Assembly: GCA_025057595.1 (NCBI GenBank)
Contig: JANXBK010000005.1
Coordinates: 28,849-92,848 of the forward strand
Reading direction: 5' to 3'
DNA length: 64,000 bases
From: Thermodesulfovibrio sp.
GTDB lineage: Bacteria > Nitrospirota > Thermodesulfovibrionia > Thermodesulfovibrionales > Thermodesulfovibrionaceae
Part shown: piece after piece, positions 1 to 64,000 of the stretch
Layout: every line of letters starts with the position of its first letter
Numbering within the stretch: position 1 is the stretch's first letter
Program-made: the position numbers and the translations under genes
The notes under the pieces: generated by a model
What the model saw: only the letters and a program-made list of their open reading frames with translations
The model's database searches: none
Told to the model about the DNA's origin: nothing

Positions 1-298
1 CAACAATATTTACTTCTGAGGCTGCTACTGGTTCAGAACCTGTACTTGCTGGAGTAGGCCCAAAAAATATAGCTAATGCTTGTCCTGGAGGCCAATAACC
101 TATATCTCCTACTTTTACTTTAGTTGTAGCAGTACTGTCAAGGGGCATCTTTATTCCAATTGAAAAATAAAACTCATCTCCCCACTCATTTATATCTGAT
201 TCTATAGGTAGAGAATGATAGATTCTTTTAGCACACTCTGTATCAAAGAGTTCTGCTGCTATCTGTTTGTTTTGAATAACTATCTTTATTCTAGGCAT
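1..298 (-). CDS. Cyclophilin-like fold protein (TM1367/COG2164-like), partial at window edge
   Basis: Reverse complement from CAT at 296-298 reads [99 protein letters not shown]..., open to window start; overlaps the clpX stop by 8 bp. Confidence 0.75.
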
Positions 299-1514
299 GT
301 TTTATTTTTTGTTTATAAATTAAAATTGGTGAAGTTTTTTTGTTTACCACTTCTTCATTAATTATGCATTCAGAGATTCCTTTTTCAGAGGGAATTATAT
401 ACATCACATCAAGCATTATATCCTCAAGAATACTTCGTAAAGCACGAGCTCCTGTTTTTCTCTCTATAGCTTTTTTAGCAATTGCTCTTAAAGCATCATC
501 AGTAAATGTTAATTTTACTCCATCAATACTGAAAAGCTTTTGATACTGTCTAATAAGTGCATTTTTAGGCTTTGTAAGAATATCAATTAAAGCTACCTCA
601 TCTAACTCATGAAGTGTTGCAACAACTGGAAATCTTCCAACAAATTCAGGAATCATACCGTATTTAATAAGATCCTCTGGCTCAACAAAATCAAGTATGT
701 TTTTTTCCTCTGCTTTGACTAACTCTGAGAGAAATCCTACTGTTCTTTTGCCAACTCTTCTTTTAATAATCTCTTCAAGACCAACAAATGCGCCTCCACA
801 GATAAAAAGTATATTAGTTGTATCCATTTGAATATACTCTTGATGAGGATGTTTCCTACCACCCTGTGGAGGTATATTTGCAACTGTACCTTCAACAATT
901 TTAAGAAGTGCTTGTTGTACTCCCTCTCCAGAAACATCACGTGTGATAGAGGGACTGTCTGATTTCCTACTTATCTTGTCTATTTCATCTATATAAACAA
1001 TTCCAATTTGTGCTCTCTGAATGTCAAAATTTGCATTCTGTAAAAGTTTTAGAAGTATATTTTCTACATCCTCTCCAACATATCCAGCTTCAGTCAAGGT
1101 TGTAGCATCAGCTATTGCAAAGGGAACATCAAGAAATTTTGCGAGTGTTTGAGCAAGAAGTGTTTTTCCTGTTCCAGTAGGTCCTATAAGCATAATGTTA
1201 CTTTTTTGAATCTCATCAGAAGGTGAACCTCTAAAAATTCTTTTGTAGTGATTATAAACAGCAACTGAAAGAATTTTTTTTGCTCTCTCTTGTCCAACTA
1301 CATAGTCGTTTAAAAACTTATGTATCTGTTGAGGAGTAGGAAGCTCTTTTGAACGTTCAAACTCTGTGAGCTTCTCTTCCTCCAGTATCTCATTACATAA
1401 GGAAATACACTCATTACAGATATAAACACCACTTCCAGCTATTAGTTTTTTTACTTCCCTTTGAGATTTACCACAAAAAGAGCATCTCAAAGTATCATCC
1501 GTCTTTTTTGCCAT
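291..1514 (-). CDS. clpX: ATP-dependent Clp protease ATP-binding subunit ClpX
   Basis: Zinc-finger [11 protein letters not shown], Walker [27 protein letters not shown]; adjacent to clpP. Confidence 0.98.
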
Positions 1515-1522
1515 AGTATCAC

Positions 1523-2113
1523 CTATTTAATCTTCATTGGTGATATAACTTCATCTATAATCCCATACTCTTTGGCTTCTTCTGCAGACATGAAGAAATC
1601 TCTCTCTGTGTCTTTCTGAATTCTTTCAATCGGCTGTCCTGTATGCTTTGCAAGAATCCTATTTAAAAGATCCTTCATTTTCAGTATCTCTCTTGCATGT
1701 ATCTCTACATCTGAGGCTTGTCCATAAAAGCCTCCAATTGGCTGATGAATCATAACTCGAGAGTGAGGAAGTGCAAATCTTTTACCTTTTGTTCCTGCAG
1801 CTAAAAGAATACAAGCCATAGAGGAAGCCTGTCCAACACAGTAAGTAGCTATATCTGGTTTTACATACTGCATCGTGTCATAAATTGCAAGTCCACTTGA
1901 TACCATTCCTCCTGGACTATTTATATATACATGTATGTCTTTGTCAGGATCTTCTGTCTGTAGAAAAAGAAGTTGGGCAATTACAACATTTGCTACCTGA
2001 TCATTTATTTCAGTGCCTATAAATATAATACGATCTTTAAGAAGTCTCGAGTAGATATCATAGACTCTCTCTGTTCTGCCTGTTTGCTCTATTACAATAG
2101 GTACTATACTCAC
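1523..2113 (-). CDS. clpP: ATP-dependent Clp protease proteolytic subunit ClpP
   Basis: [27 protein letters not shown] motifs. Confidence 0.98.
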
Positions 2114-3345
2114 TTTGCCTCCTCCTTTTTTAAAACTTTAGCTTTTTGTAAGATAGTATCAATAACTTTCTTTTGAAATACATTACTACGAAGCCCCTCT
2201 AATGACCCATCCTTTGACATAAAATATTGAATTACTGCTTGAGGAGTCATACTATATTTTTTTGCAAGCTCTAAAACCTCCTTTGTTAAATCTTCTTGAG
2301 TTACTGTAATATTCTCTTTCTCTCCTATTATTTCAAGAAGAATAAAAGCTTTAATATTTCTTTTAGCTCTATCTAAAATTTTATCCATATTTTTAGTTAT
2401 ATCTATGCCTCTGGACTCGTACTCTTCTGTAATTCTTCTTATCTCCATCTCAAGAAGCCCTTCAGGAAGCTCAAAATTATGAGTTTCAATAAGCTTATTG
2501 AGAAGTTCTGCTCTCTTTCTTTCCTCTGCATACTGTTTTTTTGAGTTTTCAAGGCTTTCTCTAATATATTTCTTTAAACTTTCAAAATCTTCAAAACCTA
2601 ATTCAGCTGGAAGTTCTTCAAGAGGAATTTTACTCTTTCTTTTTACTTCCTTGAGAGAAATCTGGAAGTTAATTTTTTTACCTGCATAAGTAGCTATACT
2701 GTCTTGAGGAAACTCTATATCAAAAGAAAAGCTTTCTCCTTTTTTTCTACCCATAAATGCTCTTGAGAAGTCTTCAGGATAGGGTCCTGCACCAATTTTA
2801 TAAACATAATCTTTTATATTCTCTCCCATATCAGTCTTATAATCAAATACCACAAGATCTCCCTCCTTTACTGCCTCTTCAGTAGGCTCATAACTGCCTT
2901 TTTCTTCAGAGAGTTGATCTATTAACCTGTCAACCTCTTCATCAGTTATATCTATAGATAGTTCTTCAATCTCTATGTTTTCATAGTTTAAGTTTTCAAC
3001 TTCTGGTCTTATTTCAACTATTAAATCAAATGAAAGAGGCTCATTTCTTTTTATTTCTATCATATCTTCACTTTGAGGAGGAAGAACAGGTTTTAGATTG
3101 GCCTGTTGTACTGCCTCTCTATAGGATTCTGAAAGAAGTCTCTCTAAAACTTCAGATTTTACATCCTCTACAAACTTTTTTTCTATTATTGAAAGAGGGA
3201 CTTTGCCAGGTCGAAAGCCAGGAATATTTGCTTTTTTTTGAATCTCTTTTAATACTTTTTGAATTTCTCTCTCCACCACCTCTGCAGGTATCTCAAATTT
3301 TAGTCTTTTTTTTGTTGATGAGATCTCTTCAATTGCCTTTAACAC
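2110..3345 (-). CDS. tig: Trigger factor
   Basis: [17 protein letters not shown] ribosome-binding motif, FKBP-like middle domain, next to clpPX. Confidence 0.96.
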
Positions 3346-3376
3346 CTTGCCTCCTTTTATTTGTACTAATAAAAAA

Positions 3377-3459
3377 TGCCGAAGGCGGGATTTGAACCCG
3401 CACGGGATTTACCCACCAGATCCTGAATCTGGTGCGTCTGCCAGTTCCGCCACTTCGGC
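3377..3459 (-). tRNA. tRNA-Leu (anticodon CAG)
   Basis: Reverse complement GCCGAAGTGGCGGAACTGGCAGACGCACCAGATTCAGGATCTGGTGGGTAAATCCCGTGCGGGTTCAAATCCCGCCTTCGGCA; 7-bp acceptor stem, long variable arm (class II), loop TTCAGGA; no encoded CCA. Confidence 0.95.
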
Positions 3460-3478
3460 TTATATTATTTTATTTGGA

Positions 3479-4753
3479 TTAGGCTGCTTTTTTCAATTTT
3501 TCAATAAGCTTCCAACTTTTTAAAATCTCTATAGCTCTTTGTAGTTGTGTATCTTCTTTTTCTTCAACTTCTTGAGGAGCTTTTTCTTGGATCTCTATCT
3601 TTTCTCCTTTTAAGTGTTTTTCAAGCTCTTTCTCTCTTACTACTGGGACTTCTTTACCGTTTTTGGATTCAATTTTTACGACAATATCAGGAATTATTCC
3701 TACTCCATGAATGCTTTTACCTTTTGGTGTATAGTATTTTGCTGTTGTAAGCTTTAATGCAGAGCCATCACTTAAAGGAATCAAACTTTGTACAGAGCCT
3801 TTACCAAAAGTCTGAACTCCTAGAACAAGAGCTCTTTTCCAATCCTGCAAAGCTCCAGCAACTATCTCTGATGCAGAAGCTGAGCCTTGATTTACAAGAA
3901 CGATCATAGTAACATCCGTATAAGAAGGTCTTAAATTTTCAGTATAATACTCCATCTTCTCTCCAGCTCTTCCCCTTATAGATACCACCAAATGCTTTGG
4001 AGGGAGAAACTGCTCTGTAACATCTACTGCCGATTGAAGAAGCCCGCCAGGATTATTTCTAAGATCAAGAATAAGGGACTGCATGCCTTGTTCACTTAGT
4101 AATTTTAAAGCAACAGAAAGATCTTGTGCGGTCGATTCCTGAAACTGTGTAAGTTTAATATATCCAATCTCTTTATCAATCATTTTATATTTTACGCTCT
4201 TTATCTTTATGATATCTCTTATAATTGTTATATCTTTAGGCTCCTTCCATCCTTCTCTTTGAATAGTTATCGTAACTGGTTTACCTTTAGGACCTCGCAT
4301 TTTTGATACAGCATCATTTATATTCATATCTTTTGTTGACTGCCCATCTATCCTGAGAATTTTATCTCCTGCTTGAATTCCTGCTTTCCATGCAGGTGTA
4401 TCCTCAATCGGTGCAATAACTGTTAAAACTCCATCCTTAATGCCAATTTGAATACCTATTCCACCAAACTCTCCTTTAGTCTCTGTTTGAAAATCTCTAT
4501 AAGCTTCAGGAGTAAGATAAGCAGAGTGAGGATCAAGACTGTTGATCATTCCTTTGATAGCAGAGATTATAAGCTCATGAGGATTTATCTCTTCAACAAA
4601 GTTCTTTTTTACTGTAGTAAAAACCTCAGTAAAAAGTTTTAAATCCCTGTAGACTATCTCTGATGATGTTTGAGCCACTGACCATCTTCCTACTGCAGCT
4701 CCAACTGTAGCTATTAAAAGAATCAATGCTATAACTTTAATTTTTTTCATCAT
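3479..4753 (-). CDS. ctpA: S41 family C-terminal processing peptidase with PDZ domain
   Basis: Signal-like N-terminus, PDZ domain, LDLRNNPGGLL, GSASASEIVAGALQD, TFGKGSVQ. Confidence 0.95.
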   Translation of the reverse strand: MMKKIKVIALILLIATVGAAVGRWSVAQTSSEIVYRDLKLFTEVFTTVKKNFVEEINPHELIISAIKGMINSLDPHSAYLTPEAYRDFQTETKGEFGGIGIQIGIKDGVLTVIAPIEDTPAWKAGIQAGDKILRIDGQSTKDMNINDAVSKMRGPKGKPVTITIQREGWKEPKDITIIRDIIKIKSVKYKMIDKEIGYIKLTQFQESTAQDLSVALKLLSEQGMQSLILDLRNNPGGLLQSAVDVTEQFLPPKHLVVSIRGRAGEKMEYYTENLRPSYTDVTMIVLVNQGSASASEIVAGALQDWKRALVLGVQTFGKGSVQSLIPLSDGSALKLTTAKYYTPKGKSIHGVGIIPDIVVKIESKNGKEVPVVREKELEKHLKGEKIEIQEKAPQEVEEKEDTQLQRAIEILKSWKLIEKLKKAA

Positions 4754-4768
4754 TTATTTTCCTCCTTG

Positions 4769-5926
4769 CTAACTTTTAAGCCATTGTTCAGGATTAAGTG
4801 GTTTGCCTCTATATCTTATTTCAAAGTAAAGCGCTGCTGAACCAAGATTTGAGTCAACTCCCACTGTTCCTATTGTTTGTCCTGCCTTAATAAATGAGCC
4901 CTCCTTAACAGCCATAGAACCTAAATTTCCATATACAGTATAGTAACCTTCACCATGACTTATTATAACAAGGTTTTCATATCCTTTAAAATATTTTGCA
5001 TATACTACTTTACCATCAGCAACTGCTCTTACAGAAGCTCCAGGTGAAGCTTGTATATATATACCACTTTTAAAAACCGGAATATTATAAACTGGATCAG
5101 TCTGTTTACCATATCGAGATATAACTTTACCACTTACAGGCCAAATAAGGTTTCCTCTTTTTTTAACAAATTCACCTTTTAATGTGAAATCTAATTTGCC
5201 AGCTCTTTTTTCTTGTTCTTCTGTATGTTGTAGTAGTTTTGTAAGTCTTTTCGCATTCTCCTCAAGCTCTTTAATTTTCTGCTCATATAGAACTTTTTGC
5301 TGTCTTACTTTTGTAAGCAAAACTTCTTTCTCTTTCTTTTTTTGTTTTTGTTGCTGCAATGCTTGATTTAGTGAGCTTTCTTCATTTTTTAACATAACGA
5401 GAAGATTCTTTAGTTCATTTTGCTGAGTAACTAATTTATTCAACTCTTTTCTGTATTGCATAACTATTCTTTTGTCTATATTAGATACTTTTTGTAAGTT
5501 TCTTAAAACTCTGAATGCCTTGGTTGTATCAGTTTCAAAGATAACTAACAAAGTTGGATCAGGATATTTATTTATCTTCTGCATTATTTTTATTCTATTT
5601 GCAAGATAGCTCTTTCTTGATTCAAGCTGTACATGATAAGTTTTTATCTGATTTTCTGCTAAACTAACTTTTGATTGTATATTTTTAATTTTTTCCTTAT
5701 GAGTTTTAATCCTTCTGTCAAGCTCTTGAAGCTCTCTTATAACTCTATTCAAATCTTCAACTACAGTTTGTTCGGTTTTTATTGTCTCCTCAAGCTTTTT
5801 CTTCTGAATGCTTAACTCTCTTTTTATACTTTGTAACTCCTCTTGAGGCTTTGTAGCAAAACAAGGTAAAGAAAGAGAAAAAATCAATAAAATTAAGACT
5901 ATTTTAGTAAACTCTAATTTCATCAT
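4769..5926 (-). CDS. envC: Murein hydrolase activator EnvC-like (coiled coil + M23/LytM domain)
   Basis: Signal peptide, long coiled coil, C-terminal M23-like fold; next to ftsX/ftsE. Confidence 0.85.
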   Translation of the reverse strand: MMKLEFTKIVLILLIFSLSLPCFATKPQEELQSIKRELSIQKKKLEETIKTEQTVVEDLNRVIRELQELDRRIKTHKEKIKNIQSKVSLAENQIKTYHVQLESRKSYLANRIKIMQKINKYPDPTLLVIFETDTTKAFRVLRNLQKVSNIDKRIVMQYRKELNKLVTQQNELKNLLVMLKNEESSLNQALQQQKQKKKEKEVLLTKVRQQKVLYEQKIKELEENAKRLTKLLQHTEEQEKRAGKLDFTLKGEFVKKRGNLIWPVSGKVISRYGKQTDPVYNIPVFKSGIYIQASPGASVRAVADGKVVYAKYFKGYENLVIISHGEGYYTVYGNLGSMAVKEGSFIKAGQTIGTVGVDSNLGSAALYFEIRYRGKPLNPEQWLKS

Positions 5927-6786
5927 TGATATTTAATTTTACCTACAGATAAGAAAGAAGAAACAACTCCTGAAAGAATACCAAAAATTGGCAGCATGTA
6001 AAAAATCTCTAAAGGAATAACTATTTGTGTTAAAACAGGAATAAACTCATAAATATGTCTTGTTTGAAGAAGGAGAAAAACAATAAAAATAAAAAGCTTA
6101 GAAAACATGCTACCTATTAAACCAATAATCGCTCCTTCAATTAAAAAGGGAAGTCTTATGTAAGAGGGAGTAGCACCTAAAAGCTTTAAGATTTCTATCT
6201 CTTCTGTTTTTTTCCAGTAAAAACTTCTAATTGTTGAATAAACTATAAATAAAACAGAAACTGTAAGTAAAATAAATATTCCTATACCAAAATTCCAAAG
6301 AGTAACTCTTATAATTTTAAGACCTGTTATTATATTTGCTGGATAGTAGACATCATCAACAAATTGAAGGCTCTTAATTTTATTAACTGTATCTTCAACT
6401 GTCGTTAGAGCTTCGTCCTTTAAATATGCTTCAATTGTATTATACAAAGGATTATATCCTATTAACTCAACTAAAGAAGGCTCCATAATATCTTTCATCT
6501 CCTTCAATGCCATATCCTTAGAAATATACTGCAGTTTGGAAAATACCCCCATTTTCTTTATTTGGTCCATTAAATAGTTTGTCTGTTCTTCTGTAATAGA
6601 ATCCTTTAAAAAAATAACTACTGCTGCTTTGGTTGTAAGTTTTTTTGTAAAAATCTCAAGATTATAAAGCAGAATTGAAATGCCAGTTATAATGAAAAAA
6701 CATACTGCTACCGTCAATACTGAAAGAAAAGTCGACCATCTGTTATTCCAAATATCTTTAATAGCTGACTGAATATGTCTCTTCAT
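5923..6786 (-). CDS. ftsX: Cell division protein FtsX (permease-like)
   Basis: 4-TM permease; SIAM-type motif region EEIEILKLLGATPSYIRLPFLIEGAIIGLIG; adjacent ftsE. Confidence 0.93.
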   Translation of the reverse strand: MKRHIQSAIKDIWNNRWSTFLSVLTVAVCFFIITGISILLYNLEIFTKKLTTKAAVVIFLKDSITEEQTNYLMDQIKKMGVFSKLQYISKDMALKEMKDIMEPSLVELIGYNPLYNTIEAYLKDEALTTVEDTVNKIKSLQFVDDVYYPANIITGLKIIRVTLWNFGIGIFILLTVSVLFIVYSTIRSFYWKKTEEIEILKLLGATPSYIRLPFLIEGAIIGLIGSMFSKLFIFIVFLLLQTRHIYEFIPVLTQIVIPLEIFYMLPIFGILSGVVSSFLSVGKIKYQ

Positions 6787-7433
6787 TGGGAAATCTTTCC
6801 ATCTTTTAATTTTAAGACTCTATAGGAAGAGCTTTGAAATAGTGTTGGATCATGTGTGGCTATAAGCACTGTACAGCCTCTGGTATTTATCTTTTTAAAT
6901 AGATTAATTATTTCTTGAGATGCCTCAGGATCAAGATTGCCTGTAGGCTCATCAGCAAGAATAATTTGAGGATTTGTTACTACTGCTCTTGCAATAGCAA
7001 TTTTCTGTTGCTCTCCACCCGAAAGAGTTCTAACTAAGGAGTCTACTTTATGTCTTAAAGCAACATCTCTTAATACATCCATAACTTTTAATTTTATCTC
7101 CTTTTCTTTCTCGCCTAATATTCTTAGTGGAAGAGCAACATTATCAAAAACTGTTAAATCTTGCCTTAGACGAAAATCTTGAAAAACAAAAGTAACAAAC
7201 CTTCTTAAACGAGGTATCTCTGAGTTTTTTATCCGAGAAAGCTCAAAATCGCCAACTTTAATCTCTCCTTCATCAGCTACTTCACTTCCAAATATTAGTT
7301 TGAGAAGAGTTGTTTTCCCTGCACCTGATGGACCAGTTATAAAAGCTAACTCACCTTTGTCAATATGAAAAGAGATTCCTTGTAGAACTGGAATCTCATT
7401 GTAGTACTTATAAACTCCTGAAAAAGTTATCAT
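6783..7433 (-). CDS. ftsE: Cell division ATP-binding protein FtsE
   Basis: ABC ATPase: GPSGAGKTTLLK, LSGGEQQKIAIARA, ILADEPTGNLD. Confidence 0.94.
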   Translation of the reverse strand: MITFSGVYKYYNEIPVLQGISFHIDKGELAFITGPSGAGKTTLLKLIFGSEVADEGEIKVGDFELSRIKNSEIPRLRRFVTFVFQDFRLRQDLTVFDNVALPLRILGEKEKEIKLKVMDVLRDVALRHKVDSLVRTLSGGEQQKIAIARAVVTNPQIILADEPTGNLDPEASQEIINLFKKINTRGCTVLIATHDPTLFQSSSYRVLKLKDGKISQ

Positions 7434-8413
7434 TTCTTAAAAAATTCTCTAACTGTATTTATAATATTTTCCTTAGTTAATCCGTAAAATCTTAGAAGTT
7501 CTTTATAGTCTCCAGAACATCCAAAGCAATCTTTTACACCTATTTTTTTAATCGGAATAGGATACTCCTCTGATAAAAACTCTGCAACAGCTGAACCTAA
7601 TCCACCTATGACAGAGTGTTCTTCGGCAGTTATAATTAATTTTGAATTTTTAGCTACACTAAGAATTGTCTCCACATCAAGAGGTTTTATTGTAGAAAGA
7701 TTAATCACACCAGTATCAATCCCTTCATTATTTAACTCCTCTGAGGCCCTCAAACTCTCATAAACCATAATTCCTGTGGCAATAATATTCACATCTTTTC
7801 CGAGCCTAAAAATATAAGCCTTGCCAATTTGAAATTTATAATCCTTTGGCATAACAGCTGGAACTTTTGCTCTTCCGAGTCTAACATATACTGGTCCTTG
7901 GTATTTAGCCACCTCTACAACACATTGAGCAGTCTCATAAGCATCTGCTGGAACTATTACAGTCATATCAGGAATTACCCTCATAAGAGCAATGTCTTCT
8001 AATGCCTGATGAGTGGCTCCATCTTCACCTACTGTAATTCCACCATGAGTTGCTACAATTTTTACATTAGCCTTTGAATAACATACACTCTGTCTTACCT
8101 GTTCCCAAGCTCGTCCAGATGCAAAAATAGCAAAAGTTGAAGCAAATGGAATTTTTCCTGTAAGAGCTAGTCCTGTAGCAAATCCAATCATGTCTTGCTC
8201 TGCAACCCCCATATTGAAAAATCTTTGAGGAAACTGCTTAGCAAATAAAACAGTCTTCGTTGAACAACTTAAATCAGCATCCAACACCACTATGTTAGGA
8301 TTCTTACTTCCTAATTGAGCAAGAATCATACCATAAGCATCTCTTGTTGCCATATCTTTTCCATAAAACTCTTCAATTTCGGCAATTTCTGTTATGCTCT
8401 CAGTTTTTTCCAT
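7430..8413 (-). CDS. Transketolase, C-terminal (Pyr/C-terminal) subunit
   Basis: ATRDAYG, GVAEQDMIGFATGLALTGKIPFASTFAIF, THGGITVGEDGATHQALEDIALMR; paired with N-terminal subunit gene. Confidence 0.95.
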   Translation of the reverse strand: MEKTESITEIAEIEEFYGKDMATRDAYGMILAQLGSKNPNIVVLDADLSCSTKTVLFAKQFPQRFFNMGVAEQDMIGFATGLALTGKIPFASTFAIFASGRAWEQVRQSVCYSKANVKIVATHGGITVGEDGATHQALEDIALMRVIPDMTVIVPADAYETAQCVVEVAKYQGPVYVRLGRAKVPAVMPKDYKFQIGKAYIFRLGKDVNIIATGIMVYESLRASEELNNEGIDTGVINLSTIKPLDVETILSVAKNSKLIITAEEHSVIGGLGSAVAEFLSEEYPIPIKKIGVKDCFGCSGDYKELLRFYGLTKENIINTVREFFKK

Positions 8414-9224
8414 CTGACAACTCCTTAAGAGCTATCTGAAGCTCCTCATAGGTGGGAGCAATACCATGGTATTTAACTTTTCCTTCAAATATTGATACTC
8501 CTTTACCTTTTATAGTTTTTGCAACAATCATAGTAGGCTTCTCCTTTACTTTGTCAGCTTCGTCTAAAGCTCTAACGATCTCTTCCATATTATGACCATC
8601 TATCGTAAAGACATTCCATCCGAAGGCTAAAAACTTATCCTCAATAGGATAGATATTCATAACATTATGGCAAGCTCCATCAATCTGAAGTCCGTTGTTG
8701 TCAATTATTGCACAGAGATTATCAAGTCTGTAATGAGAGGCTGCCATCGCTGCTTCCCATACTTGTCCTTCCTGTATTTCACCATCTCCTAAAAGACAGT
8801 ATACTTTTGCTGGAATTCCATCAAGTTTAAGTCCTAGAGCCATTCCACATGCAACTGAAAGCCCTTGTCCCAGTGAGCCTGTTGAAACTTCAACTCCTGG
8901 AAGACTTCGTGAGCAGGGATGACCTTGCAGGGGGGAGTTAAGCTTTCTAAGAGTTGTAAGTAAAGATTTATCAAAGTATCCTGAAATAGCCAAAGCAGCA
9001 TAAAGCACAGGCGCTGCATGGCCTTTTGAAAGTACAAATCTATCACGCTGCCTCCATTGAGGATTCTTTGGATCATGCCTCATTTTATAAAAATATAATG
9101 CTGAGACAATATCTGCTGAAGATAAACTTCCTCCTGTATGCCCAGAGCCTGCTTGAGCAAGCATTTTAACTATCTCTACTCTAAGCTGTCTTGCTTTTTC
9201 CTTTAGAAACTCTATGTCTACCAA
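8400..9224 (-). CDS. Transketolase, N-terminal (TPP-binding) subunit
   Basis: GSGHTGGSLSSADI, GDGEIQEGQVWEAAM..DNNGLQIDG TPP motif. Confidence 0.95.
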   Translation of the reverse strand: MVDIEFLKEKARQLRVEIVKMLAQAGSGHTGGSLSSADIVSALYFYKMRHDPKNPQWRQRDRFVLSKGHAAPVLYAALAISGYFDKSLLTTLRKLNSPLQGHPCSRSLPGVEVSTGSLGQGLSVACGMALGLKLDGIPAKVYCLLGDGEIQEGQVWEAAMAASHYRLDNLCAIIDNNGLQIDGACHNVMNIYPIEDKFLAFGWNVFTIDGHNMEEIVRALDEADKVKEKPTMIVAKTIKGKGVSIFEGKVKYHGIAPTYEELQIALKELSDGKN

Positions 9225-9299
9225 AGTTAAACACCTCTTTTGTATTTATCTTATAATTATAAATCAAAATCACAAAAAAAGACATTAATATGTTAATTT

Positions 9300-11792
9300 A
9301 TGAGTATGAGAGAGATTTATCTTGTTGATGGAAGTTGTTTCATCTACAGAGCCTATCACGCTATAAAAGGACTTTCTACCTCGCAGGGAATACCAACAAA
9401 TGCTATTTATGGTTTTACAAGAATGCTTATAAAACTCCTCAAAAAAAGAAAAATTCATTATATAATTATTGCCTTTGATAGCCCGCATCCAACAAAAAGA
9501 CATAAAGTTTATGAACAATATAAAATAACGAGGCCAGAAACACCAAAAGATTTACCAATACAGATAGAGTATATTAAAAAAATAGTTAATGCTTTAGGAA
9601 TAAAAAAAGTAGAGATTCCAGGATATGAAGCTGATGACATAATTGCAACAGTGGTTGATAAACTAACTAAAAATTTTACTCACTCACTTTTTAAACAAAG
9701 TCCTAATGAAGATTTGAAAATTTTTATTGTAACTCTTGACAAAGACGTACTTCAGCTTATTTCAGACAGAGTATTTGTGTACGATCCTTTTACTGAAACT
9801 GTATTTGATATAAAAAAGGTAAGACAAAGATACGGAGTCAATCCAGAAAGATTTGTAGATTATATGGCCTTAGTAGGTGACAGCATTGACAATATTCCTG
9901 GTGTAAAAGGAGTTGGAGAAAAATTAGCGAAAGAACTCTTAGAAAAATATGGCTCCGTTGAAAATATAATAAAATCATTGCCTTATCTTAAGCCTGAAAG
10001 AGTTGCAAAATTGATTAAGGAAGATATGAATTCTCTTAAGCTCAGCAAAGAGCTTGTACTGTTAAGGAAAGATGCACCTTTTGATTTTTCATTAGAAGAT
10101 TTAAAAGTCAGAAACACAGATAAGGCTCAGCTAATTCAAATCTTTAGAGAGTTAGAGTTTAGATCGCTTCTTAAGGAAATATCTCCAAATGAAGCTAAAG
10201 TAGAGCAGTATGAAAAATTTGAAGGAAATAGGGCTGACAAAGTCGCATTAATTTTTTTAGAAGAAAAAGCTTTAATAGGTATTAATAACAAAAACTATGA
10301 ATCTTTCTATAACAACTCTCTCATAGAACTTCTTAATTCAGATAGTTTAAAGATTCTTTATGATGCGAAAGAGGATATTAAAAAACTAAGGAAAAAAGGA
10401 TTAGAAATCAGAGAGCCCTATTTTGACCTAATGGTGGCTGCGTATCTTTTAAATCCTGATAAAGGAAAGTATAGCTTAGAAGATTTAACTATTGAGTATT
10501 TTGGAAAAATCAAACCCAGAGTCCCTCAAACTTACATTGAATTATATGAAATTATTTATAACCTACTGAAAGAAAAGGAAATTGAGAAAGTCTACTTTAA
10601 GATAGAGATGCCACTTATAAAGGTTTTAGCTCATATGGAAGAGGCTGGTATAAAAGTTAATCTATCTAAGTTATTTGAGCTTGAAAAACTTCTGTCCTTT
10701 GAAATTGAAAAAATAAAAGAGAAAATCTACAAACTTGCAGGACTAACTTTCAATATTAACTCTCCGAAACAGCTTGCAGAAGTTCTTTATGATAAAATTG
10801 GATTAAAAAGCAAAAAAAGAGGCAAAAAATCTCGTTCCACAGAAATGGAGGTTTTAGAGGAGCTTTCCAATCAACACGATATAGTTAGAGAAATTATTAA
10901 CTATCGCATTTTAAATAAAGTTTTCACTGGTTATTTACTTCCTCTCAAAGATTATATAAATCCAGAGACCCAAAGAGTACATGCTAAATGGCACCAAACT
11001 GTTGCTGGCACAGGTAGAGTAATAAGTATTGAGCCTAATCTTCAAAATATTCCTATCAAAGGTTACTGGGCTGAACTCTTAAGAGAAGTATTCTCAACTA
11101 AAGAAGGTTATGTCTTTCTGAGTGCTGATTACTCTCAAATAGAGTTAAGAATTCTTGCTCATCTAAGTAAAGATCCCACATTAATTAGAGCTTTTAAAGC
11201 TAATGAAGACATCCACTCCTTTACTGCTTCTCAGATTTTTTCAGTTCCTGTAGAGTCAGTCACAGAAGAACAAAGAAGAGTTGCGAAAACTGTTAATTTT
11301 GGAGTTATTTATGGTATGAGTGCCTTTGGTCTTTCAGAGGCTATAAAAATTCCTTTAGAAGCTGCTCAAGAGTTTATTGATATGTATTTTCTGAGATATC
11401 CTATGGTAAAAAAATTTATTGAGGAAACATTAGATTTTGCAAGAAAAAACAGCTATGTTAAAACACTTTATGGAAGAATTCGTCCCATAGTTAATATAGA
11501 CAGTCCTAATCAAAATATCAGAATACAAGCTGAAAGAGTAGCTATTAATACTGTAGTCCAAGGTTCTGCTGCAGATATAATAAAAATTGCTATGATAAGA
11601 ATATATAATGAGATTAAAAAAGAAAACCTTGATGCAGAAATAATTCTTCAGATTCACGACGAAATAGTTCTTGAAGTTAGAGAGGAGATTTTAGATAAAG
11701 TAAAAAAGATTGTAACAGAGAAGATGCAAAATTTTGATCTTTCTGTCCCCTTAAAAATTAATATTTCATACGGTAAAACTTTAAATCTATAA
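9300..11792 (+). CDS. polA: DNA polymerase I
   Basis: N-terminal 5'-3' exonuclease (GYEADDIIATV), polymerase motifs DYSQIELRILAHLS, RRVAKTVNFGVIYGMSAFGL, QIHDEIVLEV; possible in-frame start at 9306. Confidence 0.98.
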   Translation: MSMREIYLVDGSCFIYRAYHAIKGLSTSQGIPTNAIYGFTRMLIKLLKKRKIHYIIIAFDSPHPTKRHKVYEQYKITRPETPKDLPIQIEYIKKIVNALGIKKVEIPGYEADDIIATVVDKLTKNFTHSLFKQSPNEDLKIFIVTLDKDVLQLISDRVFVYDPFTETVFDIKKVRQRYGVNPERFVDYMALVGDSIDNIPGVKGVGEKLAKELLEKYGSVENIIKSLPYLKPERVAKLIKEDMNSLKLSKELVLLRKDAPFDFSLEDLKVRNTDKAQLIQIFRELEFRSLLKEISPNEAKVEQYEKFEGNRADKVALIFLEEKALIGINNKNYESFYNNSLIELLNSDSLKILYDAKEDIKKLRKKGLEIREPYFDLMVAAYLLNPDKGKYSLEDLTIEYFGKIKPRVPQTYIELYEIIYNLLKEKEIEKVYFKIEMPLIKVLAHMEEAGIKVNLSKLFELEKLLSFEIEKIKEKIYKLAGLTFNINSPKQLAEVLYDKIGLKSKKRGKKSRSTEMEVLEELSNQHDIVREIINYRILNKVFTGYLLPLKDYINPETQRVHAKWHQTVAGTGRVISIEPNLQNIPIKGYWAELLREVFSTKEGYVFLSADYSQIELRILAHLSKDPTLIRAFKANEDIHSFTASQIFSVPVESVTEEQRRVAKTVNFGVIYGMSAFGLSEAIKIPLEAAQEFIDMYFLRYPMVKKFIEETLDFARKNSYVKTLYGRIRPIVNIDSPNQNIRIQAERVAINTVVQGSAADIIKIAMIRIYNEIKKENLDAEIILQIHDEIVLEVREEILDKVKKIVTEKMQNFDLSVPLKINISYGKTLNL

Positions 11793-12752
11793 AGTTATCT
11801 TTGTAACTCTGTCAAACAAATGTATTGTATCTACAAATCTTACAACTCGCTGGCGTGACTCTATAACTAAAGAGTGTGTTCTTGCTCCGCCACCAAAAAA
11901 TCTAACTCCATTAAGTAAATCGCCTTTTGTAACTCCTGTGGCAACAAAGATTATATCATCGCTTGGAACAAGATCATCAAGAGTATAAACTTTATCCTCA
12001 CTTATATCCATTCCGTATTTTATAGCCCTCCTTTTTTCTTCCTCGTGTCTCCATCGCATTCTTGCCTGCATCTCGCCCCCAAGACATTTAACAGCAGCTG
12101 CAGAAAGCACTCCTTCAGGAGCTCCACCAATTCCCATTAAGGCATGAATACCTGTACCTTCAACTGTTGCTGCAATTGCTGGTGTGATGTCTCCATCTGA
12201 AATAAGCTTTATTCTTGCCCCTACTCTGCGAATCTCTTTAATCAACTCTTCATGACGAGGTCTATCTAAAACCACAACTACAAGATCGTCAATATCTCTA
12301 CCCAATGCCTTTGCCAAAGCCTCAAGATTTTCTTTCACAGATTTTCTTATATCAACCATTCCCTTTGCCTGAGGCCTTACAACAAGTTTTTCCATATATG
12401 TATCAGGACAGTAAAGAATACCATTTTTTTCTGTTACTGCCATAACTGTTAATGCATTGGGCATTCCTGTTGCACAAAGATTTGTACCCTCAAGAGGATC
12501 AACAGCTATGTCTACCTCAGGACCTGTTCCATCTCCAACTTCTTCACCAATATAAAGCATTGGTGCCTCATCTCTTTCACCTTCACCTATTACGACTCTA
12601 CCTCTAATTGGTAAATCATTTAAAGCCTTACGCATTGCTGTAACTGCAGCTTGATCTGCTTCTTTTCTGTCTCCTTTACCCATCAGTTTTGCTGCCTCAA
12701 TAGCTGCAAACTCACATACCCTCAGTATAAATGGTGTTAAGTTAAAGTTCAT
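11787..12752 (-). CDS. glpX: Class II fructose-1,6-bisphosphatase
   Basis: GEGERDEAPMLYIGEEVG, DPLEGTN, GIGGAPEGVLSAAA. Confidence 0.97.
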   Translation of the reverse strand: MNFNLTPFILRVCEFAAIEAAKLMGKGDRKEADQAAVTAMRKALNDLPIRGRVVIGEGERDEAPMLYIGEEVGDGTGPEVDIAVDPLEGTNLCATGMPNALTVMAVTEKNGILYCPDTYMEKLVVRPQAKGMVDIRKSVKENLEALAKALGRDIDDLVVVVLDRPRHEELIKEIRRVGARIKLISDGDITPAIAATVEGTGIHALMGIGGAPEGVLSAAAVKCLGGEMQARMRWRHEEEKRRAIKYGMDISEDKVYTLDDLVPSDDIIFVATGVTKGDLLNGVRFFGGGARTHSLVIESRQRVVRFVDTIHLFDRVTKITL

Positions 12753-12762
12753 TATAATCTCC

Positions 12763-12927
12763 TTAAGACTTTTTAGATGTTATTGAGTAAAATCCTGTAA
12801 TAACTTTCTTAACTTTTTGAGATTTACATTTGGGACATCTAACTTTCGTTTTTTCCATCTCGTTTACACTCATTTTCTTTGTAAAAGTCTCATTGCATTT
12901 TTGGCATTGAAACTCATAAATTGGCAT
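12763..12927 (-). CDS. FmdB-family small zinc-ribbon protein (54 aa)
   Basis: Translated by hand: MPIYEFQCQKCNETFTKKMSVNEMEKTKVRCPKCKSQKVKKVITGFYSITSKKS*; MPIYEF + two CxxC pairs; GGAGG upstream; below the ORF-track size cut-off. Confidence 0.88.
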   Translation of the reverse strand: MPIYEFQCQKCNETFTKKMSVNEMEKTKVRCPKCKSQKVKKVITGFYSITSKKS

Positions 12928-12952
12928 AAACCCACCTCCTCAAATAATAATT

Positions 12953-13000
12953 AATTTTATTTTAATAATTAATAATAATCAATTTTATTTTAATAATTAA
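12953..13000. repeat. Two 20-bp direct repeats AATTTTATTTTAATAATTAA, 8 bp apart
   Basis: Identical copies at 12953-12972 and 12981-13000 (period 28) in the fmdB-like/pseudogene intergenic region; low complexity. Confidence 0.85.
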
Positions 13001-13889
13001 ACCTTATCTTCATCTACAAGAACTTCTACAAGTACATCAATTGGGCTTGTCCCATTTTTATCAGCAATCTCTCTTAAAGTATCCTTCTCGTTTGCGATAA
13101 TTCCTTTGTTTTTAAGTTTTTTAAGAATTGTCTGAACTTCAAGTTTGTTTTCTTTACATATTTGTTTAAGAGTCTTTTTCCCCAATCCCTTTCCCTCAAA
13201 CTCTCTTATAATTTCATCTTTTGTCCATTTTGAGCTTTTCACTTTTTGTTGTTTTTTTCTTCAATTGCGGTAGTTTTACCTTCAAGAGGTTTGAGAATTT
13301 GATAAATTTGCATTGGGCTCATATCATTTTTCTTAGCAATGAGTCCAAAGTTTCCTTCGGTGAAGCAAGCTTTATATTCTTCTGCCTAAGTGCTTCTATT
13401 GCTTGCTGTAAATCTATTTGTCTTCTCTTTGAAAACTCTTCCAAAGAAAGTAATTCTGCGTGTCCAAATGGTGGCTCATACTCTGGAGATTTTACCCATA
13501 AACTTTTAAGATAATCGCTCAGTTCAATTATCAAACTATAGGGAGAAAATGGTTTCAAGGAACCAATAAAACTTAAAATCAAAAAGATACTAATAATTGC
13601 CAACTCCTTTTTAAGATTTATAGCTTTTTGACTTTGCTATAGATATAATTCAATAGTACATTCCAGTTGTAGTAAATATGGAAAAATGCAGTAATCATAA
13701 AGATTACACAGAAAATTATGTGAAGATTGATCCAGTCAGTTTTTGTTAAACTAAGAAATTTCCAGTTTGTCCAATAGGCAATTCAACCTGGAGGTGTAAA
13801 ATAAAGAACAATACCTGACAAAAAGCAAAAACAAATGAAAAGGCTGTAAGTAAACTTATAAATCCTCTAAAATTAATGATTTTTCTCAT
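12997..13889 (-). pseudogene. Disrupted DUF4405-type membrane protein gene
   Basis: Pieces across frames: MRKIINFRGFISLLTAFSFVF / LSGIVLYFTPPG*IAYWTNWKFLSLTKTDWINLHIIFCVIFMITAFFHIYYNWNVLLNYIYSKVK / KAINLKKELAIISIFLILSFIGSLKPFSPYS...ASPKET / GLIAKKNDMSPMQIYQILKPLEGKTTAIEEKNNKK / VKSSKWTKDEIIREFEGKGLGKKTLKQICKENK...; four frameshifts plus a TGA at 13783-13785. Confidence 0.85.
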
Positions 13890-13902
13890 TTTCCCTCCTT
13901 CT

Positions 13903-14577
13903 CTAAATTATTCCCTTCTCCTTCATACTGAAATATTCTCCACTTCCTATAATGATATGGTCTAAAAGATTAATCTCAAGTATCTCTGAAGCCTTTTTAA
14001 GTTTCTTTGTTATCGCTATATCCTGTTCACTTGGAGTCGAGTCCCCGCTTGGATGATTATGAACCAAAATTAAAGCATAGGCAGACTCTTTTACTGCTTC
14101 TTTAAATATCTCTCTTGGATGCACTAATGCCTGATTTAGAATTCCTTCTGACACCCTAACTTCTTTAATTAATTTAAGCTTTGTATCAAGTAAAAGAGTG
14201 ATAAACACTTCTTTTTTTAAACTGCTTAATTTTGGAAAAAAGTAGTTATAGACAGTTTGAGCTGAGTTAAAAATTTGTTCTGTAGCTGTTTCAGCAAGAA
14301 CTCTTTTCCCTAACTCAAAAGCTGCTTTTATTTGAGCAACCTTAGCAATTCCGAGTCCTTTAAATGATTTTAATTCATTAATAGATGCTTCCCTTAATCC
14401 CTTTAATCCACCAAATTTATCAAGTAGTTCAATAGCTGCCTCTAAAACATTTTTATTGTTTACACCTGTTGAAAGTATTATTGCAAGAAGCTGTGCATCT
14501 GAAAGACTTTCAGGTCCAAACTTAATTAGTCGCTCTCTCGGTCTTTCATCTTTAGGCCAACTTTTAATCTTTTTCAT
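13903..14577 (-). CDS. radC: RadC family protein (JAB/MPN domain)
   Basis: RPRERLIKFG, LILVHNHPSGDSTPSEQDI (JAMM motif). Confidence 0.95.
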   Translation of the reverse strand: MKKIKSWPKDERPRERLIKFGPESLSDAQLLAIILSTGVNNKNVLEAAIELLDKFGGLKGLREASINELKSFKGLGIAKVAQIKAAFELGKRVLAETATEQIFNSAQTVYNYFFPKLSSLKKEVFITLLLDTKLKLIKEVRVSEGILNQALVHPREIFKEAVKESAYALILVHNHPSGDSTPSEQDIAITKKLKKASEILEINLLDHIIIGSGEYFSMKEKGII

Positions 14578-16439
14578 TTTATCCCAGAGCCAGGCTCAAC
14601 CTCTCTGTCAACAGTTAAAATAGAAACAGCTCCATCAGCGTCAGTTGCGGCAAGAAGCATTCCTTCTGAGACAATCCCCATAAGTTTAGTTGGTTTCAGA
14701 TTAGACACTACCACTATATATTTGCCAATTAGCTCTTGAGGTTTATAGTATTTGCCAATTCCTGCTACAATCTGCCTTTGCTCACCTATATCAACGATAA
14801 GTTTAATAAGTTTTTCAGAGCCTTTAACAGCTTCAGCTGATACTACTCTACCTACTTTAAGTTTAATCTTTGAAAACTCTTCAATACTTATAAGGTCTTG
14901 CAACTTTTCCTCTGTCTTTTCCTTTTTTAATTCAATTCTTGGAAAAATCTGCTCAACTACCTCTGTTTTAAGCTCTTTAAAATCTATTCTCCAACTAAGC
15001 ATTCTCTCATCAATACTGTAGGAGGAAAGGCCTAAGGCTTTCCAGATTTTAGTGGTTCTGTCAGGCATAAAAACAGACAAGAACACTGTAATAACTCTTA
15101 TTGCATTCCAAATATTGAATAAAACTAGCGGTAAAGTTTCTGGTGAGTATTTTGCAAGCTTCCATGGCTCGGTTTTTGCAATATAGTTATTCGTTAAATT
15201 AATTGCTTCCCAAATTTTATCAAGTATTATGTTAAACTTGAATTCATCCCAGAGTGCTTCATTGTCTATTTGAGAGATTAGAGAGTTAAAGCTCTTGACA
15301 AACTCATCCTCAATAAAAGTGGGAATTACCCTTCCATTTAAAAATTTCTCATTCATAACGAGAAATCTATTAACTAAGTTGCCAAGATCATTTGCTAAGT
15401 CAGTGTTTATTCTTCTTACTAAAGCCTCCTCTGAAAAGTCTCCATCAAGACCGAAAGAGACTTCTCTGAAGAGAAAGTATCTGAAGGCATCAACTCCAAA
15501 TTTTTTAATAACTTCAAAGGGATCTACAACATTACCTAAAGATTTAGACATCTTGGCTCCTTTAACTGTCCACCATCCATGAGCAAATATATTTTTAGGA
15601 AGTGGAAGCCCGCAAGCCATAAGTATTGTTGACCAATAAATAGCATGTGTCATAAGGATATCTTTACCTATTAAATGATGATCAGGAGGCCACCACTCAC
15701 TATCAGTGGAAGCAAGATATCTTAAAGCTGAATAGTAATTTAGCAGAGCATCAAACCATACATAGGTTGTATAGTTTTCATCAAAGGGAAGAGGAATCCC
15801 CCAACTAAGACGATGCTTAGGTCTTGAAATACAAAGATCTCCTAAAGGCTTACTCTTTAAAAAGGATAAAACTTCATTTTTTCTTGACTCTGGAAGAATA
15901 TAAAAAGGATTCTCTTCAATATATCTTATAAGAGAAGTTTGATATTTAGACATAAGAAAAAAGTAGTTTTCCTCTTCTATATATTCAACTTCTCTTCCAC
16001 AGTCAGGGCATCTGCCTTCAATCAAATCTTTTTCTGTCCAAAATCTCTCACAGGGAATACAATACATTCCCTTGTAAACTCTTTTTTCAATCTCACCTTT
16101 TTGATAAAGCATCATAAGAATCTCTCTTACCACTTCCATATGCTGCTTATCTGTGGTTCTTATAAAAGCATCATTACTTATATTTAAAGCTTTCCATAGA
16201 GATTTAAAGTTTTCCACCATTATATCTGCATGCTCTTTTGGCTGTCTGCCTCTCTCAGTTGCTGCTTTCTCTATCTTCTGTCCATGCTCATCAGTGCCTG
16301 TTAAAAAGAAAACTTTATATCCTTTCAGTCTTTTATATCTTGCAAGTATGTCTGCAGCTATGGTTGTATAGGCATGACCAATATGAGGAACATCATTCAC
16401 ATAGTAGATTGGTGTAGTAATATAGAATCCTTTAGTCAC
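14574..16439 (-). CDS. metG: Methionyl-tRNA synthetase with C-terminal tRNA-binding domain
   Basis: TTPIYYVNDVPHIGHAYTT (HIGH), KMSKS, zinc CxxC pairs, C-terminal EMAP-like domain. Confidence 0.98.
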   Translation of the reverse strand: MTKGFYITTPIYYVNDVPHIGHAYTTIAADILARYKRLKGYKVFFLTGTDEHGQKIEKAATERGRQPKEHADIMVENFKSLWKALNISNDAFIRTTDKQHMEVVREILMMLYQKGEIEKRVYKGMYCIPCERFWTEKDLIEGRCPDCGREVEYIEEENYFFLMSKYQTSLIRYIEENPFYILPESRKNEVLSFLKSKPLGDLCISRPKHRLSWGIPLPFDENYTTYVWFDALLNYYSALRYLASTDSEWWPPDHHLIGKDILMTHAIYWSTILMACGLPLPKNIFAHGWWTVKGAKMSKSLGNVVDPFEVIKKFGVDAFRYFLFREVSFGLDGDFSEEALVRRINTDLANDLGNLVNRFLVMNEKFLNGRVIPTFIEDEFVKSFNSLISQIDNEALWDEFKFNIILDKIWEAINLTNNYIAKTEPWKLAKYSPETLPLVLFNIWNAIRVITVFLSVFMPDRTTKIWKALGLSSYSIDERMLSWRIDFKELKTEVVEQIFPRIELKKEKTEEKLQDLISIEEFSKIKLKVGRVVSAEAVKGSEKLIKLIVDIGEQRQIVAGIGKYYKPQELIGKYIVVVSNLKPTKLMGIVSEGMLLAATDADGAVSILTVDREVEPGSGIK

Positions 16440-17181
16440 TTTCTTCCTCCTTCTTTTCCTCTTCTAAATCAGTTAGAACTTTATTTAGAAAAGATATCTT
16501 TTTGATTTCAGGCTCCTTTTCTTCTTCCTGAATCTCTTCATCTTGAATTACTTCCTCAATTTCAGCATAGTATTCGTATCTGAGACAGCATTTAAGTCTT
16601 CCACATATACCAGAAAGTTTTGAGACATTCATAACAACTTCTTGCTCCTTAGCCATTCTTAAAGAAATGGGTTGAAAAAAACTTATAATCTCCTTACAGC
16701 ATACCTCCATACCACAAACTCCAACACCTCCTAAAAATTTAGCTTGATCTCTCACTCCTATCTGTCTCATTTCTATTCTTGTTTTATATTTTGCTGCTAA
16801 ATCTTTTACTAACTCACGAAAATCTATTCTTCCTTCAGCTGTAAAGTAAAATATAATTCTTTTTCGGTCCAATGTTGCCTCAACAACAAGAAGTTTCATA
16901 GGAAGTTGTCTTTTTTTAATTCTTTCAAGACAAAAATCAAAAGCCTCTTCTTCAAGAAGTAAATTTTTATTAAATACTTCAATATCCTCAACAGTTGCCT
17001 TTCTAACTATGGATTTCGCTACTGGAATGCTGTCTTCCCTAATTCTTAAAACATCTCCTACAGAAAGACCAAAATCTCCCTCTACCACAACTTTATCTCC
17101 TTCAGCTATATCTTCGGTATCACAAAGATATCTGTAAACTTTACCAAAAGGTCTTAATTTTACATAGGCGATTTTATGCAT
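16432..17181 (-). CDS. ricT: PSP1/RicT-like domain protein
   Basis: FLGGVGVCGMEVCCKEII, LSGICGRLKCCLRYEYYAE; located with holB/tmk; acidic C-terminal tail. Confidence 0.9.
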   Translation of the reverse strand: MHKIAYVKLRPFGKVYRYLCDTEDIAEGDKVVVEGDFGLSVGDVLRIREDSIPVAKSIVRKATVEDIEVFNKNLLLEEEAFDFCLERIKKRQLPMKLLVVEATLDRKRIIFYFTAEGRIDFRELVKDLAAKYKTRIEMRQIGVRDQAKFLGGVGVCGMEVCCKEIISFFQPISLRMAKEQEVVMNVSKLSGICGRLKCCLRYEYYAEIEEVIQDEEIQEEEKEPEIKKISFLNKVLTDLEEEKKEEESD

Positions 17182-18085
17182 AAACTCTCCTTAAGATTTC
17201 TTCAGTATAGTTTAAAACTATTGATTTATTTAAATTCAAATCTATATTTTTACGTATATTTTGAAGCTCATCATAGATCGTATATAGTTTTTCTAAAGTA
17301 ACCTCCTCTTTTATTTTAAGATTATTTGGTAAAATCTTGCAGGAACTATCCAAAAGTTTTTGACATATTGCATCTCTTAGAAAAACCGTCAAAAGATCTA
17401 TCCACCATTTTGCCTCTTCATTATCTTTAAAAGTATTAACTTTTTCTTTCTTTTGAATAATATTTTTGATCTCCTCAACTGTTTCAATAATATTCATAGA
17501 TTTTATTATCCCTGGTCTTCCCATAGCAAGTTTAAAAACTAAAGAGTTTTGCTCTTCTGGAAAGAGTTTTTTTATTGCAGGATTTGATAAGGGATTAAAA
17601 TTAACTTTAAAACATCTTGAAACAACTGGCTCTGGTAGTTTACTTATATTCTCACAAGTGAGAATTAAAACTGTATTTTGAGGCGGTTCCTCTAAAGTTT
17701 TAAGAAGAGCATTAGCTGCTGCCAGATTCATCTTATGAGACTCCCTTATAATAACCACTTTGTATTTTGCTTCAAGTCTACTTAAGAAAACAAACTCTTC
17801 AACTTCTCTTACACTGCTTATTGAAATAGTATCCTTTTCGGCTGATATTACTTTTACGTCTGGATGAATGCCTAACTCAATCTTTTTGCAGGATTGACAT
17901 ACATCACAGCAGTCACCTTCGGCTTCAAGACAATTTAAGGCTTTTGCATAGGTTAAAGCTACAGTTGTTTTACCAATATAAGGCTCTCCTGTAAACAAAA
18001 AAGCAGAAGGTATTCTTTTTGTTATTAATGTTCCCTTAAGAAGCTTTACTGCTTTATCCTGTGATACTATTTTTTCAAAACCCAT
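17174..18085 (-). CDS. holB: DNA polymerase III delta' subunit
   Basis: GEPYIGKTTVALTYAKALNC, C-x8-C-x2-C-x2-C zinc site, NALLKTLEEPPQNTVLIL. Confidence 0.93.
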   Translation of the reverse strand: MGFEKIVSQDKAVKLLKGTLITKRIPSAFLFTGEPYIGKTTVALTYAKALNCLEAEGDCCDVCQSCKKIELGIHPDVKVISAEKDTISISSVREVEEFVFLSRLEAKYKVVIIRESHKMNLAAANALLKTLEEPPQNTVLILTCENISKLPEPVVSRCFKVNFNPLSNPAIKKLFPEEQNSLVFKLAMGRPGIIKSMNIIETVEEIKNIIQKKEKVNTFKDNEEAKWWIDLLTVFLRDAICQKLLDSSCKILPNNLKIKEEVTLEKLYTIYDELQNIRKNIDLNLNKSIVLNYTEEILRRVYA

Positions 18086-18690
18086 AATATGTGTCTGTAT
18101 ATCTCTTCATTTATCTCATCAAAATCTTTAGTGGCATCAACTACTATAAATCTTTTGGGATCAAACTTAGCTATCTCTAAATATCCTTGCCTTACTCTTT
18201 CATGAAATGCTAAATTTTCAAGTTCAAAACGATCTTTTTTATTTATTTTTTCATTTCTTTTAAGCCCCTCTGCAGCTGGTAAGTCAAGAAGAACCGTTAA
18301 ATCTGGTTTAAAACTTCCTAGAAGGGTTTCATTTAACTTTAAAATTAACTGAAGTGATAATCCTCTTCCATAACCTTGATAAGCAACAGTGGAGTCTGTA
18401 AATCTATCACATATTACTGTAAATCCATCCATAAGATAGGATTTTATCTTTTCCTCAATATGTTGAACTCTGTCTGCAAAATAAAGCAAAAGTTCACATG
18501 TTGAATTTATTTGTACTGAGGGATCAAGAAGTATATTACGAATTAGGCTACCTACTTTTGTATCCCCTGGCTCATAGGTATAAATAGCCTTAAATCCTTC
18601 ATTTTTTAACCTTTCCGTGATCAGTTTTGCTTGAGTAGTTTTTCCAGAGCCTTCTATACCTTCAAAGGTTATAAAAATACCTCTATCCAT
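18067..18690 (-). CDS. tmk: Thymidylate kinase
   Basis: FEGIEGSGKTTQ, CDRFTDSTVAYQGYGRGL. Confidence 0.97.
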   Translation of the reverse strand: MDRGIFITFEGIEGSGKTTQAKLITERLKNEGFKAIYTYEPGDTKVGSLIRNILLDPSVQINSTCELLLYFADRVQHIEEKIKSYLMDGFTVICDRFTDSTVAYQGYGRGLSLQLILKLNETLLGSFKPDLTVLLDLPAAEGLKRNEKINKKDRFELENLAFHERVRQGYLEIAKFDPKRFIVVDATKDFDEINEEIYRHILWVLKK

Positions 18691-19672
18691 TAACTTTCTT
18701 TTGAATTTCTTTAAGAAGCTTTATCACTCTTAAAGAGTCAGACTCTTCAAGAGAGCCCATTCCACAGGATGGAGTAAGAATTGATCTATCTTTACTTAGA
18801 GTGTTTTCAAACTCTTCAATTTGAAGTAGTGCCTTCTTTATAATCTCTCCATCAGAAAGAGTTTTTAACTCATTAGTAGTAGGAACAACTCCCCAAGCTA
18901 TATATCCACCTTTTTTAAGAAAATCGTATATTTCATCCCTATAAATTTTAAAGAAATCAAAGAAAAAATAAGAGTCAAAACTTATTAAATCTACTCCTAA
19001 GGATAAAACTTTACTCCAATCTGCTTTGCCACAACAATGAAGCCCTACTAATACATTCATAGCTTTTAAAGATAAAACAATTTCCTTTATCAGTCTTAAA
19101 GCCTCCGATTCGTTAACAGAGATGTATGTTGAGGCACCTATGGCTTGAAGAATTGGCTCATCAATAAAGATAATCAGATCATCTGCGAAATCTTTTAAAA
19201 AATTTACCTGCCATTTTGCCTTCGCTTTAAGATGAAGAATTGATAGTTCTCTTATGGTTTCATCAAAGTAGATTAAATTACCTTTTTCATCTTTAATAGA
19301 AAGGGTAAAGGTTAACGGTCCTGTGAGCTGTCCTTTTAGAACCTTCAGCTTTTTATCTTTTAGAAGCTCCTTTATTACATAAAGTCCCTTTGAAAACTCT
19401 TCTGTGATAGGTGAGACTAAATCTTCATTGTAATTTATTAACCAATCATTTATAAGGGATTCATCTTTTTTAAAAAAGAGTTTACTATTTTCAAAAAAAA
19501 CACCTGGCAATCCCTCAGTAAATTGAGCAATCATAGACTCTTTTTCTGAGTACTTTGGAAGTTGAGGCCAATAGGGAATATCAAAATTCTCAAAGATTAA
19601 ATTAACTGTAAAATAAGGATCCCTCTGCGGCATACTTCCTATGCCTGTAGTACTAAAAGGAAGTAGCTTCAT
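18683..19672 (-). CDS. Methionine synthase II (MetE C-terminal)-like / UroD-MetE superfamily methyltransferase
   Basis: TTGIGSMPQRDP, GQLTGPLTF, FIDEPILQ, GLHCCGKADWSKVL, SCGMGSLE zinc-ligand-type motifs. Confidence 0.75.
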   Translation of the reverse strand: MKLLPFSTTGIGSMPQRDPYFTVNLIFENFDIPYWPQLPKYSEKESMIAQFTEGLPGVFFENSKLFFKKDESLINDWLINYNEDLVSPITEEFSKGLYVIKELLKDKKLKVLKGQLTGPLTFTLSIKDEKGNLIYFDETIRELSILHLKAKAKWQVNFLKDFADDLIIFIDEPILQAIGASTYISVNESEALRLIKEIVLSLKAMNVLVGLHCCGKADWSKVLSLGVDLISFDSYFFFDFFKIYRDEIYDFLKKGGYIAWGVVPTTNELKTLSDGEIIKKALLQIEEFENTLSKDRSILTPSCGMGSLEESDSLRVIKLLKEIQKKVNG

Positions 19673-19673
19673 T

Positions 19674-19889
19674 TTACTCCTTTGAGCATAACTTCTTTAG
19701 AATTTCTGGATATTCTCTTTTAAAATCTGGAAAGACTCTCTTTAAAAAAATTTTAATAGCCTTAATCTCCATGTCTATCTCTTCAATCTTAGCAAGCTTT
19801 TCATTAATCTGCTCAATCCTTTCAGAAATAATCTTTATCTCAGCTTCTATTAATGAAACTTGCTCTTTTAGAGTCATTAAATCTTTCAT
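19674..19889 (-). CDS. Hypothetical coiled-coil protein (71 aa)
   Basis: Open frame in operon context, heptad-like EAEIKIISERIEQINEKLAKIEEIDMEIKAIK. Confidence 0.55.
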   Translation of the reverse strand: MKDLMTLKEQVSLIEAEIKIISERIEQINEKLAKIEEIDMEIKAIKIFLKRVFPDFKREYPEILKKLCSKE

Positions 19890-19898
19890 CTTTGCTCC

Positions 19899-19994
19899 TT
19901 ATTTATTTCTTCTTAATGCTCTCATTTTTTTACGAAGTTTTCTGTATTTATGCTTTTTTATTTTTTTTCTCCTCCATTTAAGAACACTTCCCAT
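19899..19994 (-). CDS. Tiny basic AURKAIP1/COX24 (bS22-like) ribosomal protein, 31 aa
   Basis: Hand translation MGSVLKWRRKKIKKHKYRKLRKKMRALRRNK*; preceded by AGGAGGTGATTAG; MGSV + Lys/Arg-rich pattern matches mycobacterial bS22 as remembered. Confidence 0.82.
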   Translation of the reverse strand: MGSVLKWRRKKIKKHKYRKLRKKMRALRRNK

Positions 19995-22900
19995 CTAATC
20001 ACCTCCTTTTCTTAATTTTATAGCTTCTACAAAAGCTTCTATTTTAAGCTCATTTCCAGTTGATGCTGTGCCATCATAAATAATAGATATAGCAGGAATG
20101 TTATACTCTTTCTGAATAAATCTCAAAAAAGAAGTAACGATTGCTCCTGGCATACATCCAAAAGGCATTGTATTGACTATACCCTTAACACCTCTTTTTA
20201 TTAAATCAATAGTTTTTGCTACAGATAGAATAGTCTCTCCTTCAAAGCTATCTGGCACATATGCAGAAGCCATTTTAAATAAATCCTTTGTAGAAGGCTC
20301 CTCTGAAAATTTAAGAAAATCTTTAAATATAGATGTAAATTTCTTTTCCACTCTTCCTTGGAAAAATTTATTTATGAGAATTTTCATAATAGCAGATTTA
20401 TCCCTTTTTATAAGAGCCTTTCTCAATGCTATAGTGTTTACGTAATGAATCCACTCTTCAATAGGTGTAAGATACACTTCTAATCCAAAGCTTTCAAGTT
20501 TTCTTATTAAATCCTCATTTGAAAAAGTATGACATCTAACAAATATCTCACCCACAATACCTACCAAAGGCTTTTGTTCTCTATATTTTGGAATTGCCTC
20601 AAAATCTCTTTTCATCTTTCTCAATACTTCTTCAATCCTACCATCTTTTGCTTTTAAAGTCTCATATATCTTCTCAAGATAATAATTATATAAAGCTTCT
20701 GTTTCACCTTTATTTTTCTCATAGGGTCTACACTCAAGTAGAGATTTTGTAAGTAATCCATATGAAACAACTCCCTGCCAAGCTCTAAGTGAGAACTGTC
20801 CTCCAGCAATATTTAAATCTCTGTAAAACTGAGCATCCTGCTGAGGAGAGTATACAGGAACATGTTCAAGTCCTAACTTTTTAAGAACCATTCTATGAGA
20901 GACATTATACTGTCCAAATCTACATGGTCCAGCACCTGATGGCATAAAGAAGGCAGTTTTTTCAGGATAGAAATCTTTAGAAAAAACAATCTTAAGCATA
21001 TCACCTAAGGTTACAAGATAAGGAAAGCATTCTCCTCCTAAGATATATTTTTTACCCACTTCAATAGATTCTTTATCTGAAGGAGGCATAACTTCTGCTT
21101 CAATTCCGCAGTACTGAAAAGCAGCCTTCAGAGCAAAAGCATGATCAGCCATTCTTGGTATATAAATAACTCTTTTTGAGATATCCGAAGGCAGAAAGCT
21201 TTTTAAAAATACAGGTATTGAATAAAACTGCTGTTTTTTTCTCTCCTTTAAACTGTCTATGTAAGCCTCAATTCTTGTGAGAACTCCTGCATCTGCAGAG
21301 TGCTCATCTATCTCAATGATCAAATAGGGATAAAAGGGTTCGCACTCTTCTTTGAAGTAGTTAATTATAAAAGAGTCTGGACCGCAAGCAAAATTTGTTA
21401 TAAATATTGGATATAAATTCCCCATCTTTTTAATTAACCTTGCTGCTCTAACTATTCTTTGTCCTGATCTCCAGTAAAGATTAATCCAATCGTTTTTTAT
21501 TGAGACTGTCTCAATTGGTAACATATCCATTGTAATTGGAAGCACACCTAAACTTCTTAATTTATGAGATATATTGAGATTTAATGCCGGATCAAAAGTA
21601 TTATAAGCTCTTCCTACCAAAACCACTGTTTCAGTCTGACCAAGAGTTTTATCATTTACCGTTTCTAAAAATTTTAATCCTTCTTTTTTAAGTTTTTTCA
21701 AAAACTCATCTTGCTTTTCCTTTGCTCGAGCTATTGCATAGTCAATATTTTTGGTATTTATAATTCCTTTAAAAACTCTCTTTAGCTCCTGTTTTAAATA
21801 GTCAGCTCCTTTTGACAGATCAACCCTTGGGTCAAGGATTTTTAAATCATCAAATACTTTTTTTGCTATATAAGGAGTAGTTTGAACAAGTGGACATGCA
21901 AGACCTCTTTCATACTCATCGTTTAAATTAAGATTCATAAAACTCGGAATAAGAAGTAGTTTGACTCCTTTTTTTTGAAGATTAATTATGTGTCCATAGA
22001 CAACTTTAAGTGGAAAGCAGGCTTCGGATGGCGTTTTTTCAATTCCTTCATTTATTATCTCTTTATTAGTTCTGTCGGATACAACCACATTAAATCCAAG
22101 CTCCCAAAGAAGACTGCTCCAGAAAGGAAGTTGATCGTGAAAGAAAAATATGTAAGGTATACCAATTGTTGGTTTTTTCTCATCCTTCATCTTGTCTTCA
22201 TACTGAAGATGAGCTTCCCAAAGAAGGTTTTCCCTTATCTTTAAGGGATCTGGAAGTTTAGTTTGTGTCTCCTTTTTTTCGTATTTTTCGCATCTTCCGC
22301 CATAAAACATCACATCTTTTTCATTTTCTATCCTTATTTTATTTATCTCGCAGTAGTTAGGACATCCCTTACATTCAAAAGAGGTGATGCTGTAGGAAAG
22401 ATCTTTAACTGAAAATCCCTTAAAAGCTGTGGTTTTACCCTTATTTATTTCCTCCTGTGCAAGTAAGGCAACACCTATAGCACCCATAACCTCATGATGT
22501 GGTGGAACTGTAAGCTGAAAGTTGTCTCCAATTTTTAATTTAAGAAAGTTTTTGAAAGCTGCTTCTATAGCTTTGTTAAAAGCTACTCCTCCTTGAAAGA
22601 ATATTCTTTTACCAATTGGTTTATCTGCAACAACTCTATTTATGTAGTTTTCTACAATGCTATAACAAAGGCCTGCTACAATATCCTCTTTACTTGCACC
22701 CTTATGAAGATTTATAACAAGAGAGTTTTCCATAAAGACTGTGCATCTTTCACCAAGACGGCAAGGACTCTTAGAGGAAAAGGCAAGCTCTTGGAATTCC
22801 TTAAGTGTAAGCCCAAGCTTTTCAGCTTGCTCTTCAATAAAGGAGCCTGTTCCAGCTGCACAGGCTTTATTCATTGTAAAATCTATAACTTTTCCATCTT

Positions 22901-24152
22901 TAAGTCTTATATATTTTGAATCCTGTCCACCAATCTCAAAAATTGTATCTACTGTCTTGTCAAAATGTAGTGCACCATAAGCGTGAGCAGTTATTTCATT
23001 TTTTACAACATCTGCTCCAACAAAATGGGCTACTGTATATCTGCCAGAGCCTGTTACTCCAACACCTTTTATCTTTATATTAGGAAACTCTTGAGAGATC
23101 TCACTTAAACCTTTTCTTACTGCCTCAATTGGTCTACCTGCTGTGGGAAGATATTTCTTTGCTATAAGATTTCCCTTTTCATCTATTAAGGCTATGTTTG
23201 TGCTTACAGAACCTACATCAATTCCAAGATAGGCATACTGAGATGAATCTGAATAAAGCTGAATAGAGTAAGTTTCTTCAAGTATCTCTCTCTTTAATGC
23301 TGGAAGTCCATATTCGATCTCATACTTTATCTCATTAAGTTTGTTAATTGTCTCTTCAGTCAGATAAACATCTTCCTCTTTAGCTTTTACTGCAGCACCA
23401 ATCGCACCCATTACTTCAAAATGTTTTGGTATAAGAATCTCGTCAAGCTCAAGAACCTCCTTGAAAGCTCTCACCATTCCTTTATTTGCTGCAACTCCAC
23501 CTTGAAAGGAAACCACAGGGTTTATTTTCCTTCCTTTAAGCATAGTTGCTTTAAAGTTTCTCGCAAGAGCAAAGCAGACTCCAGCAATTATATCTTCAGT
23601 AGGAGTTGCTATCTGCTGTAGATGAATCATATCTGACTTTGCAAAAACACTACATCTTCCAGCTACCTTTGATGGCTTTTTGGATGCCACAGCAAGCTGA
23701 CTAAACTCAGACAAACTAAGTCCTAAACGCTCTGCCTGCTGTTCAAGAAAAGAACCTGTGCCAGCAGCACAGATACTGTTTAGGGAGAAATCCACTACTC
23801 TTCCTGCTTCATCAAGAAATATAAGTTTTGAGTCTTCTCCACCTATTTCAATTATTGTTCTTACCTCTGGATAAAACTTTACAGTTGCGGTAGCTTGAGA
23901 TATTATCTCATTAATATAGGGAGCTGAGATTCTTTTTGCTATAAATCTTCCTGAAACTCCGGTGAAACATATCTTTAGATTTTTATATCGCTTTAGAAAA
24001 TCTTTTAAAATTGAGTGAGTAATCTCTGCTGCTTTTCCAAAATGTTTAAGATAGATTTTTTCTAAAATTACTCCATCTTTTGTGAAAACAACTGCTTTTG
24101 CTGTCTCACTTCCTATATCAACACCTACTAAAAACTCAGAATCCATACTCAT
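19995..24152 (-). CDS. Acyl-CoA dehydratase activase (BadF/HgdC-type), duplicated ASKHA domains + DUF2229-type region
   Basis: Two ASKHA repeats (GVDIGSETAKAVV..., GIDVGSVSTNIAL...), CAAGTGSFLEQQAERLGL and CAAGTGSFIEEQAEKLGL [4Fe-4S] motifs; probable start MSMDSEF (ORF track starts at 24170). Confidence 0.9.
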   Translation of the reverse strand: MSMDSEFLVGVDIGSETAKAVVFTKDGVILEKIYLKHFGKAAEITHSILKDFLKRYKNLKICFTGVSGRFIAKRISAPYINEIISQATATVKFYPEVRTIIEIGGEDSKLIFLDEAGRVVDFSLNSICAAGTGSFLEQQAERLGLSLSEFSQLAVASKKPSKVAGRCSVFAKSDMIHLQQIATPTEDIIAGVCFALARNFKATMLKGRKINPVVSFQGGVAANKGMVRAFKEVLELDEILIPKHFEVMGAIGAAVKAKEEDVYLTEETINKLNEIKYEIEYGLPALKREILEETYSIQLYSDSSQYAYLGIDVGSVSTNIALIDEKGNLIAKKYLPTAGRPIEAVRKGLSEISQEFPNIKIKGVGVTGSGRYTVAHFVGADVVKNEITAHAYGALHFDKTVDTIFEIGGQDSKYIRLKDGKVIDFTMNKACAAGTGSFIEEQAEKLGLTLKEFQELAFSSKSPCRLGERCTVFMENSLVINLHKGASKEDIVAGLCYSIVENYINRVVADKPIGKRIFFQGGVAFNKAIEAAFKNFLKLKIGDNFQLTVPPHHEVMGAIGVALLAQEEINKGKTTAFKGFSVKDLSYSITSFECKGCPNYCEINKIRIENEKDVMFYGGRCEKYEKKETQTKLPDPLKIRENLLWEAHLQYEDKMKDEKKPTIGIPYIFFFHDQLPFWSSLLWELGFNVVVSDRTNKEIINEGIEKTPSEACFPLKVVYGHIINLQKKGVKLLLIPSFMNLNLNDEYERGLACPLVQTTPYIAKKVFDDLKILDPRVDLSKGADYLKQELKRVFKGIINTKNIDYAIARAKEKQDEFLKKLKKEGLKFLETVNDKTLGQTETVVLVGRAYNTFDPALNLNISHKLRSLGVLPITMDMLPIETVSIKNDWINLYWRSGQRIVRAARLIKKMGNLYPIFITNFACGPDSFIINYFKEECEPFYPYLIIEIDEHSADAGVLTRIEAYIDSLKERKKQQFYSIPVFLKSFLPSDISKRVIYIPRMADHAFALKAAFQYCGIEAEVMPPSDKESIEVGKKYILGGECFPYLVTLGDMLKIVFSKDFYPEKTAFFMPSGAGPCRFGQYNVSHRMVLKKLGLEHVPVYSPQQDAQFYRDLNIAGGQFSLRAWQGVVSYGLLTKSLLECRPYEKNKGETEALYNYYLEKIYETLKAKDGRIEEVLRKMKRDFEAIPKYREQKPLVGIVGEIFVRCHTFSNEDLIRKLESFGLEVYLTPIEEWIHYVNTIALRKALIKRDKSAIMKILINKFFQGRVEKKFTSIFKDFLKFSEEPSTKDLFKMASAYVPDSFEGETILSVAKTIDLIKRGVKGIVNTMPFGCMPGAIVTSFLRFIQKEYNIPAISIIYDGTASTGNELKIEAFVEAIKLRKGGD

Positions 24153-25581
24153 GCCAACGGTTATTGACAAGCTCTATTATTTCTGGGATTTGTTTTATCT
24201 CATCAGGCCAGGGTCTCATCATCCCTTCTTCAAAGGTCTTTCTTGTAGCGTCAATACCCATTTTGCCACCAAATCTCGGCCAACTTGAAGCATGATCAAG
24301 CTCATCAATAGGACCTTCTGATATTATAACGTCTCTACGCCAGTCAACGTTATTAAGAACTTTCCAAGCAGTTGTTGACAAATCTTGAACATCTACATCT
24401 TCGTCAACAACAATAATTAACTTTGAAAACATAAGCTGTCCAGTTCCCCAAAGTCCGTGAATTATCTTTTTTGCATGTCCTGGATATAGCTTTTTTATTG
24501 ATACAATAACTGCATTATGAAAAACTCCCTCCATTGGAAGATTAATATCTTTTATCTCAGGAAACTGTAATCTAAGTAAAGGAAGAAAAATTCTCTCTGT
24601 TGCTTTTGCCATATAGCAGTCTTCCATCGGAGGTTTGCCAACAACTGTTGCTGCATAGATTGGCTCTTTTCTATGGGTTATACATGTTACATGAAGGACA
24701 GGAAATTTATCTACAGGTGAGTAAAAACCTGTGTGATCACCAAAAGGTCCTTCATCTCTTAGCTCGTCTGGCTCTACATAACCCTCAATAACTATCTCTG
24801 CTTCTGCTGGTACCTCTAAATCTGAAGTTATACATTTAACCATCTCAACCGGTTTTCTTCTTAAAAATCCAGCAAAAATCATCTCATCAAAACCATAAGG
24901 TAAAGGCGCTGTAGCAGAGTAAACAGTAGCTGGATCACAGCCAATCGTTACTGCAACAGGCATTCTTTCTCCAAGCTCTCTGTATTTCTGATAGTGTCTT
25001 GCAGCATCTTTATGGATATGCCAGTGCATTCCTGTAGTTACTTCATCATAAACTTGCATACGATACATCCCACAGTTCTGTTTACCTGTTTCAGGATCCT
25101 TTGTAAATACCATAGGCAGTGTAATAAATCTACCTCCATCCTTAGGCCACGTTTTAAGTATTGGAAATTTAAATAGATTTGGTTTGTCTTCAATAACTTC
25201 TTGACAAGGAGCATTCTTTACAAGCTTTGGAAGATATTTACCTATCTCAATTAGTTCAAAAAGAGATTTAATTTTTTCTTTGAATGTTTTAGGTGGAGTT
25301 TGATTAATAAGTTTTTCTATTCTTGCTGCAATCTCATCAAGGCTGTTAACTTCAAGAGCAAGACACATTCTTTCAAAAGAGCCAAATATATTGGTTACTA
25401 CCGGATATGGAGAACCTTTAACTTTTTCAAAAAATAAAGCTTTCCCTCCATTAGGGGATTTGCACATTCTATTCGTTATCTCTGCAATCTCAAGTTCTGC
25501 AGATACTTCCACCTTGACTCTATGAAGAAGTCCTTTTGCCTCTAAAGTATTTAAAAATTCTCTTAAATTTTTATAAGGCAT
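24136..25581 (-). CDS. UbiD family decarboxylase
   Basis: YKNLREFLNTLEAKG, DELRDEGPFGDHTGFYSP, ...EVPAEAEIVIEG. Confidence 0.95.
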   Translation of the reverse strand: MPYKNLREFLNTLEAKGLLHRVKVEVSAELEIAEITNRMCKSPNGGKALFFEKVKGSPYPVVTNIFGSFERMCLALEVNSLDEIAARIEKLINQTPPKTFKEKIKSLFELIEIGKYLPKLVKNAPCQEVIEDKPNLFKFPILKTWPKDGGRFITLPMVFTKDPETGKQNCGMYRMQVYDEVTTGMHWHIHKDAARHYQKYRELGERMPVAVTIGCDPATVYSATAPLPYGFDEMIFAGFLRRKPVEMVKCITSDLEVPAEAEIVIEGYVEPDELRDEGPFGDHTGFYSPVDKFPVLHVTCITHRKEPIYAATVVGKPPMEDCYMAKATERIFLPLLRLQFPEIKDINLPMEGVFHNAVIVSIKKLYPGHAKKIIHGLWGTGQLMFSKLIIVVDEDVDVQDLSTTAWKVLNNVDWRRDVIISEGPIDELDHASSWPRFGGKMGIDATRKTFEEGMMRPWPDEIKQIPEIIELVNNRWHEYGF

Positions 25582-25646
25582 TAAGAATTATTATTTCTTT
25601 TTACAAATATTTATGTCAATCAATGCTTACTGTTATAATTAAACTT

Positions 25647-26615
25647 ATGGCTTATATTATTGTAACAGGCGGAGCAGGATTTATTGGCTCAAATGTAGTA
25701 AAGGAGCTTAACAGCCTTGGTGCAGAAAAAATTATTATTGTTGACAACCTTGGCTCAACTGAGAAGTGGAAAAACCTAGTTGATCTCAGTTTTGAGGATT
25801 ATATTCATAAAGATGATTTTATTGAAAAAATAAAAAAAGGTCTTTTTAATCACTCTGTCAGCTCAATAATCCATCTTGGTGCAAGAAGTAGTACAACCGA
25901 AAAAGATGTAGATTTTTTAATGAAGAATAACTACGAGTACACAAAAGAGCTTGCTAAATGGGCTACAGAAAAAAAAGTAAGATTTATTTATGCCTCCTCT
26001 GCGGCTACTTATGGTGACGGAACAGCTGGCTTTTCAGATGAGCATAATTTACTTTATAAGCTGAGACCTCTTAATGCCTATGGCTTTTCAAAACATATTT
26101 TTGATTTATGGGCTTTAAAAAATGGAGTTTTAGACAAAGTTGTTGGCTTAAAGTATTTTAATGTTTTTGGACCAAGGGAGTGGCATAAGGGTGATATGAG
26201 AAGCATGGTTTTAAAAGCCTATGAGCAAATAAAAAGAGAGGGAAAAATAAAACTCTTTAAATCCTACAATCCTTCTTACAAAGATGGTGAGCAATTAAGA
26301 GATTTCATATATGTTAAAGATGCTGTAAGTATGACCCTATTTTTTCTTGAAAGACCAGATATAAACGGGATTTTTAATGTGGGAACAGGAATTCCTCGTT
26401 CATGGAATGACCTTGCTCAAGCTGTATTTGATGCTGTTGGTCTTAAGCCTCAAGTTGAATATATTGATATGCCTGAGGAGTTAAAGGGAAAATATCAGTA
26501 TTTCACTAAGGCTGACATAAGCAAGATAAGGGCTGCTGGATATAGCAAACCCACTTTAACTCTTGAAGAAGCAGTTAAAGACTATGTTTTAAACTATCTT
26601 GAGCAGAGTTTTTAA
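25647..26615 (+). CDS. hldD: ADP-glyceromanno-heptose 6-epimerase (HldD/RfaD-like SDR)
   Basis: MAYIIVTGGAGFIGSNVVKEL, YASSAATYGDG, YGFSKHIFD, KYFNVFGPREWHKGDMRSM; ORF-track start is upstream. Confidence 0.9.
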   Translation: MAYIIVTGGAGFIGSNVVKELNSLGAEKIIIVDNLGSTEKWKNLVDLSFEDYIHKDDFIEKIKKGLFNHSVSSIIHLGARSSTTEKDVDFLMKNNYEYTKELAKWATEKKVRFIYASSAATYGDGTAGFSDEHNLLYKLRPLNAYGFSKHIFDLWALKNGVLDKVVGLKYFNVFGPREWHKGDMRSMVLKAYEQIKREGKIKLFKSYNPSYKDGEQLRDFIYVKDAVSMTLFFLERPDINGIFNVGTGIPRSWNDLAQAVFDAVGLKPQVEYIDMPEELKGKYQYFTKADISKIRAAGYSKPTLTLEEAVKDYVLNYLEQSF

Positions 26616-27174
26616 AAAGAAACAAAAAATAAAAGATTTTACAGAGTCTTTCAACTAGCTCTGAGATATAAAAAGCTTCAATGAGAGTTTTTCCTGTAGC
26701 TACAACTCCGTGTTTTTCAATTAAGACTGCTTTGCTGTCTTTTAAAGCCTCTGCTACATTTTTTGCAAGCTCTAAAGAGCCTGAGGGTGCATAGCCTACA
26801 ACTGGGAGTCTTTCCAAAAGGAGCTTTTGCTCTTCAAAAATAACCGGAATCTCTATGTTAAGACAGGCAACTACTGAGGCAAAGATAGAATGGGTATGAA
26901 CTACTGCTTCTGTATCATCTTTTGCTTTATATATCTCAAGATGAACTCTGTAATCAGTAGAAGGCTGTTTATTTTCCTCTAAAACTCTGCCATCTAAATC
27001 AATTAACACAATATCCTTTGGCTTAAGAGTAATATAAGATTTGCCTTTAGGAGTAATGAGAACATGGCTTTTTACCTTTTGGCTTACATTTCCGCCTTTT
27101 AGACTTACAAGCCCGAGTTTGTATAGTTTTTTTGATATCTTTACAACTTCTTTTCTTTCTTTTTTGTATTGCAT
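26575..27174 (-). CDS. Class II aldolase/adducin family protein
   Basis: GGNVSQKV, LITPKG, HTHSIFASVVA, IEKHGVVATGKTLIEAF. Confidence 0.88.
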   Translation of the reverse strand: MQYKKERKEVVKISKKLYKLGLVSLKGGNVSQKVKSHVLITPKGKSYITLKPKDIVLIDLDGRVLEENKQPSTDYRVHLEIYKAKDDTEAVVHTHSIFASVVACLNIEIPVIFEEQKLLLERLPVVGYAPSGSLELAKNVAEALKDSKAVLIEKHGVVATGKTLIEAFYISELVERLCKIFYFLFLFKNSAQDSLKHSL

Positions 27175-27193
27175 AATGTTATTATATTTTACT

Positions 27194-27817
27194 ATGAAAG
27201 TTAAGATATTAGTATTTCTGATTTTTCTTTTTCCTCTTTACTCTTATGCTTACTCAATAGATGATTTACTTAAAGAACTTGATACACCTCTTTGGAAAGA
27301 GAAAACCTCTGATCCTGTCTTTATTGAAAAATTCAAATCTCAAGAGTTATTTTCAACAGTAGTAAAACTTGCTGAAGCAAAAGGCTACGACTGGAGATAC
27401 AGAATTAGAGCAATAAAACTACTTGGAGAACTTGGAACTCCTCAAGCAAAAGAAGCTTTACTTAGTATGTTTCAAGATCCCTTTTTCCACCATGAGTGTC
27501 CTTCTTTAAAATCCTATGTTGCAGATGCGTTAGGAAATTTTAAGCCAGAAAAAAGACTTCTTGAAATACTAAAAGATGGATTAAAAGATAGTGAAGTTTT
27601 AGTAAGAGAGGCTGTAGCTCGCTCTATTGGGAGACTTAAAATGCCAGAGGCTACAGAGTATTTAAAAGAGGCTTTTTATAGTGAAAAAAGTATCGCAGTA
27701 AAAATAGCAATTCTGAATGCTTTAAAATCAATAGGAAACTTAGATGCTTTAAATTTTATTAAAAAAGTCATTTCAGAACAACAAGAACTAAATGATGTTT
27801 TTGGAGGCTCTTTATAA
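27194..27817 (+). CDS. Exported HEAT-repeat domain protein
   Basis: MKVKILVFLIFLFPLYSYAYS signal peptide; HEAT-like repeats RAIKLLGELGTPQAKEALL, VREAVARSIGRLKMPEATEYL, KIAILNALKSIGNLDALNFI. Confidence 0.8.
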   Translation: MKVKILVFLIFLFPLYSYAYSIDDLLKELDTPLWKEKTSDPVFIEKFKSQELFSTVVKLAEAKGYDWRYRIRAIKLLGELGTPQAKEALLSMFQDPFFHHECPSLKSYVADALGNFKPEKRLLEILKDGLKDSEVLVREAVARSIGRLKMPEATEYLKEAFYSEKSIAVKIAILNALKSIGNLDALNFIKKVISEQQELNDVFGGSL

Positions 27818-28664
27818 TCCTTCCCTAGTTGAAGATTTATCTTATGAAGAAATATTAGACGTTTTTAAAGAAACTGCCAAGACTCTGCAAAAAGAAGAGG
27901 CCTTTGTAGAGCTTAATGCTAAAGAAGCAGAGGCAGTATTCGTTGGAGATACCCATGGCGATTTTACTGTTACAAAAAAAATTGTGAAAAACTTCCTTGA
28001 ACAACAAAACCAATACCTAATATTTCTCGGTGATTACATAGACAGAGAGCCTGAGCCTTATGGCTCACTTTATAATCTTCTTTATTTATGTTTACTTAAA
28101 ATAAACTTTCCTGAAAGAGCTTATCTTCTTAAGGGAAATCATGAAGCAAACTATGCAGTTGAATGCTACCCCTATGAGTTTGAAGATGAGCTAATAAATA
28201 TTTTTGGAGTTTATGGAAGAAAGCTTCATGAAGAAGCTGTGAGTGTATTTAAGCAAATGCCTCTCATGTTAAAGACACAAAATGGAATAGTAGCAGCTCA
28301 TGGAGGATTTCCACTAAGAGGACAAAAAGTTGATGATAAATCAAAAGTTGATCTTATAGTTGAGATACTTTGGGCAGACCCTGAGATATCTCCAACTTTC
28401 AGAGGATTTGGTATACCAAAATTTAGTGAAAAAGATTTAGTAAGCTTTCTTCAGTCCTGTCAAGCAAACTGTTTCATAAGAGGACATGACTACAGAGTTG
28501 GCGGAAAAGTTATCTATTCAAACAGGTGTATAACAATATTTACCTGCAGAAGATATGCCTCAGTGGCAGGTATTACTGTAGCAAAAGTAGATCTATCAAA
28601 AAATATTAATGATGCAAAGGATATAGCTTTAGTGAGTCTTACTTTGCCTGATACATTTGAATAA
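27792..28664 (+). CDS. PPP-family (Ser/Thr-type) metallophosphatase
   Basis: [41 protein letters not shown]. Confidence 0.88.
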
Positions 28665-28836
28665 ATCTTTTTATACTTCTGTTATAAGTAGCTTCAACTT
28701 CTTTTGTAAAGTAACAGGCAGGTAGTTCCCCTCTTTTTCTATGATAGTGTAAACACTCACAGCATATTCCCTTTTTGTCACAAGGCTCGTAACTACAAAT
28801 ACAAATCTTTTTGTTTGTCTCAATTTTACACTCCAT
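28639..28836 (-). CDS. Small Cys-rich protein (DUF6485-like)
   Basis: [59 protein letters not shown]; conserved-looking CxC..C..C..CCxC layout. Confidence 0.75.
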
Positions 28837-28886
28837 GCTTACCTCCAAATTTTACAATTAGGATTTATTATTTTAACTTATTTAAT

Positions 28887-29669
28887 ATGTTAAAATTCAG
28901 TATGGATTGGAAATCTGTTAAAGAGTTCTGGGACAGAAGAGCAAAAAAATATGCTCGTGCCTTTGATAGCGATGTTTATGAAAAGACTCTTAAAATACTA
29001 AACAGAATAGAATCAAAAGGAGTAGTGTTTACAAGCAGTAGAATTCTTGAGATAGGAAGTGGAACAGGTATTTATACTTTACCTTTAGCAAAAAGAGCTA
29101 AAGAAGTTGTAGCAGTTGATTGCTCTGAAGAGATGATAAAAATTCTTAATGAAGAGCTAAAAAAGCACGAAATAGACAATGTTTACTCTATTCAAGCCTT
29201 TTGGCACGAAATAGATATTGAAAAATATAGATTTTATAAAGACTTTGACATAGTTTTTGCTGCTATGACTCCGGCAGTGAAAACTAAAGATGATATTTTA
29301 AAGATGGAGGACTGCTCCAGAGACTGGCTTATCTATATTGGATGGGGCAGAAAAAGGGATAATGATTTAAAAAAAGAGATATTCTCTTTGCATGGTATAG
29401 AGTTTAAAGTTCCTGGGGGAGTTTTAATGATTTGTAAAATTTTACAAGAACTTGGCAGAAAGTTTCAGTATGAGTTTTTTGAAAACTCCTGGCAGTGGAG
29501 AGGCTCCTTAGAAGAAGCCTATGAAGATGTTTCAGCATTTCTTGAGCTTCATGGTGTAAAACCAGACAAAAATAGGATAATTCCAGTTCTTGAAAAATAC
29601 TCAAAAGATGGTATAGTTACTCATACAACTTATGCTGAGCAAGGTTTTATTGTATGGCAAACTTTATAA
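28887..29669 (+). CDS. Class I SAM-dependent methyltransferase
   Basis: SSRILEIGSGTGIYTLPLAKRAKEVVAVDCSEEMI. Confidence 0.88.
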   Translation: MLKFSMDWKSVKEFWDRRAKKYARAFDSDVYEKTLKILNRIESKGVVFTSSRILEIGSGTGIYTLPLAKRAKEVVAVDCSEEMIKILNEELKKHEIDNVYSIQAFWHEIDIEKYRFYKDFDIVFAAMTPAVKTKDDILKMEDCSRDWLIYIGWGRKRDNDLKKEIFSLHGIEFKVPGGVLMICKILQELGRKFQYEFFENSWQWRGSLEEAYEDVSAFLELHGVKPDKNRIIPVLEKYSKDGIVTHTTYAEQGFIVWQTL

Positions 29670-29761
29670 TATCTTGAGTTTTAGCCGAATATTATTTTAT
29701 AAAGAAACTATGTTTAATGAATAGTTATAATATATAAATCTTAAAAATAAGGAGGTTCGTC

Positions 29762-30379
29762 ATGAAATATTTAAGAAGTAGCAAAGGTTTTACACTTGTT
29801 GAGCTTGCCATTGTATTAGTCATCATCGGTATTATTTTGGGTGCGGTGCTTAAGGGACAAGAATTAATTTATAACGCAAAGGTTAAAAGAGTTCAAAGTC
29901 AAATTAAAGAATTTGTAGCAGCTTTTTACACTTACTATGATAAATATGGATATTACCCCGGTGATGACCCTGCAGCCTCAGCGAGATGGTCTGGAGCACC
30001 AAACGGTAACGGTAATGGTTTAGTTGAAGGAGGATATTGTGATACTGCTGAAGAGTCATGCTATTTATGGAGACATTTAAGATATGGAAACATAATAAGT
30101 GGTGATCCTGCAGATGCCACTCCTGCCACTTTACTACCTAAGCATGCTTTTGGTGGTAATTTAGATATGTTTACAGGGACTTACACTGTAGGTGGTGTTC
30201 CTCGTTCTGGATTATGGATAACCTTAAGAAATATAGAAGCACAGGCAGCAGCCGCAATTGACAGGGCTATGGATGATGGTAAATGTACAACAGGTTCAAT
30301 TGCAAGATATGCTGGAGCAACATGTAGTAATGCTGATTATCCTTCATCAGGATATTTAGATATCTGGATGAATTTCTAA
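29762..30379 (+). CDS. Type IV prepilin-like protein (major pilin candidate)
   Basis: MKYLRSSKG^FTLVELAIVLVIIGIILGAVLKG class III signal; AAGGAGGT RBS; upstream of an MSHA-like pilus operon. Confidence 0.92.
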   Translation: MKYLRSSKGFTLVELAIVLVIIGIILGAVLKGQELIYNAKVKRVQSQIKEFVAAFYTYYDKYGYYPGDDPAASARWSGAPNGNGNGLVEGGYCDTAEESCYLWRHLRYGNIISGDPADATPATLLPKHAFGGNLDMFTGTYTVGGVPRSGLWITLRNIEAQAAAAIDRAMDDGKCTTGSIARYAGATCSNADYPSSGYLDIWMNF

Positions 30380-30386
30380 TCTACTA

Positions 30387-30408
30387 GGAGGCTTATGCCT
30401 CCCCTTTT
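30387..30408 (+). terminator. Hairpin + short T-run after the pilin gene
   Basis: GGAGGC-TTAT-GCCTCC perfect 6-bp stem then CCTTTT, 8 nt after the pilin stop. Confidence 0.6.
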
Positions 30409-30411
30409 ATT

Positions 30412-30582
30412 GTGCTCTTAATTATTGGTATTATCTTAGTTATTGCAGGTTATACAATCTTATTTAAGGTTCCTTCTGATGCTCCTCCTGAAAGACTTAT
30501 GATTCAAGCATTTATGGGTATGGGAATAAGTATAGCAGGTGCAATTTTTCTTATGATTTATATTTACAGAAGAAGTCAATAA
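30412..30582 (+). CDS. Small two-TM membrane protein (56 aa)
   Basis: GTG-start frame: MLLIIGIILVIAGYTILFKVPSDAPPERLMIQAFMGMGISIAGAIFLMIYIYRRSQ*; below the ORF-track cut-off. Confidence 0.5.
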   Translation: MLLIIGIILVIAGYTILFKVPSDAPPERLMIQAFMGMGISIAGAIFLMIYIYRRSQ

Positions 30583-30628
30583 GAATCTGGTATAATATTG
30601 ACACAAAGAATCAAAATTGAAGAATAAC

Positions 30629-31954
30629 ATGAAAGCGTACATAAACATTGAGGGCGATATAGTAAAACTTCTGATTTCCTCAGGCAAAAATATAGAGTAT
30701 ACCACTTTATCAAAAAATGAACTTTTAGGCTTTCTAAAACAAAAGAAAATTAAAAAAGTTGTAATCTCTCAATTCTATCCGGAGCTTTTATCAATAAAAA
30801 TACCTATTCCTTTTACAGAAAAACCACTAAAGAGTAAAAAAATTATAGAAGGACTAATTAAAACCGAATTAATCAAAAGATTCCGTGAATTAGATAACAT
30901 ATCCTATCAATATGAAATAGTTGAAACTGAAGCAAGAGCATGGATAAGAGTATACCTAATCAGTGATAAGGAGTTGGAAACTATTAATAGTCTAATTTTA
31001 AATGATATTGAAATTATTGGAAATTATCCTACCTTTATGATATTAAGAGCGTTTGTCTCCTCTCTCTATAAATTTGATACATTTTGTCAATTGATCTGTC
31101 TTGTTTCAGACAAAAGAAGATATCTTTTTTTATTTTATGGTAAAGAGATGGTTTTTCAAAGAGGTTATGAATCAGAAGAGACAGCTCTAAATAGTGATGA
31201 TATAATAAACATAAATATGACTATTAGTTACTCTATTCAAAACCTTAGACTTAATCCAGAAAAGCTTATTTTTATCGGAGTAGAACCAACGGAGATTTCA
31301 GGAATAAGTGTCTCTTCAGAATTTTTAAATATTGATAAAAACTTAGCTCAACCTGGATATCTTGTGACAACACTTCTAAAAGAGTTTGAAAAAAAACTTA
31401 AAGGTAAAGAGTTTCTATCTAAGGAGTATAAAAGTTTCAGTAAAACAAAACTGTCTTTCAAATATGCTTTTTTTACTGCTTTTCTTCTTCTGGCAGTTTC
31501 TTCTGTATATGCAACTAATATGCTTGTTAATGTCCTTGAAAAGTCAAAGGAAATTAGTTTCTACAAAAAAGAAATATCTCATAAAGAAAAAATGTTTTTT
31601 ACTCTAAAAAGAACAATTGAAGAATTTGAAAGAAGTTCGAAACCTGCATTAGAGCTTTATGCTAAAAAAGTATCTTATCCAGATGTAAGAATACTATTAA
31701 ACTCAGTTGGGATAGCCTCTTCAAAATTTAAACAAGCTCAGATAGACTCTGTTGAAATTGAAAATGTGAAACCTCCAAAGATTAAAATATCGGGTAAAAT
31801 TTTTACTGACAGCTTTTCAGAAAGACAAGAAATTTATATGAATTTTAAAATGGAACTTGAAAAAGAAAACTTAAAAATATCTCAAGAAAAATGGGATTTT
31901 ATGAAGGGAGAGTACTCCGTAGAGGCTATTTATGAGACTAAAAGAGTATTTTAG
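30629..31954 (+). CDS. PilM/MshI/GspL-like pilus assembly protein
   Basis: Actin-like N-terminal region and one TM at the position expected for MshI/GspL; operon order. Confidence 0.65.
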   Translation: MKAYINIEGDIVKLLISSGKNIEYTTLSKNELLGFLKQKKIKKVVISQFYPELLSIKIPIPFTEKPLKSKKIIEGLIKTELIKRFRELDNISYQYEIVETEARAWIRVYLISDKELETINSLILNDIEIIGNYPTFMILRAFVSSLYKFDTFCQLICLVSDKRRYLFLFYGKEMVFQRGYESEETALNSDDIININMTISYSIQNLRLNPEKLIFIGVEPTEISGISVSSEFLNIDKNLAQPGYLVTTLLKEFEKKLKGKEFLSKEYKSFSKTKLSFKYAFFTAFLLLAVSSVYATNMLVNVLEKSKEISFYKKEISHKEKMFFTLKRTIEEFERSSKPALELYAKKVSYPDVRILLNSVGIASSKFKQAQIDSVEIENVKPPKIKISGKIFTDSFSERQEIYMNFKMELEKENLKISQEKWDFMKGEYSVEAIYETKRVF

Positions 31955-32450
31955 AGAAAAAATTTATAGCAAACTTCTAACTCTTTCAATTTTTATTTTT
32001 GCCCTTTCTGCAATCCTTTCTTTTTCAATTTATCTAAAAAAACTTTTTTACTCAATGGAAGAGGATATAAGGAATCTTAAAGAGGTAAAAATTAAAATAG
32101 ATAAAACTGAAGAATTTCAGAGGCAAGTTCAAAAAATTTCCTTTCCCGAGATTGAAAAAAATGAGCGAGCAGTTACTCAACTGTTAGATTTTTTATCCTC
32201 AAAATTTCCCCAGATAAAATTTAACCTTTCAACTTTCAAAAAAAACGGTAAAGAGCTTTCCTATGATTTAAGTATAAAGGGTGAAGGAAGTTTTTCTAAC
32301 TTTTCTGAGTTAATTAATTTTATTGAAATTTGGAAGTATCCTATTTTATTTATAAAATCAATTAAAATTAGTAGAAAAGAGAATATACTTGACTTTGAAA
32401 TCCGATGTGAAATAAAAGTTATTGAGCATGAAAGGGAAAAGAAAGTTTAA
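31932..32450 (+). CDS. PilN/PilO (MshJ)-like pilus assembly protein
   Basis: Single N-terminal TM + coiled coil, operon position. Confidence 0.65.
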   Translation: MRLKEYFREKIYSKLLTLSIFIFALSAILSFSIYLKKLFYSMEEDIRNLKEVKIKIDKTEEFQRQVQKISFPEIEKNERAVTQLLDFLSSKFPQIKFNLSTFKKNGKELSYDLSIKGEGSFSNFSELINFIEIWKYPILFIKSIKISRKENILDFEIRCEIKVIEHEREKKV

Positions 32451-32838
32451 AATCTCTATTATCTTATTTTTAATTTCATTAGTTTTGCCATTTGCAGCTT
32501 ATAATATAAAACCACCGAAATTCATTGGAACTACAGAAACTCAGATAGCATCTTTTCAACTGCCTGAGATTCACCATTTTGAAATTAAAGAAAAAGCCTC
32601 TATGAAAGTTTCAGATCCCTTTAAGTTAGCTGAAAGAACACTGCCTAAAGAGAAGTTATCTTTACCGGTCTTGTCAATGATTTATACTGGTAAAAACAGA
32701 TATGTGATTTTAGGTGACAGTATTATAAAAGAAGGTGAGAAATGGGGAGAGTTCAGAGTAAAAAAGATAAATCTTGATAAAATTCTATTAGTTGATAAAA
32801 AAGGAGAAAAAATATGGCTAAAAATGGAAAGTTATTGA
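32422..32838 (+). CDS. PilP/MshK/GspC-like periplasmic protein
   Basis: N-terminal anchor, PilP/GspC-like C-terminus (ILGDSIIKEGEKWGEFRVKKINLDKILLVDKKGEKIWLKM). Confidence 0.7.
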   Translation: MSMKGKRKFKISIILFLISLVLPFAAYNIKPPKFIGTTETQIASFQLPEIHHFEIKEKASMKVSDPFKLAERTLPKEKLSLPVLSMIYTGKNRYVILGDSIIKEGEKWGEFRVKKINLDKILLVDKKGEKIWLKMESY

Positions 32839-34406
32839 TTTTTTTATTTCTTTTTTTAATATCCTGTAGTACTTCTTCTCTGCGTAGTGATATTCAGATA
32901 CCAAAAGTTGACTTACCTGAAAAAAAAGTTGAAGAAAAAACTCAACCAGTACCCCAAGATTTTAGAATAGAAAATCCTCCAATTAATCCTTTACAGATGA
33001 AAAGAATCTCAGTGAATGTGAGAGCAACACCCCTAAGAGATATTCTTTTAGTAATAGCAAAAGATGCAGGTCTTAATCTTATTTTAGAGAAAGATGTGGA
33101 TCCTAACACTCCTATAACCCTTGTCCTTACAGATGTCACTTTACAGGATGCTATTGAGGCAGTGATCTCATCGACTGATTACTTCTACAAAATAGAAAGA
33201 AATATTCTTACTGTTAAGGCTACCGAAACAAAAATATTTCATCTTAGTATGTTTCCTGTACATCAAACCTATACAACAGAAGTAGGAGGAGATATTCTTG
33301 GTGGTGTTACAGGACAGCTTACAACAGGAGGAACAGCTGGCGGTGGTGTAAGCACAGAAATAAAAGGAAATGTATCAAAAACTGAAAAATCAGATGATGC
33401 TGCATATAAATTTTGGGACAGTATTGAAAAATCTCTCACTACAATTCTTAGTAGAACACCCGCTCAACCTGTTGGCCCCCCAGCAACTCAACCTGTTGCA
33501 CAGCCTTTATTACAAACTACAGAGTATTTCATAATAAATAGACTTACAGGCACGGTAATGGTTACTGCTACCAAGAAAAATATGCAAAAAGTGGAGCAGT
33601 ATCTTAATACCATCAAAAAAGTTATGGGCAGGCAAGTTTTAATTGAGGCAAAAGTTATAGAGGTAACACTCTCTGATTCTTTAAAATATGGAATTGATTG
33701 GTCATTTTTAAGAGAGTGGTCTCACGGAACACATCACTGGAGTATAGGAGGTGGTACAACAGATTTTACCACAGCTGTTCCCTTTACCTCTCCCTATTCT
33801 GATATAAGATTCTCTCTTACAACAACAGCTATAAAGGATTTCTCTGTTATTATTAAAGCATTATCACAGTTTGGAGATATAAGAACTCTCTCAAATCCAA
33901 GAATAAATATTATGAATGGTCAAACTTCATTACTTACAGTTGGAAGAAACTTCACATTTATATCAAAAGCAGAAAGCAATGTTGCCACAGCCGTGGGAGG
34001 AACTCCAATAATAACTTATACAGTTGAAACAAGCAATCTTTTGTCGGGACTCATAATTGGAATTGTTCCCTATATTGATGACAAGGGCGAAATCTCACTA
34101 ACAATAACTCCTGTTATTGCAAATTTGATTGACATAAGAGAGCAAACATTTGGTACTCCAGGAGCTCAAACAGTAATTCAGCTTCCTACTGTTGACTTAA
34201 GAGAATTAAGTACGACTGTTAAAATAAAAGACGGAGAGATTTTAATAATTGGTGGACTTATAAAGAAGGAAGAATCTCTTGCGGAAAATAAAACTCCTCT
34301 GTTAGGAGATATACCAATACTGGGAAGCCTCTTTAAAGGATATGATAGAGTAAAAACGAACACTGAACTTGTAATCCTTCTGCAACCCCGAATAGTTTCA
34401 CAATGA
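32814..34406 (+). CDS. mshL: Type IV pilus/MSHA secretin (MshL/PilQ-like)
   Basis: Lipoprotein-like signal, secretin N-domain ISVNVRATPLRDILLVIAKDAGLNLIL, C-terminal VKIKDGEILIIGGLIKKEE...VPILG-type secretin motif. Confidence 0.93.
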   Translation: MAKNGKLLIFLFLFLISCSTSSLRSDIQIPKVDLPEKKVEEKTQPVPQDFRIENPPINPLQMKRISVNVRATPLRDILLVIAKDAGLNLILEKDVDPNTPITLVLTDVTLQDAIEAVISSTDYFYKIERNILTVKATETKIFHLSMFPVHQTYTTEVGGDILGGVTGQLTTGGTAGGGVSTEIKGNVSKTEKSDDAAYKFWDSIEKSLTTILSRTPAQPVGPPATQPVAQPLLQTTEYFIINRLTGTVMVTATKKNMQKVEQYLNTIKKVMGRQVLIEAKVIEVTLSDSLKYGIDWSFLREWSHGTHHWSIGGGTTDFTTAVPFTSPYSDIRFSLTTTAIKDFSVIIKALSQFGDIRTLSNPRINIMNGQTSLLTVGRNFTFISKAESNVATAVGGTPIITYTVETSNLLSGLIIGIVPYIDDKGEISLTITPVIANLIDIREQTFGTPGAQTVIQLPTVDLRELSTTVKIKDGEILIIGGLIKKEESLAENKTPLLGDIPILGSLFKGYDRVKTNTELVILLQPRIVSQ

Positions 34407-36043
34407 GACTTGGCGATATCTTAATTCAAAAAGGCATAATAACAGAAGAACAGCTGAATATTGCGCTAAGTGTTCAAAAAATTACAGGTCAAGTTCTTGG
34501 AAAATGTTTAGTTTCACTTGGTTTTGTCACTCCTTCAGAACTTGCAGAAGTGCTCGCCTTTCAACAGGGAATTGAATACATAAATGTAAGAAACTTTCCA
34601 ATAGAAACTCAACTGCTTAATAAATTTCCAAAAGACATAGCATTTACAGCAAAATTTTTACCTCTCACTGAGGAAGATGGATATATAAGAGTTGCACTTA
34701 CAGATCCAGGAAATATTGTCGCTATTGATGTAGCCAAATCAGCTACAGGCAAAAAGATTAAACCATACCTTACAGATGAAGAGGGTTTTTTAGATGCTAT
34801 TGAAAAAGCCTATTACTTTTTAGAGAATCCTACAGAAAAAATTATAAGTGAAGTCTCAAATATTGTTATTAACACCGGTGTTATTCCTCCGGATAGACTT
34901 CCGCAAGTTGTGGAAGCAATTCTTGCAGAAGCTATAAGAAGAAATGCCACAGATATTCATCTTCTAATAAATTCTGGTGTTTTAAGTGTATTTTACAGAG
35001 TCGATGGAATACTTCAGTATGCCTTCTCTTTACCAAAACAGCTTCATAGTGGAATAATTTCAAGAATAAAGATTCTCTCAAGACTTGATATAGCAGAGCA
35101 AAGACTTCCACAGGATGGCTCCTTTGTCTTTGATTTTCTTGGTAGAAAATATGAAATAAGAGTATCCACAATTCCTACAATTGAAGGAGAAAGCATGGTT
35201 TTAAGAATACTATTTGGTGGCTCAGAAGAATTGTACAATCTTTTAAAACTCGGCTTTGATTTAGAACTTATACATACATTAAAAAGCTTAGTAAAAAAAC
35301 CAAATGGAATTATGCTTGTTGTTGGTCCAACAGGCTCAGGGAAAAGCACCACTCTTTATGCATTACTTAGAGAGGTGGATAGGCTTAAAAGAAGTGTTAT
35401 AACCATTGAGGATCCTGTTGAATATAGAATCTCTTTTACAAAACAAAGTGAAGTCAATGAAAAAATAGGATATAACTTTTCCCTTGCAGGAAGGAACTTT
35501 ATGCGTCACGATCCAGATATAATACTACTTGGAGAGATAAGAGATGAAGAAACATCTCGTATTGCTATAAGAGCCTCTATCACTGGACATCTTGTCTTAA
35601 GCACTCTTCATACAAATGATGCTGTAAGTGCAATCCCAAGACTTTTTGATTTGGGTGCAGATAAATTTTTACTTAGCTCATCTCTTCTTGCTGTGCTTAG
35701 TCAAAGACTTATCCGAAAAATCTGCTCTTTCTGTAAAACTGAAAGAGAACCAACTGAAGAAGAAAAAAAAGTTTTCACTTCTTACGGATTAAATATTAAT
35801 AAAATTTACTATGGAAAAGGCTGTAAAATGTGTCGTAACACAGGCTATCTTGGAAGAACAGCTATTGGTGAACTAATGATTATAAATGAAGAAATAAGAG
35901 AGATGATTTATTCTGGTGCTTCTTTTGTAGCAATGGTTCAGGCTGCCAAAAAAAGTGGTATGATTCCGCTAAAGATTGATGGATTTAAAAAAGTAGCTCA
36001 AGGAGTCTCTACTCTTCAAGAGGTTGAAAGAGTATTAGGATGA
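34403..36043 (+). CDS. Pilus extension ATPase (GspE/PilB/MshE-like)
   Basis: VVGPTGSGKSTTLYALL, TIEDPVEY, RHDPDIILLGEIRDEETSRIAIRAS, CxxC..CxxC zinc motif. Confidence 0.95.
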   Translation: MRLGDILIQKGIITEEQLNIALSVQKITGQVLGKCLVSLGFVTPSELAEVLAFQQGIEYINVRNFPIETQLLNKFPKDIAFTAKFLPLTEEDGYIRVALTDPGNIVAIDVAKSATGKKIKPYLTDEEGFLDAIEKAYYFLENPTEKIISEVSNIVINTGVIPPDRLPQVVEAILAEAIRRNATDIHLLINSGVLSVFYRVDGILQYAFSLPKQLHSGIISRIKILSRLDIAEQRLPQDGSFVFDFLGRKYEIRVSTIPTIEGESMVLRILFGGSEELYNLLKLGFDLELIHTLKSLVKKPNGIMLVVGPTGSGKSTTLYALLREVDRLKRSVITIEDPVEYRISFTKQSEVNEKIGYNFSLAGRNFMRHDPDIILLGEIRDEETSRIAIRASITGHLVLSTLHTNDAVSAIPRLFDLGADKFLLSSSLLAVLSQRLIRKICSFCKTEREPTEEEKKVFTSYGLNINKIYYGKGCKMCRNTGYLGRTAIGELMIINEEIREMIYSGASFVAMVQAAKKSGMIPLKIDGFKKVAQGVSTLQEVERVLG

Positions 36044-37254
36044 ATATATATTGGTATAAGGCTCTAAACCCTGAAGGGAAAATTCTTAAGGGCTTTATCA
36101 AAGCAGAAAACGAAAGCTCAGTTATGACTTCTCTTACGATAAAAAATCTTTATATTATATCAATCTCCAAAATTCCTTCTTTTCTACAACCTATTACTGA
36201 GTTTTTCTCTTTAAAGATTAAAAATACCGATTTAATTGAGTTTTCTAAAAATCTCTCTTTAATGCTTAAGGCGGGAATACCTCTAACAGTAGCACTTTCA
36301 GATATTGGTGAAAATATAAATAAAGAAAAATTTAGGAGAGTGGTTCTTGATATAGGAGATCTTGTTGAAAAGGGAGTCTCTTTTAGTGAAGCTTTATCAA
36401 TGTATCCTCAGATATTTCCACCTATATTTCAGTATCTTATAAAAATTGGCGAAGAAACAGGCCGTCTTGACAAAAGCCTTGATGATTTAGTTGACCACTT
36501 TCAAAGAATTGAAGAATTAAAAACGGCAATAAAAAGAGCTCTTATCTATCCTGTTTTTGCAACTGTTGCCTCGATGGCTGCCATAGGATTTTGGATGGTA
36601 TATGTCTTACCCAAAATTGTTGGAGCAATGAAAGACATGGGAGTTAAAATTCCTCTTATGACAGAGGTATTAGTTCAAATAGGAGTTTTTCTTCAGAAGT
36701 TTTTTTATCTATTTCCTTTAGTAGCAATATTAGTTTTTATAGTATTTCAAATTTTTAAAAGAAATGAAAAATTTAGATGGACAAGAAGCTATCTTGCTTT
36801 TAGTATGCCAATTTTTAAACAGATACTTTATACTCGTTCAGTAGCTCTTTTTTGTGAACAGATGAGAATACTCTTGGCTGCTGGAATTTCAATTGATAGA
36901 GCCTTTGATATGACCAAAGATGTAATAAATAACGAAATAATGAAAAAGGCCATTGGAAAAGCAAAAGACAAAATTTTAGCTGGTGAGAGAATCTCTAAAT
37001 CATTGAAGGAACAAAAAATTTTTCCCTCTTTAGTCATTAGACTTGTAGATGTAGGAGAAGCATCAGGTAGACTTGAAGAACAATTAGGTTTTCTTAATAC
37101 TTATTATACAAATCATCTGCAAGAGTATTCAGCAAGATTAGGTAAAATAATAGAACCTATTATGATAGGCATTATTGGATTGTTCTTTGCTATAGTGATA
37201 GTAAGCCTGTTAAGTCCTCTTTATGATTTAATTACAAAGCTTGGCAGAACATAA
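36040..37254 (+). CDS. Pilus inner-membrane platform protein (GspF/PilC/MshG-like)
   Basis: FSKNLSLMLKAGIPL, MIKIGEETGRLD-like repeats, three TM segments. Confidence 0.94.
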   Translation: MNIYWYKALNPEGKILKGFIKAENESSVMTSLTIKNLYIISISKIPSFLQPITEFFSLKIKNTDLIEFSKNLSLMLKAGIPLTVALSDIGENINKEKFRRVVLDIGDLVEKGVSFSEALSMYPQIFPPIFQYLIKIGEETGRLDKSLDDLVDHFQRIEELKTAIKRALIYPVFATVASMAAIGFWMVYVLPKIVGAMKDMGVKIPLMTEVLVQIGVFLQKFFYLFPLVAILVFIVFQIFKRNEKFRWTRSYLAFSMPIFKQILYTRSVALFCEQMRILLAAGISIDRAFDMTKDVINNEIMKKAIGKAKDKILAGERISKSLKEQKIFPSLVIRLVDVGEASGRLEEQLGFLNTYYTNHLQEYSARLGKIIEPIMIGIIGLFFAIVIVSLLSPLYDLITKLGRT

Positions 37255-38072
37255 TGGAGTATCTTAACTTTTATAAACTTAAAGAAGACCCATTTGGTAT
37301 AACTCCAGATCCAGATTTTTTTTATCCATCAAAACTACATTCAGAGGCTATTCAGTCAATGGAGTATTTCATAAAAAAAGGTGAAAGTTTTATGCTTCTT
37401 ACTGGTGAACCTGGCACAGGAAAGACAACTTTAATAAAAACATTTCTTAAAAATTTTAACGAAGCCTCACCAGTTGTAATTTATCATTCTACTTTGTCTA
37501 CAAAGGATTTTCTTAAAACTTTAATAAAAAACTTTGCTAAAGAAGAGATGGAAGTATCAGAGAAACTTGAAAAATTTTTAGACAAAATTGATCTATTCAA
37601 TATGCTCACAGAAGTACTGGAGTACAGAAAAATACAAGGCATAAAAAACCTTGTTATAATTGATGAAGCTCAAGATTTACCAGAAGAAACATTAGTGGAG
37701 ATAAAACATATTTCCAACTTAGAAACAGAAAAGGAAAAACTTATCCATTTTATTTTATTAGCTCAACCTTATTTTGAAAATTTACTTAAATCTCATGCTC
37801 AACTTAATCAGAGAATAAGTCTTAGAGTAAGAATTAATCCCCTTAGTAGAGAGGAAACAGAAAGTTACATAAAATTTAGACTTCAGAGAGCAGGGGATCC
37901 TCCTATTGTATTTAAAAATTCAGCGATAAAAGCAATACATAAAAAATCTAAGGGTATTCCAAGACTTATAAATCTTATTTGCTCAAGAGCTTTAATGGTT
38001 GGCTACTTAGAAAGCTCTTACATGATTAAAAAATCTTTTGTAAAAGTAGCAGTAAAGCATCTTAATCTTTAA
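37254..38072 (+). CDS. ExeA/MshM-like AAA ATPase
   Basis: LKEDPFGITPDPDFFYPS, LTGEPGTGKTTLIKTFL, LVIIDEAQDL. Confidence 0.92.
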   Translation: MEYLNFYKLKEDPFGITPDPDFFYPSKLHSEAIQSMEYFIKKGESFMLLTGEPGTGKTTLIKTFLKNFNEASPVVIYHSTLSTKDFLKTLIKNFAKEEMEVSEKLEKFLDKIDLFNMLTEVLEYRKIQGIKNLVIIDEAQDLPEETLVEIKHISNLETEKEKLIHFILLAQPYFENLLKSHAQLNQRISLRVRINPLSREETESYIKFRLQRAGDPPIVFKNSAIKAIHKKSKGIPRLINLICSRALMVGYLESSYMIKKSFVKVAVKHLNL

Positions 38073-38089
38073 AAAATATCCCATCTAAA

Positions 38090-38920
38090 CTAATAAGATT
38101 TTAGCTTCTCTATTAAAGGAGCTACAGAGTAATCTCCAAGTTGATATAGTCTTTCATAAAGGTTTAAAGCTTCTTTATGCTGACCTTTTTTCTCCTTCAG
38201 TAAAGCTAAATTAAAAAGAGCAGTTTTGTTGTCTGGTTCAATACTAAGCACCTTAAGGAAACTTTCTTCTGCTTTGTCAAGCTCTCCCATTTTAGCCTTT
38301 ATAACCCCGTAGTTTATTAAAACTTCTTTGTTAATTTGATTGCTCTTTACTGCTAACTCCGCATAATGGTTTGCCTCTCTTAGATTGCTCATAAGAAGAT
38401 AAAGAGCAGCAATTTTGTTTAAAATCATAGTGTCTGCTTTCCCAGTATAGTTTATGTATTCTTTATACTCATTAATAGCATCCGATAAAAATCCTCTCTG
38501 TTCAAAATCCTGTGCTCTATAAAGATAATCTACACCCTTAAAAGCATCCACAGAAGTAAAAGGAAGTTCCTTAGGTACAAATCTATAGTTTATGTCTTTA
38601 TATCTCCTTTGAGTATCTTCTATCCTCTCACTCTTAATTCCTTTATTTTGACTCTTTGTCTCTTTCTTCTGAGCTATTTCAGTTTCCTCATTTCTTTTAA
38701 TTTTGACTAATGAGGAATCTTTTTGAGTATTTATTATAGAGGAAGCAGGCTTTGTTATAACTTCAGTAGAAAAGTAATGGCTATATAAATGCACAATCCA
38801 GACTCCTGAAACCAACAGGAAAACAGAAAATCCAATTAGTAGGAAGAATTTTTTTGAAGGTTTGCCCCTCTTAACTATTCTTAATAATCCCGGTGGTATA
38901 TCTTTTTTTTGATTTATCAT
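38090..38920 (-). CDS. TPR protein (MshN-like)
   Basis: N-terminal TM, TPR repeats; located between mshM-like gene and prepilin. Confidence 0.75.
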   Translation of the reverse strand: MINQKKDIPPGLLRIVKRGKPSKKFFLLIGFSVFLLVSGVWIVHLYSHYFSTEVITKPASSIINTQKDSSLVKIKRNEETEIAQKKETKSQNKGIKSERIEDTQRRYKDINYRFVPKELPFTSVDAFKGVDYLYRAQDFEQRGFLSDAINEYKEYINYTGKADTMILNKIAALYLLMSNLREANHYAELAVKSNQINKEVLINYGVIKAKMGELDKAEESFLKVLSIEPDNKTALFNLALLKEKKGQHKEALNLYERLYQLGDYSVAPLIEKLKSY

Positions 38921-38923
38921 TTA

Positions 38924-40666
38924 TCAGTAAAATCCTATTCCAAAATCACTTATTTCAACTTGTTGGAATGCTCCACCTGTTCCTCCAGTAAAACCAAATT
39001 TGATTGAATTCATTGAAGTTGGTAACTGGAAACAGTGGGATACATTTGGATTTGCAGTATAGTTTTGGGTCAGATCTCTACAAGTTGTACAATCAATCCA
39101 AGCTTTAAAATAAGCATAATTCTGAGGATTACCATCACAGTTGGTACATTGAGGATTACATCCTGTATGAATTTCTACTCTAACTGCATGCTCAACTCCG
39201 TCTTCAAGCCATGTAGCTGTAGAACCAACTACACAACCTGCTGTGGGACATGTAGGATTACTTCCCATTGTAGTAGATGCGCCATGAGTGTTGTTACCTC
39301 TTTTAACAATAGCAACATGATTATTGTTAGGATCATACCTCCATGTTCCTGTATTTGGATAAGTATCAACTTCTAATGCAATTGAATCATATCCAAGTCC
39401 TCCAAAACCTATATCTACACCCAAATTACCGCAAGCAGTATCAGGCATGCTACTTGTTACTACAGCAAATGTAAATCCATCAGCAAATTGCGTTGAGTTA
39501 GAGGATGTATCTACTGTTAAAAATTTAAATTTAAAATATGCTCTTAATGTTTTTCCACTTAGTAGATATGCTGAGGGAAACCAGAAACAACCGTATGTGT
39601 AATTTGTATATCCTCCAAATACAACAGTATTACCAACAACATTTACAGCATTTGGATTATTCTCTGTTGTTTGAAAGCTCGAAATGTTATTTGCAAAGGA
39701 TACCTGTGAGCCTGGTGGAGCTCCTCCGCCAGTGGATGTTTGAGGATTTATTGTCAAAACAAAAGCTTTTGATGCAATATTACCATCATTGTCTTTTACA
39801 TAAAATTTTAAACTAAATGTTCCTTGAGTAGTTGGTGTTCCTGTAATTGTAAGAGTATCGGCTCCTCCCCAATTTGTCTCATTAAAACAATTAGAGGAAG
39901 CTGTTGAAGGAGCAGCATTCAATCCAGACGGTAAATTCCCTTCACGACACCATTGATATTTGCCACCTGATTGAAAAAAGACTCCTCCTTCAGCATAAAT
40001 TGTTGCATTATAGGAGGAGCCTACATATCCATAAGGTAATTCATTATTTAATATCTTCAATTGAGCACCTTGGCAGCCTATTTTCATTCTTATTTCATCA
40101 AGAGTAATCCATTTAACAAGATCATCATAAGACTCTGGACGATTAATATCAGCAGAGTAGTTATCAATATTAGGAGTATCAGGAGAATAAATATTTATAA
40201 TAGTAACATTATTTATTTGTTGTATTCCTGATGTCTGGTTATTATAATTACCTCCTCCGCTTATCATTAAAAACGCTATATTTTGTATATCTTGATAATT
40301 ACTATTATCCTGATACACTCTTAAGATTATTTTTGTTGTTCTTCTGTCACATATTTTATGCTCTGTTCCAGATGGTTGTTGAACTAAATCATTATCCACA
40401 ATATAATAAAAACTCTTTCCCCAAGCATCATTACGATTGCGAATCACTGATATAAACTCTAAGATACTTGGTAATCTTTTATTCCCTGCAGCCCAACTAA
40501 TTATTGCCTCTACGTTTGCATTAAGAGTCTCCTTAGTTTCCTGTAATTTTGCTCTCTTTGTAAGTGGAGCAATCAAACTTGCACCAAGACCGATTAGTAA
40601 ACCTAAAATTACAAGCACTATAGCTACTTCAATAAATGTAAGTCCTTTGTTCTGGTAATTTTCCAT
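38924..40666 (-). CDS. Large prepilin with Ig-like and L-type-lectin-like domains (putative pilus adhesin)
   Basis: MENYQNKG^LTFIEVAIVLVILG class III signal; Ig-like TLTITGTPTTQGTFSLKFYVKDNDGN; lectin-like FADGFTFAVV...IALEVDTYPN...DPNNNHVAIV...HAVRVEI...IKFGFTGGTGGAFQQVEISDFGI. Confidence 0.85.
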   Translation of the reverse strand: MENYQNKGLTFIEVAIVLVILGLLIGLGASLIAPLTKRAKLQETKETLNANVEAIISWAAGNKRLPSILEFISVIRNRNDAWGKSFYYIVDNDLVQQPSGTEHKICDRRTTKIILRVYQDNSNYQDIQNIAFLMISGGGNYNNQTSGIQQINNVTIINIYSPDTPNIDNYSADINRPESYDDLVKWITLDEIRMKIGCQGAQLKILNNELPYGYVGSSYNATIYAEGGVFFQSGGKYQWCREGNLPSGLNAAPSTASSNCFNETNWGGADTLTITGTPTTQGTFSLKFYVKDNDGNIASKAFVLTINPQTSTGGGAPPGSQVSFANNISSFQTTENNPNAVNVVGNTVVFGGYTNYTYGCFWFPSAYLLSGKTLRAYFKFKFLTVDTSSNSTQFADGFTFAVVTSSMPDTACGNLGVDIGFGGLGYDSIALEVDTYPNTGTWRYDPNNNHVAIVKRGNNTHGASTTMGSNPTCPTAGCVVGSTATWLEDGVEHAVRVEIHTGCNPQCTNCDGNPQNYAYFKAWIDCTTCRDLTQNYTANPNVSHCFQLPTSMNSIKFGFTGGTGGAFQQVEISDFGIGFY

Positions 40667-40838
40667 GTTTTTAATTTTATTAAAAAATACCTTTACTGTC
40701 AACTTTAAAAAATTCTGTCAACAATTTAACGAAATGTCTTTAATAGTTTAAAATATAAAAACTGGTAGTAAAATCAGGTGAAAGGCTTCATTTTTAATAA
40801 AACAGAAAAATTAACTGAGTTAAAACTAATTTTTTAAT

Positions 40839-41714
40839 ATGAGTTTAGGTTTCTTAAAATTAAATCCCGCATTTCAATTAAACATCATCTTTTTCGTTAC
40901 TTTGAGCTTTATTGTTATTTGGTTTTATGAAAAAATTCCTAAAGCTATAAACTTTTTTGTAATATACATATCTATTGCCTTATTCCAACTCTTTCTTTCT
41001 AAGACATCTGAGAATAAAATAATTTCATTTATAAAAGACTTTGGACTGCCTGTTTTCTCTGTACTTGTAGCTTTTGAAACTGTCTGTGAATTAATACCCT
41101 ATTTAAATCCAAAGGACATTGACGAACTGCTTCTTAAAATTGATTACCTAATATTTGGATTCTATCCTTATGTTTACTTTGAAAACTTTGCCTCAGCAGC
41201 TTTAACTGAATTTATGCAGATTTCTTACTGTTTTTACTACTTTCTTCCCTTTGTTTTAGGCATTTATTTAATTAAAAGAGAAAATAAAGTAGAGTTTTAC
41301 AGAGCTTTATTTTTAATTCTTCTTTGTTACTATCTTTCCTACATTGGTTACATTCTTTTTCCTGCTTTAGGCCCAAGATATAGTATTCCCCATTTTTTCC
41401 AAAGTAATCTTCAAGGTTTATTTTTAGCAGAAAGTATCAATAACTTCTTAAACTCTTTAGAAGGAATCAAAAGAGATGCTTTCCCAAGTGGACATGTTGC
41501 AGTCTCTTTAACAGTGCTACTTCTCATGCTTAAATATAATAAAACTTTATTTTCTATAAGTTTAATCCCTGTTGTTTCACTTACTATATCTACTATTTAC
41601 TGTAGATATCACTACTTTGTTGATGTTGTAGCAGGAGTTTTTTTAACAGTTGTAACTTTGTTTTTTGGTAATCTATACTATAATTTTTGGTTAAAAAAAA
41701 TAAAGGAGAAATGA
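40839..41714 (+). CDS. PAP2-superfamily membrane phosphatase/inositol phosphotransferase-like
   Basis: AFPSGHVAVSLTVLLL, CRYHYFVDVVAG motifs, multiple TM. Confidence 0.88.
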   Translation: MSLGFLKLNPAFQLNIIFFVTLSFIVIWFYEKIPKAINFFVIYISIALFQLFLSKTSENKIISFIKDFGLPVFSVLVAFETVCELIPYLNPKDIDELLLKIDYLIFGFYPYVYFENFASAALTEFMQISYCFYYFLPFVLGIYLIKRENKVEFYRALFLILLCYYLSYIGYILFPALGPRYSIPHFFQSNLQGLFLAESINNFLNSLEGIKRDAFPSGHVAVSLTVLLLMLKYNKTLFSISLIPVVSLTISTIYCRYHYFVDVVAGVFLTVVTLFFGNLYYNFWLKKIKEK

Positions 41715-41715
41715 A

Positions 41716-42564
41716 TTGATACAAAGCCTTACAGGATACGGAATCTCTGAAAAAGGAGCTTTCCGAGTTGAGATAAGATCTCTTAATCATAAGTTTCTTG
41801 AAATAAATATCAAGCTTCCATCACTACTTACAAAGTATGAGATGGAACTAAGAGAACTTGTAAAATCAAAGTTTCAAAGAGGCAAAATAGATATCACTGT
41901 CTCTCTAAATCCCAAGGAAAGAGTCGGAAAGATCTATTTAAATAAGGAACTTGCAAAAAATCTTTATTCAGCCTTTATTGAACTAAAGAAAGAGCTAAGT
42001 ATATTAGGTTCAATAGATATCTCAATGTTTGCAAACTTCAGAGAGCTTTTTATTTATGAGGAAGAAGAGCCAGATATAAATAACTTAAAAGCTGCCTTTA
42101 ATGAGGCACTTGAGGCTGTTGAAAGAATGAGGATAAAAGAAGGAGAAAACTTAAAGGAGAGCTTAACTAATATAATAAAAAATCTTGAGGATAACATTAA
42201 ATTTTTAGATAGCTTAGTTGATATGAGTTATAATAAATATATTGAAACACTCAGAGAAAAGATAAAAGAGCTTTTAGACAACAAATTTGATGAAAATAAA
42301 GTTATTGAGCAAATTGTAGCTTATGCCCAGAAGACAGACATAAAGGAAGAAGTAGACAGACTTAAAAGCCATCTCAGTCAATTTAGAGAGTTGCTAAAAA
42401 AAGGTGGAGTTATTGGTAAACAGCTCGATTTCATTCTTCAGGAGATGCAAAGGGAAAGTAATACTATTTTAGGTAAAAGTGAGGATATTAGTGTGAAAAA
42501 TTTAGCGATTTCTATAAAAACATCAATTGAAAGATTAAAAGAACAAATTCAGAATATTCAATAG
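41716..42564 (+). CDS. YicC family protein (putative endoribonuclease)
   Basis: [41 protein letters not shown] start. Confidence 0.93.
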
Positions 42565-42566
42565 CT

Positions 42567-42818
42567 ATGCTTGTTAATATAGGTTTTGGAAATATTGTTT
42601 CACTAAGTAGAATAATCGCTATAGTGAATCCTGGTTCTTCGCCTATTAAAAGGCTTAAAGAGGAGGCAAAAAAAAGAGGAAAACTTATAGATGCAACTGA
42701 AGGAAGAAAAACTCGCTCAATCATTATTACCGACAGTGATCATATTATACTTAGCGCACTACAAGTAGAAACAATTCTACAAAGAATAAATGAAATTAAT
42801 AAAAAAGACAATGAATAA
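42567..42818 (+). CDS. DUF370/RemA-like regulator
   Basis: [63 protein letters not shown]. Confidence 0.93.
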
Positions 42819-43416
42819 AGAAATAATATTTATTATATCAGCTCCTTCGGGAACCGGAAAAACAACTATATGTAAAGAATTGGTGAAGTTAGTTTCTAAC
42901 TTAAAGATGAGTATATCTTATACAACAAGACAGCCTCGGCAGGGAGAGAAAAACGGAATTGATTACTACTTTGTTGATAGAGAAACTTTTCAATCTATGC
43001 TTAAAAATAATGAATTTATTGAGTGGGCAGAAGTTTATGGCAATCTCTATGGAACATCAAAAAAAGTAATAGAAGATTTACTGCAAAGCGGAGTTGACAT
43101 TTTAATGGATATAGATACTCAAGGAGCAAAAAACATAAAAGAAAGATTCAATAACTCAGTTCTAATATTTCTTATCCCCCCTTCTTTAAATGAACTTAAA
43201 AGAAGGCTAATTCAAAGAGGAGAACAAGAAGAGACAATTAAATATAGACTTATGAAAGCTTTAGAGGAAATCTCAATGTATGAGATATATGATTACGTTG
43301 TAGAAAATAGAGAGATTGAAGAGACTTTAAGAAAAATAATTTGTATAATAAATGCAGAAAGGCTTAAAATAAGTAGAAACCGAGAAAAAATAGAAAAACT
43401 AAGGAGGGAATACTAA
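42811..43416 (+). CDS. gmk: Guanylate kinase
   Basis: [33 protein letters not shown]. Confidence 0.97.
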
Positions 43417-43833
43417 ATGGAGAAAAAATCACAAAACACAGACATTATCTCATTACCTGTAGAAATTGACAGAACAAAAATTGACAGCAGATACCGTCTA
43501 GCTATTATAGCTGCTCAAAGAGCAGCAGAGCTTTCCCTGGGAGCGCTTTCAAAAATAGAAAAAAAGGCAAAAAAAGTTACAACTACAGCATTACTTGAAA
43601 TACTATCTAATAAAATTGATTATATAACTGGAGAAGAAGCAATTAAGGCAAAGGAGAAAATTGACCGTATTGATATGAAAAAACTTCTTGAAGAAAGAAG
43701 AAGAGCAATTCCTGATTTGAGTGAGCTTGAAAAGGATCTTAAAGTTTATTTACATACTAAAGAAACTGCAGAAAAAATGCTTGATGAGCTGTTTGGTGAA
43801 ACTCCAGAGCAGAACCTGGAGGAAGAGGAGTAA
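43417..43833 (+). CDS. rpoZ: RNA polymerase omega subunit
   Basis: SRYRLAIIAAQRAAEL, TTALLEILSNKIDY; downstream of gmk. Confidence 0.9.
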   Translation: MEKKSQNTDIISLPVEIDRTKIDSRYRLAIIAAQRAAELSLGALSKIEKKAKKVTTTALLEILSNKIDYITGEEAIKAKEKIDRIDMKKLLEERRRAIPDLSELEKDLKVYLHTKETAEKMLDELFGETPEQNLEEEE

Positions 43834-45021
43834 TTGAGAGAGTTAAAAGATAAAAAAATTATTCTTGGAATTACAGGTAGTATAGCAGCCTATAAAGTTT
43901 TTGAGCTTATAAAACTTCTTAAAAATTCAGAGGCTAAAGTATTTCCTATTTTAACTCAAGCTGCAACCAAATTTATTACTCCTTTAACAGTAGAAGTTAT
44001 AGCTCAAACTAAAGTCTATATCGATATATTTGAAGAACCATTACTACATACTAAACTTACAAAAGAAGCTCATCTATTCCTAGTTGCTCCAGCAACTGCA
44101 AATTTAATTAATAAATATGCTACTGGAATAGCAGACGATCTCTTAACTACATCTCTTTTAACCTTCAGAGGGCCTGTAATAATTGCTCCTGCAATGAACA
44201 GCAGAATGTATGAATCCCAACAAGTTCAAAAAAATATTCAATATCTTAAATCAATAGGAATTAAGTTTATAGAGCCTGAAGTAGGAGCACTTGCCTGTGG
44301 AGAAGAGGGAGTGGGCAGACTCGCCAAAGTGGAAAGAATCTTTGAAGCAGTAGTGTCTGAATTTACAGAAAAAGATCTCAAAAATGAGCATATTGTTGTT
44401 ACAGCTGGACCAACTCGAGAGTATATAGATTCAATCAGATTTATAACTAATAAATCTTCAGGAAAAATGGGATATGCTTTAGCAAAGATTGCTAAAAGAA
44501 GAGGTGCAAAAGTAATTTTAGTAAGCGGACCTTCTTCAATTGAACACCCAGCAGTGGACAGTTTTATAGAGGTTGAAACAACATCTCAGATGCTTGATGC
44601 TGTTATGGGGAATATAGATGAAGCTACAGTGTTGATTATGGCTGCTGCACCATTAGATTTTAAACCGAGAGAGAAATTTGAAAAAAAAATCGATAAATCT
44701 TCAATAAACTCAATTCCAATTAAACTTAATCCAGATATACTAAAAGAAGTTTCAAAACTCAAAAAAAGACCTTTCACTGTCGGATTCGCAGCAGAAGACG
44801 GATTAAATATTGAAAGAGCTAAAAGAAAACTAAATGAAAAAAAACTTGATATGATTGTACTGAATGATATAGCTACAGGATTTAACTCAGATACGAATGA
44901 AGGAGTGATAATATTTAAAAGGAATGATAAATACTTTGAAGAGAAAATCCCTTTAGTATCAAAAGAGGAGTTTTCCTCTTTAATTCTCACGAAAGTATTG
45001 GAGCTAAAAGTTGGATTTTGA
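43834..45021 (+). CDS. coaBC: Bifunctional phosphopantothenoylcysteine decarboxylase/phosphopantothenate-cysteine ligase
   Basis: GITGSIAAYK, APAMNSRMY, VTAGPTREYIDSIRFITNKSSGKMG; TTG start. Confidence 0.96.
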   Translation: MRELKDKKIILGITGSIAAYKVFELIKLLKNSEAKVFPILTQAATKFITPLTVEVIAQTKVYIDIFEEPLLHTKLTKEAHLFLVAPATANLINKYATGIADDLLTTSLLTFRGPVIIAPAMNSRMYESQQVQKNIQYLKSIGIKFIEPEVGALACGEEGVGRLAKVERIFEAVVSEFTEKDLKNEHIVVTAGPTREYIDSIRFITNKSSGKMGYALAKIAKRRGAKVILVSGPSSIEHPAVDSFIEVETTSQMLDAVMGNIDEATVLIMAAAPLDFKPREKFEKKIDKSSINSIPIKLNPDILKEVSKLKKRPFTVGFAAEDGLNIERAKRKLNEKKLDMIVLNDIATGFNSDTNEGVIIFKRNDKYFEEKIPLVSKEEFSSLILTKVLELKVGF

Positions 45022-46075
45022 TTATAAATCAAGGGTAAAAAAAGTTTTTGAAACAGTCTCTGAGTCGGATGGTTTTTTAATTACAAATATTAAAAACATT
45101 AAATATATTACAGGTTTTACTGGAAGCTTTGCTGTAGCTGTTATTACCGAGAAAGATTGCTACTTATTAGTTGATTTCCGTTATCTACAGCAGGCAAAAA
45201 TGCAAACAAGAGCCGAAATAGTTTATTTTAAGAACTCTTGGATAGAAAGATTAAAAGATCTCTTATCAGAACTTAAAATAAAGAAGCTTTCTTTTGAGAC
45301 TTCCTGCTCATTTGAGATATACCAGAAACTAAAGGAAACTCTAGACATAGAGCTTATTCCACAAAACTACAAAATTGAAAAATTAAGAGCCATAAAGGAA
45401 GACAAAGAAATAGAAAACATTAAACAAGCTATTAAAAAAGCTGAAACAGCATTTTTAAATATTAAACACTTAATAAAAGAGGGTGTTACCGAAAAAGCAA
45501 TTGCAAAAGCCTTAGAAGAGGAGATAAAAAATTTTGGCTCAGAAACTTTGCCTTTCTCAGTGATTGTGGCATCAGGAAAAAACTCTTCAATGCCTCATTG
45601 GAGAAGCTCAGATAAAACTCTAAATTCAGGAGATTTCGTCATAATTGATTGGGGTGCTGAGCACAATGGATATTTCTCTGATATGACAAGAACATTTATA
45701 ATAGGAAATGCTACAGAAAAGCAGATTGAGATTTACAGTATTGTTAATAAGGCAAGAGCCTCTGCAATAGAGCATTGTAAAGCTGGTGTAATAGCTAAAG
45801 AAATTGACGCAATAGCAAGAGATTTGATAAAAAATTCAAATTATGGAGAAAAATTTGGACACGGTTTAGGACACGGAGTCGGACTTGATGTCCATGAATT
45901 ACCTAAGATTAATCATTACTCAGAAGAAATCATTACCGAAGGAATGGTTTTCACAATTGAGCCAGGAATTTATATTGAAGAATTTGGAGGTGTAAGGATA
46001 GAAGATATGGTTCTAATAAACAAAGGTGCTGCGGTAGTATTAACAACTCTTCCAAGAGATTTAGAAATCCTGTAA
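45011..46075 (+). CDS. Xaa-Pro aminopeptidase/M24 family peptidase
   Basis: DWGAEHNGYFSDMTRTF, FGHGLGHGVGLDVHE, GMVFTIEPGIYIEEFGGVRIED. Confidence 0.95.
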   Translation: MDFDYKSRVKKVFETVSESDGFLITNIKNIKYITGFTGSFAVAVITEKDCYLLVDFRYLQQAKMQTRAEIVYFKNSWIERLKDLLSELKIKKLSFETSCSFEIYQKLKETLDIELIPQNYKIEKLRAIKEDKEIENIKQAIKKAETAFLNIKHLIKEGVTEKAIAKALEEEIKNFGSETLPFSVIVASGKNSSMPHWRSSDKTLNSGDFVIIDWGAEHNGYFSDMTRTFIIGNATEKQIEIYSIVNKARASAIEHCKAGVIAKEIDAIARDLIKNSNYGEKFGHGLGHGVGLDVHELPKINHYSEEIITEGMVFTIEPGIYIEEFGGVRIEDMVLINKGAAVVLTTLPRDLEIL

Positions 46076-46085
46076 GGAGGTGCAA

Positions 46086-46649
46086 ATGATTTCAACTTCA
46101 GAGTTTAAAAAGGGACTTAAGATTGTATACAAAGGCGAACCTTACGAAATACTTGAATTTCAACATGTTAAAATGCAACAGAGAGCTCCAATTGTAAGAA
46201 CAAAGATTAAGAATCTTAAAACAGGAAGAGTTCTTGAGGAAAACTTTCCAGCAGGTGAAAAATTTGAAAAACCAGAGCTTGAAGAAAAGCAGATGCAATA
46301 TCTTTACTCTGAGGGTAACAACTATGTATTTATGGATATGGAAAGCTTTGAGCAGATCTCTATACCAAAAGAAAGAATCGGAGATGTAGTTTATTATATA
46401 AAGGAAGAGATGATAGTTAATGTTATTTACTATAAAGGACAGCCTCTTGTGATTGAACCACCTATGTTTGTGGAGTTAAGAGTTGTTGAAACAGAGCCTG
46501 CATTTAAGGGAGATACAGCATCTGGAGGAACAAAACCTGCTAAGTTAGAAACCGGGCTTACAATAAAAGTTCCATTCCATATTCAAGTTGGAGATCTATT
46601 AAAAATAGATACAAGAACTGCTGAATACATAGAAAAAGTAAAGGAGTAA
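46086..46649 (+). CDS. efp: Elongation factor P
   Basis: MISTSEFKKGLKIVYKGEPYEILEFQHVKMQQRAPIVRTKIKNL; preceded by AAGGAGG; ORF-track start 46080 is GTG. Confidence 0.97.
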   Translation: MISTSEFKKGLKIVYKGEPYEILEFQHVKMQQRAPIVRTKIKNLKTGRVLEENFPAGEKFEKPELEEKQMQYLYSEGNNYVFMDMESFEQISIPKERIGDVVYYIKEEMIVNVIYYKGQPLVIEPPMFVELRVVETEPAFKGDTASGGTKPAKLETGLTIKVPFHIQVGDLLKIDTRTAEYIEKVKE

Positions 46650-46652
46650 AAA

Positions 46653-47087
46653 ATGGAACTGGATGAGATAAAAGATATTATATCTTTTCTTAAGCAGACA
46701 GATGTAACAGAGCTTATAATTGAAAAGGAAGGCTTTAAGGTAAGAATTAAAAGAGGAAGTCTTTATGCTCCAATTGAAATCACAAAAGCACCTACGATTC
46801 CTCAAGAAATACCAACAAAGGAAGTGATAAAAGAAGAAGAGATTCTTCATACAATTGTCTCACCTTTAGTGGGCATTTTTTACAGATCGCCTTCTCCTGA
46901 TGCTCAACCTTTTGTTGAGGTAGGCTCCCGAGTTGAAAAGGGTCAAGTTGTATGCATTATTGAAGCTATGAAAATAATGAATGAGATTGAAAGTGATGTA
47001 TCTGGCATTATAAAAAAGATTCTTGTTGAAAACGGACAACCTGTTGAGTATGGAGAGCCTCTTTTCTTAGTTGAGGTTGACAAATAA
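46653..47087 (+). CDS. accB: Biotin carboxyl carrier protein of acetyl-CoA carboxylase
   Basis: C-terminal [12 protein letters not shown] biotinylation motif. Confidence 0.97.
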
Positions 47088-48436
47088 TGGAGCTTTTCAA
47101 AAAGATATTAATTGCAAATCGGGGAGAGATAGCAGTAAGAATAATAAGAGCCTGTAAAGAACTTGGTATAAAAACAGTAGCTGTGTATTCAGAGGCAGAC
47201 AGAGACTCCCTTCATGTTAAACTTGCTGATGAAGCAGTTTGTATTGGACCAGCAAATCCTACTCACAGCTACTTAAATATTACTGCAATTCTTTCTGCTG
47301 CAGAAATTACTGATGCTGAAGCCATTCATCCCGGATATGGATTTCTTTCAGAGAATGCTCAATTTGCTGAAGCTTGTATACATTCTGGTATTACTTTTAT
47401 TGGTCCTACTCCTGAAAATATTAGAATTGGCGGAGATAAAGCAAAGGCAAGACAGATTCTAAAAAGAAAAGGAATTCCAGTAGTTCCTGGAAGTGATGGT
47501 CCTGTCAGTTCAGAGGAAGCCTGTATGAAGGTAATTAAAAAGATTGGACTACCTATAGTCTTCAAAGCATCTGCTGGTGGTGGTGGAAGAGGAATGAGAG
47601 TAGTTAAAGAAGAAAAAGAAATTGAACAAGCATTTTTTATGGCACAAAGAGAGGCACTTGCTGCATTTGGTAATGGCGAGCTTTATATCGAAAAATACTT
47701 CCCAAAGATAAGACATATTGAAATACAAATTCTTGCTGACAAACAGGGAAACATAGTTTATCTTGGAGAAAGAGACTGTACAATTCAGAGAAGACATCAA
47801 AAACTATTAGAAGAGGCTCCAAGTCCGGTTTTAAACGAAAAACTAAGAAAAAAAATCGGTGAGTATGCTATAAAGGCTGCTAAAGCACTTAAATATAGAA
47901 ATGCTGGAACTTTTGAGTTTATTGTGGATGAAGATTTAAATCCCTACTTTATTGAAATTAACACCAGAGTACAAGTAGAACATCCAATTACAGAGATGAT
48001 TACAGACATTGACATTATTAAAGAACAAATCAAAATCGCATATGGCTATCCCTTATCGTTTAAGCAACATGATATAAAATTTCGTGGACATGCTATAGAA
48101 TGCCGAATTAATGCTGAAGATCCAGAAAAATTTACTCCCTCTCCTGGAGTAGTAGAGTTTTTACATTTTGCAGGAGGACCTGGTATTAGAGTTGATAGTT
48201 ATCTTTATCAAGGCTGTAAAGTTTCACCCTACTATGACTCTTTAGTAGCAAAAATAATTGCCTATGGAACAAACAGACAAGAGGCTATCTTAAGAATGAA
48301 GAGAGCTTTGGAAGAAACTGTGATAAAAGGGATTTCCACTAATATTCCCTTTTTCCTTAAAGTATTAGTCCATCCTGATTTTATAAAGGGTAAGTATTTT
48401 ACGGATTTTATTAATTTTATAAATTTTTATAAATAA
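47087..48436 (+). CDS. accC: Acetyl-CoA carboxylase biotin carboxylase subunit
   Basis: KILIANRGEIAVRIIRACKELGI, ASAGGGGRGMRVV, NTRVQVEHPITEMIT. Confidence 0.98.
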   Translation: MELFKKILIANRGEIAVRIIRACKELGIKTVAVYSEADRDSLHVKLADEAVCIGPANPTHSYLNITAILSAAEITDAEAIHPGYGFLSENAQFAEACIHSGITFIGPTPENIRIGGDKAKARQILKRKGIPVVPGSDGPVSSEEACMKVIKKIGLPIVFKASAGGGGRGMRVVKEEKEIEQAFFMAQREALAAFGNGELYIEKYFPKIRHIEIQILADKQGNIVYLGERDCTIQRRHQKLLEEAPSPVLNEKLRKKIGEYAIKAAKALKYRNAGTFEFIVDEDLNPYFIEINTRVQVEHPITEMITDIDIIKEQIKIAYGYPLSFKQHDIKFRGHAIECRINAEDPEKFTPSPGVVEFLHFAGGPGIRVDSYLYQGCKVSPYYDSLVAKIIAYGTNRQEAILRMKRALEETVIKGISTNIPFFLKVLVHPDFIKGKYFTDFINFINFYK

Positions 48437-49038
48437 TGAAAAATTTCAAATTGCCCTCAATCTGTCTTATAGTTTCCCATAAAGAAATACCAAAAAAGAC
48501 AGAAGAAGCATTAAAAGCAGGAGTTAGATGGATTCAATACAGAGAAAAAGAATTAAGCCGAAGAGAAACCCTCTATTATTCCTATAAAGTTAGAGAACTT
48601 ACAGAAAAATACAATGCTTTACTTACAATAAACGATTATTTGGATATCGCTATTTTAGTAGAATCTCAAGGACTACATCTTGGACAGGAGGACCTTCCAG
48701 TAGAGGTTGCAAAAAAATTTTTTTCTGGTCTTATAGGCCTGTCAACCCATGATCTTAAAGAAGCAGAGGAAGCTGTAGTCAAAAAAGCAGACTATATTGG
48801 TTTTGGCCCTATATTTTTTACTACCACAAAAAAAGATGCACTTGAACCAAGAGGAATTGATATGCTATCTTTGATTTTAAAAAAAGTAAAAATCCCAGTT
48901 GTTGCAATTGGTGGAATACAAAAAGAAAATTTAGACGAATTAAAAAATATAGGATGTAAACATATTGCTGTAGCATCTGGAATTCTGGAGGGAGATGTTA
49001 TAAAGAATGTTGAATTTTTCTTAAAGTTTTTTAATTAA
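48436..49038 (+). CDS. thiE: Thiamine-phosphate synthase
   Basis: VRWIQYREKELS, LTINDYLDIA, GLHLGQEDLP, VVAIGGI. Confidence 0.93.
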   Translation: MKNFKLPSICLIVSHKEIPKKTEEALKAGVRWIQYREKELSRRETLYYSYKVRELTEKYNALLTINDYLDIAILVESQGLHLGQEDLPVEVAKKFFSGLIGLSTHDLKEAEEAVVKKADYIGFGPIFFTTTKKDALEPRGIDMLSLILKKVKIPVVAIGGIQKENLDELKNIGCKHIAVASGILEGDVIKNVEFFLKFFN

Positions 49039-49040
49039 TT

Positions 49041-49586
49041 ATGAAAAAAAATATAGCTGATATTGCTAAAAATCTTAACGATGACAGACAAACAGGAATG
49101 CTTACAATTGCTTTTTCTAATGAAAAAAATCTCTTAAAAATATATTTCAAAGAAGGTCAAATTTATCATATATCTCTTGGAAATAAAAAAGGTATGGAGT
49201 GTCTGAAAGAATTGTCAGCTAAAGAACCTTTATCTTGCAATTTTATACCTCAAATTACTGTTGATTTAAAAAGTGAGATATCTTCAACTGAAGATGTGAT
49301 TAAAATCTTGAAAGATATGAATAAATCTGCAGCTTATGGGAATTTTCAACAAAGTTTTGATCTTTCCAAGATAAAAGAAGAAATAAAAGTAGCATTAATA
49401 AGACAGATTGGACCTATAGGTGGAAAAATCATAGAAAAATACATTCAAGAAAAGTGGACACCCTCTACTCCACCAACAAAAGAAGATTTTTTAAAACTGT
49501 TTGATATGCTTAAAGATGAAATAGAAGATCCAGCCTCAAGAAAAGATTTTTTAGCTGAAGTAAATAAAATTATTGGAGGTGTATAA
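49041..49586 (+). CDS. DUF4388/PATAN-like small protein of chemosensory cluster
   Basis: N-terminal GMLTIAFSNEKNLLKIYFKEGQIYHISLGNKKG pattern; gene context. Confidence 0.55.
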   Translation: MKKNIADIAKNLNDDRQTGMLTIAFSNEKNLLKIYFKEGQIYHISLGNKKGMECLKELSAKEPLSCNFIPQITVDLKSEISSTEDVIKILKDMNKSAAYGNFQQSFDLSKIKEEIKVALIRQIGPIGGKIIEKYIQEKWTPSTPPTKEDFLKLFDMLKDEIEDPASRKDFLAEVNKIIGGV

Positions 49587-50717
49587 ATGAAAATAGAATT
49601 AGGCTTGCGAGCTGGAATAGCTTTGCCACTTCTGGCAACACTAATTGTCGGAATGAGTGTTCTCGCAGTCTTCAACTATATAATGCAGTTGAGTGCTTTA
49701 AAGGAAGAGGAAAAAAGAAGTATAGAAATGGCTGTAAATACTGCTCAAGTTTTTCTCGATACTTCCACATTTCATTATCAACAGATGGCAGCTTTGGTAT
49801 CCAAACTTCCAGATGTTCAAGAAGCAGTAAGTAGAAGAGACAGAAGTCGATTAATAGATAAATTTTTACCTTCCTATACTTATTTAAAAGAAAACTTTGG
49901 TCTAGCTCAATTTCATTTTCATATTCCACCATCTATATCTTTACTTAGACTTCATGATTTGTCTACCTATGGTGATGATATATCAAAAGAAAGAAAAACT
50001 GTCGTGCAAGTAGAAGCAACAAAAAAGGGACTAAGGGGTATAGAAATTGGCTTAGGAGGTGCTGGATTAAGAGGAGTTGAGCCAATATTTTACAGAGGTA
50101 GTTATGTAGGTAGTATCGATTTTGGTGGAGGATTTAAGCCAGAAGTTGAGCAACTTAAAAAGGCACTTAATGCTGAAGTGGGAGTTTTTATAAATAAAGA
50201 TTTACTTTTAGCCTGGCCTGGACTAAAAGATATAAAACATACAATTGGTAGATGGATTAGTCTTCATTTTACAGGAGAGGATCCCAAACTTTTTGTATCT
50301 GAAAGCTCATTGAAAAAAGCCTCTGAAACAAAAGATAAATATTATTCAGAAATTGTGTCTCAACTTGGTAAAGAGTTTATTGCCATATATGTACCCCTTA
50401 AAGATTTTTCAGGAAAATTCATAGGTTTTATTTATATCATTAAAGAAAGAATTCTTAGTCCTGTTAAGTTATTTACAATTCTTGGTATTAATATTATTGT
50501 TTATATTGTAATGCTTACAGTTATAGCACTACTAATCGGATATGGAATGAATAAGTTTGTTATTAATCCGATTTTATCTTTAACAAGAGCTACTGAAGAA
50601 ATCTCGATGGGAAAAGTAACTCAAAAAGTAGAAGTAAAAGATGCGAGAGGCGAAATAGCAGTCTTAGCAAAAGCTATTGAAAGAATGCGTATAACAATGA
50701 AAAAACTTCTTGAATAA
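49587..50717 (+). CDS. Cache-domain sensor with HAMP and no output domain
   Basis: TM1 near the N-terminus, ~250-aa extracytoplasmic double-Cache-like region, TM2, HAMP (NPILSLTRATEEISMGKVTQKVEVKDARGEIAVLAKAIERM), then stop. Confidence 0.82.
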   Translation: MKIELGLRAGIALPLLATLIVGMSVLAVFNYIMQLSALKEEEKRSIEMAVNTAQVFLDTSTFHYQQMAALVSKLPDVQEAVSRRDRSRLIDKFLPSYTYLKENFGLAQFHFHIPPSISLLRLHDLSTYGDDISKERKTVVQVEATKKGLRGIEIGLGGAGLRGVEPIFYRGSYVGSIDFGGGFKPEVEQLKKALNAEVGVFINKDLLLAWPGLKDIKHTIGRWISLHFTGEDPKLFVSESSLKKASETKDKYYSEIVSQLGKEFIAIYVPLKDFSGKFIGFIYIIKERILSPVKLFTILGINIIVYIVMLTVIALLIGYGMNKFVINPILSLTRATEEISMGKVTQKVEVKDARGEIAVLAKAIERMRITMKKLLE

Positions 50718-50727
50718 GGAGAAAAAA

Positions 50728-51975
50728 ATGAAAGCTAAAATTTTAATAGTAGATGATAGCCCACTTGTAAGAAAGTTAGCGGAAGTGTCCTTACAAGAGG
50801 CAGGATATGAGGTTTACACAGCAAGTGATGGAGAGGAAGGATTAAGAGTAGCAGAGGTTGTTAAACCTGAACTTATTTTAGTTGATTTTATTATGCCTAA
50901 GATGACAGGCTCTCAATTCTGCAAAATTCTCAAAGAAAATAAAGATTTAAAAGATATTCCTATAATCTTAATTACCGGAAAAGGCGAAACTGTTGGACAA
51001 GCATTTATAGAGAAATACTCAGTTTTAGACTACATAATAAAACCCTTTAAATCAGAAGAATTAGTTGAGAAAATAGATAAAATTTTAAGTGAGATTGTTA
51101 TACAAAAAGAAACAGTTGAAGAAATTTTTGAAACAGAGCCTTTTTCTACTGAAGAAGTAGAAATATTCTTTGAGGAATCTGAATATGAGGAACAAAAATT
51201 GAAGACAGCTGAACAAATAGAAGAATATGAAAAAATTGAGGAAACTCCAGAGTTAGAAAAAGTTTTAGAGTCTGAAGAAATTCCAGAGTTCATAGAGCCA
51301 AGATTCGAAGAAACTGAAATACAAGAAATAAAAGAAGAGCTGTTATTTGAGGATATTTCAGTCCCTGAAGAGGCTATTTCCGAATCTGAAGAGGTTTTAT
51401 CAGTTGAAGAAACTAAGGTTGAAGAATTTGAAAAGACAGAAGAAGTTCCCAGTATTCCAGAAATCTCAGAGGAGATATCTCAAAAACCTATCTTTTTTGA
51501 TTTGGAAGCTATTGAAAAAATAATAGACGACAAATTTATGTCTATTTTACAAAATATAGATTATTCAATTGAAGGAATAATGAAAAAGTATGGTTTAGTA
51601 AGAGAGCCATCGAATATTTTACACGGAACAGTAAGTTACTTTAAACTTCAAGACATTTTTCTTTTTATCAGTTCTAATAAATTAACTGGTTTACTTTATT
51701 TTTATGGAAAAGGCACTGTATCAGAATTTTTATTTATAGATGGAATGATAGTTTATGGAATATCAAATTTACAAAAGCAAAAAATCAGCAATAAACTACT
51801 TAAGGATCTCAATAATCAAGAAATAAAAGAAATAACAATTGAAACTCTCAATTTTCTCAAAAGATATTCTGCAGAGTTTTTCAGTTTTGAGAAGAAAGAT
51901 TTACTTGATTATGAAATGTTAAATAAAATAAAATATAATCCAATTGAACTTTTTTCCTTAATTGATTTAACTTAA
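50728..51975 (+). CDS. Response regulator: REC + acidic linker + PATAN/DUF4388-like domain
   Basis: REC KILIVDDSPLVRKLAEVSLQEAGYEV..ELILVDFIMPKMTG..ILITGKGE..YIIKPF; Glu-rich linker; C-terminal SYFKLQDIFLFISSNKLTGLLYFYGKGTVSEFLFIDGMIVYG. Confidence 0.85.
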   Translation: MKAKILIVDDSPLVRKLAEVSLQEAGYEVYTASDGEEGLRVAEVVKPELILVDFIMPKMTGSQFCKILKENKDLKDIPIILITGKGETVGQAFIEKYSVLDYIIKPFKSEELVEKIDKILSEIVIQKETVEEIFETEPFSTEEVEIFFEESEYEEQKLKTAEQIEEYEKIEETPELEKVLESEEIPEFIEPRFEETEIQEIKEELLFEDISVPEEAISESEEVLSVEETKVEEFEKTEEVPSIPEISEEISQKPIFFDLEAIEKIIDDKFMSILQNIDYSIEGIMKKYGLVREPSNILHGTVSYFKLQDIFLFISSNKLTGLLYFYGKGTVSEFLFIDGMIVYGISNLQKQKISNKLLKDLNNQEIKEITIETLNFLKRYSAEFFSFEKKDLLDYEMLNKIKYNPIELFSLIDLT

Positions 51976-51989
51976 ATAGAGGTGAACAG

Positions 51990-52358
51990 ATGCCAAAAGT
52001 TTTGGTTGCAGAAGACTCGATGACAGATGCAAAATATATTGAATCTATTCTTACAGATAAAGACTTTGAAGTTGTATTAGCAAGAGATGGAGAGGAGGCA
52101 GAGAATTTTATAAAATCTGAGGAAAAATTTGATTTAGTAATACTAGATGTAATTATGCCAAAGAAAAATGGTTTTCAAATATGTAGAGAAATTAAAAGAA
52201 ATGAAAAAACAAAGAATATTCCCGTGATACTTGTTACATCAAAAAAGGAAGAATCAGATATTTATTGGGGTAAGATGCAAGGCGCGGACGAATATATAAC
52301 CAAACCATTTGAACCTATTGATCTTTTAGCTGCAATAAAAAGATGCCTGAAGAAGTGA
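51990..52358 (+). CDS. CheY-like single-domain response regulator
   Basis: VLVAEDSMTDAKYIESIL..DLVILDVIMPKKNGFQ..ILVTSKKE..YITKPF. Confidence 0.93.
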   Translation: MPKVLVAEDSMTDAKYIESILTDKDFEVVLARDGEEAENFIKSEEKFDLVILDVIMPKKNGFQICREIKRNEKTKNIPVILVTSKKEESDIYWGKMQGADEYITKPFEPIDLLAAIKRCLKK

Positions 52359-52747
52359 AAGAAGAAAGATCCTATTGTGTTTTTGGTGTAGGAGACAGAG
52401 AGTTTATAATACCGAAGGAGAATGTTGTCCAGATACTTGATATTACTAAAATTTTTCCAATTCCTGGTGCTCCTGACTATATTGTTGGAACACTCCCTGT
52501 AAGAGGAAAAATTATACCAGCAGTAGATTTAGCTAAAGTTTATAATATTGAAAGATTAAATTACTCAGAAAACAAACTTCTTGTTATAGAAGTAAATAAT
52601 GAAAAATTTGGAATCCTATCAGACATAACTCCCTTTTTTGTTAGTTTTGAGTCTGACATAGTTGTAGAAGACTACATTGATCCTGAGAAGCTTTTTGAAA
52701 AGTTAAAAGTTACATCTCCAAAAAGTCAAATTAAATCAAAGGAATGA
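52343..52747 (+). CDS. cheW: CheW-like chemotaxis coupling protein
   Basis: VFGVGDREFIIPKENVVQILDI..IPGAPDYIVGTLPVRGKIIPAVDLAKVY. Confidence 0.93.
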   Translation: MPEEVKEERSYCVFGVGDREFIIPKENVVQILDITKIFPIPGAPDYIVGTLPVRGKIIPAVDLAKVYNIERLNYSENKLLVIEVNNEKFGILSDITPFFVSFESDIVVEDYIDPEKLFEKLKVTSPKSQIKSKE

Positions 52748-54990
52748 TAACACAAAATGATTTAATAAGATACTTCTTTGTTGAAGCAGAGGAACATTTA
52801 AATACTCTAATAGAAGGTATAGAAGAACTTGAAAATAAAGGATTTAATAAAGATACAGTAGAAGCGCTTTTCAGAGCTACTCATACACTTAAAGGATCTG
52901 CATCTCTTGTAAAATTTGAGAAATTGGTCACTGTTGCACACAAACTTGAAGATCTTTTCGAAGCATTACTTAAAGGAGATTTAAAGTATCAAGAAAGTTT
53001 TATTTATCCCATTAAAAACTCTGTTAATACACTTGTTACTTTAGTTAATGAAATATCTCAAACTGGACAAGAAAAGAGTGAAATAAATAAAGCTTTACTT
53101 GAATCAATAGAAAATATTGTTACCAAAAAAGCTGTTCCAACTGAGTATATCGAAATTCCTACTTTTGAGGTTATGCCTATTTTAAATACTGTTAGAGTGG
53201 ATATAGGTCTAATTGAAAGTATCCTTACTTCTTTAGGAGAGGTACTGGTCCAAAAAAATACCGTTGCTGATAAAGAAAAACAATTAAATGACATTCTTGA
53301 AGAAATGTCAAAGTCTATCAAAAAACTTCTTAATGAAATTAACACATTTTCCGATAGATATTGGATAATGACTCAAGAAAAAGATCAAAAAGTTATAGAC
53401 AGCTTTTTTGTAGACTTTAGCGATCTTGAGTTTGATAGATACGATGAGTATCATATATTCTTAAGAAAACTTCAAGAAATAACAAATGATATAAATGAAA
53501 GTTTAATTTCCCTGTTTGAACTTATGAATGATATTTCCTATACTTTTAAGAATTTAGGTAGAGAAATCAACTTTTTAAAGGATTATCTTTTAGAAATGAG
53601 AATGATTCCTATTGGAAGACTTCTACATAGAATTTCGGAATCCGCAAAAGATATAGCAAGAAAATTAGGGAAAATGATAGATATTGAAATAAAGGGCTCT
53701 GATATAAAAATCGATAAGCCTATTTTTGACTCTCTGTATGAGCCCCTAATCCACATAATAAGAAATGCAATTGATCACGGAATTGAAAAGCAGGAAGAAC
53801 GAGCAAAACTGGGAAAACCTCAAATCGGAAAAATACTAATAGAAGCTAAAAAAGAAGGAAGAAATATTGTTATAAAAATAAAGGATGATGGTAAGGGAAT
53901 AGATTTTGAAAAAGTAAAAGAAATAGCGATTTATAAAGGACTATTAAATCCGAATCAAGCCCAATCCTTAACTAAAGAGGAGATTCTCTCTTATATATTT
54001 GCACCAGGTTTTTCTACCTCAGAGGATGTAGATTTTCAAAGTGGTAGAGGCATGGGACTTAATATTGTTAAAACAGCTATATCTAAACTAAAAGGTACAA
54101 TAGAAATATCTTCTGAATTAAACAAACAAACGATATTCACAGTAAAAATTCCTCAATCTTTAACAGTAACTAATCTTTTAATCTTTAAATCAAGAAATAT
54201 AGAGTTTGCGATACCAGTAGGATACTTAGAGGAAATACTTTACTTAGAGGATTTTCCTCAGCTACAAACTGAAAGAGTAATAATTCATAAAAACAAAACT
54301 ATACCTGTGAAGTTTTTCTCTGAGTTTTTCTTCTCTTCGAACGGTAAAGTTTTAGACAAAGGATTTATAATTGTCTTTAACTTTTCAGGTATAAGAAAAG
54401 GTCTTGTTGTAGAGGAAATATTGGGTCATGAAGAGGCAACTATACTACCTTTAGGAAAGTTTCTTGAAGGTTTAACCCAGTATACTGGTTATTTTATTTC
54501 TGGTAAAGGAACACCAAGATATGTTATTGATCCATTAAAAATATTTGAAGAAGAATTTATATTTGCCTCTGTTCAGGATAAATCCTTTGAACCCTATATC
54601 TATACTGGTTCTGTTTTAGTAGTGGATGATTCAATAAGTGTGAGAAAATCTCTTCAAAGCATTTTAGAAAATAAAAAAATTAGAGTTTTTACTGCTAAAG
54701 ATGGAGTTGAGGCATTAAATATACTTGAAAATAAATCAATAGATTTAATTATTACAGATCTTGAAATGCCTATTATGCATGGCTATGAGCTAATAAGTAG
54801 AATAAGAAAAGATCTAAGATTTAAAGACCTTCCTATTGTTGTTCTCACCTCAAGAGGCACTAAGAAACATGAAGAAAAAGCCATCTCCCTTGGTGCAGAT
54901 GGATATATAGTCAAACCTTTTGATGATAATGTAATATCTGAGATTTTAAAACGATTTCAGATATTAAAGAATAATCTTACTACACAATAA
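52744..54990 (+). CDS. cheA: Hybrid chemotaxis histidine kinase CheA with C-terminal receiver domain
   Basis: Hpt [12 protein letters not shown], HATPase [29 protein letters not shown], CheW-like domain, C-terminal [32 protein letters not shown]. Confidence 0.95.
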
Positions 54991-56401
54991 ATCTTTTTGT
55001 AGCATCAATAAGCTCTCTTGAAGTATCTCTTAAAGCATCTGATATTCTTGTAATATTTTCAGTTATCCCATAGATTTCTATTGTTATATCCTTTACCTTT
55101 TGAGTTGAAATAACCGCAACTTCTGCAGATTCTTTTTGTTTTTTAGCTGACTCATTAATCTCAACTATTACTTCACCTATTTTCTTTATAATAGAATCAA
55201 TCTTTTCAAATATTAGAGTAGTTTCATTGACCATTTTTGTTCCTTCCTCTACATAGTTTGTCTCTTCTTCAAGACTTTTTGTAACAGCTGTAGCTTCTTC
55301 CTGTATTGCTGTAATAATATCTGCAATCTCTTTTGAAGACTTCTGAGTTCTTTCAGACAAACCTCTAATTTCTTCTGCAATAACGATAAATCCTCTACCT
55401 TCTTCACCGGCTCTTGCCGCCTCAATTGAAGCATTAAGTGCAAGAAGATTGGTTCTGTTAGCAATTTCACTAATAATTCTGGAAATTGTTCCAATCTCTA
55501 TTAATTTTTCTGAAAGTAGTTTCATTCTTTTGTTAATTCCTTGAACTGCAGCTCTAATTAATTGAATACTGCTGTTTGTTTCTATAACTACTTCATTTCC
55601 TTTTATAATCGCCTCTAATGCTTCCTTTGAAATAGCTGTTGCCAATGTAGTTTTTTCTGATGTCTCAACTGCTAAATTTGACGACTCCTGAATAAGTGTC
55701 ACGATTTTTTCTGTTTCCTGTCTTTGTAATTCTGCTCCTTGTCTAAGTTTTTGAACAATTTCATTTAAAAAAGTGCTTCTTTGTTCCACATTTTCAGCTG
55801 AATCTTTAACTTCTTTTACAAGCTCACTTAAACCATCAGCCATTAGGTTAAAAGCATCGGCTAAAGAGCCAAAAACATCAGGAGTTACTTCAGCTCTCTT
55901 TGTAAGATCTCCCTCAGAGGCTGCTGTCATAATCTGTAAAAATTTCATTATGTTTGCCTGCATCTGTTTTCTCTGTTCTTCAGTTTGTATCAGACTGGAA
56001 AGTCTATCCATCATTTCATTAAATACTTCAGCAATTTTTTGAAATTCATCTCCTGTTTTAAGCTCTATTCTTTTTTCATAGTTTCCTCTCCTTATATCTT
56101 CAATTGCGTTTTCGATAGCACTAATAGGATTAATAACTTGTCTTCTAAACCAAAAAACATTTGCAGTAGATATTAATACTAATGCGAAAGCAAAAACCAA
56201 AAGTGTAGGAGCAAACTTTATAAATGTATTGACTATACCCATTCTTTTCATAATAAACTCTTCACCATATATTTCATATCCTGTAATAATAAGGCCGGCA
56301 ACAAGTATAACAGTAGAAAGAATAACAGAAAGATTAAATATTATCAGAAATCTTTTATAAAGAACTCCTCTTGCTACAATAAGCTCTTTAATTTCTGCCA
56401 T
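54980..56401 (-). CDS. Methyl-accepting chemotaxis protein lacking a sizeable periplasmic domain
   Basis: Two TMs with a short loop, HAMP, signalling hairpin [41 protein letters not shown]. Confidence 0.93.
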
Positions 56402-56578
56402 AATTAACCTCCAAAAGAATTTTTAAGCTTATAAAATATGAATAAAATCAATTAATTTTGTCAATAGTTTTAAGATAACATCCTCATTATTAAAATATCG
56501 TCTTATTTGAATAAAATCTAACAATTTTAGAAAAACGTTATAATTAAATTTAAAAGACTTCTTTTTAGGAGGTAAAAT

Positions 56579-57112
56579 ATGCAATATCTAAAGGAAAATT
56601 TTTACAGATTACTACATCCAAAAATTGTATTCCTTCTTACTTCTATTAGCAAAGAAGGCAAAGAAAATGTGATGGCATGTGCTTGGGCTACTCCTGCCTC
56701 TGAGGAGCCACCGAAAGTTATAGTATGTGTCGCTAAAGAAAATTACACTGCAGAGTTAATTCTTGAAACTAAAGAATTTGTAATAAATATTCCAACTCGT
56801 AATATGCTTAATGAAATTTGGATATGTGGAAGTAAATCAGGTAGACATATAAATAAATTTGATTTAGCTGGCTTAAAAAAAATTAAGGCAGAGAAAGTTT
56901 CAGCTCCTTTAATTGAAGGATGCGTAGGATATATAGAGTGTAAAGTGACAGAAACAGTTGACGCAGGAGAATGTTATGCTTTTTTAGCAGATGTGATTTC
57001 CTGTAAAGTTGACAAAAACTACTTTAAAGGTGGGGTTTGGATTCCTAACCAAATTCCTATGCATCTTGGAGGTAAGAAAATAGTATATTTTAGGGATGAA
57101 AAAACTACCTGA
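56579..57112 (+). CDS. Flavin reductase family protein (flavoredoxin-like)
   Basis: VFLLTSISKEGKENVMACAWATPASEEPPKVIVCVAKENYTAELI. Confidence 0.88.
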   Translation: MQYLKENFYRLLHPKIVFLLTSISKEGKENVMACAWATPASEEPPKVIVCVAKENYTAELILETKEFVINIPTRNMLNEIWICGSKSGRHINKFDLAGLKKIKAEKVSAPLIEGCVGYIECKVTETVDAGECYAFLADVISCKVDKNYFKGGVWIPNQIPMHLGGKKIVYFRDEKTT

Positions 57113-57125
57113 TATTTTTTAAAAT

Positions 57126-58298
57126 ATGCCTATGCTTAGATTTCTAACTGCAGGTGAATCTCATGGCAAAGCCTTAATCGGAATTATTGAAGGAATGCCA
57201 GCAGGAGTAAAGATTCTTAAGGAAGAGATAGACAAAGAACTCCGCAGACGACAGATTGGATATGGAAGAGGAGAAAGAATGAAAATAGAATCTGACGAAG
57301 TTGAGATTCTTTCAGGTGTAAGATTTGGAAAAACTATAGGTTCTCCTATAACTCTAATGATTAAAAATAAAGATTGGCAAAATTGGTCAAAAATAATGAC
57401 ATCTGAGCCAATAAAACAAGACTATCCATTAGTTACAAGACCAAGACCAGGACATGCAGATCTAGCAGGTGCTATAAAATATCTACATAAAGATATAAGA
57501 AATGTTTTAGAACGTTCTTCAGCCAGAGAAACTGCTATAAGAGTAGCCATAGGAGCTGTAGCAAAACAATTTCTGTCTTACTTTGAAGTAAAATTTGGAA
57601 GTTTTGTAGTAAGAATAGGAACTGCCTATAAAGAGATTGATACAGCTTTTTTAAAGGAAGAAGAGCTTATTAGTTTATCCTTACGGGCAGAGGATTCAGT
57701 TGTAAGATGCCCTTGGAAAGATGTGGAAAGAGATATGATTAAAGTTATCGATACGGCTAAAGAAAAGGAAGACAGCGTAGGTGGAAGTTTTATTGTTTTT
57801 GCTACAGGAGTTCCTATTGGATTAGGAAGTCATGTTCATTGGGACAGAAAACTTGACTCAAAAATAGCTTCATCAATTATGAGTATTCAAGCAGTAAAAG
57901 CAGTTGAGATCGGCGATGGAGTAAAACTTGGTAGTCTATATGGCTCTGAAGCAATGGATGAAATCTTTTATGAAGATGGATTTTTAAGAAAAACTAATCA
58001 TATGGGTGGTATAGAAGGTGGAATTTCAAATGGAATGCCGATAGTTGTAAAAGTTACAATGAAACCTATTCCAACTCTAAGAAAGCCTTTGAGGTCAGTT
58101 GATATACTAACAAAAGAGGCTGTATTAGCAGCCTATGAAAGATCCGATATTTGCGCTGTTGCTTCCTGTAGTGTTATTGCAGAGGCCTCTTTAGCATGGT
58201 GTTTAGCAGAAACTTTTTCAGAGAAGTTTGGTGGAGATAGTATCCAAGAAGTTTTAGATAATTTTAATTTTTATAAAGAGAGGCTTAAAGAGTGGTAA
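57126..58298 (+). CDS. aroC: Chorismate synthase
   Basis: LTAGESHGKALIGIIEGMPAG, RPRPGHADLAGAIKY, ERSSARETAIRVA, GIEGGISNGMPI. Confidence 0.98.
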   Translation: MPMLRFLTAGESHGKALIGIIEGMPAGVKILKEEIDKELRRRQIGYGRGERMKIESDEVEILSGVRFGKTIGSPITLMIKNKDWQNWSKIMTSEPIKQDYPLVTRPRPGHADLAGAIKYLHKDIRNVLERSSARETAIRVAIGAVAKQFLSYFEVKFGSFVVRIGTAYKEIDTAFLKEEELISLSLRAEDSVVRCPWKDVERDMIKVIDTAKEKEDSVGGSFIVFATGVPIGLGSHVHWDRKLDSKIASSIMSIQAVKAVEIGDGVKLGSLYGSEAMDEIFYEDGFLRKTNHMGGIEGGISNGMPIVVKVTMKPIPTLRKPLRSVDILTKEAVLAAYERSDICAVASCSVIAEASLAWCLAETFSEKFGGDSIQEVLDNFNFYKERLKEW

Positions 58299-60196
58299 AG
58301 TTTTTTGTATTTTGTTCAATTTTTTTCGTTCTTTTTATACCCTCTGCGATCTCTCAAACTAATCCAATTTATTTACTTAAAGAAGGCAAAAAAGCCTTAG
58401 ACTCACATAATTATGAGAAGGCAATAGACTGTTTCAGTAAAGCTTTACCAGAGTTGAGAGAAATTGGAGATTATATTTTACTTTGGAGAGCAAAAGCTTA
58501 CAAAGCCATAAATAGGTATAAGGAAGGTTTAGAGGATATACAAACTTTATTAAAAACCTATCCGAAATCTCCACTTACAAGAGAGGCAAAAAGGGTGGAA
58601 ATTGAGTTTATAAAAAAGAGCGACAATGAAGAAGAAATTGAATCAATATATGAAAAATTTATACTTTCTTATCCTGAAGATCTTGAGATAAAATTAGAAT
58701 ATGCCCAATTTCTAAAAAACAGAGAAAAAGCTGAAAAAGCTAAAATATATTTAAAAGAGATATTTTTAACTTCCTCATCTTTAGCAGACATCGCAGAGAA
58801 GCTTCTTGATAAATCAGATATAACTGTAAACGATCTGATAAAAAAAGCTCAAAATCTGATTAATTCCTATTATTTTAAAAAAGCAGAAAATTATCTATTG
58901 AAAGCCTTAAATAACTCTTCTTTAAGGCAAAAAAAAGAGATTTATAGTCTATTAGGTTATAGCCTTTTTATGCAAAAAAAGTATACAGAAGCAGCTGAAG
59001 CCTTTAAAAAAAGTAATGATATTTATTGGTTAGCACGATCTTATCTTAGAGCAAAAGATTATGAGTCCTTTGAAAAAATAATACCAAAACTAATTCAATC
59101 CTCAGAAGTTGAAATAGGCAGTCTTTTAACTAATTATGCTAACATTAAAAGACGCACAGGTGATGTACAAGGAGCATTAAATATACTAAAAACTGTTTTG
59201 AATAAATATCCTACTTTAGAGGAAGATATAATGTGGTCTACCGGATGGATTCTTTATAGCTCGAAAAAATTTGATGAAGCCCAGAGAATCTTTAAAAATC
59301 TTTACCAAAACTACAAAAAAATTAAATATCTTTATTGGTATATTAGAGCTGCGAACAAAAAAGGAGTAATCAATATAGAAGACTATTCAGTAACATTTTT
59401 GCCAGGAGATTACTACTCTTATCTTTTATACAAATATGGTGTAATTGCCTCTGTACCTATTCCTTCCAAAAAGACAAATTTCAACTCAAAAATACCTTTA
59501 AGAGTTGAACTCTTAATAAAAGCTAAACTCAAGGAAGAAGCCTTAAAAGAGCTAAAGTGGATAATCAATAACAACAGAGATTTAGAAAATATTCCTGTTT
59601 ATGCCAAACTTTTAAATATTCTTGGTGATTACTCAACTTCTTTAAGGTTAATCTCAAAATTGCCTGATAAATTTAGTTACCATGAGTTTCTATATCCTAA
59701 ACCTTATTTTGAAGAAGTAATGAAAGTTTCTAAAAAATTTGCTATAGATCCATATTTAATATTGGCTGTAATGAGAGAAGAATCAAGATTTGACAGAACA
59801 GCAGTATCAGTAGCAGGTGCTTGCGGCTTGATGCAGTTAATGTTTGATACAGCTGTTAGAGAAAGTAAAAAAATTGAAGTATCAATAACTTCAATGGAGG
59901 ATCTATTTAATCCATCAAAAAACATTACCGTAGGTGTAGCTTATTTAAAAAAGCTTATTAATGAATTCCAAAGTATACCCATTGCATTAGCAGCTTACAA
60001 TGCTGGAGAAAATAATGTTAGATTATGGCTTAACGATAAATATGAAATTGATGAATTTATAGAAGATATACCCTTTAACGAAACAAAAAATTATGTAAAA
60101 AGAGTTCTAACCTCCTATGCAGAGTATCTTAGGACAAAGGAATTGACAAATAATTTTATTAAAATTATCACATACAAGAAGGAGGAAGACAGATGA
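58292..60196 (+). CDS. Lytic transglycosylase (TPR + SLT domain)
   Basis: Signal peptide, TPR repeats, VMREESRFDRTAVSVAGACGLMQLMFDTA, ALAAYNAGENNVRLWL. Confidence 0.95.
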   Translation: MVKFFVFCSIFFVLFIPSAISQTNPIYLLKEGKKALDSHNYEKAIDCFSKALPELREIGDYILLWRAKAYKAINRYKEGLEDIQTLLKTYPKSPLTREAKRVEIEFIKKSDNEEEIESIYEKFILSYPEDLEIKLEYAQFLKNREKAEKAKIYLKEIFLTSSSLADIAEKLLDKSDITVNDLIKKAQNLINSYYFKKAENYLLKALNNSSLRQKKEIYSLLGYSLFMQKKYTEAAEAFKKSNDIYWLARSYLRAKDYESFEKIIPKLIQSSEVEIGSLLTNYANIKRRTGDVQGALNILKTVLNKYPTLEEDIMWSTGWILYSSKKFDEAQRIFKNLYQNYKKIKYLYWYIRAANKKGVINIEDYSVTFLPGDYYSYLLYKYGVIASVPIPSKKTNFNSKIPLRVELLIKAKLKEEALKELKWIINNNRDLENIPVYAKLLNILGDYSTSLRLISKLPDKFSYHEFLYPKPYFEEVMKVSKKFAIDPYLILAVMREESRFDRTAVSVAGACGLMQLMFDTAVRESKKIEVSITSMEDLFNPSKNITVGVAYLKKLINEFQSIPIALAAYNAGENNVRLWLNDKYEIDEFIEDIPFNETKNYVKRVLTSYAEYLRTKELTNNFIKIITYKKEEDR

Positions 60197-60396
60197 TTGA
60201 GGAGAAGATTGTGGCAGCTTTAGAAAAAATTAGAGCTCTTAAACTTCAGAATGAGGAGCTAAGGAAAAGAGTAAATTCCTTAGAGGAAACTTTAAGACAA
60301 AAAGACAGTGAGATTGAAAATTTACTCAAAGAAAGACAGATTATAAAGAAACATATTGAAACTCTTTTAACAGAGCTTGATTTACAATTAGAATGA
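60193..60396 (+). CDS. Short coiled-coil protein (ZapB-like) upstream of zapA
   Basis: Heptad coiled coil KIRALKLQNEELRKRVNSLEETLRQKDSEIENLLKERQ; gene context. Confidence 0.7.
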   Translation: MIEEKIVAALEKIRALKLQNEELRKRVNSLEETLRQKDSEIENLLKERQIIKKHIETLLTELDLQLE

Positions 60397-60668
60397 ATAA
60401 AACAGAAGTTTATATTCTCGGACAAAAATATATTATTAAAGGAGACAAGTCTCCTGAGTATATTCAAAAACTTGCTGCGTACGTGGATGAAAAGTTAAGA
60501 AAGATTTATGAGCAGAATCCAAATATACCTCCACTTAGAGCAGCTATATTAGGCTGTCTTTATATCGCAGATGAGTTTTATGAGTTGAAAGAGGAATGCA
60601 GTAATCTTAAAGAGGAGTTAAAAAAGCTTGAAGAAAAAGCAAATGAGATATTAATTCTTCTTGATTAA
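60393..60668 (+). CDS. zapA: Cell division protein ZapA
   Basis: TEVYILGQKYIIKGDKSPEYIQKLAAYVDEKLRKI, C-terminal coiled coil. Confidence 0.9.
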   Translation: MNKTEVYILGQKYIIKGDKSPEYIQKLAAYVDEKLRKIYEQNPNIPPLRAAILGCLYIADEFYELKEECSNLKEELKKLEEKANEILILLD

Positions 60669-61604
60669 TTAAAAATCTCTTCTTCTGTCAATAGCATACC
60701 TTTTTTCTTTCTGTTTTTTTGCAAAAGTTTTCATTGTTGAGGCAACTTCAGCCATTTCACTAAAATGTCTAAATTTTCTATTTTTTGTTGATGTTATCCC
60801 TACAGAAAGTGTCATTATTGGAAAGTGAAGAATTTTACCTTCTCTACTGACTGATTCAATATAACCTTTTTTAATATCCTCTAAATCATAAAAATTTATA
60901 ATAAGATTGTCAAAGACTTCTATAATTTTAACTGTAGTTTCTTCAATACTTTCAGGTCTCATTATATATACAAAGTCGTCACCACCAATATGTCCAACAA
61001 AACTGCCTTTCGGTTGTTCTGCTCTTACGATATTAAGAATAACTCTTCCTAGCATTTTAATTACCTCATCTCCACGATAAAATCCATACTTATCGTTAAA
61101 GGGTTTAAAATTATCTAAATCTGCATAAGCAAGAGAGAATATCTCTTCTTTGTCAATTCTTCTTTGAATTTCCCTCTGTATTACAAGATTACCTGGAAGT
61201 TTTGTTAAAGGATTGGTTGCTATTATTCTTTCTGCTCTTTCAAAACAAAGCAAAACTCTCATCGTAAAATCCTTTTCTATAAGATTTTCTCTTACATAAT
61301 CATCAAATAAAAACTTTTTCCAGTTTTTACAGTAAAAATCTGAAGGCACAATTGCTATAAAACTCATAGATACAAAGAGTGGATCCTGTTTTAATTCATT
61401 AAAGATATACAAATCTTTATCAAATTCCTCTGTAGCATCTATAATTAACATGTCAGGAATTTCGTTATAGATTATTTCTAAAGCATCTTTTATATCATCA
61501 AAAATATATTTTTCAAAGTTTAACTCATCAAGAAGTTCATAAAAAAGCTTCTTAGTATTTGAAGATTTAGCTAAAGCAATTATTTTTCTATTCATCAGAG
61601 GCAA
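60669..61604 (-). CDS. GGDEF-domain protein with divergent N-terminal receiver-like domain
   Basis: TKLPGNLVIQREI, AYADLDNFKPFNDKYGFYRGDEVI, GHIGGDDFVYIM, MTLSVGIT. Confidence 0.92.
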   Translation of the reverse strand: MPLMNRKIIALAKSSNTKKLFYELLDELNFEKYIFDDIKDALEIIYNEIPDMLIIDATEEFDKDLYIFNELKQDPLFVSMSFIAIVPSDFYCKNWKKFLFDDYVRENLIEKDFTMRVLLCFERAERIIATNPLTKLPGNLVIQREIQRRIDKEEIFSLAYADLDNFKPFNDKYGFYRGDEVIKMLGRVILNIVRAEQPKGSFVGHIGGDDFVYIMRPESIEETTVKIIEVFDNLIINFYDLEDIKKGYIESVSREGKILHFPIMTLSVGITSTKNRKFRHFSEMAEVASTMKTFAKKQKEKRYAIDRRRDF

Positions 61605-62436
61605 AAATTTCTCCCGCGGCTGCTATTAGCTCCTCAGCTTCTTTAAATATCTCTTTAATTTCTCTTTCTTTTAAATTTAAAATATCCCATGCAAAAAGAT
61701 GAACAGCAGGAACAAACTCCTCAGCAGAGTATCCTATACCTCTTGCCACAGTAAGAGTATTAGCAACATGAACAATAGCTGTCTCTTTCTGAAATTTTTC
61801 ACTTATTTGAGGTCTATGATGATACATAATAGGCTCTATAAGTTTTAAAGGAAAGTTCCATCTTTTGGATACTATACCACCTACTTCCGCATGGGTTAAT
61901 CCAAAGTAATCTCTTTCTACTTCGTATAAATATCTTTCATTATTTTTTACTTCATCTAAAACCTTTGCATAATCTTCTCTAAAAGCAATCATAAGTATAA
62001 CCTTACCAATATCATGCAAAAGTCCAGCTACTGATACTTCTTCAGAGGCATCAACATTCTTCTGTATAGCTAAAATTCTTGAAAAGATCGCTGTGGCCAA
62101 AGAATGCTCCCAGAGTCCTCTCATATATCTCTGCATCAGTTCAAATACAGATACACCTAGAAGAAGCCCCTTAACTGCATTAAGCCCAAGTATTACCATA
62201 GCATGGCTTATTGAAGAGATTCTTCCTGGAAATCCATACACAGGTGAGTTAACCATCTTAAGAATTCTTGCAGTTAAGGTAGGATCAGAAGATACAAAGT
62301 CAGTAATTCTTTGTAGAGACACATTTGGATCCTCTATTATAGATAGAATTTTTTTTAAGATAGATGGAATTGTCGGAAGATTTTCTACCTTTTCAACTTT
62401 CGCCATTACTTCCTGAAGATTCATATAATTCCTCAA
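61588..62436 (-). CDS. HDOD-domain protein
   Basis: LPTIPSILKKILSIIEDPNVSLQRITDFVSSDPTLTARILKMVNSPVYG, GLLHDIGKVIL. Confidence 0.93.
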   Translation of the reverse strand: MRNYMNLQEVMAKVEKVENLPTIPSILKKILSIIEDPNVSLQRITDFVSSDPTLTARILKMVNSPVYGFPGRISSISHAMVILGLNAVKGLLLGVSVFELMQRYMRGLWEHSLATAIFSRILAIQKNVDASEEVSVAGLLHDIGKVILMIAFREDYAKVLDEVKNNERYLYEVERDYFGLTHAEVGGIVSKRWNFPLKLIEPIMYHHRPQISEKFQKETAIVHVANTLTVARGIGYSAEEFVPAVHLFAWDILNLKEREIKEIFKEAEELIAAAGEIFASDE

Positions 62437-62707
62437 TATGGGATTTTAAAACCATTTTTATAAGAAGAGTTTGTGGATCCTTTATTTTTTTAAATCTTCT
62501 CTCAATACCTTCAAAAATTTCATTCTTTGGAGGTAGCTCTCTTTTACCTTCAACGTATATAAATTTTATATTCATCTGAGAAAGTTTATTTATTAATATC
62601 TCTGTAAGTTCTTTTCCCTTAGGAATAATAATCATTCCAGCCTCATTGATAACATCCTCTGCTACTTTCATTCCTGCTTTAGCTTTATCAATAGAGATTT
62701 TTATCAT
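62393..62707 (-). CDS. Small DUF3391-like/HD-GYP-associated N-terminal domain protein
   Basis: AKAGMKVAEDVINEAGMIIIPKGKELTEILINKLSQMNIKFIYV; overlaps HDOD gene. Confidence 0.75.
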   Translation of the reverse strand: MIKISIDKAKAGMKVAEDVINEAGMIIIPKGKELTEILINKLSQMNIKFIYVEGKRELPPKNEIFEGIERRFKKIKDPQTLLIKMVLKSHIEELYESSGSNGES

Positions 62708-62724
62708 CTTTACTAAATTATAAA

Positions 62725-64000
62725 TTAAATATCTAATTTTATGTGTAATTCTCTTAACTGCTTTACTTCAACTTCAGTAGGAGCTTCACTTAGAGGACAG
62801 TAGGCTTTCTGAGTCTTTGGAAAAGCAATAACATCTCTTAAAGAGCTTGCACCTGTCATTAACATTACTAGTCTGTCAAGTCCTAATGCTATTCCTCCAT
62901 GAGGTGGAACTCCGAAGTTTAATGCTTCAATAAAAAATCCAAACTTTCTTTTTACCTCCTCTTCAGAGAATCCTAAAATTCTAAAAATATGCTGCTGAAT
63001 ATCTACTCTATGAATTCTTATACTGCCTCCACCCAATTCATATCCATTTAAGACTATATCATAGGCTTTTGCTTTAATGTCTTTTAGAGAACTCTGAGGA
63101 TCTTTAAAGGCTTCTTCAGGAATTTGTAATAGTTTGTCTATATCACTGTCGTGAGGAGCTGTAAAGGGATGATGCATGCTTACAAATCTTTTTTCATCAT
63201 CATCCCATTCAAAAAGTGGGAAATCTGTTATCCATACAAAAGAAAAACCTTTCTTATCAATATTAGCCATCTCAGATAACTCAACTCTAAGCTTGCCCAT
63301 AATTTCATTTATCAAAGACTTATGATCCGCCACAAAAAAGAGCATATCACCATGCTCAGCCTTTAAAGTTTGAGCTAAATCAATTAATATAGTTTCTGGG
63401 AAGAATTTTACAATGGGAGACTCAAAACCATTTTTTAATTTTATCCATGCTAATCCTTTTGCACCAAAGGATTGAACCTTTTGTGTTAACTTGTCAATCT
63501 CTCCTCTACTTAACGAAGCAAATCCTCTTGCACAAATTGCTTTAACTGCGCCTCCAGTTTGTATAGTGTCAAGAAATACCTTGAAATTACAGTTTTTTAC
63601 AATGTCACTTACATCATAAATTTCAAGATTAAATCTCAAATCTGGTTTATCAGAGCCATATTTATTCATGGTTTCTTCATAACTTAACTTAACAAAGGGT
63701 ATAGAAAGCTCAACTCCTAAAACACTCTTAAAACAGTGAAAGAGCATTTCCTCAACTGTATCCATAATATCTTTTGGCTCAACAAAAGACATTTCAAGGT
63801 CAATCTGAGTAAACTCAGGCTGACGATCTGCTCTTAAGTCTTCATCTCTAAAACAACGAACAATTTGAAAGTATCTATCAAAACCGGAAATCATAAGTAT
63901 CTGTTTGAAAAGCTGAGGAGATTGAGGAAGAGCATAAAAGGCTCCAGGATTCAATCTACTTGGAACAAGAAAATCTCTTGCTCCTTCAGGAGTGGATTTT
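62725..64000 (-). CDS. aspS: Aspartyl-tRNA synthetase, partial (N-terminus beyond window)
   Basis: [89 protein letters not shown]; frame stays open to 64000. Confidence 0.97.

What the first reader, a model, noticed from the sequence alone, without database searches (positions are those of the whole stretch)
38924..40666. Prepilin fused to an Ig-like and an L-type-lectin-like domain: candidate lectin-tipped type IV pilus
The protein starts with a class III prepilin signal (NKG^LTFIEVAIVLVILG). It then has a putative Ig-like segment and ends in ~240 aa with the hallmark order of L-type (legume/bacterial) lectins: ADGFTFAVV, ALEVDTYPN, DPNNNHVAIV, VRVEI, GFTGGTGGAFQQVEISDFGI. It sits divergently at the end of an MSHA-like pilus cluster. 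An anaerobe carrying a glycan-binding pilin would suggest specific attachment to partner cells or biofilm polysaccharide. The lectin region also has many Cys (GCFW, TACGN, CPTAGC, GCNPQCTNC, CTTC, SHC), which suggests disulfides or metal sites.
Basis: partly seen in the sequence, partly recalled or inferred. Interest (0 to 1): 0.78.

Follow-up and report, generated by a model that had tools for sequence, protein, structure and literature searches.

The report
Sugar-binding head on a bacterial pilus
A hair-like surface fibre (type IV pilus) gene in a Nitrospirota bacterium carries, on an otherwise ordinary pilus subunit, a plant-lectin-like sugar-binding head that relatives at the same locus replace with a different head; the layout is already known from one oral streptococcus, but this lectin type and its swapping between species look new.

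Summary
The 580-aa ORF is a class III prepilin (MENYQNKG^LTFIE), a pilin domain, one He_PIG Ig-like domain (209-307) and a C-terminal L-type lectin (about 320-580). The lectin is supported by Pfam PF18483 (E=1e-13, below the curated cut-off), a profile match to a solved archaeal legume-type lectin (6e-20), and an AlphaFold model (pTM 0.85) whose 50 listed PDB matches are all legume-type lectins. The concanavalin-type metal residues (E432, D434, D445, H450) are invariant in the lectin pilins. Glycan binding itself is untested.

The architecture is not new: Streptococcus sanguinis PilC is a pilin-Ig-lectin protein shown to bind glycans. New here are the L-type lectin class, the Nitrospirota/MSHA setting, and evidence that the head is exchangeable. 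In congener G004 the syntenic gene has a 70%-identical stalk and Ig but a different ~86-aa cap. G007 keeps an orphan lectin 3' end (71-73% identical) behind another stalk and cap. Trees reject one origin for lectin-bearing stalks (p=0.0004). Most likely this is a pilus-displayed, metal-dependent glycan adhesin with an exchangeable head. Verdict: new variant of a known kind, interest 0.5.

The parts
38924..40666 (-). Modular prepilin gene, 580 aa: class III prepilin + Ig-like + L-type lectin
40061..40666 (-). Prepilin leader (MENYQNKG^LTFIE) and pilin stalk, residues 1-202; helix 11-62 in the model
   Evidence: stalk family in 52 of 396 phylum genomes searched
39710..40060 (-). Ig-like domain (He_PIG 209-307) and linker, residues 203-319
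38927..39709 (-). L-type (legume-type) lectin domain, residues 320-580; metal-site residues E432, D434, D445, H450; N438 and D396 as candidate sugar ligands
38090..38920 (-). TPR protein with an N-terminal hydrophobic stretch, 3 bp behind the lectin pilin; conserved partner of the stalk gene in the genus
29762..30379 (+). Major-pilin-like prepilin (MshA position)
30617..32838 (+). Three genes in the mshI/J/K positions; assigned by place and size only, no family hit
32814..34406 (+). MshL secretin (TIGR02519 above cut-off)
34403..36043 (+). MshE-like assembly ATPase with c-di-GMP-binding motif (NF053729 and MshEN above cut-off)
36040..37254 (+). MshG/GspF-like platform protein
37254..38072 (+). 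AAA ATPase in the MshM position

Best explanation
The gene encodes a modular minor pilin. Its N-terminal pilin part is cleaved and built into a type IV pilus, most likely the MSHA-like one encoded next to it. The Ig-like domain acts as a spacer, and the C-terminal L-type lectin is displayed on the filament surface or tip, where it binds a glycan through a loop ordered by Ca2+ and a transition metal, as legume lectins do. Pilus extension and retraction, possibly gated by c-di-GMP at MshE, would let the cell attach to a sugar-coated surface (matrix polysaccharide, biofilm or partner cell). The head is an exchangeable module on a conserved stalk. Shown computationally: domains, fold, metal residues, conserved partner gene, head exchange. 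Inferred: processing, incorporation, tip location, glycan binding, ecological role.
For: Prepilin signal and pilin helix. Lectin by PF18483 (1.1e-13), profile vs PDB (Methanocaldococcus legume lectin 7elv 5.6e-20, peanut lectin 3e-12), and fold (pLDDT 80, pTM 0.85; Foldseek E about 1e-11, prob 1.00, all 50 listed hits legume-type lectins). Metal residues E432/D434/D445/H450 invariant. Same locus beside mshM in G004 with 62-86% identity per block up to residue 316 and then none, where the relative has an ~86-aa cap. Seven lectin-bearing stalk proteins in Nitrospirota and one Geobacter MAG. The window's stalk groups with cap-bearing G004/G010 at 100/99, and one clade for lectin stalks is rejected (p-AU 0.0004). 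Orphan lectin 3' end in G007. Experimental precedent for a pilin-Ig-lectin that binds glycans: S. sanguinis PilC (PMC9934059).
Against: PF18483 score is below Pfam's cut-off (52 vs 78.3). Loops 122-127, 141-158 and 162-164 of the lectin model have pLDDT below 50, and the full-length model leaves the lectin poor. No prepilin peptidase was found in this genome bin, though the bin is 72% complete and 13 of 16 genus genomes have one. In G002, G009 and G012 the stalk gene is not beside msh genes, so it may serve another type IV pilus; PilB- and PilT-like ATPases exist elsewhere in G000. The Asn equivalent (N438) is not conserved across the clade.
Confidence: 0.7

Rival explanations
1. The lectin-fold head is not a sugar binder but a structural or protein-binding module, as many concanavalin-like domains are; the metal site only stabilises the fold.
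For: N438, the usual monosaccharide-contact Asn, varies or is shifted in relatives; three loops are predicted with low confidence.
Against: Metal-site Glu/Asp/Asp/His are invariant across very divergent members, including the phylum's other L-type lectins that are not pilins; the window protein keeps D396 and N438.
Confidence: 0.2
2. The protein belongs to the PilB/PilT-type pilus encoded elsewhere in the genome, not to the MSHA-like machine beside it.
For: The stalk and TPR pair is unlinked to msh genes in G002, G009 and G012; PilT/PilU-like genes at C11 and a PilB-like ATPase at C6.
Against: Next to mshM in G000, G004 and G008, with the TPR gene beside mshM in G013 at a contig end; an mshA-like gene lies nearby in G007.
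Confidence: 0.25
3. The lectin head was inherited together with its stalk and heads are not exchanged; cap-bearing relatives lost or changed tips independently.
For: Five of the seven lectin stalks do group together, with one other stalk (98/91).
Against: The window stalk sits inside a trio whose other members carry caps (100/99); the AU test rejects one clade for lectin stalks (p=0.0004) and for window + G278_655 (p about 1e-55); a lectin remnant in G007 lies behind a different type of stalk.
Confidence: 0.05

Closest known systems
Streptococcus sanguinis minor pilin PilC (PMC9934059)
   Same: Same order: class III prepilin, Ig-like module, concanavalin-A-superfamily lectin; glycan binding shown there; modelled at the pilus tip.
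   Different: PilC's lectin was superposed on galectin-7 in that paper; ours matches legume-type (L-type) lectins with the metal motif. Monoderm pilus vs a diderm MSHA-like pilus. Direct homology was not tested here.
Modular pilins in general (PMC8179133)
   Same: Prepilin with grafted non-pilin domains; He_PIG (PF05345) is among the 15 commonest architectures in that survey of more than 1,200 proteins.
   Different: An L-type lectin graft is not named in the passages read, and exchange of heads at one syntenic locus is not described there.
L-type lectins (PF18483/PF00139), e.g. pea lectin and 7elv from Methanocaldococcus jannaschii
   Same: Fold, ADGF motif, E-x-D-x-Y-P-N...D-P...H metal motif, closing GFT...G motif.
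   Different: Below both Pfam cut-offs; extra conserved cysteines; fused to a prepilin.
Tad pili with adaptable tips in Myxococcus (PMC12075869)
   Same: Idea that pilus tips are customised by alternative large minor pilins.
   Different: Different filament class; paralogous tip sets rather than a replaced C-terminal domain.

Membership tests
Type IV prepilins | Class III signal with Gly(-1) and Glu(+5), then a hydrophobic helix | tested here: met
   MENYQNKG^LTFIE; TIGR02532 and PF07963 above cut-off; helix 11-62
Type IV prepilins | Prepilin peptidase available in the organism | tested here: inconclusive
   PF01478 absent from the 72%-complete bin, present in 13 of 16 genus genomes
Modular pilins (S. 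sanguinis PilB/PilC type) | Non-pilin domains grafted behind the pilin part | tested here: met
   He_PIG and lectin
L-type lectin superfamily | Legume-lectin jelly-roll fold | tested here: met
   Model pTM 0.85; Foldseek prob 1.00 to legume lectins, TM 0.52-0.71
L-type lectin superfamily | Metal-binding Glu, Asp, Asn/Asp, His | tested here: met
   E432, D434, D445, H450 invariant, N438 present; by alignment, not by docking
L-type lectin superfamily | Carbohydrate binding | not testable with these tools
   Needs protein
Pfam PF18483 at its curated threshold | Score at least 78.3 bits | tested here: not met
   52.0 bits, E=1.1e-13: a divergent member of the superfamily, not filed under the curated family
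MSHA-type pilus cluster | MshL secretin with MshE/G/M neighbours | tested here: met
   TIGR02519 263 vs 250 bits; c-di-GMP MshEN motif; GspF; AAA ATPase
MSHA-type pilus cluster | Minor pilins MshB/C/D/O/P and MshQ | not tested
   None is evident among the ORFs listed from 24 to 52 kb, but no dedicated search was made

The most novel reading that the evidence does not exclude
The stalk/TPR pair is a standing tip-exchange locus: resident stalks acquire new heads by recombination, orphan heads left behind (as in G007) can serve as donors, and species change what their pilus sticks to without changing the pilus, comparable to displaced C-terminal modules of polymorphic toxins but for adhesins.
Probability: 0.15. 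Interest if true: 0.8.

Novelty: new variant of a known kind. Interest (0 to 1): 0.5.

Why it matters
It would extend glycan-binding pilins from a human oral bacterium to Nitrospirota and to the legume-type lectin class. It also gives a clear natural series (same stalk and locus, different heads, plus a relic) in which pilus specificity can be tested by swapping one domain. The 62 stalk proteins compared, with caps, lectins, Kelch propellers, MopE-type motifs and acidic repeats, are a list of candidate pilus adhesins.

Tried and rejected
Divergent orientation: rejected, the gene is convergent with the msh genes. Recent acquisition of the lectin from a genome of different composition: not supported (GC 36.0% vs 32.6% for the window; GC3 16.8% vs 19.3% for the stalk). 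Cys residues as one metal cluster: disfavoured, since C503/C510 and C526/C529 come and go as separate pairs in relatives (only 7 sequences). The full-length fold search gave mostly Ig-type matches and no pilin match in the rows listed. The pilin profile matched solved pilins mainly over the N-terminal helix, so the pilin subtype stays open. No Pfam family for the ~86-aa cap. No paper found on L-type lectin pilins or on MshQ as a lectin. Organism name not determined: Nitrospirota rests on my knowledge that Candidatus Magnetomicrobium belongs there and on G076 matching that record (59,090-base contig); that the genus is Thermodesulfovibrio is a guess from genome sizes.

Full report
WHAT IS THERE. 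The ORF at 38924-40666 lies on the minus strand and encodes 580 aa. Residues 1-8 are a class III leader, MENYQNKG, cut before LTFIE, which keeps the Glu at +5. Pfam finds He_PIG at 209-307 (E=5.2e-7). With the whole protein no lectin family was listed, but residues 320-580 alone reach PF18483 Lectin_L-type_dom at E=1.1e-13 (52 bits; curated cut-off 78.3) and PF00139 at 7e-6. A profile of 12 related domains finds the Methanocaldococcus legume-type lectin 7elv at 5.6e-20, peanut lectin at 3e-12 and concanavalin A at about 1e-5.

FOLD AND METAL SITE. AlphaFold of the lectin alone gives pLDDT 80 and pTM 0.85, and all 50 listed PDB matches are legume-type lectins (E 2e-11 to 1e-9, probability 1.00; TM to 7elv 0.71 by target length). 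Loops 122-127, 141-158 and 162-164 are uncertain. The full-length model is weaker (pLDDT 69, pTM 0.41), with a good helix 11-62, pilin part and Ig domain and a poor lectin. In the sequence ALEVDTYPNTGTWRYDPNNNHVAIV the residues matching the concanavalin metal ligands (Glu8, Asp10, Tyr12, Asn14, Asp19, His24; numbering from my own knowledge) are E432, D434, Y436, N438, D445 and H450. The Glu, both Asp and the His are invariant in every lectin of the alignment that covers the site; Tyr and Asn vary. D396 of the ADGF motif is also kept here.

CYSTEINES. The lectin holds 10 of the 14 Cys. C360, C412, C473, C478, C507 and C545 are in all lectin pilins of this stalk family that cover them, and absent from the phylum's ordinary L-type lectins in the alignment. 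C503 with C510, and C526 with C529, are present or absent as pairs in relatives. I read this as disulfides rather than one metal cluster; only seven sequences bear on it.

NEIGHBOURS. The + strand cluster carries a major-pilin-like gene, three genes in the mshI/J/K places, MshL (above its NCBIfam cut-off), an MshE-like ATPase with a c-di-GMP MshEN motif, a GspF-like protein and an AAA ATPase. The lectin pilin and the TPR gene lie on the other strand, tail to tail with them. The TPR gene starts 3 bp after the pilin stop and is a conserved partner: a strong match in 11 of 16 genus genomes, this one included, next to the stalk gene in most. A near-consensus sigma-70 site (11 of 12) ends 8 bp before the ATG, with no evident ribosome site, so a leaderless transcript is possible; this is only a pattern match.

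STALK FAMILY AND HEADS. The pilin stalk occurs in 52 of 396 phylum genomes searched at E<=1e-10. Among 62 stalk proteins compared, 28 end in or carry an ~86-aa cap with no Pfam match, 14 have no head, 13 have other tails and 7 have the lectin. Lectin pilins occur in G040, G076 (Candidatus Magnetomicrobium), G265, G278 (two) and a Geobacter MAG, usually right behind a headless stalk gene. A further such lectin sits in a 1484-aa protein behind three prepilin genes in a Syntrophaceae MAG. Four of the seven lectin stalks lack Glu(+5), which in GspK goes with a tip position (own knowledge); the window protein keeps it.

HEAD EXCHANGE. G004 has the same gene in the same place beside the TPR gene and mshM. 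Its identity to the window protein is 62-86% per 30-residue block up to residue 316, then none: it carries the cap. In G007 a different stalk with a cap (about 35% identical) is followed, within 40 bp, by the last ~65 residues of the window's lectin (71-73% identical), then the TPR gene. MshE is 77% identical between these two genomes, so the relic is about as diverged as vertical descent would give. On the stalk tree the window joins G004 and G010 (100/99); lectin carriage needs at least four changes, and one clade is rejected (p-AU 0.0004). So heads were exchanged over evolutionary time. Exchange within a living population is not shown.

HOW IT MOST LIKELY WORKS. The pilin part enters a type IV pilus, the Ig domain spaces the head, and the lectin binds a glycan with metal-ordered loops. 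Processing, tip location and binding are inferred. The closest tested case is S. sanguinis PilC, a pilin-Ig-lectin that binds sialylated glycans and heparin oligosaccharides (PMC9934059); modular pilins including He_PIG ones are widespread (PMC8179133).

VERDICT. The architecture is known, the lectin class and setting are new in what I could search, and head exchange is the most interesting part.

Noticed in passing
L040:7880-9373 (G076, Candidatus Magnetomicrobium): A 117-bp tandem repeat (about 12 copies) encodes a long Asp/Lys/Ser-rich stretch inserted inside the lectin domain of a 1341-aa pilin of a bacterium named as magnetotactic.
   Followed up: partly
L031:2105-2284 (-) (G007): Orphan lectin 3' end between a cap-bearing prepilin and the TPR gene; a possible relic or donor.
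   Followed up: yes
L096:284-3553 (-) (G262): Stalk-family pilin with cap followed by MopE-type copper-binding motifs (PF11617, E=4e-57).
   Followed up: no
L057:8654-11353 and L058:6706-10452 (-): Lectin pilins with Kelch repeats behind the lectin.
   Followed up: no
L093, L094 (G343); L095 (G218): Tandem arrays of stalk-family pilins with different tails.
   Followed up: partly
window 40666-40702 (-): TTGACA-17-TAAAAT ends 8 bp before the ATG: possible leaderless transcript.
   Followed up: no
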